Source: Pseudoxanthomonas sp. JBR18 (GTDB lineage Bacteria; Pseudomonadota; Gammaproteobacteria; Xanthomonadales; Xanthomonadaceae). Taken from it: a stretch of 64,000 nucleotides of DNA. The notes below the pieces were generated by a model. It was not told the DNA's origin, did not search any database, and saw only the letters and a program-made list of their open reading frames with translations. The DNA lies in assembly GCF_028198165.1 (NCBI RefSeq), contig NZ_CP116339.1:3913001-3977000 (forward strand). Reading direction: 5' to 3'. A program made the translations under genes and the position numbers. Shown piece after piece: positions 1-64,000 of this stretch (position 1 is its first letter; each line of letters starts with the position of its first letter).

Positions 1-2
1 TG

Positions 3-1823
<1,821 letters not shown>

Positions 1824-1867
1824 TCTCCGCCACACGCGGGGACGGCTAACGTCTCCCGGTGCCCGGG

Positions 1868-1895
1868 CCCCGCTTCGGCGGGGTTCGGCGTTTTT
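1868..1895 (+). terminator. Rho-independent terminator after ppsA
   Basis: A CCCCGC stem and GCGGGG partner close a TTCG tetraloop (1868-1883), followed by TTCGGCG and a run of five T at 1891-1895. It sits 45 bases after the ppsA stop, on the same strand, and separates ppsA from the next gene. Confidence 0.85.
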
Positions 1896-1924
1896 GAAGA
1901 CATCACATGAGAGGAGATCACGCC

Positions 1925-2848
1925 GTGGAATGGTTTTCTGCCGCCAGGCAAGCAGGTTGGGAAGCGCTGGCGATTGCCGTCGGCATCCGCGTCGGATTGG
2001 CGCTGATCGGACTGTGGATCGGTCTACGGCTGTCCAGATGGCTCACCAACGTCGCGTCGCGTGGCCTGCTGCGCGCCGACATCGAGGCCACGGCCGTGGA
2101 TTTCCTGCGCCGCGTGATCTATGTCGCGCTGGTGGTCATGGTGCTGCTGACCATCCTGCAGTCCTGCTTTGGGGTCAATCCCACCGCGTTCATGGCGCTG
2201 CTGGGCGCCGCCGGCCTGGCGATCGGCCTGGCGCTGAAGGACTCGCTGTCCAACGTGGCGTCGGGCGTCATGCTGATCACGCTCAAGCCCTTCCGTGTGG
2301 GCGACATCGTCACCTTGAACGGGCAGACCGGCAAATGCGAATCGGTGAGCATCTTCCAGACCCGGCTGCGCGGCGCGGACAACCAGACCATCGTGCTGCC
2401 CAACAGCACGATCACCAACAGCGAGATCATCAATCTCACGCCCGACGTGCGTCGTCGCGTCGAGCTGGTGATCGGGATCGGCTACAGCGACGACATCGAC
2501 AAGGCCAAGAGCCTGATCACCGCGCTGTTCGATGACGAACGCATCCTCAAGGATCCGGCGCCGGATGTGGTGGTGTATTCGCTGGGCGACAACAGCGTCA
2601 ACCTCGGCGTGCGCGTGCACGTGGCCAACAACGACTGGTTCGGGGTGAAGTGCGATCTGACCGAGAGGATCAAGAAGAGCTTCGATGCCAACGGCGTGAG
2701 CATTCCCTTCCCGCAGCGCGATGTGCATGTCTATCACCATCTGAGCGCGGATGGGCAGGCCATTCCGGCTGCGGCGCTGACGACGGTTCCGGTGGAGGCG
2801 TTGCAGCCGCCGGGGAAAGATGATCAGGCGCCAGGCAAAGGCCCCTGA
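1925..2848 (+). CDS. MscS-family small-conductance mechanosensitive channel
   Basis: Inner-membrane channel that opens on membrane tension and releases solutes during hypo-osmotic shock. The protein is about 307 residues: three hydrophobic helices in the first ~110 residues, a Gly/Ala-rich pore helix (ALLGAAGLAIGLALKDSL), then the beta domain with the MscS signature PFRVGDIV and the soluble C-terminal vestibule. The GTG at 1925 was chosen because AGGAG lies 8 bases upstream; an in-frame ATG at 1907 is the alternative and adds six residues. Length matches the compact E. coli MscS type. It stands alone between a terminator and a convergent gene. Confidence 0.9.
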   Translation: MEWFSAARQAGWEALAIAVGIRVGLALIGLWIGLRLSRWLTNVASRGLLRADIEATAVDFLRRVIYVALVVMVLLTILQSCFGVNPTAFMALLGAAGLAIGLALKDSLSNVASGVMLITLKPFRVGDIVTLNGQTGKCESVSIFQTRLRGADNQTIVLPNSTITNSEIINLTPDVRRRVELVIGIGYSDDIDKAKSLITALFDDERILKDPAPDVVVYSLGDNSVNLGVRVHVANNDWFGVKCDLTERIKKSFDANGVSIPFPQRDVHVYHHLSADGQAIPAAALTTVPVEALQPPGKDDQAPGKGP

Positions 2849-2875
2849 TCGGAATCGAAGACACTGTCAGGCGCG

Positions 2876-2908
2876 CGCCGGGCGCCGATCCAGCGCCCGG
2901 CGTCTCTC
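2876..2908 (+). terminator. Hairpin between convergent mscS and orn
   Basis: GCCGGGCGC (2877-2885) pairs perfectly with GCGCCCGGC (2893-2901) around a 7-base loop, followed by a short T/C-rich tail. It lies between two genes that converge, so it may stop transcription from either side; the T tract is weak. Confidence 0.5.
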
Positions 2909-2937
2909 ATGGAGCCGGCTATGCCGGCCCCATGTGC

Positions 2938-3507
2938 TCAAGCGGACTGATCCAGCCCCAGTGCCGCCATGTGCTGCCGGTAGTGACGCAGCTCGTTGAT
3001 GGAATCATGCACGTCGCTCAGTGCGGTGTGCGAAGCCTGCTTCTTCAGGCCATCGAGCACCTGGGGCGCCCAGCGCCTGGCCAGTTCCTTGAGCGTGCTG
3101 ACGTCCAGGTTGCGATAGTGGAAGTAGCGCTCCAGGCGCGGCATCAGGCGGTGCATGAAGCGCCGATCCTGGCAGATCGAGTTGCCGCACATCGGCGAGG
3201 CATTGGCGGGTACCCAGTCCATCAGGAACGCGACCGTGGCCGACTCGGCCTGTCCCATCGTGGTGGTACTGGCGACCACACGATCCCACAGGCCGGAACG
3301 ACGATGCTGGGTGCGATTCCACTCGTCCATCGCCTCGAGTGCGTCGACCGGATGGCCGATTGCAAACTCCGGCCCCTCGGCCAGGATGTTCAACTGCGAG
3401 TCGGTCACCACCGTGGCGATCTCAAGAATCGAATCACTGTCGGTATCCAGCCCCGTCATCTCCAGATCGATCCAGATAAGATGGGTGGGATGCGCGGCTG
3501 CAGTCAT
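2938..3507 (-). CDS. orn: Oligoribonuclease
   Basis: 3'-5' exoribonuclease that finishes RNA decay by hydrolysing 2-5 nt oligoribonucleotides (and pGpG) in the cytoplasm. At 189 residues it has the normal length. DEDDh exonuclease motifs are visible: [11 protein letters not shown] near the start (Asp and Glu metal ligands), the [12 protein letters not shown] segment in the middle and [18 protein letters not shown] near the end (His and Asp). The ATG at 3507 has AGGAAG about 10 bases upstream; the open frame continues further upstream but without homology. Convergent with the mscS-family gene. Confidence 0.95.
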
Positions 3508-3628
3508 GAGGTCAGGCTTCCTGAATGGGCTTGCATGATATCGCAGGAGTCCACCGTCCTCGCCTGATAAAATTTGCACTGGTTGCGCTTGCGCGCGCCG
3601 GCCATCAACACCACCTCTGGAGCCAGGC

Positions 3629-4786
3629 ATGCAGCCCTCCCCCACTCTGCAGGCTGCGGCCGGACTCGCCGCGGCTCAAGCGGACGTCCCGCGCGCCGCC
3701 CATGTTCCACCAAGCGCTGTCTCCCAGAAGCAGCACATGCCAGCGTTGGACGGCCTGCGCGGCTTGGCCGCCATTTCGGTGGTGATCTCGCACCTGCCCA
3801 CCAAGACCCCGTTCTGGGGCACGGTCAATTTCGGCGAGTGCGGCGTCTTCTTGTTCTTCGTGCTGAGCGGCTTCCTGATGGCGCATCTGCATCTGCAGCA
3901 GCCCTTCACGGGGCCGGCGCTGCGACGCTTCTGTGTGGCCCGGATCGCGCGCATCGTGCCGCTCTACTACACGGTGGTGCTCATCTCGTTCCTGGTCACG
4001 CAGGTGTGGAATCCCGAATTCCACTACACGATGAGCGTGACCCAGTTGGTCCGGCAGCTGGCGTTCGTCGGATCGGTCGGGGTGTTCTGGTCGGTGGGCC
4101 CGGAATTCCAGTTCTACGGATTCTTCCTGGTGCTGTGGGCGATTCCACAACTCCAGGGAGGGATGCGCACGCTGGCGCTCATCCTGCTGGCCCTGTTCGC
4201 GCTCGCTTGCTACGCGACCTCACCCTATCTGCCTGGCGTGTTGTTCGTTTCCAAGCTGCATATCTTCCTGGGCGGTGTCGCCGTGGCGATGACGCGCTGG
4301 TGGCTCGCCAATCGCGCTGGACCCAACACCGCGATGGTCCGCGCGCTGCAACTGGCCGCATGCGCGGCCGTCGTGGGCCTGCTGCTGCCCTACCCGCACA
4401 TGATGCTGCCCGTCTTCCCGGCCGCGGACGTGAGCGAGATCAGCAAGTGGTACTACACCGACCTGCCCCGGGTCGTGCTGGCCGGCGTGGTCGTGCTGGG
4501 ATTTTCCTATCGCACCGCCATGTCCGACGCGCTGCTCGGCAATCGGCTGGTCAGCGAATTGGGGCGATCCAGCTTTTCGATCTATCTGCTGCACATGCCG
4601 GTCATGGACGTCATGCACCACTTCGGGCTGTTCGAGCGACTGGGCCCGTGGGGCTCCAGCCTGTGCTGTATCGCCGCGGTCGTCCTGCTGTCCTCGCTGG
4701 TCAACCGAATGTTCGAATCCCCGGCGCGACGCTGGGTCACCGAGCGCCTTGGTCCTGCCCGTCAGAGACAGCCCGCGACGACCTGA
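3629..4786 (+). CDS. Acyltransferase family 3 (OafA/YrhL-like) membrane protein
   Basis: Multi-pass inner-membrane O-acyltransferase of the family that acetylates surface polysaccharides, LPS or peptidoglycan; the acceptor here is unknown. The 385-residue protein opens with [20 protein letters not shown] (residues ~37-56), the typical first motif, and has [23 protein letters not shown] and about ten hydrophobic segments. The first ~36 residues before MPALDGLRG are polar and could be an extension; an in-frame ATG at 3737 would give a protein starting at the motif. No polysaccharide genes are adjacent, so the substrate cannot be inferred from context. Confidence 0.85.
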
Positions 4787-4796
4787 CGCATCGGCC

Positions 4797-5556
<760 letters not shown>

Positions 5557-5871
5557 TCAGAGTGCAGGAATGATGTCGTCGGTGGAGAGCATGCCCTCTG
5601 CATGCTGGCGGGTGCGCAGCTTGTCCTGGAGACCGCTGGCGAAATCCGGAACGTTCTCACTCAGCAGCCTCCCCAGCTCCGTCTCAAGCGCTTGATGCAT
5701 CACGCCGTTCATCTGTGCAAGAAGCGCATTGGGCGCCGGGCGGGGGCTGCCCGCGTCGGTCCATATCTGCCACTGCGCCTCCATGATCGCCGTGTATAGC
5801 GTCAGTGCGCCCGAGGGCCATCCCTGCCAGTGGCCATGCTCGGGTCCAAGGATCTGCAGGTGCTCGTTCAT
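5557..5871 (-). CDS. Small hypothetical protein downstream of the halogenase gene
   Basis: Not recognised. A 104-residue soluble protein with no signal peptide or membrane segment; the N-terminal part is rich in Trp and aromatic residues (WQGWPSG, EAQWQIW), the rest is helical and acidic. The ATG at 5871 has GGAG 5 bases upstream, a better start than the TTG at 5886. Same strand as the receptor-sapC-cupin-halogenase set and the next gene after it, though separated by ~275 bases. It may belong functionally to that set, but nothing in the sequence proves it. Confidence 0.55.
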   Translation of the reverse strand: MNEHLQILGPEHGHWQGWPSGALTLYTAIMEAQWQIWTDAGSPRPAPNALLAQMNGVMHQALETELGRLLSENVPDFASGLQDKLRTRQHAEGMLSTDDIIPAL

Positions 5872-6146
5872 GTGCGCTCCGACCAATTCATTCAGTCACC
5901 CGACTATGCGCCAGTGATGCCAAGCTTTCCCTGAAGATATCCAGGGAAGTGATGATCGAGGGGCACCTCAAGCATCGTCTGATGCGGTCAGGAAGACTCC
6001 GGCTGCTCTGGTGATTGAGCAGATATGCGCGTGGAAGTGGCGTGTGCCGAGCATGAAAACTTTCGAAGAGCGACCGCCAGCTTCAAAGAGCACAGGTTCT
6101 TTTCCTCTCTCTGATGGCGCGCCTTGGCACGATGACAGGCCTTCCC
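5872..6146. other. Intergenic region with a small hairpin
   Basis: No gene seen. TTCCCTG (5927-5933) and CAGGGAA (5942-5948) form a 7-bp hairpin with an 8-base loop; no T tract follows on either strand. The region would contain the end of the halogenase transcript and any promoter of the small hypothetical gene. Confidence 0.35.
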
Positions 6147-7649
6147 TCATCCGCCCCAGATCTGGGGCGTGCTCTTGCAATAGCGATCGATAAACGCCTG
6201 TTGCATGGGCAACCCCGCGACCGCTTGCTGGATCGGCGCCCGGATCGAATCGATGAGTCCGCGCAGGTTGGCGTCCGACAATGCACGAGGCAAGGGATGG
6301 TGCTGCTGAGGCATGTCCCCCTGCCCCAGCAGGACGTGCACCCAGGAATCGGTGCGGAACAGCTCGTTGGAACTCTGCCAGACGTGCGCACATTCCTTCC
6401 ACGCGCGCAGCCGAAGCTCCAACGAGGAAGGCAGCGCCATTTCCCGGCAGTGCTGCCACATGGCTTCGGAGCGCTGGTTGGCGTGATAGTGCAGGATGAT
6501 GAAATCGCGTACGTGCTCCATTTCGGCACGACTGACTTCGTTGTAGATCTCGATCTGCGACGAGGCGATCCCCTCGAAGGGGAAAAGCATGAGCAGGCGC
6601 ATGACCGCGGCGATGGTCAGCTGAATGCTCGTGGACTCCAGGGGCTCGATGAAGCCACTGGCCAGCCCCAGGGCCACCACGTTCTTGTTCCAGACCTTGC
6701 GCCGCCGCCCCGTGCAGAACGGCACCAGACGCGGGTCGTTGATCGGCCTACCGCCGACCGCCTGCAATAGGTGGGCCTGCGCCTGGTCGTCGGACATAAA
6801 GCGACTGGCATACACCAGTCCATTGCCCACCCGATGCTGCAATGGGATCTGCCAGCGCCAGCCCGCCTGATGGGCGATGGCGCGTGTGTAGGGCAGCGGC
6901 GCCTGTGTCGATTCGGTCTGGACGGCGACGGCCCGGTCGCAGGGGAGCCAATGACTCCAGTCTTCGTATCCGGTCTGCAGGGTTTGCTCGATCAGCAGGC
7001 CGCGGAATCCCGTGCAGTCGATGAACAGATCCCCTTCGATGCGCTGGCCATCCTCGAGGATCAGTGCCTGGATGGCACCGTCGCGCTGGTGTTGGCTGAC
7101 ATGCGCAATCCGCCCTTCGATGCGCCTGACCCCATGACGCTCCGAGATGCCGCGCAGGAAGCGCGCATAGAGGCCTGCGTCCAGGTGGTAGGCATAGTTG
7201 AGCGGCGGACGCTGCTGCAACGCGAACCGCCCCTGACGCGACGCCTGAGTTTCAAGGCAGAACTCATCAAAATCCGAATGCATTCCGCGCCGCAGGGACT
7301 CAAGCCAGAAGTGGTGAAAGGCGCAGACCTGCGTGCCCTGGCCGACGATGCCGAATGGATGGATGTAGTGCTCTCCATCGCGCCTCCAGTTTTCGAAGGA
7401 GATGGACAGCTTGAACGTCCCGGCGACCGCGCGCAGAAACTCGCGCTCGTCGATCTGAAGGAACTGATGAAAGCTGCGGATGGGGGGAATGGTGGATTCC
7501 CCAACGCCCACCGTTCCGATCTGCTCGGACTCGACCAGGGTGATCTCCAGCTCCGTGCGGAACTGGTGCGACAGGGCGCATGCGGCAATCCACCCAGCCG
7601 TGCCACCGCCGGCGATGACCACCCTGCGAATCCGATCCGTCTCGCTCAT
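6147..7649 (-). CDS. Tryptophan-halogenase-family flavin-dependent enzyme in a TonB-receptor locus
   Basis: FADH2-dependent halogenase family (PF04820). Known members use chloride or bromide, oxygen and reduced flavin to halogenate tryptophan or indole; the substrate of the receptor-linked branch is uncertain. With the ATG at 7649 the protein is 500 residues. The dinucleotide motif GGGTAGW is at residues 14-20; Lys80 (in GTFKLSISF) matches the hypohalite-carrying Lys79 of PrnA; the halogenase signature WRWQIP is at 264-269; Glu338-Ser339 (in EPLESTS) match the PrnA Glu/Ser pair. All key residues are therefore present. No flavin reductase gene is nearby. Its frame begins within ~40 bases of the cupin stop, consistent with one operon. 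A TTG at 7688 would add 13 residues. Confidence 0.88.
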   Translation of the reverse strand: MSETDRIRRVVIAGGGTAGWIAACALSHQFRTELEITLVESEQIGTVGVGESTIPPIRSFHQFLQIDEREFLRAVAGTFKLSISFENWRRDGEHYIHPFGIVGQGTQVCAFHHFWLESLRRGMHSDFDEFCLETQASRQGRFALQQRPPLNYAYHLDAGLYARFLRGISERHGVRRIEGRIAHVSQHQRDGAIQALILEDGQRIEGDLFIDCTGFRGLLIEQTLQTGYEDWSHWLPCDRAVAVQTESTQAPLPYTRAIAHQAGWRWQIPLQHRVGNGLVYASRFMSDDQAQAHLLQAVGGRPINDPRLVPFCTGRRRKVWNKNVVALGLASGFIEPLESTSIQLTIAAVMRLLMLFPFEGIASSQIEIYNEVSRAEMEHVRDFIILHYHANQRSEAMWQHCREMALPSSLELRLRAWKECAHVWQSSNELFRTDSWVHVLLGQGDMPQQHHPLPRALSDANLRGLIDSIRAPIQQAVAGLPMQQAFIDRYCKSTPQIWGG

Positions 7650-7684
7650 GGCCGTTGACTCATGCAGGCATTCCCCCGGGTCCT

Positions 7685-8704
7685 TCAACGGTTCAGTCGA
7701 TTGATCAGCAGGGCGCGCAGCTGGCGCGAACTTGCTTCGTCCAACGGCCCCAAGACGTTGCGCGCGGATTCTGGCAGGTGTTCCCCGGCGCGCTCGGCCG
7801 GGCCGAACACGTAGTATTCGAACACTTCACGCCAGGCCTGTTTTTCTCGCTCCGGTCGATCGCGGATGGCCCAGAGCGCGTGATACATCGCAAGCGTCGG
7901 TGCGGGCAGATAGGCTGGCGCGCCGCTCCACCAGTAGTTCACCAGTACGTTGAACGGCGCGAGCGCCTGGACGTGGTGCCACCACATGCTGGGGATGAAG
8001 ACCGCGTCACCCGGCTCCAGGATCGCGCTACGCGCGTGCGCCAGTGCTTCGCGGAAACGCGGGTGGCGCGTGAAGTCCGGGCGGGTGAAATCAACCATGC
8101 TGACGACCTGCCCGCCTGGCGTCGGCTCCAGCGGCCCGGGATAGAGGTTGTGGATCTGCTCCGGCGGCAGCACCGTGATCCGGCGGCGACCCACCGCGCA
8201 GCACGCGATGTTGTTGGGCGCATCGTAATGGCAGGACGCAATCGTGCGGTTGCCGATCCAGATGCTCGGACGCGACACCACCCCGCAAGCCGCCAGATCC
8301 AGCGCGTTGTCCGCCAAGAATCCGGGCATATGCTGGTCCAGCAGCAATGAGGCCAGATAGAAGGTGGGCGGACTGGGATCTTCCAGATGCGCCGCGATCT
8401 GTCCCAGCAGTTCCTGTAGCGTGCCGCGACGCACCTGCGTGTTGAGGCCCGTTGCACTGTCATCGTAGAAAGGGCGGCCGTGGATCTCCGGCCCCCCATA
8501 GGAATACTGCACGGGCCGCCCGACGTCGTACTGCAGCAACGCCGACATGGCAGGCGCCGGCCCGGCCATGCCCTGCCTGACCAGACTCCAGTCCCGCGCG
8601 ATGCCGCGCAGCACGACGGGCGTGCCTGCGTCCACGAGCGACTGGACCGGAAGCGCACCGGGAGCGTGGCCCGTCAGTTCCTCGATGTCCGGCAGCGACG
8701 ACAT
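7685..8704 (-). CDS. Cupin-8/JmjC-like domain protein
   Basis: Cupin_8 family (PF13621), a fold shared with Fe(II)/2-oxoglutarate-dependent hydroxylases such as FIH and JmjC proteins. The Fe-binding facial triad is visible: HYD in ASCHYDAPNN for the first His and Asp, and the distal His in PSMWWHHVQAL. The 339-residue protein has no signal peptide, so a cytoplasmic protein, peptide or small-molecule hydroxylase is plausible, but the substrate is unknown. The ATG at 8704 directly follows the sapC stop (GTGATCATG junction); GTG at 8710 is an alternative. It lies between sapC and the halogenase gene, the usual order in carbohydrate-receptor loci of this family. Confidence 0.85.
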   Translation of the reverse strand: MSSLPDIEELTGHAPGALPVQSLVDAGTPVVLRGIARDWSLVRQGMAGPAPAMSALLQYDVGRPVQYSYGGPEIHGRPFYDDSATGLNTQVRRGTLQELLGQIAAHLEDPSPPTFYLASLLLDQHMPGFLADNALDLAACGVVSRPSIWIGNRTIASCHYDAPNNIACCAVGRRRITVLPPEQIHNLYPGPLEPTPGGQVVSMVDFTRPDFTRHPRFREALAHARSAILEPGDAVFIPSMWWHHVQALAPFNVLVNYWWSGAPAYLPAPTLAMYHALWAIRDRPEREKQAWREVFEYYVFGPAERAGEHLPESARNVLGPLDEASSRQLRALLINRLNR

Positions 8705-8706
8705 GA

Positions 8707-9471
8707 TCACCCCGGTAGCGGCGCGGCGGCCGGCGATGTCTCGGCTTCACGCAGGCGGCGCTGCTTCTCCGCCATCAGGCGCCGCACGTTGTGGAGCGAG
8801 GACAGCATCAGGAAGGCGCCCTCCAGATAGCCAGCGCGATGAAGTCCGTGCAGCGTGGTCGCATCCAGTGCCGCCAGGCATTCGCGATCGATGCCGTACA
8901 GGCCGGACAGACTCACGCCATGTTCGCCGTCCAGCCGCAGCGCCAGTTGGGTGGGCTGGATCAGCCCAGCCGCATCGAGCGCGGCGAACATGTCGCGGCC
9001 GGCGGCGTCGCCATCCCGGATGCCACGCAGGATGGTGATGATGTGCTCCAGGTATGGGCTCTGCCCCCCCTGTGGCAGAAACACCGCTTCGCCCTGCCCT
9101 GTCTGCAAGCGTGGGTGATCCAGATCGACGTGGATCACCGGCTCATTGACCAGCACCCCGTCGATGCGCTGCTCCTGGAATCCGATCAGGAACGGCCCCT
9201 TGGCCACAATCCCGGGGACGTAGGACGCATTCCAGCGCTGCCCCTGCAGGAACAGGTTCTCGCCCGCCTCGAATCCCAACACCGCCACGGCCTGGTAGCC
9301 ACCGCCGTCCGGCTCCTTGCGCAGGAAGATGGGGTACTCGCGTTGGAGCTCGGCGAATTCGGTTGGAAACGCCTGCACCAGGCCGACCTGGTCGCCGAAG
9401 GCGGTGCCAAAGCGCAGGTCCACCCTCAGGTCCTGATGCGCCACATTGTTCAGTAGTTCGTATCTTGCCAC
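8707..9471 (-). CDS. SapC family protein
   Basis: SapC-like protein (PF07277), named after a Campylobacter S-layer-cluster gene; its biochemical role is unknown. The protein has 254 residues and no signal peptide or membrane helix. Start is GTG at 9471, with GGAGG 5-6 bases upstream, a very good ribosome binding site. Visible family segments include YPIFLRKEPDGG and GFQEQRIDGVLVNEP. It overlaps the cupin gene, so the two are translationally coupled. It is the first gene after the receptor on the same strand, beyond a terminator, so it may have its own promoter or depend on read-through. Confidence 0.85.
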   Translation of the reverse strand: MARYELLNNVAHQDLRVDLRFGTAFGDQVGLVQAFPTEFAELQREYPIFLRKEPDGGGYQAVAVLGFEAGENLFLQGQRWNASYVPGIVAKGPFLIGFQEQRIDGVLVNEPVIHVDLDHPRLQTGQGEAVFLPQGGQSPYLEHIITILRGIRDGDAAGRDMFAALDAAGLIQPTQLALRLDGEHGVSLSGLYGIDRECLAALDATTLHGLHRAGYLEGAFLMLSSLHNVRRLMAEKQRRLREAETSPAAAPLPG

Positions 9472-9610
9472 CGGCCCCTCCAGCCAATTGCAACATGGTC
9501 GGGCACATCACCGCCTGACGGGCCCTGCGGGAGCATGCCTGATCGACCGCCGTGTCTCCATGCGACTAACGTGTCGCCTGTCCGCGGCCTAAAGGCTGCC
9601 AGCGGCGCGG

Positions 9611-9655
9611 AAAAGAGAAAGCCGCTGCCCTGGGCGATGCCATGGACAGCGGCTT
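9611..9655 (-). terminator. Rho-independent terminator after the xylan TonB receptor
   Basis: Read on the minus strand, AAGCCGCTGTCC (9655-9644) pairs with GGGCAGCGGCTT (9630-9619), ending in a T-rich TTTCTCTTTT tract over 9620-9611. It lies 16 bases past the receptor stop and before sapC, so it should limit transcription of the accessory genes. Confidence 0.85.
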
Positions 9656-9671
9656 GTCGACACGCGATCGC

Positions 9672-12600
9672 TCAGAAGTTGTAGCGCACCCCGAGGGTAT
9701 AGCGCGGATCCTGATCGATCAGCTTGATCACCTGCTTCTCCGAGCGGCCATGCCACCGCACGTCTTCACCGGTGAGGTTGATCGCCTCGAAGCCGATCGA
9801 GAAGTGATCATTGAACGCGTAGTTGACGCTCAGGTCCCACTGCTCGTACGGTTCGACGTAGTACGGATTGCGATTGGCGCCATTCTGGTTAGCCGCGATC
9901 AGGTACTCGTCGCGCCAGTTGTAGGCCAGACGGGCAGACCAGCCGTACTTCTCGTACATGAACATCACGTTGGCCGTGTCGCTCAGCCCCAGCAGCGCGA
10001 ACTGGTCTCGGTCCAGCACGTTGTTGTCGAAACCGACGTCCCCCTCCACGATGGTGTAGTTGGCGTAGATGCCAAAGCCGGTGTCGGCGAAGAAGTACTG
10101 GCCACCCAGTTCCCAGCCATGGATGTTGGCCTTGTTCTGGTTGACCGGGCGCGAAACGTCGAACAGATACAGCGGATCGTCCGCCTCGCCGGTCAGGTCA
10201 TAGGCGTTTTCCAGTGCCAGGGTCTGCGCGGAGCTGCCGTTGTAAGCCGCCAGACCACCGGTCTCCGCAGTATTACGCAACAGCGCGGTCGCCGCGAACA
10301 ACGCGGTGTCGTTGGCCGAGCAGGCGGAGGCCACGTCGTTGCCTGCCGCGCCCACCTGCGCCGCGCACGCACCACTCTGCAGGAAGGCCAACGCCGCCTG
10401 CGCGTCCGGTCCGGAGGTCGGATCGGTCAGGCCATAAAGCGATTCGCGGCTGACCGTGTTACCGATGAAGTTGTTGACCCGCTTGTTCCAGAACGTGGCC
10501 GACACGTAGCTGGCATCGGCGAAGTACCACTCCAACCCCAGATCCAGGTTGTCCGACTCGAGGGGGTCAAGCTTTGGGTTCTGAGAACTTCCCGCGCCGC
10601 GCGTGGAGGGATTGATCAGGATCGAGCCAGTGGGTGCGCCGGGGCTGGGGCCCGCAAAGAGATTGGAATACGGCGCGCGTGCGATGGTCTGGCCGAACGA
10701 GACGCGTCCTTTCAGGTCGCTGGTGATGTCGATGCTGAAGTCCAGGTTCGGCAGCACGTAGTTGTAGGACGTCTTCTCGCTGAAGGGCTGCAAATCACTG
10801 GAACGCACGATCTGGAAGTCGTTATTGGCTTGCCAGAGGATCGCATTCGGCGTGGCCACCTGCGAGGTGGAAACCACCTCAGTTTTCTCGTAGCGCAGTC
10901 CGAGCCGGGTATTGGTGGTCATGCCGCCGAGCTCGCCGGGCAGCTCGAGCTGCACGTAGGCCGAGCGCGTCTTTTCCTCAACGTGGTTGTTGTCGCTGTA
11001 CTGCGGGTTATAGCGCGTCGTGGCGCCGTACTGGTTGCCCGCCCAGAGGGCAAGTTGGTCAGCATTGCCCCGCCACGCAGTCGACGGCGTGCCGTTAACG
11101 CTGTAATCGTCGAACATGCCGGTGATGTCGACGGGCTGAAGCAAGTCGGTCAGCCCCGGCTCGTTGCCTGCATTGGCCACGCTCCAGTCGCCCAGGGTCG
11201 AATAGGTGTCGCTGATCTGTCGATCCATCGTGGTCTCAGTCGACCCGATGCCGAACTGGAAGCGTCCGTTGTCCAGGTCCCAGGTGCCGTCGAAGCGCCC
11301 TTCCTTGACCTCGGTCACCTGGCGTTGATAGTAGATGCGCAAGACCTGCGAGCCCAACTCACCCTCGGTGAAGGGCCGGCTGGGGTCGCCGTTGGTGCCG
11401 GCGATGGAATCGGCCGCGGTGGGATACCAGGTGCGCACGCCAGTGGGCAGACCGTTGTTGAAGCTCAACTCCTGTGCCCATTGCCCCCCGCAGTTGGGAC
11501 CATTGGTGCAGTTGTTGGTGCCGGCCAGGCTGAAGTAGGTGGCACTGCCGCCGGTGACCGGATCGTTGGGCAATGCCTGGGTCTTGGAATTGTGGGCGTC
11601 GAAAGACAGATTCAGGCGATCGGTGGCCTGCCAGTTGGCATTGAAGCCCAGGGAGCCCAGCTTGTATTTCTGCATGTTGCGCTGCTGCTCCAGGCCGAAG
11701 TCCTTGGCTCCGGTCGGGACGTCGCGCAGGTAAACCGGCGTGGCCACGGTCTGGCCGGTGTCGAACTCCAGATTGGTGAAGCTGTTGGCCCGCTGCAGCC
11801 AGATCGCTTGCTCACCGCGCTCCTCGCGGATCTCGTTGGTCGAGTAGGTGTAGTCCAGGGTCAGGGTCAGGCTGTCGGTCGGGGCGAACTGCAGCACCGC
11901 CTGGCCATTGATGCGCTCGCGCTCGAAGTCGGCAAAGGCATAGCGCAGATCGTTGGGCATGCCATAGAGCTGTCCGATCTGTGGCGCGTTGACTACCACC
12001 GCATCGGGCCGCAGCGCTGGGTCGCTGCCGGTCCACTGCTGGATGTTCCAGGTGTTCTCGGTGGCCTGGACCGAGCCGCCGTGGCGCTTCTGGTAGCTAC
12101 CGCTCAGGCCGATGCCCCAGACCTTGTCGGGGCTGGTGTAGCTGAAGATGCCCGAGACCTCTGGTGTTATGTCGTTGCCGAACGGTTGCGACTCATCGTA
12201 AGCGCCTTTCACGCCGGCACTGGCCACCACGCCCTGGTGGTTGAACGGACGGTCGGTCTGGATATTGATCGTGGCGCCGATGCCGCCGCTGGGTGCGGTG
12301 GCCCGACTGGTCTTGTAGACCTCGATGCCGGTGATGGCCTCGGATGCCAACTGCGCAAAATTGAATGCGCGCGTGCCGCCATCCACGCCACCGATCGGCG
12401 TCTGGCCGGGTGCGCCGAATGCGTCGGCGCCCGGGATCAGGCGCCCGTTGAGGGTGACGGTGTTGAACTGCGGACCAAAGCCACGTGCGGTGACCTGCGC
12501 ACCTTCACCATCGCGGCGCTCGATCGAGATGCCGGTGATGCGCTGCAGGGACTCGGCCAGATTGGTATCGGGGAACTTGCCGATGTCCTCGGCGCTGATC

Positions 12601-12830
12601 GCATCGACCACGCCGGCGGCATCGCGCTTGATCCCCATCGACTGGTTGAGGCTGTTGCGGATGCCGGTCACCTGCACGCGATCCAGCGTGGTGGCATCGG
12701 TCTGGGCTGCCTCCTGCGGATCGGGCGTAGCGGTGGTCGCGTCCTGTGCAAAGGCCGGGTTGATGACGAGCACGCCACCAACGAAGGTGAACATGGCCCG
12801 CGACTTGAATTTCTTCAGCTTGTGATTCAT
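9672..12830 (-). CDS. TonB-dependent outer-membrane receptor (Xanthomonas-Caulobacter carbohydrate type)
   Basis: Outer-membrane active transporter, energised by TonB-ExbBD, probably for xylo-oligosaccharides. The 1052-residue protein starts at the ATG at 12830 with AGGAC 8 bases upstream. A signal peptide ends at NPAFA-QDA (about residue 29); a TonB-box-like LDRVQVTG follows; the plug domain (about 60-190) has NLAESLQRITGISIERRDGEGAQVTARGF; the rest is a long beta-barrel ending in GVRYNF with the terminal Phe needed for barrel insertion. Size and plug motifs fit the large receptor subfamily that sits in sugar loci of Xanthomonas and Caulobacter. A LacI-type operator lies ~325 bp upstream, and the xylan enzymes flank it. 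Substrate is inferred from context only. Confidence 0.93.
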   Translation of the reverse strand: MNHKLKKFKSRAMFTFVGGVLVINPAFAQDATTATPDPQEAAQTDATTLDRVQVTGIRNSLNQSMGIKRDAAGVVDAISAEDIGKFPDTNLAESLQRITGISIERRDGEGAQVTARGFGPQFNTVTLNGRLIPGADAFGAPGQTPIGGVDGGTRAFNFAQLASEAITGIEVYKTSRATAPSGGIGATINIQTDRPFNHQGVVASAGVKGAYDESQPFGNDITPEVSGIFSYTSPDKVWGIGLSGSYQKRHGGSVQATENTWNIQQWTGSDPALRPDAVVVNAPQIGQLYGMPNDLRYAFADFERERINGQAVLQFAPTDSLTLTLDYTYSTNEIREERGEQAIWLQRANSFTNLEFDTGQTVATPVYLRDVPTGAKDFGLEQQRNMQKYKLGSLGFNANWQATDRLNLSFDAHNSKTQALPNDPVTGGSATYFSLAGTNNCTNGPNCGGQWAQELSFNNGLPTGVRTWYPTAADSIAGTNGDPSRPFTEGELGSQVLRIYYQRQVTEVKEGRFDGTWDLDNGRFQFGIGSTETTMDRQISDTYSTLGDWSVANAGNEPGLTDLLQPVDITGMFDDYSVNGTPSTAWRGNADQLALWAGNQYGATTRYNPQYSDNNHVEEKTRSAYVQLELPGELGGMTTNTRLGLRYEKTEVVSTSQVATPNAILWQANNDFQIVRSSDLQPFSEKTSYNYVLPNLDFSIDITSDLKGRVSFGQTIARAPYSNLFAGPSPGAPTGSILINPSTRGAGSSQNPKLDPLESDNLDLGLEWYFADASYVSATFWNKRVNNFIGNTVSRESLYGLTDPTSGPDAQAALAFLQSGACAAQVGAAGNDVASACSANDTALFAATALLRNTAETGGLAAYNGSSAQTLALENAYDLTGEADDPLYLFDVSRPVNQNKANIHGWELGGQYFFADTGFGIYANYTIVEGDVGFDNNVLDRDQFALLGLSDTANVMFMYEKYGWSARLAYNWRDEYLIAANQNGANRNPYYVEPYEQWDLSVNYAFNDHFSIGFEAINLTGEDVRWHGRSEKQVIKLIDQDPRYTLGVRYNF

Positions 12831-13271
12831 CCGTGTGTCCTGTGGTCTGTGGCCGAACGGCCGGTGGCGCCAGCGGCAAGCGGCACGTGCCGCGCTGTTC
12901 TCGTAACTGGTACGTGAGCCAATAACTTGTGACGTCGCATTGGTCCCCTCCCCTCGTGGATCGATGGACCACCCCCCCGGACGGCAGCCACCGGCGGCCC
13001 TTGGCCGCAATCCCGCGTCGCGCTATGGAGCGACCGTTTCCGAAGATGGAAACGGATGCACCGAGCGCGCCGGTGGCCGAACCGCTCGGGCACCCGCTGG
13101 TGCCACTGCGCCTCCGCCCCCTCCTTCGTGTTCGCGACCTTATTTACGTGTTAGCGCTATCACAAAGTGGCGCCACATAATCATCAATGTCGCTGCTTGT
13201 CACCGTGCGTTGCAGCATGTGTAGCCGCTGACATCGGCTGTAACCGTTATCAACCGATCACTGCTTGGACT
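12831..13271 (-). promoter_or_regulatory. Long leader/promoter region of the TonB receptor
   Basis: 441 bases without a gene. It holds the LacI-type operator (13149-13162), an adjacent perfect 10-bp palindrome GTGGCGCCAC (13167-13176), and a perfect 8-bp hairpin CCGTTTCC/GGAAACGG at 13034-13055. If transcription starts near the operator, the receptor mRNA leader is roughly 300 nt. No promoter hexamers are convincing. Confidence 0.5.
13149..13162 (-). promoter_or_regulatory. LacI-type operator (xyl-box) upstream of the TonB receptor
   Basis: Read on the minus strand the site is TGATAGCGCTAACA, a 14-bp near-palindrome. It is identical to the site in front of xylB and differs at one position from the xyl-box TGGTAGCGCTAACA that I recall for XylR of Xanthomonas campestris. 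Probable binding site for the LacI protein encoded at 27247. Confidence 0.8.
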
Positions 13272-14093
13272 TTATGAAAAGACCAGCTCAAACCAGGCTT
13301 GCACACGCTCGCCAGGCAGCAGCACATCACTGCGCAGATTGAAGGCGTCGGGCGGCCCGGTTTGCGGCTCCAGGCATGTCGCGTGGGGTGTTTCGTCGTA
13401 CAAAACCCAGTGGTCGCAGCTGGCGGTGAGCAGTAGTCGCTGCCCCGCGCGCTCCAGGGCCGCTGCCTCGCCACTGATGTAACAGTCGTCCAGCGGACCC
13501 GGCGGCCGGGCCAGTGGCAGCGTGGCGATCCCTTGCTCGTCGCGCGGATAGAACGCGCGCGGATTGAAGGCGATGCGCTCGGCCTTGTGGAACCATGGAT
13601 GCCAACCCAGCACCGGACATGGCATCGCCCGCTGCCCCGCGCTGAAACTCAACTCCATCCGCAACCGGTTGGCCGACAGCGCGATTCGATGGATGGCCTC
13701 GCCGCCAAACGGCCAGCGCGGATCGTCTTCCAGCGACAGGGCCAAGGTCAGTTCAGTGCGTTGCTGCTCCAGCACACGCCATGGCCGGTCGAAGGCGACC
13801 CCGTGGATCGCATGCGGGCCCAGGTTGACCGGCAGCGCATGGTCCCGCGCCTCGAATTGGAAACGTCCGCTGCGTATCCGCCCCGCCCACGGCAGCATGG
13901 GATAGCAGCCCCAAGAGATCGCACCGGGGAAGCCCTGATCCGGGCCCACCAGCCAGTCCACCCCTTCGTACCGGATCGCCGACAAACGTCCACCGGCGTG
14001 TAAGGCCACCTCCACTGCCAGACCGGCGTCCTCCAGGCCGATGCAAGGGCCTGGCGGCAAGGGATCCAGCGCTGGATCAGTCGTCTTTTCCAT
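13272..14093 (-). CDS. Aldose 1-epimerase (mutarotase family)
   Basis: Interconverts alpha and beta anomers of aldoses, here most likely xylose released inside the cell. The 273-residue protein has the GalM-family catalytic set: HAIHGVAFDRPW in the N-terminal half, the catalytic His in GWHPWF, and the catalytic Glu in LEPQTGPPDAFN near the C-terminus. There is no signal peptide, so it acts in the cytoplasm. The ATG at 14093 overlaps the end of the upstream GH43 gene by 17 bases, so the two are translationally coupled in a symporter-GH43-epimerase operon. The open frame extends farther upstream but only as a shadow of GH43. Confidence 0.88.
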   Translation of the reverse strand: MEKTTDPALDPLPPGPCIGLEDAGLAVEVALHAGGRLSAIRYEGVDWLVGPDQGFPGAISWGCYPMLPWAGRIRSGRFQFEARDHALPVNLGPHAIHGVAFDRPWRVLEQQRTELTLALSLEDDPRWPFGGEAIHRIALSANRLRMELSFSAGQRAMPCPVLGWHPWFHKAERIAFNPRAFYPRDEQGIATLPLARPPGPLDDCYISGEAAALERAGQRLLLTASCDHWVLYDETPHATCLEPQTGPPDAFNLRSDVLLPGERVQAWFELVFS

Positions 14094-15096
14094 AGGGATA
14101 CACCGTGACGATGCTGCCATCGGGCGCATGCTGCAGTTCGACCACCTTGATCGACCGCAAGTGCGTAATCCCGCCAGAGTACAGGGCGTCGTGGTAATAC
14201 AGCCACCAGCGCCCGCCGAAGGCGACGATCGAATGATGTGTCGTCCATCCCACCACCGGCGCGAGCACCCTGCCCTGATAGGTGAATGGACCATACGGAC
14301 TGTCACCGGTGGCATAGCAAACGTAATGCGTATTCCCTGTGGAATAGGACAGGTAGTAACGGCCTCCGTGGCGATGCACCCAAGGCGCTTCGAAAAACCG
14401 ACGCGCGTGGTCGCCGGCGAGCAGAGGCTGGCCATCCTGGTCCAGGATCTGGACCTCCCGGGTCGGCTCGGCGAACTGTTTCATGTCTGCCGACAGTCGC
14501 GCGATGCGCGGCCCCAGCGCCGGCTGATCCTCGGCCGGTTCGTCGTAGTCGACGTGGTACTGATCATCGCGATAGTGCTGGAGTTGCCCTCCCCAAATAC
14601 CGCCGAAGTAAATGTAATGTGCGTCGCCGTCTTCCAGCACCGCCGGATCGATGGAATAACTGCCGACCATGGGCTCCGGCTCGGCCACGAAGGGGCCCTC
14701 CGGACGCTCGCCCACCGCCACGCCCAGTTGGAATCTGCCATCGGCACGCTTGGCCGGGAAGTACAGGTAATACCGACCGTCGCGGCATGCCGCATCCGGC
14801 GCCCACATCTGCCTTGAAGCCCACGGCACGTCCTTGACGTGCAGCGCCATGCCGCAATCCACCGCCTCTGCGTCCGGACCGTCCATGCGAAAGACGTGGT
14901 AGTCCTCCATCGCGAAGTGGTCGCCGTTGTCGTTGAACGCCGCGCCGCCCTCGATGTCGTGCGAAGGATAGATATAGAGGCGCCCCTCGAAGACGTGGGC
15001 TGACGGGTCGGCGGTGTACAGGTGGGTGACAAGCGGCGCCGAGACGGCCCTGTCAGCCAGCGCTTCGAGTTCGGTCGGATCAGTCAATTCGGTCAT
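14077..15096 (-). CDS. Cytoplasmic glycoside hydrolase family 43 (beta-xylosidase/arabinofuranosidase)
   Basis: Five-bladed beta-propeller glycosidase that probably releases xylose (or arabinose) from imported xylo-oligosaccharides. The 339 residues show the GH43 catalytic triad: general base Asp30 in YTADPSAHVF, the pKa-modulating Asp in YSIDPAVLEDG, and the acid Glu in FFEAPWVHRHGG. The segment YIYPSHD followed by DNGDHFAMEDYHVF is characteristic of compact, single-domain GH43 enzymes. It lacks a signal peptide and any carbohydrate-binding module, in contrast to the exported GH43 at 21 kb, so the two act in different compartments. It lies 33 bases downstream of the symporter gene. Confidence 0.9.
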   Translation of the reverse strand: MTELTDPTELEALADRAVSAPLVTHLYTADPSAHVFEGRLYIYPSHDIEGGAAFNDNGDHFAMEDYHVFRMDGPDAEAVDCGMALHVKDVPWASRQMWAPDAACRDGRYYLYFPAKRADGRFQLGVAVGERPEGPFVAEPEPMVGSYSIDPAVLEDGDAHYIYFGGIWGGQLQHYRDDQYHVDYDEPAEDQPALGPRIARLSADMKQFAEPTREVQILDQDGQPLLAGDHARRFFEAPWVHRHGGRYYLSYSTGNTHYVCYATGDSPYGPFTYQGRVLAPVVGWTTHHSIVAFGGRWWLYYHDALYSGGITHLRSIKVVELQHAPDGSIVTVYPYGKDD

Positions 15097-15129
15097 TGCA
15101 TCGCCAGGGCAAGGGGGAGGAAGGCCAAG

Positions 15130-16620
15130 TCAGGCGCTCGATGCCGCACTGGCCCGGCGCAGTTCCAAGTCGTGTTCGATCCGCTTCTCAGTGGACTTGT
15201 TGATTTCGTAGCGGAACAACAAGGCGATCCCGAGCAGGAAGGGGATGGCGCAATAGACACTGACGGTCAGGCGGATGCCCTGCACCACCGAAGGCGACTG
15301 CACGGCCGCGTCTCCGTCGTAGCCATAGGCGGCCAGGATCGCCGCCACCAGTGCGCCGCCGATGCTTAGGCCAGTCTTCAGGCCACACAACATGGCCGAA
15401 AAGATGATCGCCGTGGCGCGACGGTGGTTGCGCCATTCCGAGTAATCGGCGACATCGGCGATCATCGCCCACAGCAATGGCGTGCTGATCCCGTAGAAGA
15501 AACCATGGAGCATGTAGGACAGCATCACCAGACCCACCGCGTCGGGTGGATAGAACGCGTAGGCCAGCAGACAAAGCGTGGACAGGAACAGCGAGCCACC
15601 GAAGACATCGCGCTTGCCGTAGCGATCGGCCAACCGACGCGAGAAACAAATGCCGCCGATCATGCACAGCACGCCGCCGGCACTGAACACGCTGAAGGCC
15701 GAGGTAGGCGCGTCCTGTGGCCAGTGGAAACCGGCCAGTCCCATGCCGATCAAACCACGGTTGAGGCCCTCGATGGCGCGATTGACACCGACCGCATCGA
15801 CGAAATGGGCCAGCGCCCCGGGATCCAGGTAGTACTTGAAGTAATAGACGTACATGCCTCCCTTCAACGCCAGGGTGACAAACACCAGGATGGTCAACAG
15901 CAACATGACGCGCCATGGACGGTTGCGCATCAGGTCGGTCAGGTCCTGGCGAATGCTCGACCCCTCCCCTGACACCGGCACCACCCGCTCGCGAGTGGTG
16001 AAGAAGGTGATCAAGAAGAACACCGTGCCGATCACGGCAAACAGGGCCATCGTGTACTCGAAGCCGCGCGCCTTGTCGCCATTACCCAGGATCAGCACCA
16101 ATGGCAGCAGCAGGACCTGGATGATGAACTGGGCAATCATCACCGCCACGAAGCGATACGAGGACAAGCTGTTGCGTTGATCCATGTTGCCGGTCAGCAC
16201 GCCACTGAGCGCCGAGTACGGCAGGTTGTTGGCCACGTAAACCAGCATCAGCAAGGTGTAGGTGGCCAGGGCGTAGGCCGTCTTGCCAGCCTGGCCCAGG
16301 TCCGGCGTGGTAAAGGCCGACAGCGACAGCACCCCGAACGGGATCGCGGTCCACAGGATCCAGGGCCGGAACTTGCCCCAGCGCGTGCTAGTGCGGTCAG
16401 CCAACACGCCGATGACGGGGGTGAAAACGAACGCCCCCAGCAGGCCGACCACGAAGATCACCTTGGCCGCGCTGGCCGCCGGGATGCGATAGACGTCGGT
16501 GTAGAAGAACGCGAGGAAGGTCACCAGGGTCTGGAAGATCAGGTTGGCTGCCAGATCGCCCAGGCTGTAGCCAATCTTCTCGCGGACCGAGAGCTTGCCC
16601 GTGGCGTCGGTCATGCGCAT
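15130..16620 (-). CDS. MFS sugar:cation symporter (GPH family), probably xylo-oligosaccharide uptake
   Basis: Inner-membrane transporter of the glycoside-pentoside-hexuronide family (MelB/XynB-like). The 496-residue protein has about twelve membrane helices, the family opening VREKIGYSLGDLAANLIFQ, and the cytoplasmic loop LADRTSTRWGKFRPWILW that includes the conserved Asp/Arg sequence between helices 2 and 3. The ATG at 16620 has GAGGG 4 bases upstream; a second in-frame ATG at 16614 is better spaced. It is the first gene of an operon with GH43 and an epimerase and is divergent from GH10. The shared intergenic region contains a perfect LacI-type operator. Substrate is inferred from the neighbours. 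Confidence 0.88.
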   Translation of the reverse strand: MRMTDATGKLSVREKIGYSLGDLAANLIFQTLVTFLAFFYTDVYRIPAASAAKVIFVVGLLGAFVFTPVIGVLADRTSTRWGKFRPWILWTAIPFGVLSLSAFTTPDLGQAGKTAYALATYTLLMLVYVANNLPYSALSGVLTGNMDQRNSLSSYRFVAVMIAQFIIQVLLLPLVLILGNGDKARGFEYTMALFAVIGTVFFLITFFTTRERVVPVSGEGSSIRQDLTDLMRNRPWRVMLLLTILVFVTLALKGGMYVYYFKYYLDPGALAHFVDAVGVNRAIEGLNRGLIGMGLAGFHWPQDAPTSAFSVFSAGGVLCMIGGICFSRRLADRYGKRDVFGGSLFLSTLCLLAYAFYPPDAVGLVMLSYMLHGFFYGISTPLLWAMIADVADYSEWRNHRRATAIIFSAMLCGLKTGLSIGGALVAAILAAYGYDGDAAVQSPSVVQGIRLTVSVYCAIPFLLGIALLFRYEINKSTEKRIEHDLELRRASAASSA

Positions 16621-16957
16621 CTATCCCTCAAGGCCAGCGTAGGTCGATCGAGTGGATCGTGTCGCATGTCCCCTTTCAACGCCATTGTTTGCGCCACCTC
16701 ACCGCTCCTGTGTTGGCGAATCCGCAGCAGGATTGCCCGCTTTGGCGGTCCCCGCACCTCGCTGCGCGCAAATTATGATAGCGCTATCATTCAAGGGTCA
16801 CGCTGCGCAGCAGCAATCGGTTGTGTCTCGCAAACGTTGTCCCCCATGGACGATGCCCTGCCCCTTGCTTTCAGGCTCCGTCCCTATCGCCGCGCAAACG
16901 CCCGGGCGCCTGCGGTGCCCTTGATCGAATGATCCATCCAGCCACGGAGCTTGCCGA
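16621..16957. promoter_or_regulatory. Divergent promoter region, symporter operon / GH10 xylanase
   Basis: 337 bases without a gene between two divergent units. The one clear element is the operator at 16775-16790, nearly midway (155 bp from the symporter start, 168 bp from the xylanase start), so a single bound repressor could silence both directions. Confidence 0.6.
16775..16790. promoter_or_regulatory. LacI-type operator (perfect palindrome)
   Basis: ATGATAGCGCTATCAT is a perfect 16-bp palindrome. Its core TGATAGCGCTATCA shares 13 of 14 positions with the operators at the receptor and xylB. It probably binds the LacI regulator at 27247 and controls both divergent transcripts. Confidence 0.85.
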
Positions 16958-18211
16958 ATGCCGCAACCATCCCAGCCCTCCCTGCCCCACTGCATCGTGC
17001 GGCCTGCCGCCAGCGCAGCCAGGACCCTGACCTCGACGCGATCGCGCCTGGGCCGCCCTCGTCTGGCCGTGCTGTCCGCCACCCTGATCGCACTCGCCAG
17101 TATCACAGCCAGTGCCGCACAGCCCCAGAGTCCTCAGACCTTGAAAGACGCCTATCGTGGTGATTTCAACGTGGGTGTCGCCATCGGCGATGGCGTGGTC
17201 AGCGGGAAAGACACCTGTGCCCGCCAGGTGGTGCTCTCGCAGTTCGACAGCATCAGCCCGGAAAACACGCTCAAGCCCGAGGTGCTGCATCCCAAGCCTG
17301 GCGTCTACGACTTCAGCAAGGGTGACGCGTATGTGGACTTTGGGCGCGCACATGGCATGTTCGTGGTCGGGCATACGCTGCTGTGGCACATCCAGACCCC
17401 GGCATGGATGTTCACCGATGCGCAAGGCACCTCACTCGATGCCGATGCCCAACTCGCTCGCTTGCGCGACTACATCCAGCGGATTGCCGGCCACTATGCG
17501 GGCCGCGTGCAAGGCTGGGACGTGGCCAACGAAGTCATCGACGAGTATGGCGGTTACCGGGAGAGTCCGTGGCTGAAGAATGTCGGCGACGGTGATCGCC
17601 TCCTGCGCGAAGCCTTCCAGGCCGCCGCCCGCCATGCGCCGCAGACCGAGCTGTACTACAACGACTTCGATACTTACAAGCCGGACAAGCGCGCCGGGAT
17701 CGTGCGCTTGGTCAAGATGCTGCAGGCGGCGGGATTGCGCATCGACGGCGTCGGCATGCAGGGCCACTGGGGCCTGGATCGCCCCTCGATCGCGGAAATT
17801 GAACAGACCATCGACACCTTCTCCGCGCTTGGGGTCAAGGTCATGATCACCGAGCTGGATATCGACGTCCTGCCGCAGCCTGCCCAGACCGAAGGCATGC
17901 CCGCGGACCAGCGACTGGCGCTTCCCACCGACGCGGTCGCGCGCCGCAAGCTGGACCCTTACCCGGATGGCCTGCCCGATGACATGCAACGACGCCTGGC
18001 GCAGCGTTACGCCGACCTGTTTGCGCTATTCCATCGCAAGCGCGCGGCCATCTCCCGGGTGACCTTCTGGGGCGTGCAGGACGGCGGCTCCTGGAAAAAC
18101 GATTACCCGGTCCAGGGCCGCAGCAACTATCCCTTGCTGTTCGACCGCCAGTGCATGCCCAAGCCCGCGCTCGACGCGGTCCTGCGCGTGCCGACACAGC
18201 ACACCCCCTAG
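16958..18211 (+). CDS. Secreted endo-1,4-beta-xylanase, GH10
   Basis: Cleaves internal beta-1,4 bonds of xylan to xylo-oligosaccharides by a retaining mechanism. The 417-residue protein has a long (~53 residue) signal region with a basic stretch (RLGRPRLAVLSATLIALA) and a cleavage site around ASA-AQP, then a single GH10 (beta/alpha)8 barrel. The acid/base Glu192 is in WDVANEVIDE, and the nucleophile Glu299 is in MITELDID. Substrate-binding GHTLLWH and the late WGVQDGGSW motif are also present. No carbohydrate-binding module is visible. The ATG at 16958 has GGAG 8 bases upstream. It is transcribed divergently from the symporter operon, under a shared operator. Confidence 0.95.
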   Translation: MPQPSQPSLPHCIVRPAASAARTLTSTRSRLGRPRLAVLSATLIALASITASAAQPQSPQTLKDAYRGDFNVGVAIGDGVVSGKDTCARQVVLSQFDSISPENTLKPEVLHPKPGVYDFSKGDAYVDFGRAHGMFVVGHTLLWHIQTPAWMFTDAQGTSLDADAQLARLRDYIQRIAGHYAGRVQGWDVANEVIDEYGGYRESPWLKNVGDGDRLLREAFQAAARHAPQTELYYNDFDTYKPDKRAGIVRLVKMLQAAGLRIDGVGMQGHWGLDRPSIAEIEQTIDTFSALGVKVMITELDIDVLPQPAQTEGMPADQRLALPTDAVARRKLDPYPDGLPDDMQRRLAQRYADLFALFHRKRAAISRVTFWGVQDGGSWKNDYPVQGRSNYPLLFDRQCMPKPALDAVLRVPTQHTP

Positions 18212-18311
18212 ATCCCTGGCGCGGGCGCGAAGGCTGCCGCGCCGTAGATAAAATGCGGAGGCGACGATGCCGGCGTCCCGGGGAGGAACCCGCCGACATC
18301 GCCGCACCCGC

Positions 18312-18341
18312 GCCGGTCATCGCGCATGCGCGGTGACCGGC
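18312..18341. repeat. Long inverted repeat between convergent GH10 and GH3 genes
   Basis: GCCGGTCATCGCG (18312-18324) pairs with CGCGGTGACCGGC (18329-18341) as a 13-bp stem with one wobble pair and a 4-base loop. It lies between two gene ends and could stop transcription from both sides, but no T tract follows, so Rho-independent termination is not assured. Confidence 0.5.
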
Positions 18342-18357
18342 CGAACGGCGTGATGGT

Positions 18358-21093
18358 TCAGTCGCTTTCCACGGTCAAGCCGGTGCTGGCGCGAATGTCC
18401 GCACTGGATGCGCCAACCTGCACCTCGTAAGTACCCGGTGTCACCACATAGCCCGCAGCGGCCTCGTCGTAGTGGCGCAGGTCCTTGGCCGGCGTGAGTG
18501 CAAAGCGCAACTCGCGCGTCTGGCCCGGCTGCAGGTGGACGCGCTGGAAGCCACGCAGGTCCTTCAGCGCCCGTCCCGGCGTTGCCTGGCGTGGACGCAG
18601 GTACAGCTGCACCACTTCGTCGCCCGCACGCTGGCCTTGGTTGGTGACCTTGACCGTGGCGGTGAACGTCTCGCTCTGGCCGACGCGATCGTGGTCCAGC
18701 GACAGCTCGGAATAGCCGAACTGCGTATAGCTGAGCCCGAACCCGAACGGATACAGCGGTTCGCCGTCGAAGTACCTGTAGGTGCGCCCGGCCATGGCGT
18801 AATCGTCGAACGCAGGCAGCGTTTCCTCGGCCTTGTAGAAGGTCACCGGCAGGCGACCGGCCGGGTTGATCTTGCCGAACAGCACGTCGGCCACCGCATT
18901 GCCGCCGTCCTGGCCGGGATACCAGGCCACCAAGATCGCTGGCAGATGCGCCTTGGCCCAATCAACGCCCAGCGCCGACCCCGTGGTCAGGACCATCACC
19001 ACCGGCTTGCCGGTGGCCTGCAGCGCCTCGAGTAGCGCCTGCTGGGTGGCTGGCAGGCGGATGTCGGTGCGGTCGCCGCCGGCAAAGCCCGGGTAATCGA
19101 CCTTCATCTCCTCACCTTCCACGTCACCGGTCAGGCCGCCGACGAACACCACCACCTCCGCGTCGCGCGCCGCATCCAAGGCCTGCTGCAAGGCCGGCTT
19201 GGCGCCCGGCATCGCCCAGCCCAGGCGCACGCCGGCATCGCGTTGCCCGTCGTAGTACTCGAGCTTGATCGCGTAGGCGCGACCGGCTACCAGGGCAAGC
19301 GTGGTGCTCTCGGCCTGCATCCGGTCACTGTCCTGCCAGTGGTCCAGCACCAGCTTGCCGTCAAGCCACAGCCGCACGCCGTCGTCGGCGGCTGCCTCGA
19401 TCCGGTAATCACCGGACACCGGGGGCAGCAGCTGTCCGGTCCAGCGGATGCTGAAGTCGTCGTTGGGCAGCGCCTGTTCGCCGCTGGCCTCGCCACGCGC
19501 CATCAAGGTGTCCGTCGGCGAACCGCGGTCCCAGCGGAAGCCGATCTGCGTATCGGTCCGCACCAATGCCGGCGTGCCGGACAGCGTCCGGTTGCGGAAG
19601 TACTCACCGCGCAAGCCGCGCTCGGTGGAATCCTCCGACGGACGTAGATACTGCGGTTCGATCAGCGGCGTCGCCGAAGGATCATCGCGGCCCGGCACCA
19701 GATCGGCGCCGCGTGCATAGACCACCTGTGCCTGCGGCGCCGCCGCGCGGATGCCCTGCAGGATGGTCACCGGGTTGGCCGGGGTGCCGTAGTAGTTGCC
19801 CAGCAAGGCCATGGTGTCGTCGGCGGTTGGGCCGATCACCGCGATGCGGCGCGTCGCTGGCGAGAGCGGCAACACGCCCTCGTTCTTCAACAGCACGATG
19901 GATTCCTGCGCCGCCTTGCGCGCCAGCACGTCGTGCGCCGGCGACTGGACCACCGAATAAGGGATCGCGTTCCAGCGCACCTGCTGCGGCGGGTCGAACA
20001 TGCCAAGTCGCATGCGTGCGGTGAACAGCAAGGTGGCAGCGGCGTCGAGCTCGGATTCGGGAATCAATCCCTTGCGCACCGCCACCGGCAGTGCCTTGGC
20101 ATAGGTGCTGCCGCAGTTGAGCTCATCGCCGTTCTTCACCGCCAGCGCGGCGGCCTCTTCGGGTGTGGCGACGATCTTGTGGTTTTCCCAGATATCGCGA
20201 ATGGCCCAGCAGTCGGACATCACGTACCCGGTAAAGCCCCAGTCCTTGCGCAAGGTGTCGCGCAGCAGGAACTGGCTGGCGCTGGCCGACTCGCCATAGA
20301 CCCGGTTGTAGGCGCCCATCACTGCGTCGACCTGGCCTTCCTTGACCAGGGCTTCGAACGCCTGCAGGTAGGTCTCGTAAAGATCGCGCCTGGACGGATG
20401 CACATCGAAGTGGTGGCGGTCGGCTTCAGGTCCGCTATGCACCGCGAAGTGCTTGGCGGTGGCATCGAGCTTGCGGTACACCGGGTCATCGCCCTGCAGT
20501 CCGCGCACGAAGGACACCCCCATGCGCGCGGTCAGGTACGGGTCTTCGCCATAGGTTTCCTGGCCGCGGCCCCAGCGCGGGTCGCGGAAGATGTTGATGT
20601 TGGGCGACCAGAAGGTCAGCCCCTGGTAGCGGCCACGTTCACCCTGGGCGCTGAAGCGGCTGTACTTGGCCCGCGCCTCGTCGCTGATCGCGCTGGAGAC
20701 CTGGTCCATCAGCGGAATATCAAAGGTGGCCGCCATGCCGATGGCCTGTGGGAACACAGTGGCGCTGCCTGCGCGCGCCACGCCGTGCAGCGCTTCGTTC
20801 CACCAGTCGTAAGCCGGCACGCCCAGGCGCTCGATGGCCGGCGCATCGTTCTGCATCTGCGCGGCCTTTTCTTCCAGCGTCATCGCCTTGACCAGCAACG
20901 CGGCGCGCTGCTCGAAGCCCTTGCTGGTGTCCATCCAGGGCCGCTCGGCGTTGGCCTGTGCGTGTACGAGCGATGGCAACGCCAGCAGCGCCAAGGCCAG
21001 CGCGCCCGCGCGCAGCCGTGGATGGACCCGCCCTTTCGCTGAAAGCCTCGACGTCGTGGGCGCGCCAAGGCGGACGAAGTATGGGTTGTGCAT
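18358..21093 (-). CDS. Exported GH3 beta-xylosidase/beta-glucosidase with PA14 insert
   Basis: Removes xylosyl or glucosyl units from the non-reducing end of short oligosaccharides. The 911-residue protein has a signal peptide (about 1-45, ending SLVHA-QAN), the GH3 (beta/alpha)8 domain with nucleophile Asp294 in GYVMSDCWAI, the alpha/beta sandwich domain, a PA14 domain inserted at about 490-640 (GLRGEYFRN, YRIEAAADDGVRLWLDG), and a C-terminal fibronectin-III-like domain. The PA14 insert can form part of the active-site rim and narrow specificity. It is the last gene of the GH67-esterase-GH43-GH3 series, starting 2 bases from the end of the GH43 gene. Xylosidase activity is inferred from the locus; glucosidase is the alternative. 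Confidence 0.92.
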   Translation of the reverse strand: MHNPYFVRLGAPTTSRLSAKGRVHPRLRAGALALALLALPSLVHAQANAERPWMDTSKGFEQRAALLVKAMTLEEKAAQMQNDAPAIERLGVPAYDWWNEALHGVARAGSATVFPQAIGMAATFDIPLMDQVSSAISDEARAKYSRFSAQGERGRYQGLTFWSPNINIFRDPRWGRGQETYGEDPYLTARMGVSFVRGLQGDDPVYRKLDATAKHFAVHSGPEADRHHFDVHPSRRDLYETYLQAFEALVKEGQVDAVMGAYNRVYGESASASQFLLRDTLRKDWGFTGYVMSDCWAIRDIWENHKIVATPEEAAALAVKNGDELNCGSTYAKALPVAVRKGLIPESELDAAATLLFTARMRLGMFDPPQQVRWNAIPYSVVQSPAHDVLARKAAQESIVLLKNEGVLPLSPATRRIAVIGPTADDTMALLGNYYGTPANPVTILQGIRAAAPQAQVVYARGADLVPGRDDPSATPLIEPQYLRPSEDSTERGLRGEYFRNRTLSGTPALVRTDTQIGFRWDRGSPTDTLMARGEASGEQALPNDDFSIRWTGQLLPPVSGDYRIEAAADDGVRLWLDGKLVLDHWQDSDRMQAESTTLALVAGRAYAIKLEYYDGQRDAGVRLGWAMPGAKPALQQALDAARDAEVVVFVGGLTGDVEGEEMKVDYPGFAGGDRTDIRLPATQQALLEALQATGKPVVMVLTTGSALGVDWAKAHLPAILVAWYPGQDGGNAVADVLFGKINPAGRLPVTFYKAEETLPAFDDYAMAGRTYRYFDGEPLYPFGFGLSYTQFGYSELSLDHDRVGQSETFTATVKVTNQGQRAGDEVVQLYLRPRQATPGRALKDLRGFQRVHLQPGQTRELRFALTPAKDLRHYDEAAAGYVVTPGTYEVQVGASSADIRASTGLTVESD

Positions 21094-21094
21094 G

Positions 21095-22915
21095 TCAGAG
21101 ATCCTTTCCGCTGGATGGGCGCGGACGTTCGTCGCGGGCGTAAGGCCCGATCATGGCGCCGACAAAACCGCCGGCAACCTCGGTGCTGAGCAGGGTTCCG
21201 TCTGCGTCCTGTACCAGCCACTGCAGGCCGTGCCCGTCGTCGTATCCAAAGCCATAGGCGCCGCCGTCGGCCTGCATCTTCAATTGCACGCGCTCGTTGA
21301 CTGGCTGAAGTCGGTGGCTGGCCACCACCGTGGCCGGCGCATCGCCGCCGCGCTTCTCCAGGAACACCTCGGCATGTGCGCCCGTGCGGCGCACGCCCAG
21401 GAAATACCAGAAGCGCTCGTTCTGGAACGCCGCGATTCCCGCAGCGGTGCCGGGCGGCGGCAGCGCCAGCGCGGTGCTGGATTCGAACGCCAGGTGCTGC
21501 TGGCGACGGGCCAGGAATGAGGGATTGCCCAGCGTGTCCAGGCCTGCGGCGAGCGGATGGATGGTCAGGCATCCCGGCTGCTTGCGCAGATCGAACCACG
21601 GCGCCTTGGGCATCCGCACCTGCATCCAGGCACGCCCAAGTGTTGGCTCATCGAAGTCGTCGCGCCAGCTGAAGTTGCCGGTGTTGGGCGCCTGATCCTG
21701 TTCGCCGGCCATGAACGCAGGCCCAGGCACTACGTAGGGAATGGCCTTGCCGTGCGCCAGGATCCGCGGCCAGCCGTCGGTCCAGGTCACCGGCAGCAGA
21801 TAGGTCTCCCGACCGGTGTTGTAGTGCACGCCGGCATAGTTGCGGCTGGCCAGGAACACCGCCCACCAGCTTTCATCGGGCCCCTGCACCAGATCGGCAT
21901 GCCCGGCGTTGGTGATCGGCAGGGCGCGCCCGGGCGGCAGGTCACGCTGGGTCAGGATCGGGTTGTCCGGATTGGGCTGATACGGCCCCCATACCTGGCG
22001 GCTGCGCAGCACCACCTGCGAGTGCTGCGGGCCGGTGCCGCCTTCGGCCGCGGACAGGTAATACCAACCATCGCGCTTGTACAGATGCGGACCCTCGATC
22101 CAGATCGGCTGCTTGGCGGGCTCGACGCCACCATCGATCAGTACCTTGCGTGGACCAAACGGGGTCCGTGTAGCGAGGTCGATCTGCTGCATCCAGATGG
22201 CGCGATGCCCCTCATAGCGCGGCGTGCCCTCCGGCGCATCGTTGTTGATCACATAGACCTTGCCGTCGTCGTCGAAGAACAGCGACGGATCGATCCCCTC
22301 GATCGACTTGAGCCAGATCGGATCGGACCATGGCCCTGCCGGATCGGTCGCGGTGGCGATGAAGTTGCCCCCACTGTCCACCGCGGTGGTGATCACATAG
22401 AAGGTGCCGTCGTGGTAGGAGATGGCCGGCGCGAAGATGCCGCGCGACACGCTGAGCCCATCTAAGTCCAGCTGTGAGGGGCGTTCGATCACGTTGCCGA
22501 TCTGGGTCCAGTGCACCAGGTCATCGCTTTGGAAGACCGGAATGCCGGGGAAAAAGGTGAAGCTGGAATTGACCAGGTAGAACTTGCCCCTGGCCGCCAC
22601 CACGCTGGGATCGGCATGGAACCCGGCCAGGACCGGGTTGCGGAAGCTGCCAGGCGGCACCGTGCCTTCGAAGGCCACGTCACGACCGGTGTACGCAAAC
22701 CAGTCGAACACCGCATCCGGCGCTGGCGGATCGGACGATGGCGCGCCGGCCCAGGCAGCGCCAAGCGCCGCGACAAGCACGACGCCCAGCACGCGCGCGG
22801 CCCATCGGCGAGGTCGCGATGATCGTCTGGTGGGACGTGGCCCTGCCGCGCCACGCCGGGCGGCGGGTGCAATGAAGCCAGTCGATTGGGCGATCGGGGT
22901 TGCGCTGATGGTCAT
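21095..22915 (-). CDS. Exported GH43 beta-xylosidase/arabinofuranosidase with C-terminal beta-sandwich
   Basis: Two-domain GH43 enzyme of 606 residues, probably periplasmic or membrane-anchored. The N-terminus is unusual: about 37 residues rich in Arg and Pro (TRRSSRPRRW), then a hydrophobic segment VLGVVLVAALGAAWAG that acts as a signal or anchor. The propeller carries the catalytic Asp in GFHADPSVV, the second Asp in EGIDPSLFFDD and the acid Glu in IWIEGPHLYKRDGW. From about residue 395 (FSWRDDFDEPTLG) to the end is the concanavalin-like GH43_C2 domain found in beta-xylosidases. The ATG at 22915 has only a weak ribosome binding site and lies 16 bases after the esterase stop. Fits removal of xylose or arabinose side groups. 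Confidence 0.88.
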   Translation of the reverse strand: MTISATPIAQSTGFIAPAARRGAAGPRPTRRSSRPRRWAARVLGVVLVAALGAAWAGAPSSDPPAPDAVFDWFAYTGRDVAFEGTVPPGSFRNPVLAGFHADPSVVAARGKFYLVNSSFTFFPGIPVFQSDDLVHWTQIGNVIERPSQLDLDGLSVSRGIFAPAISYHDGTFYVITTAVDSGGNFIATATDPAGPWSDPIWLKSIEGIDPSLFFDDDGKVYVINNDAPEGTPRYEGHRAIWMQQIDLATRTPFGPRKVLIDGGVEPAKQPIWIEGPHLYKRDGWYYLSAAEGGTGPQHSQVVLRSRQVWGPYQPNPDNPILTQRDLPPGRALPITNAGHADLVQGPDESWWAVFLASRNYAGVHYNTGRETYLLPVTWTDGWPRILAHGKAIPYVVPGPAFMAGEQDQAPNTGNFSWRDDFDEPTLGRAWMQVRMPKAPWFDLRKQPGCLTIHPLAAGLDTLGNPSFLARRQQHLAFESSTALALPPPGTAAGIAAFQNERFWYFLGVRRTGAHAEVFLEKRGGDAPATVVASHRLQPVNERVQLKMQADGGAYGFGYDDGHGLQWLVQDADGTLLSTEVAGGFVGAMIGPYARDERPRPSSGKDL

Positions 22916-22931
22916 GGCAGTGCCGCGGCCT

Positions 22932-24884
22932 TCATGGGATGGGAAGTTCGAACGGCCCGGCCGGCAAGCCGTTTCCGTCGTAAAGGGTGACCACCGGGCT
23001 GTCGGCCCAGCCATAGCGCACGCGGGTGGCCTGGTCAGCCTGTTCGGCGCGCAGCAGCACCTGGTCGCCCTCGATCCGGGCACTGGCATAGCGGCAACTG
23101 GCCTGGGTGGCGCCGCAAACCTCGAACCCCACCGGACCCAGACCGCCATAAGCGACCAGTCCGGCTTCCACCTGGCCAAAGCGCACCGAGACCGCATCGC
23201 CTTCGTGCCGAGCCGTCAGCGGCACCGGGCCGGACGCCGGCATCGCTTCGCCATAGACCACGTGCCGCGCCGCGCGCGCCAGCCGCCGGCCCAGCTCCTG
23301 CTTGTTTGCAGGATGGATGTCGCCACGCTCGCCAATGTCGATGGCCACGGCCAGCGCCGAATGGGCGTCCTGCGCCACTGTTGCGCGCTGCGCCTCGCGC
23401 AGTTGTGCCCATTCGCTGGCGCCAGGCCGGATCGGCGCCGGGCCGAAATTGGCCAGTTGTACGACCAGCAGCGGCAAGTCCTTGCCGAAGTAGGCGCGCA
23501 GGTCGCTGCGATAGTGGTCCAGCAACCCGGCATAGCGCGACGCTTCGCCCGTATTGGACTCGCCCTGGTACCAGAGCGCGCCACGCAGGCCGTAACCCGC
23601 CAGGGGCGCGACCATGCCGTTGAACAAGGTGCTCATGCCCGAGGCCGACATCCACGGCGCCGTTGGCGGATTTCCAATTTCCTTGGGAACGGTGCGGTAG
23701 TGCCAGTCGGCCAGCGGCACGCGCGTCCCGTCGGCCAGCACCAAGGCCTGGCGCGCGGCCGGGCCGCCGATCCCGCCCAGTCGATAGGTGTTGACGACGT
23801 TGACCACCACCGTGTTCCGGCCCGCATGCAGGGTGCCGCTGGGCAAAGGGTAATGCCGGCCGCTATCGGCTCCGTAGCCGCTGCCGGCCACGACGCCATT
23901 GACCCAGGCCAGGTCGATCTCATCGACCGGCCCCAGTTCCAATGCCGCCGCCTGCGCGGCCTGGCCGGCATCGAGTTCCACCATGGCGCGATACCAGGCC
24001 ACGCCGACCACGTCCGCCAGTGCCGGCGCCAGCCACTGCGGGGAAGGCGTGGCCGCGGTCCACGGCCCTGGCGCATCCGGCTTCCACGGCGCATCAGTGG
24101 CCTGACCAGCAAGGCCTTGCCACCAGTGTTGCCACAGCGCCCCCCAGCGTGCCGTGCCGGCCGCCGGATCGCGCGCGTACAGGGACAGCACGTCCAGCGC
24201 CGCATCGTGGCCGCCCGCCTGACGCAAGGCGTCCTCGCTCATCCAGGCCTCGATTCTCGAGCCTCCCCAGGACGCATTGATCAGCCCCATGGGCACGTCC
24301 TGGTGCTGCTGCAGCTCGCGCGCGAAGTAGTAACAGGCCGCGGAGAAGTCCGCCACGCTTTGCGGCGTCACGGGCTTCCAGCTCAGCGCCGCCTCGAACC
24401 CAGGCTTGGGCATGGGGCTGCTGATCTTGGGAATGGTCAGCAGGCGCATGCGGTCGTTGCCGGCGCCACCAATTTCCGAAAGCGCGTCCAGGCTGCGATT
24501 GACCGGTAGTTCCATGTTGGATTGGCCGCTACACAGCCACACATCGCCGACCAGCAGGTCTTGGACACGCTGCACCTGTCCTGCGGCCTTCACTTCCAGT
24601 TCGTAAGGACCACCGGCGGCCAGGGCCGGGAGTTGCGCCCGCCACGCGCCGTTGCGATCGGCACGCACACGGACCGTGCGATCGGCCATGCGCAGCTGGA
24701 TGTTTGCGCCAGCCTCCGCTTGGCCCCAGACCGGGATGGGTTGGTCGCGCTGCAGGACCGCATGGTCCTGGAAGGGCGCTGCCAACAACGACGCGGCGCT
24801 GGCCGGGAGGGTGGCCAGCGCCGCACCGAGGACAACCAGGTGAGCCACAACGCGGCAAGGCAAGGCACGGGGAAAGCCGCTCAT
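22932..24884 (-). CDS. Exported SGNH acetylesterase (sialate O-acetylesterase family)
   Basis: Probably removes O-acetyl groups from acetylated xylo-oligosaccharides; annotated family members are often called sialate O-acetylesterases, but the context is xylan. The 650-residue protein has a signal peptide ending ATLPASA-ASL (about residue 31), the nucleophilic Ser in CSGQSNMELP, a second conserved block LWYQGESN, and the catalytic Asp/His pair in GDIHPANKQELGRRLA. A jelly-roll-like insertion (GPWTAATPSPQW onward) interrupts the two halves, as in larger members. The ATG overlaps the stop of the GH67 gene by four bases (ATGA), so they are translationally coupled. Confidence 0.88.
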   Translation of the reverse strand: MSGFPRALPCRVVAHLVVLGAALATLPASAASLLAAPFQDHAVLQRDQPIPVWGQAEAGANIQLRMADRTVRVRADRNGAWRAQLPALAAGGPYELEVKAAGQVQRVQDLLVGDVWLCSGQSNMELPVNRSLDALSEIGGAGNDRMRLLTIPKISSPMPKPGFEAALSWKPVTPQSVADFSAACYYFARELQQHQDVPMGLINASWGGSRIEAWMSEDALRQAGGHDAALDVLSLYARDPAAGTARWGALWQHWWQGLAGQATDAPWKPDAPGPWTAATPSPQWLAPALADVVGVAWYRAMVELDAGQAAQAAALELGPVDEIDLAWVNGVVAGSGYGADSGRHYPLPSGTLHAGRNTVVVNVVNTYRLGGIGGPAARQALVLADGTRVPLADWHYRTVPKEIGNPPTAPWMSASGMSTLFNGMVAPLAGYGLRGALWYQGESNTGEASRYAGLLDHYRSDLRAYFGKDLPLLVVQLANFGPAPIRPGASEWAQLREAQRATVAQDAHSALAVAIDIGERGDIHPANKQELGRRLARAARHVVYGEAMPASGPVPLTARHEGDAVSVRFGQVEAGLVAYGGLGPVGFEVCGATQASCRYASARIEGDQVLLRAEQADQATRVRYGWADSPVVTLYDGNGLPAGPFELPIP

Positions 24885-27058
24885 TGGGTGTTCCCCGGCG
24901 CAAACGGAAAGGACAACGACGTGTAGTAGGACAGCGGGTGCGATGGTGCTGGCTCGCCAGGCGGCAACGGACGCTGGCTGAGGCTCTGGAAGTACGCCAC
25001 GCAGGCATCGCGCCACCACATGGCCTCGCGCTGCTGGATTGCCAGGAAGGCGGCCACTTCGTCATGGCGCTGCGGATCGATCTGGCCAGAGAGCGATGCC
25101 CAGGTCGCGCGCATGGCCTTGACCTCATCCACGCCGTGCCCGTAGCGCTGCACCAGCGCGGCCCATAGGGTCTGGCCGGAGCGCATGCGATAGTCCCAAG
25201 GCAGGTGGTGAAACCACAGCAGATATTGCTCGGGCACCTGGGACAGGTCGGCAAACCGACGCGCCACGGGCGCGGCGTACTGGGCCACGGCGTTGCTGCC
25301 GCTGGCGGTGCGGTCAAAGCCGATCCCCCGCGCGTCGGCCCGGTGGTAGTACACCGGATCCCAGTCGGGCCGCTCGCTGCCCGCGTCCCATGGTGCCGGG
25401 CCGTAGTGATGACCACGGCCCATCAGGTGCGCCAGCCCCAGCGGCGTCATGTAGTCGACCGCCGCCTCGCGCGATCGCATCATCATCGACACCACCGGCT
25501 GCACCACCTGCGGCGCGTTGGAGAAGGTCATGCGCACCCAGTCATCGGCCACCTGGCGCGCGTCGGCCATCGGGTTCCAGGCCATGCGGCCGAACACATA
25601 CCAGTTGGCCTGGTCGAACTGCGAGCCGGTCCAGTTGCGGTCGCTGCCGACGTTGGCTACGCCCGCCATGCCGCTGATGCCGGCCTGCTGCAGCGAGCCG
25701 TCGATCACCCGTGCCACCGTCGACCCCCTGCCCTGCGCGTAGGTATCGGCGCGCAGCGTCTCCTGATACAGCGGCCCCAGGTACACCAGGTGCGTGGCGA
25801 ACCCCAGGTACTCCTTGGTGATCTGGAACTCCATCATCAGCGGCGTGCGCGGCATGGCACCGAACAGCGGATGAAAGGGCTCGCGCGGCTGGAAATCGAT
25901 GGGGCCGTTCTTCACCTGCAGCAACACGTTGCGACGGAACTCGCCATCCAGGGGCACGAACTCGTCGTAAGCCTGCTTGGCACGATCTCCTGCGTCTTCG
26001 TGCGCATAGACGAACGCGCGCCACATCACCACGCCATGATGCGGCGCCAGTGCATCGGCGAGCATGTTGGCGCCGTCGGCGTGGCTGCGACCGTAGTCCT
26101 GTGGGCCCGGCTGCCCTTCGGAATTGGCCTTGACCAGCAGCCCGCCGAAATCCGGAATGGCGCGATAGATCGCGCTGACCTTGTCGCGCCACCAGCGCCG
26201 CACCTGCGGGTCCAGCGGGTCGGCCGTGGTCAGCCCGCCGATCTCCATCGGTGCGCTGAACCTGGCGCTCAGGTAGATGCGGATGCCGTAGGGGCGCATC
26301 ACGCGCGCCAATGCCGCGGCCTTGGCCAGGTACTGTGGCGTCAGGCTCTGGGCACTGGCATTGACGTTGTTCAGCACCGCGCCGTTGATGCCAATGGACG
26401 CGTTGGCGCGTGCATAGTCGGTATATCGAGGATCCAGCCAATCGGGCAGTTTCTGCCAGTCCCAGAGCGACTGTCCGGCGTAGCCGCGCTCGACGCTGCG
26501 GTCCAGATTGTCCCAATGGTCGAGCACGCGTAGTTGCAGGTCGGGGCGTTCGCGGACCGCCAGCGTCTGCGACAGCTGCGTGGTCTGCAGCAGCCGCAGC
26601 AGGTGGAACACACCATAGAGCGTGCCGATGTCGTCGTTGGCTGCCACCACGATGGCGGCATGGCCGTCGATCTTCGCGCTGCGGATCAGATAGCCCTCGC
26701 GGCCCAGGCCCTCCAGCGGCAGCTTGAGCGTGGCGATGTCGGGAGAAGACGCCGGTGTGCCCACCACGATGGCGCCGCCAGCCTTCACCGCGTCGAGCCG
26801 CTCGGGCCCTTGGTCAAGCAGTCCTTCAAGACCGCGCAGCAATTCATCGCGTGCGGCCCGCTGGGTCGCTGTTTCAGCCGGCGCCAGCACGCCACGCGCA
26901 AGCGCACGGTATGCAGGCAGGACCGTGGCCGGCAGCGACCGATAGCGTAGCCACAGGTCGTAGCCGTCCTCGGCGTGGGCCGATTGAACCGACATCAGCA
27001 AGGCCACCGCCAACAGGCAGGTGATGCGCCAGACGCGTCGGCAGCAGCCCTGGTTCAC
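24881..27058 (-). CDS. aguA: Exported alpha-glucuronidase, GH67
   Basis: Inverting enzyme that removes (4-O-methyl-)glucuronic acid from the non-reducing end of glucurono-xylo-oligosaccharides. The start is GTG at 27058, with a strong GGGGGGA 6 bases upstream, giving 725 residues beginning with a signal peptide (ITCLLAVALLMSVQSAHA). GH67 motifs are clear: VLDHWDNLD, the acid Glu in VKANSEGQPGPQ, the Asp in DEFVPLDGEFRRNV, and the paired catalytic Glu in GPIDFQPREP. Length is normal for the family. It is the first gene of the exported-enzyme operon and is divergent from the LacI gene. Absence of a cytoplasmic GH67 suggests decoration is removed before inner-membrane uptake. Confidence 0.95.
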   Translation of the reverse strand: MNQGCCRRVWRITCLLAVALLMSVQSAHAEDGYDLWLRYRSLPATVLPAYRALARGVLAPAETATQRAARDELLRGLEGLLDQGPERLDAVKAGGAIVVGTPASSPDIATLKLPLEGLGREGYLIRSAKIDGHAAIVVAANDDIGTLYGVFHLLRLLQTTQLSQTLAVRERPDLQLRVLDHWDNLDRSVERGYAGQSLWDWQKLPDWLDPRYTDYARANASIGINGAVLNNVNASAQSLTPQYLAKAAALARVMRPYGIRIYLSARFSAPMEIGGLTTADPLDPQVRRWWRDKVSAIYRAIPDFGGLLVKANSEGQPGPQDYGRSHADGANMLADALAPHHGVVMWRAFVYAHEDAGDRAKQAYDEFVPLDGEFRRNVLLQVKNGPIDFQPREPFHPLFGAMPRTPLMMEFQITKEYLGFATHLVYLGPLYQETLRADTYAQGRGSTVARVIDGSLQQAGISGMAGVANVGSDRNWTGSQFDQANWYVFGRMAWNPMADARQVADDWVRMTFSNAPQVVQPVVSMMMRSREAAVDYMTPLGLAHLMGRGHHYGPAPWDAGSERPDWDPVYYHRADARGIGFDRTASGSNAVAQYAAPVARRFADLSQVPEQYLLWFHHLPWDYRMRSGQTLWAALVQRYGHGVDEVKAMRATWASLSGQIDPQRHDEVAAFLAIQQREAMWWRDACVAYFQSLSQRPLPPGEPAPSHPLSYYTSLSFPFAPGNTQ

Positions 27059-27246
27059 GGAAATCCCCCCTCCGCACGGGCCAGGCAGGCCGGGAAACTG
27101 TCGCCGCTGAAAGCCGCTCCCGCTACCATGGATTTGCCAGGGACCGACCGGCCGGTCCCCGGCCACCGGCACCGCCTGCCCTCGCCCGTCCCCAACCCCG
27201 CAGCTCTGCTGCGCCGGCGCCAACGAACTACCTGGAAGGTCCTGCC

Positions 27247-28326
27247 TTGAACATTCCCAAGAAATCCGTCCGTCGCAAGGGCCGCGCCACCACCATCGAC
27301 GAGGTCGCCGTGCTGGCCAAGGTGTCGCCGATGACGGTCTCGCGTGTGGTCAACGGCAAGGGCAATGTCCGCGAGGCCACCCGTGCCCGGGTGCTGCGCG
27401 CCGTGGACAAGCTGGGTTACACGCCCAACCTGGCCGCCAGCACGCTCGCGGCTGCTCAGAACACGCGCATCGCGTTGATCTACACCAATCCCAGCGGCGC
27501 CTACCTCCGTGAACTGCTGGTGGGCGTGCTGCACGTCGCCTCGCGGACCGCCATCCAGCTGGTCATCGACTACTGGGACGGCCTCGACCCGGAAGGCGAG
27601 CGGCTTGCCGCCCGCCGCCTGGCCCGCGGGGTATCCGGCGTCATCCTGCCGCCGCCGCTGTGCGAGTCCGAAGCCGCCGTACACGAATTGGTGCGGGCCA
27701 AGGTGCCCGTGGTGGCCATCGCCTCGGGACGCTTCAGTGACCGCATCAGCTGCGTGCGCATCGACGAATTCGGCGCCGCGCGCGAGATGACCGAGCACCT
27801 GATCGCCGCCGGCCACCGGCGCATCGGCTACATCCGCGGCCGTAGCGACATGACCGCCAGCGAGCATCGCTTCGAGGGTTTTCGCGCCGCGCTCGATGCG
27901 GCGGGCATTCCCTTGGACCGACATCTGGTGCAGCCCGGCGAGTACACCTATCGCTCCGGCATGCTGGCCGCGGAAAAGCTCCTGTCCCGCCGCATCCCGC
28001 CCACCGCCATTTTCGCCAGCAACGACGACATGGCCGCCGCTGCGGTGTCGGTGGCCCATCGGCGCGGACTCGACGTGCCGCGCGACCTGTCGGTGGTGGG
28101 CTTCGATGACAGCTCCTCGGCCACGACGGTGTGGCCGGAACTGACCACGGTTCGCCAACCGATCGAGACCATGGCCGACTCGGCCGTGGACATTCTGCTG
28201 CGCAGCATCCGCAGCGGCGAGTCCAGCGAACGCAACATCGTCAACGAAGTCTTCGCCCATCAACTGGTGCAACGTCAGTCGGTGGCACCGCCGCTCGACG
28301 CGGCGGTCCCCAAGGGCGGCAAGTAG
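27247..28326 (+). CDS. LacI-family repressor, probable XylR of the xylan regulon
   Basis: Transcriptional repressor, 359 residues. The N-terminal helix-turn-helix (TIDEVAVLAKVSPMTVSRVVNG, residues ~16-37) and hinge (YTPNLAASTLA) are typical, followed by a periplasmic-binding-like effector domain (VGFDDSSSATTVWPELTTVRQP near the C-terminus). The start is TTG at 27247 with GGAAGG about 8 bases upstream; no ATG fits. It lies between the GH67 operon (divergent) and xylA (convergent). Three palindromic TGATAGCGCTA-type operators in this window are the expected targets. The inducer is probably xylose or a xylo-oligosaccharide, by analogy with XylR of X. campestris; this is inference. Confidence 0.9.
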   Translation: MNIPKKSVRRKGRATTIDEVAVLAKVSPMTVSRVVNGKGNVREATRARVLRAVDKLGYTPNLAASTLAAAQNTRIALIYTNPSGAYLRELLVGVLHVASRTAIQLVIDYWDGLDPEGERLAARRLARGVSGVILPPPLCESEAAVHELVRAKVPVVAIASGRFSDRISCVRIDEFGAAREMTEHLIAAGHRRIGYIRGRSDMTASEHRFEGFRAALDAAGIPLDRHLVQPGEYTYRSGMLAAEKLLSRRIPPTAIFASNDDMAAAAVSVAHRRGLDVPRDLSVVGFDDSSSATTVWPELTTVRQPIETMADSAVDILLRSIRSGESSERNIVNEVFAHQLVQRQSVAPPLDAAVPKGGK

Positions 28327-28356
28327 CGAAAGCGCCATGGCCGCTCCCTGCAACGC

Positions 28357-29694
28357 TCAGCGCAGCAGGTATTGGTTGACCAGGTTTTCGTAGGCTTCCT
28401 GACGGCCGCTGGTCTGCGCCGGCTCGCCGTTGCCGCGTGCGTGCTCTGCCAGTGCGGCCAGATCCAGCTTGCCCGACGCGAAATCCGCACCGGCGCCGCT
28501 GTCGAAGCTGGCATAGCGTTCCTTGCGCCAGGCTTCCAGCGGCGAGGACTCCAGCAGGGCATGAGCCACCTCCAGGCCGCGTGCGAACGCATCCATGCCG
28601 CCAATGTGCGCGATGAACAGGTCCTGCGGATCGGTCGACTCACGCCGCACCTTGGCGTCGAAGTTGAGCCCGCCCGGCGCCAGGCCACCCTGGCGCAGCA
28701 CCACCAGCATGGCACCCACGGTGTCGTACAGGTCGCTGGGGAACTGGTCGGTGTCCCAGCCGTTCTGCGGGTTGCCGCGGTTGGCGTCGATGCTGCCCAG
28801 CATGCCGGCATCGGAGGCCACCTGAAGGTCATGCTCGAAGCTGTGTCCGCTCAGGGTGGCGTGGTTGGCCTCGATGTTGAGCTTGAAGTCCTGGTCCAGG
28901 CCGTGCTGGCGCAGGAAGCCGATCACCGTGGCGCTGTCGAAGTCGTACTGGTGCTTCATCGGCTCCATCGGCTTGGGCTCGATCAGGAAGTTGCCCTTGA
29001 AGCCAATGCTGCGACCGTAGTCGCGGGCCATGGTCAAAAAGCGCGCCATGTTGTCCTGCTCGCGCTTCATGTTGGTGTTGTGCAGGCAGGCATAGCCTTC
29101 GCGGCCGCCCCAGAACACGTAGTTCTCGCCGCCCAGTTCCACCGTGGCCTCGATGGCCGCCTTGACCTGCACGCCGGCGCGCGCGACCACATTGAAATCC
29201 GGGTTGGTCGACGCGCCATTCATGTAGCGCGGGTGGCTGAACAGGTTGGCCGTGCCCCACAGCAGCTTCATGCCGCTGGCGTCCTGGCGCCGCTTGGCCT
29301 GGGCCACCATGTGCTTGAGGTTGGCCTCGTACTCACCGATGTCTTCGGCATCGGGCGACAGGTCGATATCGTGAAAGCAGTAGTACGGCACGCCGAGCTT
29401 GGTGAAGAACTCGAACGCCGCGTCGGCCTTGGCCTCGGTGCGCTCCAGGGGCTTGCCGGGCGCATCCCACGGATAGTTGCGGCTGCCCGGGCCAAACGGA
29501 TCGGCGCCGTTGCCGCAGAAGCTGTGCCAATAGCACACCGCAAAGCGCAGGTGCTCGGCCATGGTCTTGCCGCCGAGCTTCTTGCCCGCGTCATAGACCT
29601 TGAAGGCCAGCGGGTTGTCCGAGCCCAGCCCTTCGAAGGGGATCGAGCCGATGCCGGGGAAGTATTCTTTGGCGCCAATCAGGATGTTGCTCAT
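28357..29694 (-). CDS. xylA: Xylose isomerase
   Basis: Converts D-xylose to D-xylulose in the cytoplasm with two divalent metals. At 445 residues it is the long class II type. Visible motifs: FCFHDIDL-like segment [12 protein letters not shown] (catalytic His), VFWGGREGY (metal-binding Glu region), [17 protein letters not shown] and [20 protein letters not shown] (metal-binding Asp/His residues). It is 32 bases downstream of xylB on the same strand, so the two form an operon controlled by the operator in front of xylB. It converges with the LacI gene. Confidence 0.97.
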
Positions 29695-29726
29695 GTCCGT
29701 ATCCTCGTGTTCTTAGGGGAATGCCA

Positions 29727-31208
29727 TCAGGCGTCGCGCGGGCTGATCGCCCGCAGATTTGAAAGGAAGTGCTGGTAGGCATCCCGATACGCTTTCGCGC
29801 GGCCCGGGTCGGGCTGTGTGGACAGGGAGGCATCCACCTGCAGATGCTCCAGCACCACCGTCGCGAGTTCGTCGTCGCCATCGCCGCAGGCCCACAGCGC
29901 CTGCAACGCCGCGCCAAACGCCGCGCCTTCGGGCTGGTTGGGCACGTGTACCGGCAGTTCGAATACATCGGCCACCATCTGGCGCCACTGCGCGCTCTTG
30001 CTGCCGCCACCAGTGAGCAGGATCGTGTCGAACTGCAGTCCGGCGTCGACGAAGGCGTCAAAGCCATAGCGAATGCTGAAGGTGGCCCCTTCCATGGCGG
30101 CGCGATACATGTGCGCGGCGGTGCCGTTGTGAGGATTCATGCCGAACAGGCAGCCGCGCGCCTGCGGTAGGTCCGGCGTCCGCTCGCCGTTGAGGAAGGG
30201 CAACATCGATAGGCCGTCGGCACCCGGTGCCGTGCCTGCGATCGCGTCCTCGCACTGTGCGCGGCTCATGCCGAACATGCGCATGACATGTTCGGTGGCC
30301 ACGGTGCAGTTCATGGTGCAGATCAGGGGCAGCCAGCCGCCACTGGACGAGCAGAACGCGGCCCAGCGCGCCGCTTGATCCACCACGGGCCGGTCGGCAT
30401 ACGCGAACAGGGTGCCCGACGTGCCCAGACTCATGGTCAGCCGTCCCAACGTGACATTGCCCGTCCCAATGGCCGCCATCATGTTGTCGCCACCGCCGGT
30501 GGTCACGCGCACATCGCCCGGCAACCCCAGTGCGCTGGCGGCGGAGGCGGAAAGCGGGAACGTGGTCCCCGCCTCGACCAGGGCTGGCAGGGCCTGGCGC
30601 AGATCGCGCTCCGGATCGATGGCACGCAGCATCTCCTGTGACCACGTGCGGGTGCGCACATCCAGCCAACCGGTGCCCGATGCATCGCCGGCCTCCATGA
30701 ATCGCTCGCCGGTGAGCCAGAAGTTGATGTAGTCATGCGGCAGCAGCACGGTGGCCATGGCCGCATAGGCCTCCGGCCGGTGCTGGCGTGTCCAAAGCAA
30801 TTTGGAGGCCGTGTAGCCGGTCAAGACCGGGTTGCCGGCGAGCGCGACACTGCCCTGCGCGCCGCCCAGCGCGTCCATGATCTCCTTGCACTGCGCGTGG
30901 GTGCTCGTATCGCACCACAGCTTCACCGGCGCGGTGACCTGGCCATCGGCCGCGACCGGGACAAAGCCGTGCTGCTGCCCCGAGACCGCGATCCCCCGCA
31001 CGCGATCGCGCAGTTCCGGCGCGACGGCGCCGAAGCAGTCGATGATGCCGTCGATCCACCACTGCGCCAGCTGCTCACGGGTTCCGTCGTCTTCACTGAT
31101 CAGCTCCAGCGCAGACGAGGTGGTGGCCACCACTTCACGCAACTTGGGGTCGTAGACCACCAGCTTCACGCTCTGCGTGCCCACGTCCAGGCCGACATAC
31201 AGGCTCAT
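29727..31208 (-). CDS. xylB: Xylulokinase
   Basis: Phosphorylates D-xylulose to D-xylulose-5-phosphate, the entry to the pentose phosphate pathway. The 493-residue protein of the FGGY kinase family starts MSLYVGLDVGTQSVKLVVYD (phosphate-binding loop) and has SGQQHGFVP, TGYTASKLLW and the late ATP-binding ILLTGGGSKSAQWRQMVADV. The ATG at 31208 is the only start compatible with the family; the open frame upstream is non-homologous and crosses the operator. The operator at 31256-31269 lies 48 bp upstream, so this is the promoter-proximal gene of xylB-xylA. Confidence 0.96.
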   Translation of the reverse strand: MSLYVGLDVGTQSVKLVVYDPKLREVVATTSSALELISEDDGTREQLAQWWIDGIIDCFGAVAPELRDRVRGIAVSGQQHGFVPVAADGQVTAPVKLWCDTSTHAQCKEIMDALGGAQGSVALAGNPVLTGYTASKLLWTRQHRPEAYAAMATVLLPHDYINFWLTGERFMEAGDASGTGWLDVRTRTWSQEMLRAIDPERDLRQALPALVEAGTTFPLSASAASALGLPGDVRVTTGGGDNMMAAIGTGNVTLGRLTMSLGTSGTLFAYADRPVVDQAARWAAFCSSSGGWLPLICTMNCTVATEHVMRMFGMSRAQCEDAIAGTAPGADGLSMLPFLNGERTPDLPQARGCLFGMNPHNGTAAHMYRAAMEGATFSIRYGFDAFVDAGLQFDTILLTGGGSKSAQWRQMVADVFELPVHVPNQPEGAAFGAALQALWACGDGDDELATVVLEHLQVDASLSTQPDPGRAKAYRDAYQHFLSNLRAISPRDA

Positions 31209-31255
31209 GCCATCTCGCCCTTCTGCCCGATCGAAATGCCCCTCGCCCGGAAAAC

Positions 31256-31269
31256 TGTTAGCGCTATCA
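31256..31269 (-). promoter_or_regulatory. LacI-type operator (xyl-box) upstream of xylB
   Basis: TGATAGCGCTAACA on the minus strand, identical in sequence and orientation to the operator of the TonB receptor. It lies 48 bp upstream of the xylB start codon, a position suited to blocking the promoter. Confidence 0.85.
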
Positions 31270-31867
31270 TTTGCTCCTCCAAAAAAAGACGGAAAGACCT
31301 GCCATCCGCCGCGGATCGATACTTGCCAAGACGCGACTCTAAGCAAGAAGCCGGCAAAAGCCATGCTGCAGCGCGCCAACCGCGCTTGGTGGCCCTTCCG
31401 CTTGGGCCCGGGTAGAACAGCGCCGTTCGACCCGTCCACCGCATCAGCCGCGGATCGACGTCATGACCCCATCGGATCTGATCGAGCCTCTCAATCCAGG
31501 GCGGGCACGGCATGCAACGCCCGAAAGAATTCGGATTCGTTCACGTGCCGAATTCAGCGTGCTTGCCGTGACCGGGGCGGAAGGTGCGCGAAGAATGCAA
31601 TGGCTCAAGCCGGGCAGCGCGTTCCCGCGGGCCCGGCTGCTAAAGCTGCCCTTGATGGACGCCATGCGTTCGGCAGCAGATGTCCATCGAGCACCGAGTC
31701 GTCGAAGCGGATGTCCAAGTCCTGCCCGCCTTCCATCGGCTATCCAGGCGTTAGCCGGGGAACGCGGAAAGCGACCTCGACACGGGCGGGAATGCTCAGA
31801 GATGGCTGGACGGCATTGTGCAATTTGATCAGAATATTACCCGATTCGGCCAGCGGCCTCACCTCCA
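31270..31867. other. Gene-free stretch between the xylan locus and the accessory cluster
   Basis: About 600 bases with no credible gene. Minus-strand reading gives short coding-like pieces interrupted by stops (for example GGQDLDIRFDDSVLDGHLLP near 31.7 kb), which could be the remains of a decayed gene. A 121-codon plus-strand frame here is rich in Arg and Pro and has no family look. The promoter of the AraC gene must lie at the right end. Confidence 0.35.
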
Positions 31868-32740
31868 ATGCGAGGATCAACACACACCATGTCCAGTGTT
31901 GCCATTAGTGACGTGATTGTGCCCAGGGACGTCGACAGCGTCCCTCGCCCCGTCGTGGCCTTGAGCGCCACATCGGTGACAAAGGACTGGGAGAATGCGC
32001 AGCATCGGCACCACAAGGCGCAGCTGATCTACTCCGTTCGCGGCGTCCTGAACTGCGAAATCGAAGACGGTGTCTGGATCGTGCCGCCGCAGTGCGCGAT
32101 ATGGATACCGGGAGACCTGTCCCACGCGGCGCGGGGTGCGGGTGAGACGGAATGCTATTGCCTGTTCGTCGAGCCAGACGCCGCACCGGATCTTCCGAAA
32201 ACCTGCTGCACGATTTCGGTATCGCCCTTGCTCCGCGAGTTGCTATTGAAGGTCGCCGGCTTTCCTGAGCTATACGCACTGGGGGGACGGGAAGACCGAT
32301 TGATTGCCGCGTTACTCGATGAGTTGGTGGCAGCGCCGGTGGAAGACCTGCATCTGCCCATGCCGCGCGACCCACGGTTGCGCCGCCTCGCCGAAATGAT
32401 GCTGGCCGATCCCACGGACAAGACCTCAAAGGCCGATTGGGCTATCCGCATTGGCATGAGTGAGCGAAGCATGAGCCGTCTCTTGCTGCACGAAATTGGA
32501 ATGAGCTTCGGGCGCTGGCGTCGGCAACTGCATGTAATTCTTGCGCTTCAACGCTTGACCAAGGGCGAGAGCGTGCAAACCGTGGCCTTGGAACTGGGGT
32601 ACGAGAACGCCAGCGGGTTCGTGACCATGTTCCGCAAGGCGGTGGGCAAGCCTCCTGCACGTTATCTCTCGGAACGCGTGAGCGGCAGGGAGCTTGCTTC
32701 CGTGCCTGGCATCATGCTTCCCGATGAAATCTCCTCCTGA
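31868..32740 (+). CDS. AraC-family transcriptional regulator
   Basis: Regulator of 290 residues with an N-terminal cupin-type sensor (about 20-130: HRHHKAQLIYSVRG, PPQCAIWIPGDLSHAARG) and a C-terminal double helix-turn-helix ending LELGYENASGFVTMFRKAVGKPPARYL. It belongs to the AraC group with a short AraC-binding domain, often local activators or repressors of efflux genes. It faces the Fur-like gene, and its most likely targets are the RND operon or receptor next door; no binding site can be assigned. Start is uncertain: ATG at 31868 or 31889 (MSSVAIS), both without a good Shine-Dalgarno. Confidence 0.85.
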   Translation: MRGSTHTMSSVAISDVIVPRDVDSVPRPVVALSATSVTKDWENAQHRHHKAQLIYSVRGVLNCEIEDGVWIVPPQCAIWIPGDLSHAARGAGETECYCLFVEPDAAPDLPKTCCTISVSPLLRELLLKVAGFPELYALGGREDRLIAALLDELVAAPVEDLHLPMPRDPRLRRLAEMMLADPTDKTSKADWAIRIGMSERSMSRLLLHEIGMSFGRWRRQLHVILALQRLTKGESVQTVALELGYENASGFVTMFRKAVGKPPARYLSERVSGRELASVPGIMLPDEISS

Positions 32741-32745
32741 CGGGA

Positions 32746-33354
32746 TCAGGCTGTCCTGGCTCGGGACAAGCGGCCACCCTCCATCGTCAGTTGACCTCCC
32801 TTGCGGAGCTGCCGACATTTCGCACACGTCGTGGTGATGGTAAAGACCGACTCCTCGTCGATGGCAAAGCCCTCCGCGGATGCCAGCGACCGCAGGTGTT
32901 CACGCAACGCCAAGTCTTCGATGAAGACCAGCCGCGCGCCACAATGACATCGAAGTGTGCCGCACTGTTCGTTCGACGCCTTCGGCTTGATTGCATAGAA
33001 CGCCCGCCCACGCGCGCCTTCCGTGCGAATCAACAATCCAGCAGCACATAAATCATTCAGAGCCCGGTAGATCGATCCCAGCGTGAGCCTTTTGAATTGT
33101 GTGCCGAGGATAAGATACGTCTGACTGGCATCGAGACAGCTCGGGGCTGCCCTCTCCAAGGCACTCAACACACTGGCACGAGTGACCGTCGCGCGCAGCC
33201 CGGTAGCCGCCAAACGTTGTTCCTGAGACAACGGCGGCGATCTGGCATCGTCACGGACTTTCGCAGCCTGTTTGTGTTTGCCTGATGGCAGCTTCTTGCT
33301 ACCGAATGATGCAATCAAGTCAACGATCCGACGCGAGTCATCGTGCGGCTTCAT
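32746..33354 (-). CDS. Divergent Fur-family regulator lacking the usual His metal site
   Basis: Fur/Zur-like DNA-binding protein of 202 residues, with an unusually long N-terminus (about 50 residues ahead of the winged helix). The DNA-binding part is clear: GLRATVTRASVLSALE (52-67) and LTLGSIYRALNDLCAAGLLIR (90-110). The region that in Fur and Zur reads HHDH is here ASNEQCGTLRCHCGA (127-140), with no His sensor cluster but Cys131, 136 and 138; Cys177 and 180 form the second CxxC. It may bind zinc structurally and sense something else. The ATG at 33354 has AAGGA 8 bases upstream. It is next to an RND pump and a siderophore receptor, which it may control. Confidence 0.82.
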   Translation of the reverse strand: MKPHDDSRRIVDLIASFGSKKLPSGKHKQAAKVRDDARSPPLSQEQRLAATGLRATVTRASVLSALERAAPSCLDASQTYLILGTQFKRLTLGSIYRALNDLCAAGLLIRTEGARGRAFYAIKPKASNEQCGTLRCHCGARLVFIEDLALREHLRSLASAEGFAIDEESVFTITTTCAKCRQLRKGGQLTMEGGRLSRARTA

Positions 33355-33453
33355 ATCGTTATTCCTTCGCCATGCCAGACCTCGGCTGTTTCGCAACCCA
33401 AAGCCGCCTGGCTCACGGTTGGTCTGGGCGCCAGCGCAACGGCGACTGCGACG

Positions 33454-34917
33454 TCACCGCCTCGCCGGCGCCTGTCCAAGCGACTGCGACGCGGCCTGTT
33501 CCCATCCGCCACCAAGCGCCTTGAACACACTGATGCGTGCGGAGCCCACTCGCTGGTCGGCCGAAGCCAGCTGCGACTTCGCCTCGATCAAGCTGGTCTG
33601 CGCCACGATCACGTCGAGATAGCTGATGGAGCCGGCCCGGTAGCGCTGGTCAGCCAGCCGGAAGGCGTTTTCGGCCCGGTCACGCGCCTCGACCAGGGCA
33701 TCGCGCTGCTGCATCGCCGCGCGATAGCTGCTCAACGATTGCTCCGACTCTTTCAGTGCGTTCAGCACGGCACCATCGAAACTGGCCAACGATGCTGCGT
33801 CTTGTGCCCGCGCCTGTGCGATACGACTGCGTGCCACGGTCGTATTGGGGAACGTCCAGGAAATCAGCGGACCAACGGAGAACGACCAGGTGCGATTGCC
33901 CTTCAGGGAGTCGTTGCGCAGGTAGTTGCCCGAGGCGCCCAGCGTGACGTGCGGATATAAGTCAGCGACGGCAATGCCGATACGGGCGGTGTCGGCTGCC
34001 AGTTGGCGTTCGGCCTGACGTACGTCAGGCCGACGGCGCAGCAGCGCAGTGCCATCGCCGACCGGCAACGCACCGGCAATCTCGGGCGCCTTGGTGCAGG
34101 TACGCGCGGATTCCGGCACTTGCGAGGGCGTACGACCCATCAACGCGGCTAGCTCGAACAATGCGGCGTCGCGCTGGCCTTGCATTGGCGGCAAGGCGGC
34201 TTGAGCCTGAGCCAGCGTGACGCCAGCGCGCTCCACATCCAGATGCGATGCGGAGCCAGCGCGCTCCTGGCTGCTGACGATATCCATGCTGCGCCTGGCC
34301 AGCGCAATGAAAGAGTTCGCGACGTCGATGGATTCGCCATAGCTGCAAGCGTCCACATAGGCCCGCGTCGTTTCAGCAACGACCACCACCCGGGCGGCAT
34401 CGTAGGCAGCGGCGACTGCCTCGGTGTCGGCACGTGCGGCCTCGATGTCGCGCCTGACCCGGCCGAACAGATCGACCTCATAGGAAACATCGAGCCCGCC
34501 GGTGTAGCTCCACTGTTTGGGAGCTTGGCCGGTGCCCGTCCAGGTGGTCTGGTCGCGTCCGTAGCCTGCGCCTGCCGATAGGTTGGTCGAGGGCAAAAGC
34601 CCGCCGCGCGCTTCCTTGTAGATGGCCCGCGCGCGATCGAGATTGGCCAGTGCCACGCGCAGATTGGTATTGGCTGACAATGCTTCCTGCAACACGTCGT
34701 TGAGTGCGGGATCGTTGTACAGCTTCCACCAGTCGGCGGGCAGCGCTGCGGCGGCATCCGTGTCAGATGATTGGCTGACAAAGGGCCCGGCTGCGGTTTT
34801 CGGCAACGCCGGGGCATGATAGTCAGGGCCACTGGCGCAACCGGCGACGAGCGCAGCGATGGCAGCCGCCAGGGAGGTCGTACGCCACGCACGAAGCGCT
34901 GGCCGGCGCGGAGCCAT
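33454..34917 (-). CDS. Outer-membrane efflux lipoprotein (NodT/OprM family) of an RND pump
   Basis: Trimeric outer-membrane channel that completes the tripartite pump. The 487-residue protein starts at the ATG at 34917 and has a lipoprotein signal peptide with lipobox LVAG-C (Cys27), then two outer-membrane-factor repeats with long coiled helices (for example LRVALANLDRARAIYKEARGG and RARAQDAASLASFDGAVLNA). NodT-type features include the ALLRRRPDVRQAERQLAA segment. It lies 31 bases after the RND permease gene and is the last gene of the MFP-RND-OMF operon. Confidence 0.92.
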   Translation of the reverse strand: MAPRRPALRAWRTTSLAAAIAALVAGCASGPDYHAPALPKTAAGPFVSQSSDTDAAAALPADWWKLYNDPALNDVLQEALSANTNLRVALANLDRARAIYKEARGGLLPSTNLSAGAGYGRDQTTWTGTGQAPKQWSYTGGLDVSYEVDLFGRVRRDIEAARADTEAVAAAYDAARVVVVAETTRAYVDACSYGESIDVANSFIALARRSMDIVSSQERAGSASHLDVERAGVTLAQAQAALPPMQGQRDAALFELAALMGRTPSQVPESARTCTKAPEIAGALPVGDGTALLRRRPDVRQAERQLAADTARIGIAVADLYPHVTLGASGNYLRNDSLKGNRTWSFSVGPLISWTFPNTTVARSRIAQARAQDAASLASFDGAVLNALKESEQSLSSYRAAMQQRDALVEARDRAENAFRLADQRYRAGSISYLDVIVAQTSLIEAKSQLASADQRVGSARISVFKALGGGWEQAASQSLGQAPARR

Positions 34918-34948
34918 AGTCCCTGCTTCAACGTAGAGAGATAGCAAC

Positions 34949-37900
34949 TTAGAGTTCGACACTGGGAGCCTCCGCAGTAGCAAGTTCACGAGCGCGAGGG
35001 CTTTCCGCTGCCGCACGATGATCCTTGGCGATGAAGCTGTAGATGGTGGGCAAAACGAACAGCGTGAAGAAGGTGCCGATCAGCATGCCCATCACCACGA
35101 CGATGCCGATGGAGAAGCGACTTTCCGAGCCCGCGCCGTCGGCGAACAGCAACGGCACCAGACCCGCAACCATCGCCGCCGTGGTCATCAACACGGGACG
35201 CATGCGCACCGCCGCGGCCTTCTCGATGGCTTCGATGCGGCTCACGTTGTCGTGGTGCTGGATATGGTTGGCAAAGGTGACCATCAGGATGCCGTGCTTG
35301 GAAATCAGACCGATCAACGTGACCAGCCCGATCTGCGTGTAGATGTTGAGCGTCGCAAAGCCCAGCCACAGCGGCACCAGCGCGCCGCAGACGGCCAGCG
35401 GCACCGTCACCAGGATCACTAGCGGATCACGCAGGCTTTCGAACTGAGCCGCCAGCACCAGGAAGATGACCACCAGCGCAAAGCAGAACGACACCAACAA
35501 GCGGTTGCCCTCCTGCACGAACTGGCGGCTATCGCTGAGCCAGTCCACGCTGGTGCCGGGCGGCAATTGCTGCGATTGCAGGAACTTCACCGCTTCGCCC
35601 ATGCTCACGCCCGGGGCCGGCAGCATTTCCAGCGTGGTCGAGTTCATCTGCCCGAACTGGGTGAGCTGGTTCGCCTGCGGCCGCATCTCGACGTGAGCCA
35701 CGGTCGACAGTGGCACCAGCGCGCCGGAGGTCGCCTTGACATAAAACCGTCCGAGGTCTTCCGGCGTCATGCGCTCGCCGTCACGCACCTGTGGAATCAC
35801 GTCATAGGAGCGGCCGTGGAAGTTGAAGCGATTGACGTAATTCCCACCGACCAGCACGGCCAGGGTATCGGCGACGGACTGCATGGTCACGCCCATCTCG
35901 CTGGCTTTCGCATTGTCGACGGTGATGTGCGCCTGCGGACTGTCGTAGGACAGGTCGTTTTGCACATAGAGGAACAGCCCGCTGGCATAGGCCGCCATCT
36001 TGAGCTTCTCGCCGGTCTCGTAGAGCGTCTTGAAGTCGTCGGGTGAGCGCAGCACCATCTGCACCGGCAGGCCTCCGCTGGATCCTGGCAGCGGGGGCAA
36101 CTGCACGGCGGTCAAGGTCTCGCCGTCGATGGCGCCACCGGCCGCCTGGATCTGGCCCTGAATGTCGGCAGCCGACCGCTTGCGCTGCGACCAGTCCTTG
36201 AGGATCGCGCCACCGAGCATCATGTTCTGGCCGCCGGCGGAGTCGCCGATATTCATGAAGCTGCTATCGAACTCGGGAATCTGCTCGAACAGCTTTTCGA
36301 TCTGTTGAGCATAGCGGGCGCTGTAGCCCACCCCGGCATATTGCGGCGCCTTGGTGACGACGATGACGACGCCCTGATCCTCCGTGGGCGCCAGCTCGCG
36401 GCGGGTGCCGGTGAACAACACCACGATCGCGACCAGCACGACCGCGCCAACCAGCAGCACCGCGCCGCGCGCGGCCAGGGTGTGGGCCAGCAGACGCCCA
36501 TAGAATGCCGTCAGCCGTTCCATGGCGTGTTCGATCCGCTTCGCGAGCCTTCCCTCGCCCTGCTTGGAGTTGAGCAACATCGAACTCATCACCGGCGAGA
36601 GCGTCAGTGCGACGATCCCCGAGACGATCACCGAACCGGCCAGCGTGAAAGCAAACTCCTTGAACAGCGCGCCGGTGAGCCCGCCCATCAGGCCGATGGG
36701 CGCATAGACCGCCGCCAGCGTGATCGTCATGGCGATCACCGGCCCGATGATTTCGCGAGCGCCGAGCAGTGCCGCGCGCACGGGCGTCAGTCCTTCCTCG
36801 ATGTGGCGGTGGATGTTTTCCACCACGACGATCGCATCGTCCACCACCAGGCCGATCGCCAGCACCATCGCCAGCAGTGTCAGCAGATTGATCGAGAAGC
36901 CGCAGGCCAGCATCAGCGCCGCCGTGCCGACCAGCGACAGCGGGATGGTGACCACCGGGATGATGACGGCGCGGAAGGTGCCGAGGAACAGAAAGATCAC
37001 CACGATCACGATCACGATGGCTTCGATCAGCGTGTGTTTCACCTCCTCGATGGACGCGTTGACGAAGCGTGCCACGTCGTAGTTGGGGGCCACGCTCAGC
37101 CCCGGCGGTGCCATCGCGCGGATCTTGGGCAGCAGTGCGTTGGCGTTCTTGACGATCTCCAGCGGATTGCCATCGGGCGTCGGCTGCAGGGCGACGAAGA
37201 TGGCAGGCACGCCGGTGGCGAACGACAGATTGTTGTAGTTCTGACCACCGACTTCCACCGTGGCGACATCGGACAGCCGCACCACGCCGCCACCGGTGCT
37301 GGATTTGACGACCATCTGGCGGAAGTCATCGACGCTGCGCAGATCGGTGGCCGCGCTGATGTTGGTGACGGTCAGCGAACTCTTCAGTTGGCCCGGCGCG
37401 GCTTGCACGTTATTTGACCGCAGCGCGGCCGAAATCTCGCCGGCCGACAACCCATGCGCCGCCAGTCGCACCGGGTCGATCCAGATACGCATGGCCAGCG
37501 GCTGGCCGCCATAGACATCGGCCGAGGCAACACCCGGAATGCTGGTAAACAGCGGCTGCGCCACGCGGGACACGAAATCCGAGACCTGCGGGATCGAAAG
37601 GGTCTTGCTGTGGAAGGCGATGTACTGCACCGCCGTGCCGCCTTCGGTGGACTTGCTGATGACTGGATCGGTGACACCCGCCGGCAACTGGTACTTGACC
37701 TGCTGCACCTTGGCGAGGATTTCCGTCATCGCGCGATCGGCGTTGGCGTTGAGCACCAGGCGCGCCTTGATCTCGCTCTTGCCTTGCGTGGTGGTCGAAC
37801 TGAGGTATTCGATGCCGCTGGCGGTGGCGATGGACTGCGCGATCGGCGTGGTGACGAAACCCTGCATCACGTCCTGGGTCGCACCCGGGAGCGTGGTGCT

Positions 37901-38041
37901 GACCGTGATGGTGGCGTTTTCCAGATAGGGATACTGCCGGACGGGGAGCAGGAACACGGCGGTGGCCCCCATCAGCAGGATCAACAGGCTGACGACCAGT
38001 GCAAGGATGGGTCGGCGGATGAAGATGTCGGTGAAATGCAT
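34949..38041 (-). CDS. RND (HAE1 family) multidrug/siderophore efflux permease
   Basis: Proton-driven inner-membrane exporter, 1030 residues, with twelve membrane helices and two large periplasmic loops. The N-terminus MHFTDIFIRRPILALVV and the proton-relay pair Asp-Asp in AIGLVVDDAIVVVENIHRH are typical of the HAE1 branch (MexW/MuxB/OqxB-like). Substrates cannot be read from sequence. It is 11 bases downstream of the membrane-fusion gene and upstream of the channel gene. The operon is divergent from a siderophore receptor, so export of an iron-chelating compound is a reasonable alternative to drug efflux. Confidence 0.94.
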   Translation of the reverse strand: MHFTDIFIRRPILALVVSLLILLMGATAVFLLPVRQYPYLENATITVSTTLPGATQDVMQGFVTTPIAQSIATASGIEYLSSTTTQGKSEIKARLVLNANADRAMTEILAKVQQVKYQLPAGVTDPVISKSTEGGTAVQYIAFHSKTLSIPQVSDFVSRVAQPLFTSIPGVASADVYGGQPLAMRIWIDPVRLAAHGLSAGEISAALRSNNVQAAPGQLKSSLTVTNISAATDLRSVDDFRQMVVKSSTGGGVVRLSDVATVEVGGQNYNNLSFATGVPAIFVALQPTPDGNPLEIVKNANALLPKIRAMAPPGLSVAPNYDVARFVNASIEEVKHTLIEAIVIVIVVIFLFLGTFRAVIIPVVTIPLSLVGTAALMLACGFSINLLTLLAMVLAIGLVVDDAIVVVENIHRHIEEGLTPVRAALLGAREIIGPVIAMTITLAAVYAPIGLMGGLTGALFKEFAFTLAGSVIVSGIVALTLSPVMSSMLLNSKQGEGRLAKRIEHAMERLTAFYGRLLAHTLAARGAVLLVGAVVLVAIVVLFTGTRRELAPTEDQGVVIVVTKAPQYAGVGYSARYAQQIEKLFEQIPEFDSSFMNIGDSAGGQNMMLGGAILKDWSQRKRSAADIQGQIQAAGGAIDGETLTAVQLPPLPGSSGGLPVQMVLRSPDDFKTLYETGEKLKMAAYASGLFLYVQNDLSYDSPQAHITVDNAKASEMGVTMQSVADTLAVLVGGNYVNRFNFHGRSYDVIPQVRDGERMTPEDLGRFYVKATSGALVPLSTVAHVEMRPQANQLTQFGQMNSTTLEMLPAPGVSMGEAVKFLQSQQLPPGTSVDWLSDSRQFVQEGNRLLVSFCFALVVIFLVLAAQFESLRDPLVILVTVPLAVCGALVPLWLGFATLNIYTQIGLVTLIGLISKHGILMVTFANHIQHHDNVSRIEAIEKAAAVRMRPVLMTTAAMVAGLVPLLFADGAGSESRFSIGIVVVMGMLIGTFFTLFVLPTIYSFIAKDHRAAAESPRARELATAEAPSVEL

Positions 38042-38052
38042 GGCGCCGTCCT

Positions 38053-39192
38053 CTACCGTGTACCAGCGGCAGAGGCGACCGTTGGAGCGGCGTGCGGCGC
38101 TGCGGCCGCCGCCGCATTGATCTTCACCATCGCACCGGGCGGGAGCCGATTCTGGCCGGCCATCACCACGATGTCGCCGGCCTTGACGCCCTGGGTCACA
38201 ACGACGTCTTCGCCGAGTCGCCGACCGGTGATGACCGGCACGGTGACCGCCTTGCCGACTCCCTGCGCATCGGCGCCCTGCACGAGCACCACGCTGTCAC
38301 CGGAGGCGGATGTCTGGATCGCCGTCAGCGGTAATACGATGCTGTCGGTCGTCGTGGGCAGCGCCAGCCGCGCCGTGGCGTACATCCCGGACTTCAGGAG
38401 ATGGTCGGCGTTGGACAACAGGGCCTGCACGGCCACATTGCGCGTTTCATCGTTGATGCGTGGCTCGATGCTGGTGATCCTGCCGGTGAACACCTTGCCC
38501 GGTGCGGCATCCACCGTGACCCGCACCTGCGCGCCCGGCGTCAGCTTGGCCAAGTCCTGCTGCGGCAGGGTGAAGTCGATGTAGAGCGGATCGAGTTGGG
38601 TCAACGTGGCGATCTCATCGCCAGCGTTGAGATACTGACCGGGATTGATGCGGCGGATGCCAAGCTGGCCGGAAAACGGCGCGCGGATGGTTTTCTGCTG
38701 GATGCGCGCGTCCAGTTGCCGCACCGCCGCGAGTGCTTGGGCAGCTTCCGCCTTTCGTTGTTCGAGCATTTCGCGCGGCTCGGCGCCGGTGGGCGCCAGT
38801 TCCTGCGAGCGCCGGAGTTGCAGTTGGGCGAAATCGGCCTTGGCCGCCGCTGCGGCACGATCCGCTTGTTCGGGGGCGTCATAGAGCTGCACGAGCGCCA
38901 TGCCCTCCTTCACGGTCTGGCCCGCCTCGAAATGAATGGCCGTCACGCGGCCCGACGTATCGGGGGACAACAGCACTTCGCGCACGGCTTGCAGGTCGCC
39001 AACGGCCTGCAATTCCTCGGCCACGCTGCGAGGCTCGGCGCGGATCGTCGAAACCGGCAGCGGCGGCATGGCGTGTTGTTCAGCGCCTGCGCTGTGAATG
39101 GTGCGCCAGGCATAGAGCAGGCCGAACACCACGACGAGGCCAACAGCGCTTAGGACAAGGGGCTTGGCACGGGAGACGGCGGCGCGGCTCAT
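38053..39192 (-). CDS. RND membrane fusion protein (HlyD/AcrA family)
   Basis: Periplasmic adaptor of 379 residues linking permease and outer-membrane channel. It has an N-terminal membrane anchor (LVLSAVGLVVVFGLLYAW, residues ~12-29), a barrel-sandwich half TSGRVTAIHFEAGQTVKEG, a short helical hairpin (about 110-175), the second half TIRAPFSGQLGIRRINPGQYL and the beta-barrel and proximal domains. No lipobox is present, so it is anchored by the helix. First gene of the pump operon; its promoter is in the divergent region shared with the siderophore receptor. Confidence 0.93.
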   Translation of the reverse strand: MSRAAVSRAKPLVLSAVGLVVVFGLLYAWRTIHSAGAEQHAMPPLPVSTIRAEPRSVAEELQAVGDLQAVREVLLSPDTSGRVTAIHFEAGQTVKEGMALVQLYDAPEQADRAAAAAKADFAQLQLRRSQELAPTGAEPREMLEQRKAEAAQALAAVRQLDARIQQKTIRAPFSGQLGIRRINPGQYLNAGDEIATLTQLDPLYIDFTLPQQDLAKLTPGAQVRVTVDAAPGKVFTGRITSIEPRINDETRNVAVQALLSNADHLLKSGMYATARLALPTTTDSIVLPLTAIQTSASGDSVVLVQGADAQGVGKAVTVPVITGRRLGEDVVVTQGVKAGDIVVMAGQNRLPPGAMVKINAAAAAAPHAAPTVASAAGTR

Positions 39193-39540
39193 GGATTTCC
39201 CTCAACGACCGCCGGTGCCGAGGGCACGTGCGGCCGACTGCGCATCACCACCATACAAAGCCAAAGAGGGGACATAACGGGATTCCTCGGTCAGGACAAA
39301 GTGCTTGTTTCGGCCGGCCAAGCACTCGAGCTGAGGCGCGGCAAACCGCGATCGAGCGCAGCGTACTCACGCGAGCCAAGCGCAGCATTGCGAAACCAGG
39401 TCATAATGTTTTTCATTACGGCCAATTCGCCGCCATCGCCGCTTCTGGCCTAAATGGACAAGAACCTGGCCTGATTTCGCCATCGCCACAGGGCGTCAAT
39501 ATTGTTAAATACGGCTCCTAAATGCGAATGAGTATTGTTC
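39193..39540. promoter_or_regulatory. Divergent promoter region, RND pump / siderophore receptor
   Basis: 348 bases without a gene. Two AT-rich elements stand out against the GC-rich background: an inverted repeat TAATG-TTTTT-CATTA at 39404-39418, and AAATGCGAATGAGTATTGTT at about 39520-39539, which resembles a degenerate Fur box and touches the receptor start codon. Both would suit control by an iron- or metal-responsive Fur-type protein. Confidence 0.5.
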
Positions 39541-41856
39541 ATGGCTGACCCCACAACGGACGGGAAATCTCGCTGGCCGATCGATATGGATACAGGCCCC
39601 GGCACCGTCCCCCCTCGTCTGAATGGCCGCTACAAGGGCGCCATCACGGCCACGCCGCGGACCCGGTTGAGCGCTGCCGTTGCGGCCGCAGTTCTTGTTT
39701 GCGCACAGGGCGCATCCGCGGCCGAGTCAGCACCGTTGCAAACCAAGACGGGCGAGGCGTCTCAAGAGGCGACCGCCTTCCCGGCCCTCACCGTCAAGGG
39801 CCACATGGATACGGCGACCACCGAAGGCACTGGCCTCTACACCACCGGCGAGACGGCTGCCGCTACGCGCATGCCGCTGTCGATGAAGGAAACACCGCAG
39901 GCAATGACGGTGATCACGCGCCAGCACATGGACGACCAGCAGTTGAATTCGGTGCAGGACGTGCTGGAGAACACCACCGGCGTCGCGCCGTACCAATCCG
40001 ACAGCGAACGAACGAGCTTCTATTCGCGCGGTTTCCTGATCAACAACGTTCAGTACGACGGCATCCCCACCGTCGTCGGCGACATCGTCAGTGGGAGCGG
40101 CATCGGCTCGATCGACACCGCGTTCTATGATCGTGTCGAGGTCGTGCGCGGCGGTTCCGGCTTGTTGACCGGCACCGGCAATCCGTCGGCCGCCATCAAT
40201 TTGGTGCGCAAGCGACCAACCCGCGACTTCTCGGCCGCCGCCTCGCTCGGTGCTGGGAGCTGGGACACCTACCGGAGCATGGGCGACATCTCGATGCCGT
40301 TGACCGAGGACGGCCACATCCGTGCGCGCCTCGTAGGAACGTACCAGGATGGCCACTCCTACCTCGACAGCTACAAACCGGAGAGGAAGTCGTTCTACGG
40401 CATCATCGAGGCGGATCTGACCCTGGACACGACGGCGAGCCTGGGCTATGAGTACCAGGACATCACGCCAAAAGGCGCCACCTGGGGAGGATTGCCACTC
40501 TGGTTCAGCGACGGCACGCAGGCGGAATATTCACGTTCCAAGACTTACGCGCAGGACTGGAGCCGTTGGGACAATACCCTCAAGACGGCGTTTGCCGAGA
40601 TCGAGCACCGTTTTGACAACGACTGGAAACTGCGTGCTATCGCCAACCAGTACCGCACCGAATCCAATGCCCAACTGGCCGGTCTGGTCGGCAGCCCCGA
40701 TCGCGCCACAGGACTGGGCTTTTTTCCCTTCGGCGCTTATCCAGTCGCACTGGCCTCCGAAGCACGCAGCCGTCAAAACACGTTCGACGTGATGGCGAGC
40801 GGCCCGTTCGAACTGTTCGGCCGCCAGCATGATCTGGTGGTGGGTGCCATGAGTTCGCGCCGTACGGGCAACCAAGAGGATATCGCGCCGTTCTATGCGG
40901 CCTTGACGCCGGTCAATGTCTATGACTTGACGCCCGCCCTACCCCGGCCCGACTTCGAGGCCATGCCTTGGATACCGACCCGCACCCAAGTCAAGCAGAG
41001 CGGTTTCTACAGTGCGGCCCGCTTCTCGCTGGCCACGCCGCTGAAACTCATCGTCGGTGGCCGCCTGAGCAATTACGAAATCGACGACAACGCCAACGGC
41101 AGTTCGTTGCACTACAAGAAGAGCGGAGAATTCACTCCTTATGCGGGCCTGATCTACGATATCAACAAGACTTATTCGGCTTACGTCAGCTATACCGGCA
41201 TCTTCAACCCGCAGACCGACTATCGAGACAGCAACGGCAACGTGCTCGCGCCGTCAAAGGGAAAAACCAAGGAGATCGGCCTCAAGGGCGCTTACATGGA
41301 CGGGCGTCTGAATGCGTCGGTGGCCTTGTTCGAGACCAACCTGGACAACGCGGCACAGATCGTCGCGGGCACCTATACCCCAGCCGGTGGCCAAGCCTAC
41401 AAAGGCGCTGACGGGACGAAGTCGCGCGGGATCGAGCTGGATCTGCAGGGTGAACTGGCGCGTGGCTGGAACATTTACGCAGGCGTCTCCCACTTCACGG
41501 CGCATGATGGCGATGACGTCCGCCTGAACTCGCAGTTGCCGCGTACGACGGCCCAGTTCTTCACTACCTACCAGTTGCCCGGAGACTGGAGCAAGTTGAC
41601 GCTGGGCGCAGGCACCAAATGGCAAAGCCGGTTCTACCAGGCGCCCAACAGCGGCACCAGTTCGCTGGGCGGGGAGCAGGGTTCCTATGCGCAGGTATCA
41701 CTGATGGGGCGCTACTCCATCACCAAGCGGACCAACGTCGCCGTCAACGTCAACAACGCCTTTGACAAGAAGTACGCGCTACAGAAGGGCGACTTCGACA
41801 CCGTGGGTTATGGCGCACCACGCAATGTGATGGTGACGCTGAACTATCGGTATTGA
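39541..41856 (+). CDS. TonB-dependent siderophore receptor
   Basis: Outer-membrane ferric-siderophore importer, 771 residues from the ATG at 39541. A long n-region precedes the hydrophobic signal segment LSAAVAAAVLVCAQGASA-AES. Next come a TonB-box-like FPALTVKG, the plug (about 95-210: MPLSMKETPQAMTVITRQHMDD, VLENTTGVAPYQSDSERTSFYSRGF), and a 22-strand-type barrel closing VMVTLNYRY. The plug motifs are those of the FpvA/FhuE siderophore branch, distinct from the sugar receptor at 10-13 kb. The siderophore is unknown; no biosynthesis genes are in view, so a foreign siderophore is likely. A later ATG at 39586 is also possible as start. Confidence 0.93.
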   Translation: MADPTTDGKSRWPIDMDTGPGTVPPRLNGRYKGAITATPRTRLSAAVAAAVLVCAQGASAAESAPLQTKTGEASQEATAFPALTVKGHMDTATTEGTGLYTTGETAAATRMPLSMKETPQAMTVITRQHMDDQQLNSVQDVLENTTGVAPYQSDSERTSFYSRGFLINNVQYDGIPTVVGDIVSGSGIGSIDTAFYDRVEVVRGGSGLLTGTGNPSAAINLVRKRPTRDFSAAASLGAGSWDTYRSMGDISMPLTEDGHIRARLVGTYQDGHSYLDSYKPERKSFYGIIEADLTLDTTASLGYEYQDITPKGATWGGLPLWFSDGTQAEYSRSKTYAQDWSRWDNTLKTAFAEIEHRFDNDWKLRAIANQYRTESNAQLAGLVGSPDRATGLGFFPFGAYPVALASEARSRQNTFDVMASGPFELFGRQHDLVVGAMSSRRTGNQEDIAPFYAALTPVNVYDLTPALPRPDFEAMPWIPTRTQVKQSGFYSAARFSLATPLKLIVGGRLSNYEIDDNANGSSLHYKKSGEFTPYAGLIYDINKTYSAYVSYTGIFNPQTDYRDSNGNVLAPSKGKTKEIGLKGAYMDGRLNASVALFETNLDNAAQIVAGTYTPAGGQAYKGADGTKSRGIELDLQGELARGWNIYAGVSHFTAHDGDDVRLNSQLPRTTAQFFTTYQLPGDWSKLTLGAGTKWQSRFYQAPNSGTSSLGGEQGSYAQVSLMGRYSITKRTNVAVNVNNAFDKKYALQKGDFDTVGYGAPRNVMVTLNYRY

Positions 41857-41929
41857 TTTGCGCTGAGACGAACGCTTCAACGGCTGGAAATCCTCGGCCC
41901 TATCACCATTGATTATCGAGAAAACGCTT

Positions 41930-42358
41930 ATGCCCCCTCAGCCCCCTACCCCGACTCAAGCCCTGGCCAAGAGCAACTCCAACAAGGTCGCCTTGTGCTG
42001 GTTGACGACAGCCGCTGGTGCCGTGCTTTTCGTCACCTTCCAGTTGTTCTTTTACGTAAACGACTTCGTGAGAGCGCAAGGAGCGACGCCGGCGATCACG
42101 TTTGATCCCGGGATACTGTGGGTGTTCCCCGCGTTCTATGGTTGCTGGATCGTCACGGTGCTTTTCGCGCTGATCGGAACGCGTAAAGCCCAGTGGGCTG
42201 CGCTGGTATTCGGCAGCCTGCTCGTCGTCCTGAATACCCTCGGGGGAATCGCCGACGGGTTGCGCGACGGTTGGTACGTCGCCTTTTCGGCAGTGTTCTT
42301 CATTTCGCTGCCCGGCGTGTTCGCTATCGCGACCACCTGGCATCACATCAAACGCTAA
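41930..42358 (+). CDS. Small four-helix membrane protein next to the siderophore receptor
   Basis: Not recognised. The 142-residue protein has a polar N-terminus of ~22 residues and four hydrophobic segments (WLTTAAGAVLFVTFQLFFYV; ILWVFPAFYGCWIVTVLFAL; WAALVFGSLLVVLNTLGGI; VAFSAVFFISLPGVFAIATTW), ending HHIKR. The ATG at 41930 is preferred over the TTG at 41909. It lies 73 bases downstream of the receptor and 11 bases before the next small gene, so the three are probably co-transcribed. It could be an inner-membrane accessory for iron release or uptake; that is inference. Confidence 0.75.
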   Translation: MPPQPPTPTQALAKSNSNKVALCWLTTAAGAVLFVTFQLFFYVNDFVRAQGATPAITFDPGILWVFPAFYGCWIVTVLFALIGTRKAQWAALVFGSLLVVLNTLGGIADGLRDGWYVAFSAVFFISLPGVFAIATTWHHIKR

Positions 42359-42369
42359 GGAAAACGGCC

Positions 42370-42774
42370 ATGCCGATGAATAGCTCCGACTTCCCCTTGG
42401 TCTGGATGAATCTTGCGCAAGAACCCGGACATGATCACCAGAAGGACTTCGACGAGTTCGAAACCAATTTGCAGCGCGGAGAGCCCTTCGTGATCTTGAG
42501 CGATACCGCACCACCTGAAGAAGAGCACGAGCACTCGCCGGAAGAAAAGAAGCGCCTCGCGCTTTGGATGAAAAAACACAAGGTTGAATTGCGAAAACTG
42601 GTCCTGGCAATGATTCAGATCGAGCCGAACCAGGCCAAACGCCTGGGTTACAAGGCATTTGCGGTCCTTTTCGCCAAGTTCTGGGGCTACCCTCTGCTGC
42701 TTGCTGCTTCACGTGAGGAGGCAATAGAGATGGCGAGAGAGCTGCTCACCAAGGACGGAAAGGCCGTCCATTGA
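42370..42774 (+). CDS. Small acidic cytoplasmic protein of unknown function, receptor operon
   Basis: Not recognised. The 134-residue soluble protein has an acidic, His-containing middle (PPEEEHEHSPEEKKRLALWMKKHK) and helical C-terminus (FAKFWGYPLLLAASREEAIEMARELL). The ATG at 42370 has AAGGA 8 bases upstream; a second ATG is at 42376. It is the third gene of the likely siderophore-receptor operon. The HEH-containing acidic stretch might bind a metal, but no known motif is present. Confidence 0.72.
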   Translation: MPMNSSDFPLVWMNLAQEPGHDHQKDFDEFETNLQRGEPFVILSDTAPPEEEHEHSPEEKKRLALWMKKHKVELRKLVLAMIQIEPNQAKRLGYKAFAVLFAKFWGYPLLLAASREEAIEMARELLTKDGKAVH

Positions 42775-42847
42775 TGGGCCACGCTGGCGTCGGATCTCCC
42801 ATGAAATGTCTCGCCCGACCTTGGTAGACACCTCGGAGCCGTTCGCA

Positions 42848-43362
42848 ATGGCCAGACAAGCGGCGTCAATGAGCGGCAAGCGGGATACGGACGAGCTCAG
42901 ATCGAGGCAGTACGCCAGCTGACCAAGCGCGGTCATCGTAGGGTTGCGATGACCGCGCGCCTCGGTATCACAAAGCCCGGTCTCTCGGGCAGGATCCGGA
43001 AGTTCAGCAGACCCAAGCCCGGGCGCGCTCGCTGGCGGTCGAACATGGCGCTGAGGTGCGTCGCCTGAAAGGCCATCTCAGCGGGGTGTCCGGGGAACGT
43101 GACGTTAAAAAGCCGCCACGCACTTAGCCAAGACGCCCGGAGGGAGTACGTGTTCATAAGGGAGAGCACGTAGCTGTTTCGGCTGCTGCCGTGTGCCGTG
43201 TGCCGGGCGCTGGGCGTCCACCGCAGTGACTCCCATACTCGGTTGAAGCCGCCACTCAGTGCGCAGGGGAAGACCAGCGCTTGCTGGGCCCGATCAAGCA
43301 GACGTGGCGTGAGAGCGAGTGCGTCTACGCAGATCGCAAGGCGACGCCGGACCTGCGCGACG
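42848..43362 (+). pseudogene. Decayed IS3-family transposase (orfA/orfB remnant)
   Basis: Pieces of an IS3-type transposase are readable in three frames. From 42869 the frame gives MSGKRDTDEL, like an OrfA start; a one-base loss then shifts to EAVRQLTKRGHRRVAMTARL; after further shifts comes AEVRRLKGHLSG (OrfA leucine-zipper end), then REYVFIRES and CRALGVHRS (OrfB start), then DQRLLGPIKQTWRESE and DRKATPDLRD. Stops and frameshifts show that it is dead, and the DDE catalytic core is missing. No terminal repeats were found. It lies at the edge of the accessory block, just before guaA. Confidence 0.75.
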
Positions 43363-43409
43363 TTATGACGGACTTTCGATGGCTGGTGATAGCCCCGAAG
43401 GACCTGATC

Positions 43410-44975
<1,566 letters not shown>

Positions 44976-45009
44976 CGGCCTGGCGCACCCTTGGCATCTG
45001 GATAAGACA

Positions 45010-45037
45010 ACGCGCGCAAACCGGAACCTGCGCGCGT
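45010..45037 (-). promoter_or_regulatory. Hairpin between guaB and guaA (possible attenuator)
   Basis: ACGCGCGCA (45010-45018) and TGCGCGCGT (45029-45037) form a perfect 9-bp stem with a 10-base loop, followed on the minus strand by TGTCTTATC, a weak T-rich tail. It could partly terminate guaB transcripts before guaA. Confidence 0.45.
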
Positions 45038-45121
45038 CACTTTGATTGTGTTCTTGCTGCCTTCCTGGCGCGAGATCTCGGCTTTGGAACGTCCGGCCCG
45101 GCCATCCGTGGCTAGACATTC

Positions 45122-45158
45122 GGCAGGCGGCGCGGCAGGGCCGCGCAAGCGGCCTGCC
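45122..45158 (-). promoter_or_regulatory. Strong two-part hairpin directly after the guaB stop
   Basis: Outer arms GGCAGGC (45122-45128) and GCCTGCC (45152-45158) enclose a second perfect stem GCGCGGC/GCCGCGC (45130-45146, 3-base loop). It begins one base past the guaB stop codon. No T tract follows, so it is more likely an mRNA-stabilising 3' structure than a terminator. Confidence 0.45.
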
Positions 45159-46676
<1,518 letters not shown>

Positions 46677-46749
46677 TCAGTCCACGGATGGAAAGCAGCA
46701 TTGAAAGCGCCAGCGGGCGGGACGCTCGGCCAAATCCCCCCTGCCCGGC

Positions 46750-47625
46750 TCAGCCGGCGTCGCCGGCTTCGGCCGCTTCCAGGGTGTTCTGCATCAGGGT
46801 GGCCACGGTCATAGGGCCCACGCCGCCGGGCACCGGCGTGATCCAGCTGGCGCGCGCCGCGGCGGCCTCGAAGCCAACATCGCCGGTCAGGCGGCCGTCC
46901 TCGAGCCGGTTGATGCCCACGTCGATCACCACCGCCCCGGGCTTGACCCACTCGCCGGGAACCAGGTTCGGCCGGCCGACGGCGACCACCAGGATATCGG
47001 CGTTGCGCACATTGGCCTCCAGTACCTCGGCCGGCGTGAACTTGTGGCAACAGGTCACCGTACAGCCAGCGATCAGCAGCTCCAGCGCCATCGGCCGGCC
47101 GACATGGTTGGACACCCCGACGATGGTGGCGTTGCGACCGCGCACCGGCTGATCGGTGTGCCCGAGCAGGGTCACGATGCCGCGCGGCGTGCACGGGCGC
47201 AGGCCGAATTCGCGCAAGGCCAGGTGACCTACGTTCTCCGGATGGAAGCCATCGACGTCCTTGCGCGGATCGATCCTGTGGATCAGCCGGCGCGCATCGG
47301 GAATCCCGGGCAGCGGCAGCTGGACCAGGATGCCGTGGATCGCCGGGTCCGCATTGAGTCGGTCGATCAGGGCCAGCAACTCGGCCTCGGTGGTGCCCGC
47401 CGGCAGGTCGTAATCGTGGGCGATGATGCCCACCTTCTCCGCGGCGCGCCGCTTGTTGCGCACATACACGGCGCTGGCCGGGTCGCCGCCCACCAGCACC
47501 ACCGCCAGACCGGGCGCTGGCTTGCCCGCCGCCACGCGCACCTCGACCCGCTGCTTGAGCTGATCCAGGAGGTCCTCGGCGATACGACGTCCATCGAGGA
47601 TGCGGGCGGGCATGGCAGCGGTCAT
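46750..47625 (-). CDS. folD: Methylenetetrahydrofolate dehydrogenase / cyclohydrolase
   Basis: Bifunctional cytoplasmic enzyme of one-carbon metabolism: 5,10-methylene-THF to methenyl- and then 10-formyl-THF, with NADP+. The 291-residue protein has the conserved [19 protein letters not shown] with the catalytic Lys, the ILVQLPLP segment, [25 protein letters not shown], the Rossmann segment [17 protein letters not shown], and [18 protein letters not shown] near the end. Starts at the ATG at 47625; the open frame beyond is non-homologous. Divergent from the DUF1244 gene (49-base gap). Confidence 0.96.
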
Positions 47626-47674
47626 CGGGGTGCGGTGTAGAGTCCTTGGCTCCCTATTGTCCCCGATTGCCCCC

Positions 47675-47971
47675 ATGACCGACACCACGCAGTTCGAAGC
47701 CGCCGCCTTCCGCCGCCTGCTCCGGCATCTCAACGTCGAACGCCCCGACGTGCAAAACATCGATCTGATGATCCTGGCCGGCTTTTGCCGCAATTGCCTC
47801 TCGGACTGGTACCGCGAAGCAGCGGAGGCCGCCGGTACGCCGGTGAGCAAGGATCAGGCCCGCGAGGCCGTCTATGGGATGCCCTTCGCCGAGTGGAAGG
47901 CCCAGCATCAGGCCGAAGCCACTCCCGCCCAGCTGGCGGCCTTCGCCGAGGCGCGCAAGCGCCACGGCTGA
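47675..47971 (+). CDS. DUF1244 domain protein
   Basis: Small conserved protein (PF06844) of 98 residues; structures of relatives exist but the function is unknown. Recognisable core: [35 protein letters not shown], with the [11 protein letters not shown] motif (two Cys), then [10 protein letters not shown]. No signal peptide. The ATG at 47675 fits family members; the longer frame to 47600 is a shadow of folD. It is divergent from folD. Confidence 0.88.
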
Positions 47972-48161
47972 CGGGGATGATCTGCGGCAGGTCTTCGCGC
48001 CGGACGCCTGCGGATGGGCGCTGCATGCACGTGTCCATCACGCCAAACCCGCCCGGTACTGAACAACGGTGCTACGCATACGCGATCGCAGCGATTTGTT
48101 GACGTAGCCCTGCCAGCGAGGCCGGCAAGGTCGAAGCTCCCCCGTACGATCAGGTGAGCGC

Positions 48162-49739
48162 ATGGCCACGATCCATTTCCAGACCCGCGACATTCCCGAT
48201 GGCGGCATGCGCGGTTACGCCGCCGATGACCAGAAGATCCTGATCCTGCGTGATGGCGAACGCATCCGCGCGTTTCAGGGCACCTGTCCGCACGCCGGGG
48301 CCGACCTCAGCGAGGGCGTGCGCTGCGCCGGGCGCGTGGTGTGTCCCTGGCATCATGCGGCGTTCGATACCACCGATGGCGGCCTGCGCGAACCGCCGGC
48401 CACCGAGCACCTGACCCGGTTCGTGGTCGAGCGCGACGGCGATGGCTGGTGCGTGGATACCTCCCGCACCGCGCCGACCAGCGCGCCCATTCCCCAGCTG
48501 GCAAATGACCACGTGGTGATTGTTGGCGCGGGCGCGAGTGCGTTCATGACTGCCCAGACCCTGCGCCTGCGCGGCTATGCCGGGCACATCACCATGCTGG
48601 CGCCGGAAGGCGTGGCCCCCTACGACCGCACCATGCTCTCCAAGGCGTTTCTCGCCGGGGAAATGGACGCGGACGACCTCCCCCTCGGTGGGCAGGACTG
48701 GGCGGACAGGCAGCGGATCACCCTCGTCAAGACACCGGTTAGCGCCCTGGACATGGCCCACAAGCACGTCACCCTTGCTGGCGGGGAACGGCTGCGCTAC
48801 GACCATCTGGTGGTCGCTACCGGCGCCTCGCCGGAGTCCGCCGACCTGCCAGGCGCAGACTTGTCCGGCGTGCACATGCTGCGTTCGCTGGATGACGCGA
48901 AGTCGCTGCGTGAGGGCGCCCAGGGGCAGGACATCGTCATTGTCGGGACGGGCTTCATCGGCCTGGAGGCCGCCGCCAGCCTGGTCGGCGATGGCGGAGC
49001 GAAATCGGTCACCGTGATTGGACCGGACGATCAGATCCTGCGCGGCTTGCTCGGCCCGGAGCCCGCTCGCGCCATCCAGGATCTGCATGCGCACAACGGC
49101 GTGCGCTTCCGTCTCGGCCAACGCGTGGAGGCGTTGCATGGCGATGGCCAGGTGGACGCGGTGATCCTGGAGGATGGCACCCGGGTGAAGTGTGGGCTGG
49201 CGCTGCTCGGCTTGGGTGTCACACCGGATGCAGGGCTGCTCGGCGAGTTCGTCGACGAGGACGGCGCAGTCAAGGTCGACGCGGGAATGCGCGTGGCGCC
49301 CAGCGTCTATGCGGTGGGCGATATCGCAGCGGCCCCCACCGCGTGCGGACGCCTACGCGTGGAACATTGGCGTGTGGCCATGCAGGAGGGCATGGCTGCG
49401 GCCGAAGCGATCCTCGCCCGCCAGCAGGGCGCCATGGACGGGCGCGTCCCCTTCTTCTGGACCATGCAGTACGGCAAGAGCCTGCGCTACGTGGGCCACG
49501 CCCGGCCCGGCGCTGAGCGCCACCTCTGGGGCGATCCCGGCAGCCTGGACTTCATCGAGTTCAGCCTGGAAGGTGGCTACGCCGTGGCGGCAGCCGGTGT
49601 CGGGCAGGGCAAGGCACTCGCGGCCTTCGAAGAACTCTTGCGCGGCGGCCGCTCCCCAAGCGCGGACGAGATCAAGGCGGGGCCTTTCGATCTGGTGCAA
49701 GCCTTGCAGGAGTCGGACGGTCAGCGTCGGGCGGCCTGA
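48162..49739 (+). CDS. Rieske [2Fe-2S] - FAD/NAD(P)H reductase fusion (AIF/rhodocoxin-reductase type)
   Basis: Redox enzyme of 525 residues. The N-terminal Rieske ferredoxin domain (about 1-100) has ligands Cys42, His44, Cys61 and His64 in CPHAGADLS and CPWHHAAFD. A two-dinucleotide-domain reductase follows: FAD site VVIVGAGASAFMTAQ (the third Gly replaced by Ala), NAD site DIVIVGTGFIGLEAAASL, and second FAD motif VYAVGDIAAAP, then a dimerisation domain. It resembles ferredoxin reductases of oxygenase systems and human AIFM3. No oxygenase gene is nearby, so the partner is unknown. The ATG at 48162 has AGGTGAG close upstream. Confidence 0.88.
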   Translation: MATIHFQTRDIPDGGMRGYAADDQKILILRDGERIRAFQGTCPHAGADLSEGVRCAGRVVCPWHHAAFDTTDGGLREPPATEHLTRFVVERDGDGWCVDTSRTAPTSAPIPQLANDHVVIVGAGASAFMTAQTLRLRGYAGHITMLAPEGVAPYDRTMLSKAFLAGEMDADDLPLGGQDWADRQRITLVKTPVSALDMAHKHVTLAGGERLRYDHLVVATGASPESADLPGADLSGVHMLRSLDDAKSLREGAQGQDIVIVGTGFIGLEAAASLVGDGGAKSVTVIGPDDQILRGLLGPEPARAIQDLHAHNGVRFRLGQRVEALHGDGQVDAVILEDGTRVKCGLALLGLGVTPDAGLLGEFVDEDGAVKVDAGMRVAPSVYAVGDIAAAPTACGRLRVEHWRVAMQEGMAAAEAILARQQGAMDGRVPFFWTMQYGKSLRYVGHARPGAERHLWGDPGSLDFIEFSLEGGYAVAAAGVGQGKALAAFEELLRGGRSPSADEIKAGPFDLVQALQESDGQRRAA

Positions 49740-49771
49740 TCCGTCTCGGCTGTGTGATCAGACGGGCGGCA

Positions 49772-50968
49772 CTAGGCGTGTCGCCCGTTCTTGTCAGCGC
49801 GCATGCGCATGCGGCTGCGGGTCTCCAGGACCCCGGTCACGGCCGTATTGAGGCCTGCCAGTCCCAGCCACGGTGCGCCACCGGTCACGACGAGCAACAG
49901 CGCCAGCCCGATCAGGTGCGAGAGCGGGAAACGCGCATAGACCACGCGCTTGTAGAGGCCGTTGCCCAACAGGAACAACAGCGCGCCGCCAACTACCACC
50001 GCGAACGCCAACGCGGAAACATGTCCATGTCCGCCGGCGATGGCCAGCTCATTGCCGACCGCGGTCACGATCACGCTGCCCACCACAATCAAATGCATGT
50101 AGTGGAACAGCGCGCCATATCGTCCGGGGTCGTCGGCGTGGACGATCACCTCGGTGGCATCGCTCACGGCGGTGTTGAAATAGAGCCACCACATCGCCAG
50201 GCTCCCCACGAAAGCGACGCCGAACGCCGACAGCACCGCACCGGACCAGTCATGCGCATGGGCCAGGGTCGCACCGCTGACCAGGATCGATTCCCCCAGC
50301 GCGACGATGACGAACAGCGCGCAGCGCTCCACCAGATGCCCGCCCTCGATCGTCCACTCCCGAGCGCTGTCCGAGCGCCCCAGCCCGGGCAGGCGGAACC
50401 CGAACATCGGCGAGATGTATTCGCAAAGGATCGCCACGGCCCAGCACGCCAGGCGCCAGTTGCCGTCCAGCAGCCCACCGCAGATCCAGAACACTGCGCA
50501 AATGCACGCCCAGGCCAGGATCCGGCTGAAATTCGGCCCCAGCGGATGCGTGCCCAGCTGAAGCCGCAGGAACAGCGCCCGGCCCACCTGCATCACCGCA
50601 TAGCAGCCGGCGAAGATCAGCCCGCGCTCACCGAAGGCCCCGGGCATCGCGGCGGCCATGACCAGGGCCACGCCCATCTGTGCGAACAGCAGCAGGCGGA
50701 TCGGCCGCGTCTCCGGATCAAACCAGTTGGTGGCCCAACAGGTGTACTGCCAGCCCAGCCACACCGCGCACCAGAGCAGCAGGGCCTGCAACACGCCCAG
50801 GGCGGTGAGATGCGCGAGCAGGTAGTGCGAGACCTGGGTGACCGCGAAGACATAGACCAGGTCGAAGAACAGTTCCGCGTAATGGACCTTGGCTTCGTGC
50901 CCATCGCGCGCGCGTAGTAGCGGGTGGGGCTCGGTCGCCGCGCGCGCGGAATGCGCCGCAGCGCTCAC
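49772..50968 (-). CDS. LtrA-family membrane protein (low temperature requirement A)
   Basis: Multi-pass membrane protein (PF06772), 398 residues, about eleven hydrophobic segments; the function is poorly known, the name coming from a Listeria cold-growth mutant. Family signs: VHYAELFFDLVYVFAVTQVSHYL near the start, HLVERCALFVIVALGESIL in the middle, and LLFLLGNGLYKRV. The GTG at 50968 is chosen because it has GGAG upstream and forms a GTGA overlap with the preceding small gene; the open frame continues upstream but is non-homologous. Confidence 0.85.
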   Translation of the reverse strand: MSAAAHSARAATEPHPLLRARDGHEAKVHYAELFFDLVYVFAVTQVSHYLLAHLTALGVLQALLLWCAVWLGWQYTCWATNWFDPETRPIRLLLFAQMGVALVMAAAMPGAFGERGLIFAGCYAVMQVGRALFLRLQLGTHPLGPNFSRILAWACICAVFWICGGLLDGNWRLACWAVAILCEYISPMFGFRLPGLGRSDSAREWTIEGGHLVERCALFVIVALGESILVSGATLAHAHDWSGAVLSAFGVAFVGSLAMWWLYFNTAVSDATEVIVHADDPGRYGALFHYMHLIVVGSVIVTAVGNELAIAGGHGHVSALAFAVVVGGALLFLLGNGLYKRVVYARFPLSHLIGLALLLVVTGGAPWLGLAGLNTAVTGVLETRSRMRMRADKNGRHA

Positions 50969-51219
50969 CTCGGCCTCCGCAGCCTGATCGCCAGAATCCA
51001 AGCCAGCGCCACCGGCAGCGCGAAGATCAGCAACTGCAGCGGGGCCTCCTCGCCCAACGAGTAACCGTGCGACAGCCCGGTTCGCAGGTTCCAGCCTACC
51101 GCCAGCAGCCATAGCACGGTGAAGGCGACCGCGCCATGGCGCCGGTAGTGTGGCGGCATGCGGAAAACGGCGCCCACGGCGATGAGCAGGCCGGCCAGGA
51201 TCAAGATCAGGGTGCGCAT
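50965..51219 (-). CDS. Small three-helix membrane protein coupled to LtrA
   Basis: Not recognised. The 84-residue protein has three hydrophobic segments (LILILAGLLIAVGAVF; AVAFTVLWLLAVGW; LQLLIFALPVALAWILAI) joined by short polar loops. It overlaps the LtrA gene by four bases (GTGA), so the two are probably translated together. The ATG at 51219 is the only start. Confidence 0.72.
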   Translation of the reverse strand: MRTLILILAGLLIAVGAVFRMPPHYRRHGAVAFTVLWLLAVGWNLRTGLSHGYSLGEEAPLQLLIFALPVALAWILAIRLRRPR

Positions 51220-51311
51220 CGCGGGGAGCTTCGAAAGGACATGGACTGAAACGTTAACGCATCACTTCAGCCACGGGGAGCGCGATAGCAACGCTCCCTC
51301 CGCTCAGTCGC

Positions 51312-52409
51312 TCAGGTCCGGGCAGTCACCGCGCAGACCGGACACGTGGGATCGACCGGAAGCGCCAGTTCGTGAAACCGCATCGACAGTGCATCGAAGT
51401 TGAGCAAGCGCCCGGCCAGCGTCGTCCCGACCTGCAGCAGCAGCTTGATCGCCTCGGTGGCCTGCAGCAGCCCGATGACACCCGGCAGGACGCCCAGCAC
51501 CCCGGCCTCGGCGCAGTCCGGCGCCAGCCCGGCGGGCGGCGGCATGGGGAACAGGCACCGATAACACGGCGCCCTGCCCGGTTGCCGGCCCGCATCGAAG
51601 ACGCTGACCTGCCCCTCGAACTGCTGCACGGCGCCGTAGACCAGGGGTTTGCCGGCCGATACGCAGGCGTCGTTGAGGACGTAGCGCGTGCGGAAGTTGT
51701 CCGCGCCGTCGATGACCACGTCCACGCCGTCCAGCAGCGCGGCGACGTTGTCGGCATCGAGCCGCGTCTGGAGCGCCTGGACCGTCACACCGGGATTGAG
51801 CGCCTCCAGCGCGGCGGCGGCCGAGTGCACCTTGGCCATCCCGATCCGCGCCTCGGTGTGCAGGATCTGGCGCTGCAGATTGCTGCGCTCGACCGCGTCG
51901 TCATCCACGATCCGCAGCTGCCCGACCCCAGCGGCCGCCAGATAGTAGGCAGCCGGCGAGCCCAATCCTCCGGCGCCGACCAGCAGCACGCGCGATGCCA
52001 GCAGGCGGCGCTGACCCGCCTCGCCCACCTCCGGCAGCAGCAGGTGGCGTGCATAGCGCTCACCGAAATCGCGCTGTCCGGCCTCCAGCTCTGGGACGAC
52101 CATGGGCAAGCCCTCGGCGCGCCAGCGCGTGGTACCGCCTTCCACCGTGGCAAGCCGCGTATAGCCCTGGCCCAGCAGGGCCTGCGCCGCCGCCAGGGAG
52201 CGCTGCCCGCTCTGGCAGATCAGCACGATCTGCGTCGAGGCGTCCGTCAGGAAGTCCGCTGGCTGCTCCAGCAGGCGCGCAAGCGCAATGCCCTGCGCGC
52301 CTTCGGCCTGCCCCTGGGCGCGCTCATGTGTTTCGCGTACGTCGACCAGCACGGCCCCGCCGCGCTGGCGCTGCAGTGCTTGTGCAGGCGTGAGGTGTTC
52401 GATGTCCAT
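51312..52409 (-). CDS. moeB: Molybdopterin-synthase adenylyltransferase with N-terminal rhodanese
   Basis: Activates the small subunit of molybdopterin synthase by adenylation, and probably supplies sulfur. The 365-residue protein has an N-terminal rhodanese domain (1-~105; Cys65 in LICQSGQRS as persulfide carrier) and a ThiF/MoeB E1-like domain (LVGAGGLGSPAAYYLAAAGVG nucleotide site; zinc-binding CYRC and CPVC near the end). In eukaryotic MOCS3 the rhodanese is C-terminal, so the order is reversed here. It lies 41 bases downstream of moeA on the same strand. Confidence 0.9.
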   Translation of the reverse strand: MDIEHLTPAQALQRQRGGAVLVDVRETHERAQGQAEGAQGIALARLLEQPADFLTDASTQIVLICQSGQRSLAAAQALLGQGYTRLATVEGGTTRWRAEGLPMVVPELEAGQRDFGERYARHLLLPEVGEAGQRRLLASRVLLVGAGGLGSPAAYYLAAAGVGQLRIVDDDAVERSNLQRQILHTEARIGMAKVHSAAAALEALNPGVTVQALQTRLDADNVAALLDGVDVVIDGADNFRTRYVLNDACVSAGKPLVYGAVQQFEGQVSVFDAGRQPGRAPCYRCLFPMPPPAGLAPDCAEAGVLGVLPGVIGLLQATEAIKLLLQVGTTLAGRLLNFDALSMRFHELALPVDPTCPVCAVTART

Positions 52410-52450
52410 GCGCGGATTATCGTCCCCTCCGACACCGGCGGGCGCGAACG

Positions 52451-53668
52451 TCAGTAGGGCAGCACCGGCACCACGAAGCCGGCGGGATATTCGCGCTCAC
52501 CGGCGTCCAGGACGATCAGCGCATCGCTGTCGGCCGCCCCGCGCAGCTGGTGGGAGGCTTCGGCCGGGTTGGGCTCGACCAGCAGGCTGCCATCGTCGGC
52601 GCTGTGCAGCCGCCCGCGCAGGAACTCCTGGCGCGCATGCGTCTTGCGCCAGGCGCTGGACAGGCGCGCCATGAAGCGCGGCCGCAGCTCCGCCCTGCCC
52701 TGCATCGCATCCAGCAACGGCCGGCCCAATGCCAGGAACGTGGCCAGGACCGAGACCGGATTGCCCGGCAGCCCCAGGAACGCCGCCCGGTCCAGCACGC
52801 CGAACAGCACCGGCATGCCGGGCTTGATCCGCACCTTCCAGAAATGCACTTCGCCGTGGGCCTGCAGCAGTCCGGGGACCAGGTCCTTCTCACCGGCCGA
52901 CACACCACCAGCGGTGATGACCACATCGAAGGCCGCCGCCGCATCGCGCAGCGCGGTCTCCACGCGCTGCGGATCATCCGGCAGGCGCGGCCAGGCCACC
53001 GGCTCCAGGCCCAGTTGGCGCAGCAGCCCCATCAGCAGGTCACGATTGCTGTCGTAAATCCGCCCTGGGCCCAGCGGCATGCCGGGCTCGGTCAGCTCGT
53101 CACCGGTCGAGAACACCGCGACTGTCGGGCGAGGAAACACCGCCAGGTCGGACTGCCCGAGCGCCGCGGCAAGCGAGACCCGGGCCGGGGTCATGACCTG
53201 CCCCATCTCCAGGACCCGCGTACCGGCCTGCACATCCTCACCTGCGCGGCGCACGTCATTTCCAGCCGCCACGCCGGCGGGGACGATCACCTGCTCACCG
53301 CTCCAGTCGAGCAGTTCCTTCATCACCACCGTGTCGGCGCCTGCCGGGAGCGGCGCGCCGGTCGTGATCCGGGCGCACTGCCCTGCCCGCAGCGTCAGCC
53401 CCGCATCGGCCCCGGCGAACTGCTCGCCCACCAGGGTCAGGGTCGTCGGGCCGCTGTCACTCAGATCCACGCTGCGCACCGCAACGCCGTCCATGCGGCT
53501 GTTGTCGAACGGCGGCAGCGCAATGGCCGCGTCCACCGGTTCGGCCAGGATCCGTCCATCGACACGCTGGATCGCCAGACGCTGCGGGGTCAGGCGGCGC
53601 TGGGCGCCGACCCTGAGGACGGTCTCCAGCGCCTGGGCGTAATCGATGCGCGTCGGGAATGCAGCCAT
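52451..53668 (-). CDS. moeA: Molybdopterin molybdenumtransferase
   Basis: Inserts molybdate into adenylylated molybdopterin to form the molybdenum cofactor. The 405-residue protein has the MoeA N-terminus (PPFDNSRMDGVAVR), domain II, the MPT-binding domain (VFSTGDELTEPGMPLGPGRIYDSN; TAGGVSAGEKDLVPG; GLPGNPVS) and C-terminal domain IV. It is 4 bases downstream of der and upstream of moeB. Confidence 0.95.
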   Translation of the reverse strand: MAAFPTRIDYAQALETVLRVGAQRRLTPQRLAIQRVDGRILAEPVDAAIALPPFDNSRMDGVAVRSVDLSDSGPTTLTLVGEQFAGADAGLTLRAGQCARITTGAPLPAGADTVVMKELLDWSGEQVIVPAGVAAGNDVRRAGEDVQAGTRVLEMGQVMTPARVSLAAALGQSDLAVFPRPTVAVFSTGDELTEPGMPLGPGRIYDSNRDLLMGLLRQLGLEPVAWPRLPDDPQRVETALRDAAAAFDVVITAGGVSAGEKDLVPGLLQAHGEVHFWKVRIKPGMPVLFGVLDRAAFLGLPGNPVSVLATFLALGRPLLDAMQGRAELRPRFMARLSSAWRKTHARQEFLRGRLHSADDGSLLVEPNPAEASHQLRGAADSDALIVLDAGEREYPAGFVVPVLPY

Positions 53669-53672
53669 CGGC

Positions 53673-55070
53673 CTACTTACGTTTGGCGTGGCGGATTAGG
53701 CGCTTCTTCTTGGCCACCTGGCGCTCGGTCAGCACGTTCTTCTTGCCCTCGTACGGGTTGGTGCCCTCACGGAACAGGAAGCGCACCGGGGTGCCGACCA
53801 GTTTGAAGCGCTTGCGGAAGAAGTTCTCCAGATAGCGTTTGTACGATTCCGGCAACACCTTCAGGCGCGTGCCGTGGACGATGAAGGTCGGCGGGTTCTC
53901 TCCGCCCGGGTGCACGTAGCGCAGCTTGGACACGTGGCCACGGATGGATGGCGGCGGGTTGGACTCGTAGGCGATTTCCAGCGCCTTGTTGACCTCGCTG
54001 GTGCCGAAGGTGCGCGTGGCCGAGGCGTGCGCGCGATGGACCGCCTTGAACAGCTCGCGCAACCCCGAACCATGCTTGGCGGAGATGCGCACGGCTTCGG
54101 CCCATTCAACGAACCCCAGCTTGCGCGACAGCAACTGCTCGGCCTGCTGGCGCTGGTAGTCGGTCAGTCCGTCCCACTTGTTGACCGCCACCACCAGGGC
54201 GCGGCCGGCATCCAGGATCGCGCCCAGCACGCTGGCGTCCTGGTCGGTGACGCCTTCGGTCGCGTCCAGCAGCAACACCGCGACCTGGCATTGCTCGATG
54301 GCCTGCAGGGTCTTGACGATGGAGAACTTCTCCACGACCTCGTCCACCCGGCCCTTGCGGCGCAGGCCCGCGGTATCGACCAGACGATACAGGCGCCCGT
54401 CGCGCTCCATGTCCACGGCGATCGAATCGCGCGTGGTGCCGGGGACTTCGGAGGCGATCATCCGCTCCTCGCCCAGCAAGCGGTTGACCAGGGTGGACTT
54501 GCCGACGTTGGGCCGGCCCACGAACGCGATCCGGACCCGGTTGGGATCGGTATCCAGCGTCTCGCCGGCGCCCTCCTCCGGCAGCCGCCCCAACACCTCG
54601 TCCAGCAGTTCATCCAGGCCCTGCCGATGCGACGCGGACAGGCTCACCACGTCGGAGAACCCGTAGCGGGCGAAATCCGCCAGGGCGTTGTCCTCATCGA
54701 CGCCGTCGATCTTGTTCAGCACCAGCATGGTGGGCCGGGCGGTCTTGCGCAGCCATTCGAGGATCTCGTCGTCCAGCGCCGAAGCGCCTTCGCGCGCATC
54801 GACCACGAACAGGACCAGATCGGCCTCGGCCGCAGCGGCGCGCGCCTGACGGGCCGTGGCGCCCGACAGACCCTCCTCGTCGCCGGCGATGCCGCCGGTG
54901 TCGACCAGCACGAAGGGCTGCTCGGGATCCAGGCGGCAGATGCCGTAGTTGCGGTCGCGGGTCACGCCGGGCTCGTCGTGGACCAACGCGTCGCGACTGC
55001 GGGTCAGCGCATTGAACAGCGTGGACTTGCCCACGTTTGGGCGGCCCACCAGGGCGACAAGTGGAAGCAT
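53673..55070 (-). CDS. der: Ribosome biogenesis GTPase Der (EngA)
   Basis: Essential GTPase for 50S subunit maturation. The 465-residue protein has two tandem G domains: GRPNVGKST near the start and again at about residue 182, each with DTGG/DTAG switch II and NKID/NKWD base-recognition motifs. The C-terminal KH-like domain ends in a basic tail ([12 protein letters not shown]). The ATG at 55070 gives the usual start [13 protein letters not shown] terminator separates it from bamB upstream, so it needs its own promoter in the ~160-base gap. Confidence 0.97.
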
Positions 55071-55180
55071 TGGAATCGGTCCAGGACCGGGGTGTTGAAA
55101 CAAGGGAAGGCCTGTGGCCGGGACGCCGCAGCAGTGCCGGCAGGCCCGCGCCAGGACGCGTCATGGCGCAACAGGATACG

Positions 55181-55215
55181 AAAACGGGGAGCCGGACGCA
55201 TGTTCCGGCTCCCCG
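55181..55215 (-). terminator. Rho-independent terminator after bamB
   Basis: CGGGGAGCCGGA (55185-55196) and TCCGGCTCCCCG (55204-55215) form a perfect 12-bp stem with a 7-base loop, followed on the minus strand by TTTT (55184-55181). It ends the bamB transcript 18 bases past its stop codon. Confidence 0.9.
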
Positions 55216-55233
55216 TGTCGGCAGCGGACGGGT

Positions 55234-56421
55234 TTACTTGATGCGGAACGCCGTCAGCTTGCCGTCGGTGTTCTGCACGATCAGCACGCCGTCGGCGAAA
55301 ACCGGCTTGGCCCGGATCGGGTCGCCGCCGGCACGCTCACGCGCGACGATTTCACCATTGTCCAGCCGCAGCCAGTGCACGTAGCCGTCGTAGTCACCGA
55401 CCACGGCGTAGTCGCCGTCCACCGTCGGCGCAGTCAGTGAACGACGCAGCAGCTTCTGGTTGGACCACAACGAACCGCCGCTGTTCTTGTCCAGCGACCA
55501 CACCGCGCCCTTGTTGTCGGCAACCACCAAGCTGCTCGGACCGACGCCCAGCCCGGCAAACCCACCGTTGTCGCGGCTCCAGAGGGTGCGACCGCTGGGA
55601 CCATCGACCGCGATGGTCGCGTTTTTGTAGCTGGAAGCGTAGATCGTGGTGCCATCGACCACCGGTGCGCCGTCCACGTCGGCCATGCGCTCCAGTTCGG
55701 TGCGCCCTTCGGGCTGGCCCACGGTCTGGTCCCACAGCGAGTGACCATCGTTGAGCGCCAATGCGCTCAGGGTGCCGTCGTCATTGCCCACGAACACGAT
55801 GCCCGGCCCCAATTCCACCGGGCCATTGCCGCGCACGGTCAACGCTGGCTGTTCACGGTTCCAGAACCAGCGCCGGGTGCCGTCGGTGACCTGGTAGCAC
55901 AGGACCTGACCGTCGTTGGCATGCACCAGCACGTTGCCCTGACCGATCACCGGCGGGGCGATCACCTCGTTGCTCGCCTGGGCGGTCCACTTCTCGTCCC
56001 CGGTGGCCGGGTCAAGGGCGATGACCTTGCCCGACAGCGTGCCGATCACCACCAGGCCCTCACCCGCACCGATGGCCGAGACGCGCTCGTCCTTCATCTT
56101 CTTGTGCCACAGCTCCTTGCCGGTCTGCAGGTCGAGCGCGCGCACGCCACCCTCGATCGCGGCTGCATAGACATGACCATCGGCGATCGCCGGGCCCTGA
56201 CGGGTCCCGAGGAGCTTTTCACCATCACCGGCCTTGGCGGTCCAGACCTTGTCGACCTCGATCGACGGCTTGAACTTTTCCAAGGGCAGCGGTTCGACTG
56301 CGGCCTTCTCGGCGGCTTTCTTGTCATCGGTGAACCAGCCCTTGACGGTGGTGCACCCAGACATCACCGCGACGAGCGCGACGACCACGGCCACGCGCTT
56401 GAGGTTGACAACCAGTTTCAT
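55234..56421 (-). CDS. bamB: Outer-membrane assembly lipoprotein BamB
   Basis: Periplasm-facing lipoprotein of the BAM complex that inserts beta-barrel proteins. The 395-residue protein has a lipobox VMSG-C (Cys23) and an eight-bladed PQQ-type beta-propeller with repeats such as ALDLQTGKELWHKK, ALDPATGDEKWTAQ and WSLDKNSGGSLWSNQ. Its ATG overlaps the last base of the upstream gene (TGATG), indicating translational coupling. Confidence 0.96.
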   Translation of the reverse strand: MKLVVNLKRVAVVVALVAVMSGCTTVKGWFTDDKKAAEKAAVEPLPLEKFKPSIEVDKVWTAKAGDGEKLLGTRQGPAIADGHVYAAAIEGGVRALDLQTGKELWHKKMKDERVSAIGAGEGLVVIGTLSGKVIALDPATGDEKWTAQASNEVIAPPVIGQGNVLVHANDGQVLCYQVTDGTRRWFWNREQPALTVRGNGPVELGPGIVFVGNDDGTLSALALNDGHSLWDQTVGQPEGRTELERMADVDGAPVVDGTTIYASSYKNATIAVDGPSGRTLWSRDNGGFAGLGVGPSSLVVADNKGAVWSLDKNSGGSLWSNQKLLRRSLTAPTVDGDYAVVGDYDGYVHWLRLDNGEIVARERAGGDPIRAKPVFADGVLIVQNTDGKLTAFRIK

Positions 56422-57062
56422 CAGATCGACTCCGCGGACCCGGGCGGGGTGCCGCCGGCATGGGTGAGTTTGATAGCGACGATGCGGCGCTGTGGCGATG
56501 CCACATCCATGCCGGTCATGGCCTTCAGATAGGTGTCGCGGGCCTCTTCAAGCTTGCCAGCCTGGACCAGCGCGTCACCACGCACTTCCAGGGCGGATGG
56601 GCTGTCATAGGAAGACAGCAGCTTGACGGCGTCCTCAGGCTTGCCGGCCGCATTGAGCAAGCGCGCCGCATGCAGGTCCGCGTAAGGCTTCATCGGGGAA
56701 TCCGCAGCGACCTGCTTGAGGGTGGCCAGCGCGGCGTCTAGCTGCTTGGCCTTGACCTGTGCCTGGGCCAGTTCAAGGACAGCGAGTTGGGCATACAGCG
56801 ACTGTGGAGACGCCTCGCGCAGCGCGGCGACCTTGGCCTGGGCCTGCTTGAGGTCATCGCCCCCGATCGCCTTGACCGCCTCGGCGTAGGCGGCATAGCC
56901 CGCCTGGGCCTGCTGGTCGCGGTGCTGCACCCACCACTTCCATCCAAAAATAAGTGCCAGTCCCAGCGCGATACCACCGATCAGTCCGGCGCCGTTGTTC
57001 TTCAGCCAGTTGCGGACGCGCTCACTCTGCTCGTGCTCGTCCAGCAGGTCATCAATTGCCAT
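56421..57062 (-). CDS. YfgM-like tetratricopeptide membrane protein (SecYEG/BamB-associated)
   Basis: Inner-membrane protein with a single N-terminal helix (about 22-42: NNGAGLIGGIALGLALIFGWKWW) and a periplasmic TPR-like domain (PF09976); E. coli YfgM works with PpiD at the Sec translocon. The 213-residue protein starts MAIDDLLDEHEQSERVRNWLK, typical of the family. It lies directly before bamB with a one-base overlap. Confidence 0.92.
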   Translation of the reverse strand: MAIDDLLDEHEQSERVRNWLKNNGAGLIGGIALGLALIFGWKWWVQHRDQQAQAGYAAYAEAVKAIGGDDLKQAQAKVAALREASPQSLYAQLAVLELAQAQVKAKQLDAALATLKQVAADSPMKPYADLHAARLLNAAGKPEDAVKLLSSYDSPSALEVRGDALVQAGKLEEARDTYLKAMTGMDVASPQRRIVAIKLTHAGGTPPGSAESI

Positions 57063-57123
57063 GCGTACTCTCGCCCCGCCAAGACGCGGGGTCATCAAAT
57101 TGCTTCAGGAAGACCCTCGCGGA

Positions 57124-58011
57124 TCAGTCCTGGACCGGCGCGAGTGATCCGTCGGAGGATACCGCAAAGCGCGCCACGTTGGCCCGCTGATACGGCGTGA
57201 GGTCCACCGTACTCCCGTCATGCTGAACCTGAACCGCAGTCGCATTGCCCAGTTTGATCCAGCCAACCTGTCCGGCCGAAAACGCGCGTTCATCGCCCGA
57301 CTTGAGCAGGCCGCGCTCGATCATGTGCCCCTCCGGATCCTCGATCTCGACCCAGCTGTCGCCGCTGAAGCTCAGGTGCAGCGCGGAGGTCGGCGGTCCG
57401 ACGGCCTCGGCCGCGCGATTCAGGCGCGGCGCCATGGACGCGGTGATCGGCCCGTTGTCGTCATAGGCAGCCGAGGAGGCAGGCGGCGGCGTCACTGGGC
57501 GCTCCTCGGAAGCCGGCTTGGTCGCAGGCTGACCGGCCACTTCGGCCTTGGGAATCACATCCAGCGACGCGGTCTTCAGGGCACGCGTGCCAGCACCATT
57601 GTTCGAAAACAGCAGCCACATCGGCACCGCGAAGAAACACACCGTGATCACCACGTAGACCGCACGCCGGGCCGTGCTCTCCAGGACGCGCTGGTAGCGC
57701 GGCGTATGGGTATGACTGACCAGCTCGACCGGCCTTACGGCCTGCAGGGAGGCCTGGTCCAGGTAGGCCGCGACATCGACACCCAGCAGTTTTGCGTAAC
57801 TGCGCAAATGTCCGCGCACGAAGACCGGCGCTCCAAGTCGCGCCCAGTCGCCCTCCTCGAGCGCGCTGACCACGCGCGTGGGAACCTTGAGCCGGGAAGC
57901 CGCCTGCGCGACGGTCATGCCCTGCTGCTCGCGGGCGCGGCGCAGCATCGCGCCGGTCTCCGCCTGTTGCCCATCACTGGGCACGGAGAGGGTCGTGTTC
58001 CGATCCGTCAT
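57124..58011 (-). CDS. rodZ: Cytoskeleton protein RodZ
   Basis: Bitopic membrane protein that links MreB to the elongasome and supports rod shape. The 295-residue protein has an N-terminal Cro/C1-type helix-turn-helix (about 20-85: LRRAREQQGMTVAQAASRLKV), one membrane helix (about 116-136: AVYVVITVCFFAVPMWLLF), a Pro/Ala-rich linker and a periplasmic DUF4115 domain (LHLSFSGDSWVEIEDPEG). Its ATG overlaps the pilF stop (ATGA). Confidence 0.94.
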   Translation of the reverse strand: MTDRNTTLSVPSDGQQAETGAMLRRAREQQGMTVAQAASRLKVPTRVVSALEEGDWARLGAPVFVRGHLRSYAKLLGVDVAAYLDQASLQAVRPVELVSHTHTPRYQRVLESTARRAVYVVITVCFFAVPMWLLFSNNGAGTRALKTASLDVIPKAEVAGQPATKPASEERPVTPPPASSAAYDDNGPITASMAPRLNRAAEAVGPPTSALHLSFSGDSWVEIEDPEGHMIERGLLKSGDERAFSAGQVGWIKLGNATAVQVQHDGSTVDLTPYQRANVARFAVSSDGSLAPVQD

Positions 58012-58826
58012 GGTCTTGCAGTGTCCCCGGAACTTGCGGCAGCAGCATCCGGGAACTCCGCCCGCAGTCGCTGCCGATATTTCTCGGCAGCTGCCCTGTC
58101 GCCGAGCTTGGTCTCAATGTCGGCTGCCAGTTGTAGCACGCTTGCGTCCGCTGGTGCAGCTGCCAGACGCCGTTCGGCGAATGCGCGTGCATCCATGAAG
58201 TGGCCCAGTCGGTACTCGTTGCGCGCCATGGAAACCAGCGCATAGGCATTGGTCGGGTCTAGCGACAAGGCCTTGCGCAGGTCAGGCTCCACCCGCTCGT
58301 ATTGCCCGGTCTGCAGCGCGCATCCCCCGGCATTGGCCAGTGCCGAAGCCGGAGCCGCGTAGCCGGGCGCAGCCAGGGCCCGGTCAAACCACACCAGCGC
58401 TTCAGCGGCATGTCCATTGCTGCACAGCCAAGCGCCATAGTTGTTGAGCACGCTGCCGCTGTTGGGCGACAGCTCGGCCGCACGGCGGTAATGCTCGCCC
58501 GCCGCCTCGCCCTGCCCGCGACGCCCGGCGACAATGGCCAACAAGGTGTGCGCATCGGCCGAATCAGGATTCAGCCTGAGCGCCTTGTTCGCTTCGCGCT
58601 CGGCCGCATCCAGGTCGCCCACACGCAGGCGCTGCTCGGATAATCCCAGGCTTTCCCGCTCTTCCAGCCGCAGCTGCGTCGCCTTGCTGTCGCGCACGTG
58701 GTAAGTGCTCTTGGGGACCTCGATTTCCTTCATGCCCCCCTTTGGGCGGACAAAGGTCAGCCGCGAGCAGCCGGCGCCAGCCACCGCAAGGATGATCCCC
58801 GCCAGCAGCAGCTTACGCAGCGGCAT
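58008..58826 (-). CDS. pilF: Type IV pilus biogenesis/stability lipoprotein PilF (PilW)
   Basis: Outer-membrane lipoprotein pilotin for the PilQ secretin. The 272-residue protein has a lipobox GAG-C (Cys20), followed by several tetratricopeptide repeats (for example [50 protein letters not shown]). It overlaps the end of rlmN by 14 bases and the start of rodZ by 4, so all three are tightly coupled. Confidence 0.93.
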
Positions 58827-60024
58827 CACCCAGGCCCTGCTCACGCAGCTGGCGATTGAACTCGGCCTGGCGCCGCGTGCGGTCCATGACCTGTCCCTTG
58901 AGCTGCCCGCAGGCCGCGTCGATGTCGTCACCGCGGGTGCGCCGGACCATGGTGAGCACCTGATTGTCCAGCAGGATCTTCTGGAAGGCACGGATCTGCG
59001 GCTCCTCCGAGCGCTCGTAGCGCGTGCCGGGGAAAGGATTGAACGGGATCAGGTTGACCTTCCCCGCTTCGCGGGACTGCATCTGGTTACCGAACTGCCG
59101 CATCAGCCGAACCAGCGCCCGCGCATGTTCCGGCTGGTCGTTGACGCCCTTCATCAGCGTGTATTCGAAGGTGATCGAGTCCCGCTTCGGACTCGCCTTC
59201 AGATAGCGCGCGCAGGCCGCCATCAACTGCTCGACCGGGTATTTCTTGTTGAGGGGAACAAGCTGGCTGCGCAGGTCGTCCTGTGCCGCGTGCAGGGACA
59301 CGGCCAGGGACACGTCGCTCTCGGTCGAGAGGCGGTCGATCATCGGCACCATGCCGGCCGTCGACAGGGTCACCCGCTTGCTCGCCAGCCCGTAGCCCAA
59401 GTCGTCGCGCATGATGCTCATTGCGCGCACGACGTTGTCGAAATTGGCCAGCGGCTCGCCCATGCCCATCATCACCACGTTGGTGAGACGGCGGATCTGC
59501 GCCGGCACGTTGCCCAGGTGGCGCGCGGCCACCCAGACCTGGCCGATGATCTCGGCCGTGGACAGGTTGCGGTTGAAGCCCTGCGTGGCGGTCGAGCAGA
59601 ACTGGCAGTTCAAAGCGCAACCGACCTGCGAGGACACGCACAGCGTGCCGCGGGTCTTGTCCGGGATATAAACGGTCTCGATAGCGTTCTTGCCATCCAC
59701 GCCCATCGACAGCAACCACTTGTGGGTGCCGTCGGTGGAAGGCTTGTCGAACACCACGCCGGGGACGACGACCTCGGCATGTTGCTGCAGCTTGGCGCGC
59801 AGCGACTTGCCCAGGTCGGTCATCTGGTCGAAGTCGGTGACGTAGCGGTGGTGGATCCACTTCATCACCTGGTGGGCGCGGTAGCGCTTCTCGCCGAGGG
59901 TCTCCTCGAAGAAGCGCTCCAACCCGACCCGATCGAGATCGAGCAGGTTCTGCTTGCGCACCAGCCCACCGGCGAGCGCGTCGCCAGTGGTGGTCACAAC
60001 CGGAATCGGCTTGGTCTCGGTCAC
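58813..60024 (-). CDS. rlmN: 23S rRNA (adenine2503-C2)/tRNA (adenine37-C2)-methyltransferase
   Basis: Radical-SAM enzyme that methylates C2 of A2503 in 23S rRNA and A37 of some tRNAs. The start is GTG at 60024 with AAGGGAGG upstream, giving 403 residues. The CX3CX2C cluster motif is CALNCQFC; a conserved Cys precedes it in [11 protein letters not shown], and the methyl-carrying Cys is in [12 protein letters not shown]. It is 10 bases downstream of ndk. Confidence 0.96.
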
Positions 60025-60034
60025 GGGCCCTCCC

Positions 60035-60460
60035 TTAGCGGGACACCACTTCGGTGGCGGCGAACCAGTACGCCACCTCGATCGCGGCATTCTCCAGCGA
60101 ATCCGAGCCGTGCGCGGCGTTGGCATCGATCGAATCGGCGAAGTCGGCGCGGATCGTGCCCGGCGCGGCGTCCTTCGGATTGGTGGCGCCGAGCAGCTCG
60201 CGGTGCGCGGCCACGGCGTTCTCGCCTTCCAGCGCCTGGATCATCACCGGGCCGGAGATCATGAACTCGACCAGCGCGTTGAAGAACGGGCGATCCTTGT
60301 GCACGGCATAGAAGCCTTCGGCTTCGCGGCGCGACAGCTGCTTGTACTTGGCGGCCACGATCTTCAGGCCGGCCTTCTCGAAGCGGGCGTAGATCTCGCC
60401 GATGACGTTCTTGGCGACGGCGTCGGGCTTGATGATGGACAGGGTGCGCTCAAGCGCCAT
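60035..60460 (-). CDS. ndk: Nucleoside diphosphate kinase
   Basis: Transfers gamma-phosphate between nucleoside tri- and diphosphates by a phospho-His intermediate. The 141-residue protein has [13 protein letters not shown] at the start and the active-site His in [17 protein letters not shown]. The start has GGAGAAAAT upstream. A strong intrinsic terminator lies in its leader, 45-68 bases before the ATG. Confidence 0.97.
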
Positions 60461-60505
60461 GGAATTTTCTCCGAAAAAACGGACCTCGCGATCCGCAGGT
60501 GCACG

Positions 60506-60528
60506 AAAAACCCGCGTCAGGACGCGGG
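60506..60528 (-). terminator. Intrinsic terminator in the ndk leader
   Basis: On the minus strand CCCGCGT and ACGCGGG form a 7-bp stem with a 4-base loop, followed at once by TTTTT (60510-60506). It lies upstream of ndk, with no minus-strand gene before it, so it either attenuates ndk or ends a short RNA. Confidence 0.75.
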
Positions 60529-60635
60529 CTTAGGTTGGTTTGTTGTGGGAATTCTAACGTATCGCCCGCAACGATGCAGCCCGCGCGTGATTTTGTCGCA
60601 CTGCAACATGACAGGGGCGCATCGAGGGCGCAGAC

Positions 60636-60651
60636 TCAAACAAGCGTTTGA
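60636..60651. promoter_or_regulatory. PsrA-type operator upstream of the TetR gene
   Basis: TCAAACAAGCGTTTGA: inverted CAAAC and GTTTG separated by four bases, matching the recalled PsrA pattern (G/C)AAAC-N2-4-GTTT(G/C). It lies 19 bp before the TetR gene start and probably mediates autoregulation. Confidence 0.7.
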
Positions 60652-60669
60652 TTCACACCCCGACCGACC

Positions 60670-61305
60670 ATGGCCAACGGCAACCAGTTTTCCACCAAGG
60701 ACCGCATCCTCGGCGCCGCCGAAGAGCTGTTCGCCCTGCATGGGTTTGCCGGCACGTCGCTGCGCCAGGTGACCAGCCGCGCCGACGTCAACATCGCAGC
60801 GGTGAATTACCACTTCGGCTCCAAGGAAAACCTCGTCAATGAGGTCTTCCGGCGTCGTATGGACGTCATGACGGCCGCGCGCCTGGGCCAGTTGGAGGCT
60901 GCGACCCGCGAGCATCCCGGCATGCTCGAACCCGTGCTGGCGGCCTTCGTACAGCCGGCCCTGGCCATGGCCGAGGATGGCCAGGGCGGCGCGGCTTTCG
61001 TCCGGGTCATCGCCAGGGCCTATGCCGAAAAGAACGACAACCTGCGCAAGTTCCTGTCCGACCACTACGGCCACGTGCTGCGTGACTTCGCCAAGGCCAT
61101 CTCCGCCTGCCTGCCGGCCCTGAGCAAGGAAGAGCTGTACTGGCGGCTGGACTTTCTGGCGGGGGCGCTGACCTATGCCATGGCCGACTTCGGCCTGATC
61201 AAACGACCTGCCGGCGTCACCGAGGCGGCGCATCGTGAGCGCGCCGCCCGCGAACTGATCCGATTTGCCGAGGCGGGGTTTCGTGCCGCCATCCTTGAAT
61301 CATGA
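60670..61305 (+). CDS. TetR-family regulator, PsrA-like fatty-acid repressor
   Basis: Repressor of 211 residues with an N-terminal TetR helix-turn-helix (about 10-56: ILGAAEELFALHGFAGTSLRQVTSRADVNIAAVNYHFGSKENLV) and a ligand-binding C-terminal domain. PsrA proteins release DNA on binding long-chain fatty acyl ligands. The FadB-type gene begins 28 bases after its stop, and PsrA-like inverted repeats precede both genes. The ATG at 60670 is the natural start. Ligand and name are inferred from context. Confidence 0.85.
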   Translation: MANGNQFSTKDRILGAAEELFALHGFAGTSLRQVTSRADVNIAAVNYHFGSKENLVNEVFRRRMDVMTAARLGQLEAATREHPGMLEPVLAAFVQPALAMAEDGQGGAAFVRVIARAYAEKNDNLRKFLSDHYGHVLRDFAKAISACLPALSKEELYWRLDFLAGALTYAMADFGLIKRPAGVTEAAHRERAARELIRFAEAGFRAAILES

Positions 61306-61313
61306 TTTCAACC

Positions 61314-61327
61314 AAAACAAGGGTTTG
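61314..61327. promoter_or_regulatory. PsrA-type operator overlapping the fad operon translation start region
   Basis: AAAAC-AAGG-GTTTG, the same inverted pattern as the site before the TetR gene, with one mismatch. It ends 6 bases before the fad start codon and overlaps its ribosome binding site, so it lies in the 5' region of the beta-oxidation genes. Confidence 0.55.
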
Positions 61328-61333
61328 TTGAAT

Positions 61334-63706
61334 ATGTCTCAGAAACTACTTGTGCGCCGCGCCGCCGTCCTGGGCGCTGGCGTCATGGGCGCCCAGATCG
61401 CGGCGCACCTGACCAATGCGGGCGTGGATACGGTCCTGTTCGACCTGCCCGCCAAGGAGGGGCCTGCCAGCGGAATCGTGCTCAAGGCGATCGCCCAACT
61501 GGGCAAGCTCTCCCCCGCTCCGCTGGCCTCCAAGACGTTGGCCGAAGCCATCACGCCCGCCAACTACGGCAGCGATCTTGACCTGCTGCGCGAGTGCGAC
61601 CTGGTGATCGAAGCCATTGCCGAGCGCATGGACTGGAAGCAGGACCTGTACGCCAAGATCGCGCCCTTCGTGGCCGACCACGCGGTGCTGGCCTCCAATA
61701 CCTCGGGGCTGGGCATCAACAAGCTGTCCGAGGTGCTGCCCGAGCAGCTGCGCCACCGCTTCTGCGGGGTGCACTTCTTCAATCCGCCGCGCTACATGCA
61801 CCTGGCCGAGCTGATTCCGGCCAAGACCACCGACAAGGCCGTGCTCGAGGGCCTGGAAACCTTCCTGGTCACCACCCTGGGCAAGGGGGTGGTCTACGCC
61901 AAGGACACGCCGAACTTCATCGGCAACCGCATCGGCGTGTTCTCCATTCTCTCCACGATCCATCACACGCAGGCCTCGGGCCTGGGCTTCGATGAGGTGG
62001 ACGCGCTGACCGGCCCGTTGGTCGGCCGGCCGAAGTCCGCCACCTACCGCACCTCCGATGTGGTCGGCCTGGACACCATGGCCCATGTCATCAAGACCAT
62101 GGCCGATACCCTGCCCGACGACCCGTGGCATCAGTACTTCACCTCGCCGAAGTGGCTGGAGGCGTTGATCGCCAAGGGCGCGCTCGGTCAGAAGGCCGGC
62201 GCCGGCATCTTCCGCAAGGTCGGCAAGGACATCGTGGTGCTGGACCTGGAGAAGCAGGACTACCGCCCCGCTGATCGCGCCGCCGCCCCGGAAGTGGTCG
62301 AGATCCTGAAGATCAAGGACCCGGCCGAGAAGTTCGCCAAGCTGCGCGAGAGCCAGCACCCGCAGGCGCAGTTCCTGTGGGCGACCTTCCGCGACCTGTT
62401 CCATTACAGCGCCTATCACCTGGCCGACATCGCCGAGACCGCGCGCGATGTGGACCTGGCCATCCGCTGGGGCTATGGCTGGTCGCTGGGCCCGTTCGAA
62501 ACCTGGCAGGCCGCCGGCTGGAAGCAGGTGGCGCAGTGGATCGCCGATGACATCGTCGCCGGCAAGACCATGTCCGATGCCCCGCTGCCGGATTGGGTGT
62601 TCGACGGTCGCGACGGCGTGCATGGCGCCGAAGGCTCCTACAGCCCGGTGCAGGATGCCAAGCTGCCGCGTTCGTCGCTGCCGGTCTACAAGCGCCAGCG
62701 CTTCCCCGATCCGGTCCTTGGCGAACAGTTCCCCAAGGGCGAGACCGTTTACGAGAACGACGGCGTGCGCATGTGGCACGACGGCGACGATGTGGCCGTG
62801 GTCAGCTTCAAGACCAAGATGCACACCGTTTCCGACCAGGTGCTGGATGGCCTGCAGGAAGCTGTCGGCCGCGCCGAGAAGGACTTCAAGGGCCTGGTCA
62901 TCTGGCAGCCGAAGGAGCCCTTCTCCGCCGGTGCCGACCTGGCCGGCGCGCTCGGCCTGCTGCAGGCAGGCAAGGTGGATGCGTTCGAGGCCATGGTCGC
63001 CAACTTCCAGGCCACCAGCCAGCGCATCAAGTATTCGCTGGTGCCGGTCGTGGCCGCGGTGCGCGGCCTGGCCCTGGGCGGCGGCTGCGAATTCCAGATG
63101 CACAGCGCCAAGACGGTGGCCGGGCTGGAAAGCTACATCGGCCTGGTCGAGGCCGGCGTCGGCCTGCTGCCTGCCGGCGGCGGGCTGAAAGAGCTGGCCG
63201 CGCGTGCTTCGGTCGCCGCAGGTCCAGGCGGCGACGTGTTCGCCGAATTGAAGAAGACCTTCGAGACCATCGCCATGGCCAAGGTCTCCAACTCCGCGGT
63301 CAACGCGCAGGAACTCGGCCTGCTGCGCCCGACCGACAAGGTGGTCTTCAACGCCTACGAATCGCTGTACATCGCCAAGAACGAAGCCTCGGCGCTGGCC
63401 GAATCCGGCTACCGCCCGCCCCTGCCCGCGCGCCGCATCCAGGTCGCCGGCGACGTCGGCATCGCGACCTTCAAGATGCTGCTGGTCAACATGCTCGAAG
63501 GCCGCTTCATCAGCGAGTACGACTACGAGATCGCCACCCGCATCGCGACCGTCCTGTGTGGCGGCGAGGTGGACCGCGGCGCGATCGTCGACGAGGAATG
63601 GCTGCTCAAGCTGGAACGACGCCACTTCGTGGAACTGGCCCAGCAGGAGAAGACGCAGGCGCGTATCGCGCACATGCTCAAGACCGGCAAGCCCCTGCGC
63701 AACTGA
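61334..63706 (+). CDS. 3-hydroxyacyl-CoA dehydrogenase / enoyl-CoA hydratase (FadN-type order)
   Basis: Multifunctional beta-oxidation enzyme, 790 residues, cytoplasmic. The NAD-binding dehydrogenase domain is N-terminal (AAVLGAGVMGAQIAAHL, residues ~9-25; catalytic-region GVHFFNPPRYMHL; second helical domain with NFIGNRIGVF), and the enoyl-CoA hydratase (crotonase) domain is C-terminal (from about 480; oxyanion-hole VRGLALGGGCEFQMH). This is the reverse of E. coli FadB and matches FadN of Bacillus. The ATG at 61334 follows AAGGG. It is followed after 24 bases by the thiolase gene. Confidence 0.92.
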   Translation: MSQKLLVRRAAVLGAGVMGAQIAAHLTNAGVDTVLFDLPAKEGPASGIVLKAIAQLGKLSPAPLASKTLAEAITPANYGSDLDLLRECDLVIEAIAERMDWKQDLYAKIAPFVADHAVLASNTSGLGINKLSEVLPEQLRHRFCGVHFFNPPRYMHLAELIPAKTTDKAVLEGLETFLVTTLGKGVVYAKDTPNFIGNRIGVFSILSTIHHTQASGLGFDEVDALTGPLVGRPKSATYRTSDVVGLDTMAHVIKTMADTLPDDPWHQYFTSPKWLEALIAKGALGQKAGAGIFRKVGKDIVVLDLEKQDYRPADRAAAPEVVEILKIKDPAEKFAKLRESQHPQAQFLWATFRDLFHYSAYHLADIAETARDVDLAIRWGYGWSLGPFETWQAAGWKQVAQWIADDIVAGKTMSDAPLPDWVFDGRDGVHGAEGSYSPVQDAKLPRSSLPVYKRQRFPDPVLGEQFPKGETVYENDGVRMWHDGDDVAVVSFKTKMHTVSDQVLDGLQEAVGRAEKDFKGLVIWQPKEPFSAGADLAGALGLLQAGKVDAFEAMVANFQATSQRIKYSLVPVVAAVRGLALGGGCEFQMHSAKTVAGLESYIGLVEAGVGLLPAGGGLKELAARASVAAGPGGDVFAELKKTFETIAMAKVSNSAVNAQELGLLRPTDKVVFNAYESLYIAKNEASALAESGYRPPLPARRIQVAGDVGIATFKMLLVNMLEGRFISEYDYEIATRIATVLCGGEVDRGAIVDEEWLLKLERRHFVELAQQEKTQARIAHMLKTGKPLRN

Positions 63707-63730
63707 CGCGACGAGACGAGGACACTATTT

Positions 63731-64000
63731 ATGAGCAAGCAGATCCAGGATGCCTACATCGTCGCCGCCACCCGCACCCCGGTGGGCAAGGCGCCGAAGG
63801 GCGTATTCCGCAACACCCGTCCCGACGACATGCTCGCCCACGTGCTCAAGGCCGTGGTCGCGCAGGCCCCGGGCATCGACACCTCGCGCATCGATGACGC
63901 CATCATCGGCTGCGCCATGCCCGAGGGCGAGCAAGGCATGAACGTGGCACGCATCGCCGTGCTGCTCGCCGGCCTGCCCAACACCATCGCGGCCCAGACG
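63731..64000 (+). CDS. Acetyl-CoA C-acyltransferase (thiolase), 5' part
   Basis: Last step of each beta-oxidation round. Only 90 residues are in the window: MSKQIQDAYIVAATRTPVGKA is the classic thiolase start, followed by MLAHVLKAVVAQAPGIDTSRIDDAIIGCAMPEGEQGMNVAR. The active-site Cys (near residue 90 in the family) is just beyond the edge. GAGG lies about 9 bases before the ATG. Same operon as the FadN-type gene. Confidence 0.92.
   Translation, partial: MSKQIQDAYIVAATRTPVGKAPKGVFRNTRPDDMLAHVLKAVVAQAPGIDTSRIDDAIIGCAMPEGEQGMNVARIAVLLAGLPNTIAAQT

Follow-up and report, generated by a model that had tools for sequence, protein, structure and literature searches.

SapC, JmjC-like cupin, and flavin-dependent halogenase genes inherited with one clade of TonB-dependent receptors: a possible polypeptide-tailoring cassette in Pseudoxanthomonas sp. 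JBR18

FIH and JMJD5 are established JmjC/FIH-type oxygenases that act on polypeptides, and the tryptophan halogenases PrnA and RebH are established makers of bioactive halo-compounds. For the flavin-dependent halogenases (FDHs) of the Xcc4156 subgroup, the available part of the literature gives solved structures, in vitro activity, and an unknown native substrate (PMC7336383). BrvH was described, in the accessible portion of its report, as brominating indole but not tryptophan in vitro, with a low turnover of indole, which its authors doubted to be the natural substrate (PMC5945002). As far as these partial texts extend, Xcc4156 and BrvH both reject free tryptophan, a peptide substrate has been proposed for both, and neither paper yields a word match for TonB or SapC (PMC7336383, PMC5945002). 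CUT loci, which combine carbohydrate utilization genes with TonB-dependent transporters, are known from Xanthomonas and from aquatic bacteria (PMC1790865), and a xyl-box consensus, TGGTAGCGCTAACA, has been given (PMC7748154), according to the excerpts of both.

This study analyzed a locus in which SapC, cupin, and FDH genes follow a TonB-dependent receptor gene. The window, that is, the whole stretch of DNA analyzed, comprises 64,000 nt of Pseudoxanthomonas sp. JBR18 (NZ_CP116339.1, 3,913,001-3,977,000, forward strand; GCF_028198165.1). The first-pass annotation had placed the SapC, JmjC-like cupin, and FDH genes at 6147..9471, downstream of a xylan TonB receptor, and these coordinates were confirmed (Table 1). 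The receptor matched TIGR01782 with 867.5 bits against a curated cut-off of 310, and SapC scored 214.8 bits against a PF07277 gathering score of 28.9. Profile searches identified GH43, GPH-symporter, and GH10 genes adjoining the receptor. The SapC and cupin genes and the cupin and FDH genes overlap by 4 nt each when taken as ORFs; the likely start of the FDH is the ATG at 7649 (MSETDR), which leaves a gap of 35 nt to the cupin. The tight packing ascribed to the locus therefore holds for SapC, cupin, and FDH but not for receptor and SapC, which are separated by 200 nt that include a strong stem-loop.

Table 1. Features of the receptor locus and xyl-box-like operators, in window coordinates
Feature	Position	Strand	Evidence or remark
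TonB-dependent receptor, TIGR01782, 1052 aa	9672..12830	-	profile search; signal-like N-terminus (MNHKLKKFKSRAMF...); AF2 model pLDDT 84.3
Stem-loop, 12 bp	9619..9655	-	begins 16 nt past receptor stop codon
SapC (PF07277), 254 aa	8707..9471	-	E 1.5e-63; model pLDDT 96.5; signal sequence absent by eye
Cupin_8 / JmjC (FIH-like), putative Fe(II)/2OG oxygenase, PF13621	7685..8710	-	E 1.8e-64
Flavin-dependent halogenase (FDH), PF04820	6147..7649 (ATG start), ORF from 7688 (TTG)	-	E 2.5e-192; 500 aa
GH43 protein, same locus	14077..15096	-	profile search
GPH sugar symporter, same locus	15130..16620	-	profile search
GH10 xylanase, same locus	16958..18211	+	profile search
Xyl-box-like operator 1, TGTTAGCGCTATCA	13149..13162	.	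upstream of receptor gene
Xyl-box-like operator 2	16776..16789	.	between the genes for the GPH symporter and the GH10 xylanase; 2 mismatches to quoted consensus
Xyl-box-like operator 3	31256..31269	.	before gene reading MSLYVGLDVGTQSVKL..., FGGY/xylulokinase-like by eye

The catalytic residues of both enzymes were then compared across cassettes. The FDH matched PF04820 with 640 bits and carries GGGTAG, Lys80, Glu338, and WRWQIP when numbered from MSETDR, as the first-pass annotation had stated for the last three. The catalytic Lys and Glu were conserved in all 27 intact final-position cassette FDHs, a count from which two fragments of a broken FDH gene (L089) were left out. The cupin matched PF13621 with 218.5 bits; the His-Asp-His iron triad previously noted in it is kept, and HxD...H was invariant in 29/29 cupin ORFs. 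As judged from these residues, the halogenase and the cupin look intact, and the claim that both are active is supported to that extent. The confidently predicted fold of SapC had no match found among PDB folds.

We determined how often these genes occur together among the best-scoring 80 of 582 FDH matches, a nonrandom sample that fell to 68 loci after the 12 without full upstream sequence were left out. The order receptor-(second FDH)-SapC-cupin-FDH, on the same strand, was found in 48/68 loci, and these 48 complete cassettes are spread over alpha-, beta-, and gammaproteobacteria. The gene set had been reported beside TonB receptors in Xanthomonas and Caulobacter; it indeed occurs there and reaches well beyond Xanthomonas and Caulobacterales, and the genome survey proposed as a check placed its co-occurrence with sugar-type TonB receptors far beyond chance. 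Caulobacter vibrioides, which served as a control genome, likewise yielded SapC and FDH matches. Two components had previously been missed, namely the second FDH, present in 25 of the 48 complete cassettes, and an optional fifth gene, DUF6445, found in some cassettes and once fused to an FDH; DUF6445 had no match among PDB sequences (best E, 0.83).

In a midpoint-rooted tree of 69 receptors, 31 cassette receptors grouped in one clade, to which the window receptor belongs. A tally of 151 genomes, in which the top five candidates of each genome were scored and positions were matched by hand, yielded 45 clade receptors. SapC stood directly behind 37 of them or one FDH further on; the others comprised 1 tandem partner, 5 with the cupin only, 1 with an FDH only, and 1 without any cassette gene, the last a borderline member at 781 bits. 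The divergence of the four genes was correlated over 72 cassettes (Mantel r 0.62-0.87; permutation maximum 0.15), in a comparison made without a species-tree control, in which shared descent alone may raise r. The correlation was highest for the receptor-FDH pair (r = 0.87), and these two are the longest and hence least noisy proteins in the comparison. Partial sets consisted of the cupin only (L232-236), an FDH only (L237), SapC and FDH (L198), or two FDHs (L275, L279, L303, and L307), and their receptors fell in the same clade or score range as cassette receptors. These results revealed joint inheritance of SapC, cupin, and FDH with one receptor clade, in a unit that often includes a second FDH and sometimes DUF6445. 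Chance or merely local adjacency, to which we assign a negligible probability, is already refuted by the 48/68 loci in identical order and by correlations far above the permutation maximum. No paper on the three-gene set or its link to TonB receptors was found among the papers listed by the literature searches.

The stem-loop between the receptor and SapC genes, which had escaped earlier notice, gave a z of -4.86 in the window (121-nt stretch). A folded stretch (z below -2) followed the receptor stop codon in 43/49 related loci, compared with 2/49 in each of two controls, and the stem-loop is possibly an attenuator or a processing site. The spacer after the receptor had a median of 138-163 nt, whereas the other gaps in complete cassettes had medians of about 30 nt, all gap lengths being approximate. 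This spacer bears on the alternative that the cassette tailors a short RiPP-like peptide from an unannotated gene, with the receptor as importer or sensor. Several oxidative enzymes per operon (up to two FDHs, the cupin, and DUF6445) resemble a tailoring set, peptide substrates were proposed for the Xcc4156 subgroup in the available text of PMC7336383, and a spacer of this size stands regularly behind the receptor. However, the strong stem-loop occupies that spacer and the short remaining gaps, for which lengths alone were measured, also count against such a gene. We consider this alternative improbable.

We further analyzed the sugar context of the locus. The window contains three xyl-box-like sites against 0.07 expected, and the operator upstream of the receptor gene differs from the quoted consensus by one mismatch; these sites had also been overlooked. 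Because of this xyl-box, the cassette operon is probably part of the XylR xylan regulon, and its expression in JBR18 is probably tied to sugar availability. The cassette was absent from the open Xanthomonas texts searched for halogenase and/or SapC, and mention elsewhere in the xylan literature is possible; two halogenase word matches in one of these texts concerned xanthomonadin genes. Related cassettes adjoin GH16/GH3 genes or GH3 and GH1 genes (beta-glucan), and a cupin-less receptor-FDH-SapC set adjoins galactosidases. The cassette is not xylan-specific, given that its relatives occur with beta-glucan genes. The targets initially proposed for the enzymes are only partly supported, and an aromatic plant molecule carried with xylan, one of those targets, is weakened by these other sugar contexts.

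Sugar-dependent expression would also suit a diffusible halogenated or hydroxylated signal or inhibitor made from an internal precursor, with the receptor as a co-regulated neighbor only, and FDHs elsewhere yield bioactive halo-compounds. Nevertheless, the conserved order (48/68) comprises only the receptor, FDH, SapC, and cupin; a recurrent synthetase was not seen among the partly examined neighbors, and the strict linkage to one clade and the correlated divergence exceed what co-regulation entails. We consider such a metabolite improbable.

FDHs were also found behind other receptor types, several of them in sugar loci, a distribution that the first-pass annotation had not recorded. Among 20 SapC-less FDH regions, chosen mostly from the top of the match list, a large receptor lay directly upstream in 13; Pfam confirmed the PF25183 type for 6 of these 13, and the other 7 were assigned by size, position, and alignment. 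One further locus (L254) carries FDH-cupin-FDH, preceded by a TIGR01782 receptor that does not belong to the cassette clade. Inspection of conserved-Trp contexts by eye revealed no Trp motif common to cassette and PF25183-type receptors. The FDHs behind other receptor types and L254 imply that these enzymes cannot all share one receptor motif as their target.

Given the FDHs behind more than one receptor type, the common element may be cargo chemistry, such that a small molecule imported by the receptor with or instead of sugar (a plant or algal aromatic, indole, or phenolic) would be hydroxylated and halogenated in the cytoplasm for detoxification or use. The bromination of free indole reported for BrvH and the xyl-box of the window operon are consistent with such a cargo, whereas the low turnover of BrvH on indole and its authors' doubt about its natural role, both in the portion of the report available (PMC5945002), argue against it. 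Xylan and beta-glucan loci alike carry the cassette, and the cupin-less set occurs with galactosidases, which also speaks against one cargo. In two neighbor scans (91 and 112 neighbors), with genes called by a simple length/GC heuristic, the only possible aromatic-cleaving family among the 25 commonest of each was PF03055 (1/112). We know of no single aromatic substituent common to xylan, beta-glucan, and galactosidase loci. Modification of a cargo is possible, although we regard it as somewhat unlikely.

Solo SapC proteins provided a further, only suggestive, indication of function. Of 80 SapC loci hand-picked from match lists for genus spread, 51 had no cassette; the solo SapC directly adjoined a giant exported-type protein in 5 of these 51, one with RTX repeats, and did not in the other 46. 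In 3 of 5 solo-SapC plasmid regions, the neighbor was an autotransporter, a LEPR-XLL protein, or a DUF4214 protein, and the neighbors generally belonged to mixed families (among the 58 of 93 listed).

Our preferred reading, with a probability of roughly 0.35, is that the cassette tailors a polypeptide in the cytoplasm, most probably the receptor, and that SapC serves as the adaptor. SapC, the cupin, and the FDH would act in the cytoplasm, as suggested by the absence, by eye, of a signal sequence in all three products. SapC would bind the client, the FDH would brominate an indole-type group of it, and the JmjC-type cupin would hydroxylate it; the client would most likely be the receptor or a piece thereof, before it crosses the inner membrane, and modified receptor would be produced only upon sugar induction of the operon. 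We favor the receptor because it remains the partner of the cassette even where the sugar genes differ, because partial sets accompany receptors that fall in the cassette clade or its score range, and because the receptor-FDH correlation is the highest. A polypeptide client is favored because JmjC/FIH-type relatives act on polypeptides and because Xcc4156 and BrvH, in the partial texts mentioned, reject free tryptophan and have been assigned a proposed peptide substrate. The adjacency of some solo SapCs to giant exported-type proteins is a further, suggestive point in favor of this reading.

To weigh the receptor, itself one of the targets first proposed, we followed its conserved residues through partial sets. 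The five cupin-only receptors kept 126/127 conserved columns, the sole tracking column being P223, which is Gly in all five, and seven receptors with an FDH and without a complete SapC-cupin set kept 127/127. The receptor may still be modified, but the tracking was negative (1/127 columns changed without FDH, 0 without cupin). The clade-specific residues W344, W666, W972, N308, and H413 (numbered from the MNHKL start) were dropped as candidate sites because a genome in which no FDH passed the threshold retains them and because, by strand order in the model, the three Trp are placed at the outer termini of strands. In that cupin-only genome (G047), no FDH was found at E<=1e-60 (10/12 candidates scored), and every conserved Trp checked was kept. 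At their modeled positions, the three Trp may fit sugar binding at least as well.

A fuller form of receptor tailoring would be a sugar-induced system in which SapC captures the outer-membrane receptor in the cytoplasm, and one or two FDHs, the cupin, and sometimes DUF6445 brominate or hydroxylate it before export; this proposal is tentative and, taken as a whole, unlikely. Under it, the clients in other genomes may perhaps include other giant exported proteins. If true, it would constitute bacterial halogenation of an outer-membrane transporter, of which no description was found among the papers listed by the literature searches. The occurrence of the receptor-SapC-cupin-FDH unit in three proteobacterial classes narrows the substrate suspects to three, namely the receptor, a cargo of the receptor, and a peptide.

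Compared with known systems, the cassette SapC belongs to the same family as solo SapCs (PF07277) and has the invariant E38, N72, P86, and P93 in common with them, whereas the solo proteins form a separate tree group. The cassette cupin shares the HxD...H triad and local sequence similarity with FIH/JMJD5-type JmjC oxygenases. In pairwise alignment with FIH, however, the position of Lys214, which we take to be the number of its 2-oxoglutarate-binding residue, is Arg in 29/29 cassette cupins; the cupin is therefore classed as FIH-like and not as FIH. Similar to CUT loci and the Xanthomonas XylR regulon, the locus combines a TonB receptor, a LacI-type operator, GH43/GH10 genes, and a sugar symporter. 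Among PDB sequences, the window FDH matched best to Xcc4156 (6y1w, 561.5 bits), 9luq, which scored between, and BrvH (6frl, 462.8 bits). According to the available part of its report, BrvH shares the Lys and WxWxIP with the window FDH and has a second FDH gene adjoining it, an arrangement resembling that of the two-FDH cassettes (PMC5945002).

The three genes behind the TIGR01782 TonB receptor in the window encode SapC (PF07277), a cupin_8/JmjC-like protein (PF13621), and a flavin-dependent halogenase (FDH; PF04820), and their positions are listed in the table. The two enzymes had been predicted to be active, and the residues behind this prediction were confirmed: Lys80, Glu338, and WRWQIP were all present in the FDH, and the iron triad was found in the cupin as His-x-Asp...His. 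As judged by eye, the receptor has a signal sequence, and SapC, the cupin, and the FDH start without one.

Features of the cassette, xyl-box-like sites, and example DUF6445 genes (window coordinates unless a locus is named)
Feature	Position	Strand	Remark
TIGR01782 TonB receptor	12830-9672	minus	profile match
SapC	9471-8707	minus	starts 200 nt past receptor
cupin_8 protein	8710-7685	minus	after SapC
FDH	ATG 7649 to 6147; ORF opens 7688	minus	last of the three
xyl-box-like site 1	13149		before receptor gene; one base off xyl-box
xyl-box-like site 2	16776		between symporter and GH10 xylanase genes; two bases off xyl-box
xyl-box-like site 3	31256		before gene reading like carbohydrate kinase; one base off xyl-box
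DUF6445	L267:9550-10242		
DUF6445	L281:9486-10244		

The first-pass annotation had attached these genes to a xylan receptor and proposed a survey of their co-occurrence with sugar-type TonB receptors, and this survey recovered the set in a fixed order. A scan seeded with FDH yielded 582 loci, and the 80 best-scoring of these, all named, were examined; upstream sequence was complete for 68. In 48 of these 68, the order receptor-(FDH)-SapC-cupin-FDH was found on one strand, with an additional FDH in 25 of the 48. A TIGR01782 receptor lay upstream on the same strand in 60/68; the remaining eight included four lone FDHs (L283, L292, L297, and L322) and an FDH-SapC-cupin-FDH locus (L338) at which no receptor was found. 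The last three (L330, L339, and L342) were arrays in which four PF04820-type ORFs stood in tandem and the TIGR01782 receptor was encoded on the other strand. Complete cassettes are known from Sphingomonas, Asticcacaulis, Duganella, Ideonella, Alteromonas, Shewanella, Cellvibrionales, and Xanthomonas, among others. There is no doubt that the cassette exists and is linked to the receptor; no description of it was found in the literature searched, a search outside which Dejean 2013 lies.

SapC was present in 55/151 genomes of the order and 84/249 of the phylum sample, and FDH (E<=1e-60) in 77/151 genomes of the order. Among 80 SapC loci picked for genus spread, SapC lay within a receptor cassette in 27 (with the cupin in 26), was paired with an FDH and a receptor of another group but no cupin in L136 and L141, and stood outside the cassette (solo SapC) in 51. 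Genome G000 also held another, two-FDH cassette as well as a receptor accompanied by an FDH alone (C1:1968000-1986000, L011; 396000-410000, L012).

A midpoint-rooted tree was built from 69 TIGR01782 receptors; in its topology, one group united 31 cassette receptors with two tandem neighbours and contained none of the 36 other receptors. A profile of this clade, with the five best candidates scored per genome, identified 45 receptors in 33/151 genomes. When receptor and SapC places were paired by hand, SapC followed directly or one FDH further on in 37/45; the others were one tandem partner, five with cupin only (one genus), one with FDH only, and a borderline receptor with none. The pairwise divergences of the four genes in 72 complete cassettes were correlated (Mantel r 0.62 to 0.87; permutation maximum 0.15), a value that, with the species tree uncorrected for, shared descent alone could raise. 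The link to the clade is not exclusive, because L254 carries FDH-cupin-FDH behind a TIGR01782 receptor outside it. The five cupin-only loci are L232-L236, where the clade receptor retained the cupin alone, and one of their genomes, G047, had no FDH at E<=1e-60.

The cassette is not limited to xylan loci. The neighbours of 27 cassettes (91 of 199 called proteins scanned) included 13 LacI regulators, seven GH3, four GH1, and four FGGY kinases, and those of 41 named cassettes (112 of 163 proteins scanned) included seven GH3, seven LacI, and four GH16. In Sphingobium RAC03, the cassette occurred with GH16, GH3, GH43, LacI, and MFS genes; on a Pseudoalteromonas plasmid, receptor-FDH-SapC without the cupin adjoined alpha- and beta-galactosidase; and on a Sphingomonas plasmid, no sugar gene was found among the close annotations. 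Numerous neighbours fell outside the listed families, so a sugar can be assigned at some of the loci only.

We tentatively propose, at a probability of about 35%, that the cassette tailors a polypeptide, with the receptor as the likeliest client, because the receptor is the constant partner and because polypeptide substrates are suggested by JmjC-type enzymes and by this FDH subgroup alike. Residue tracking spoke against the receptor as substrate: of 127 columns conserved in 72 complete-cassette receptors, 126 were kept in five cupin-only receptors and 127 in seven FDH-bearing receptors without a complete set directly behind, a contrast weakened by the finding that 4/5 cupin-only genomes carry receptor, SapC, and FDH elsewhere. 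Moreover, a modified residue could also lie outside the conserved columns. The receptor of G047 kept all seven conserved tryptophans checked. In the receptor model (pLDDT 84.3), W344, W666, and W972 lay at the ends of upward strands, counted by hand, where sugar-stacking aromatics would be expected. That the cassette modifies a cargo molecule instead is only slightly less probable than polypeptide tailoring; an unannotated peptide as its target is a good deal less probable, and a diffusible product slightly less so again.

Under the preferred reading of polypeptide tailoring, SapC may be an adaptor for exported clients, as some solo SapCs adjoin giant or exported-type proteins. The neighbours of solo SapCs were of mixed families, and 5/51 (L085, L104, L106, L117, and L120) directly adjoined ORFs of at least 3000 aa that reach the locus end, one with RTX repeats and two others without a match in Pfam. 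Of five solo-SapC plasmid regions examined, three adjoined a giant or exported-type protein (L350, autotransporter, 5369 aa; L351, LEPR-XLL, 3473 aa; L352, DUF4214, 1048 aa) and two lay by ABC-transporter genes. A TolC gene was nearby in one of these eight giant/exported-type loci. A small DUF6447 gene directly adjoined solo SapC in both L347 and L352, which are on unrelated plasmids. The window SapC model (mean pLDDT 96.5, pTM 0.90) had no match in PDB or BFVD at E<=0.001.

DUF6445 (PF20043) followed the FDH in several cassettes. A local profile identified it in 13/80 FDH loci, including 9 of the 48 complete cassettes, and not in the window; it occurred in 6/83 loci of the first set, mostly adjoining an FDH. 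Besides the tabulated examples, it was found in L301, L306, L319, L118, L133, and others. In L320 (7980-10211), one 744-aa open frame joins FDH and DUF6445 (PF04820 621.8 bits, PF20043 205.6 bits), and this fusion connects the two families. Six of eight aligned proteins were DUF6445 and displayed HFD-like...H...RLT, and by this HxD...H...RxT pattern the family is a putative Fe(II)/2OG oxygenase.

Lys, Glu, and the following Ser were present in 27/27 intact final-position FDHs of the first locus set. The second type, the 18 other FDHs in or by cassettes, kept Lys and Glu, with Ala replacing Ser in 18/18; these 18 ORFs also had Gly or Ala in place of the Pro of WxWxIP. The FDH near the solo SapC of L120 had Arg, His, and Gly at the Lys/Glu/Ser places. 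In 17/20 regions with FDH but no SapC, a receptor immediately preceded the FDH (at a distance of up to one gene in L257): 14 of the PF25183/CarboxypepD_reg type (seven Pfam-confirmed), two TIGR01782, and one plain PF00593. The receptor was downstream in L258, and none was seen in L256 and L260, where a sugar transporter or pullulanase lay nearby. Thus, this halogenase subgroup appears frequently to accompany TonB receptors; TonB did not turn up in word searches of the two open papers that describe enzymes of this subgroup. In L248, L250, and L252, the FDH and a large upstream PF25183-type receptor (Pfam-confirmed in L250) adjoined a PF10091 'glycoamylase' gene; L250 also had LacI and a solute-binding protein, and L249 an ABC permease.

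The near-palindrome TGWTAGCGCTATCA occurred three times in the window (0.07 expected). The Xanthomonas xyl-box is TGGTAGCGCTAACA, as quoted in PMC7748154. Because xyl-box-like sites stand at the cassette and at xylan genes, the cassette is probably under XylR repression and would be induced together with the xylan genes. A 12-bp stem-loop begins 16 nt past the receptor stop codon in the window. Among loci that have a clade receptor, SapC, and cupin (n = 49), the 80 nt past this stop folded with z below -2 in 43; the controls, coding sequence lying 300 nt ahead of the stop and sequence near the SapC end, reached this in 2/49 each. A clear T-run followed the stem in only 4/49 loci; a plain terminator is therefore a poorer fit than attenuation or RNA processing.

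The closest PDB relatives of the window FDH were Xcc4156 (6y1w), 9luq, and BrvH (6frl), and those of the cupin were FIH and JMJD5. The cassette cupins differ from FIH at its 2-oxoglutarate lysine, Lys214: this position is arginine in 29/29 cassette cupins.
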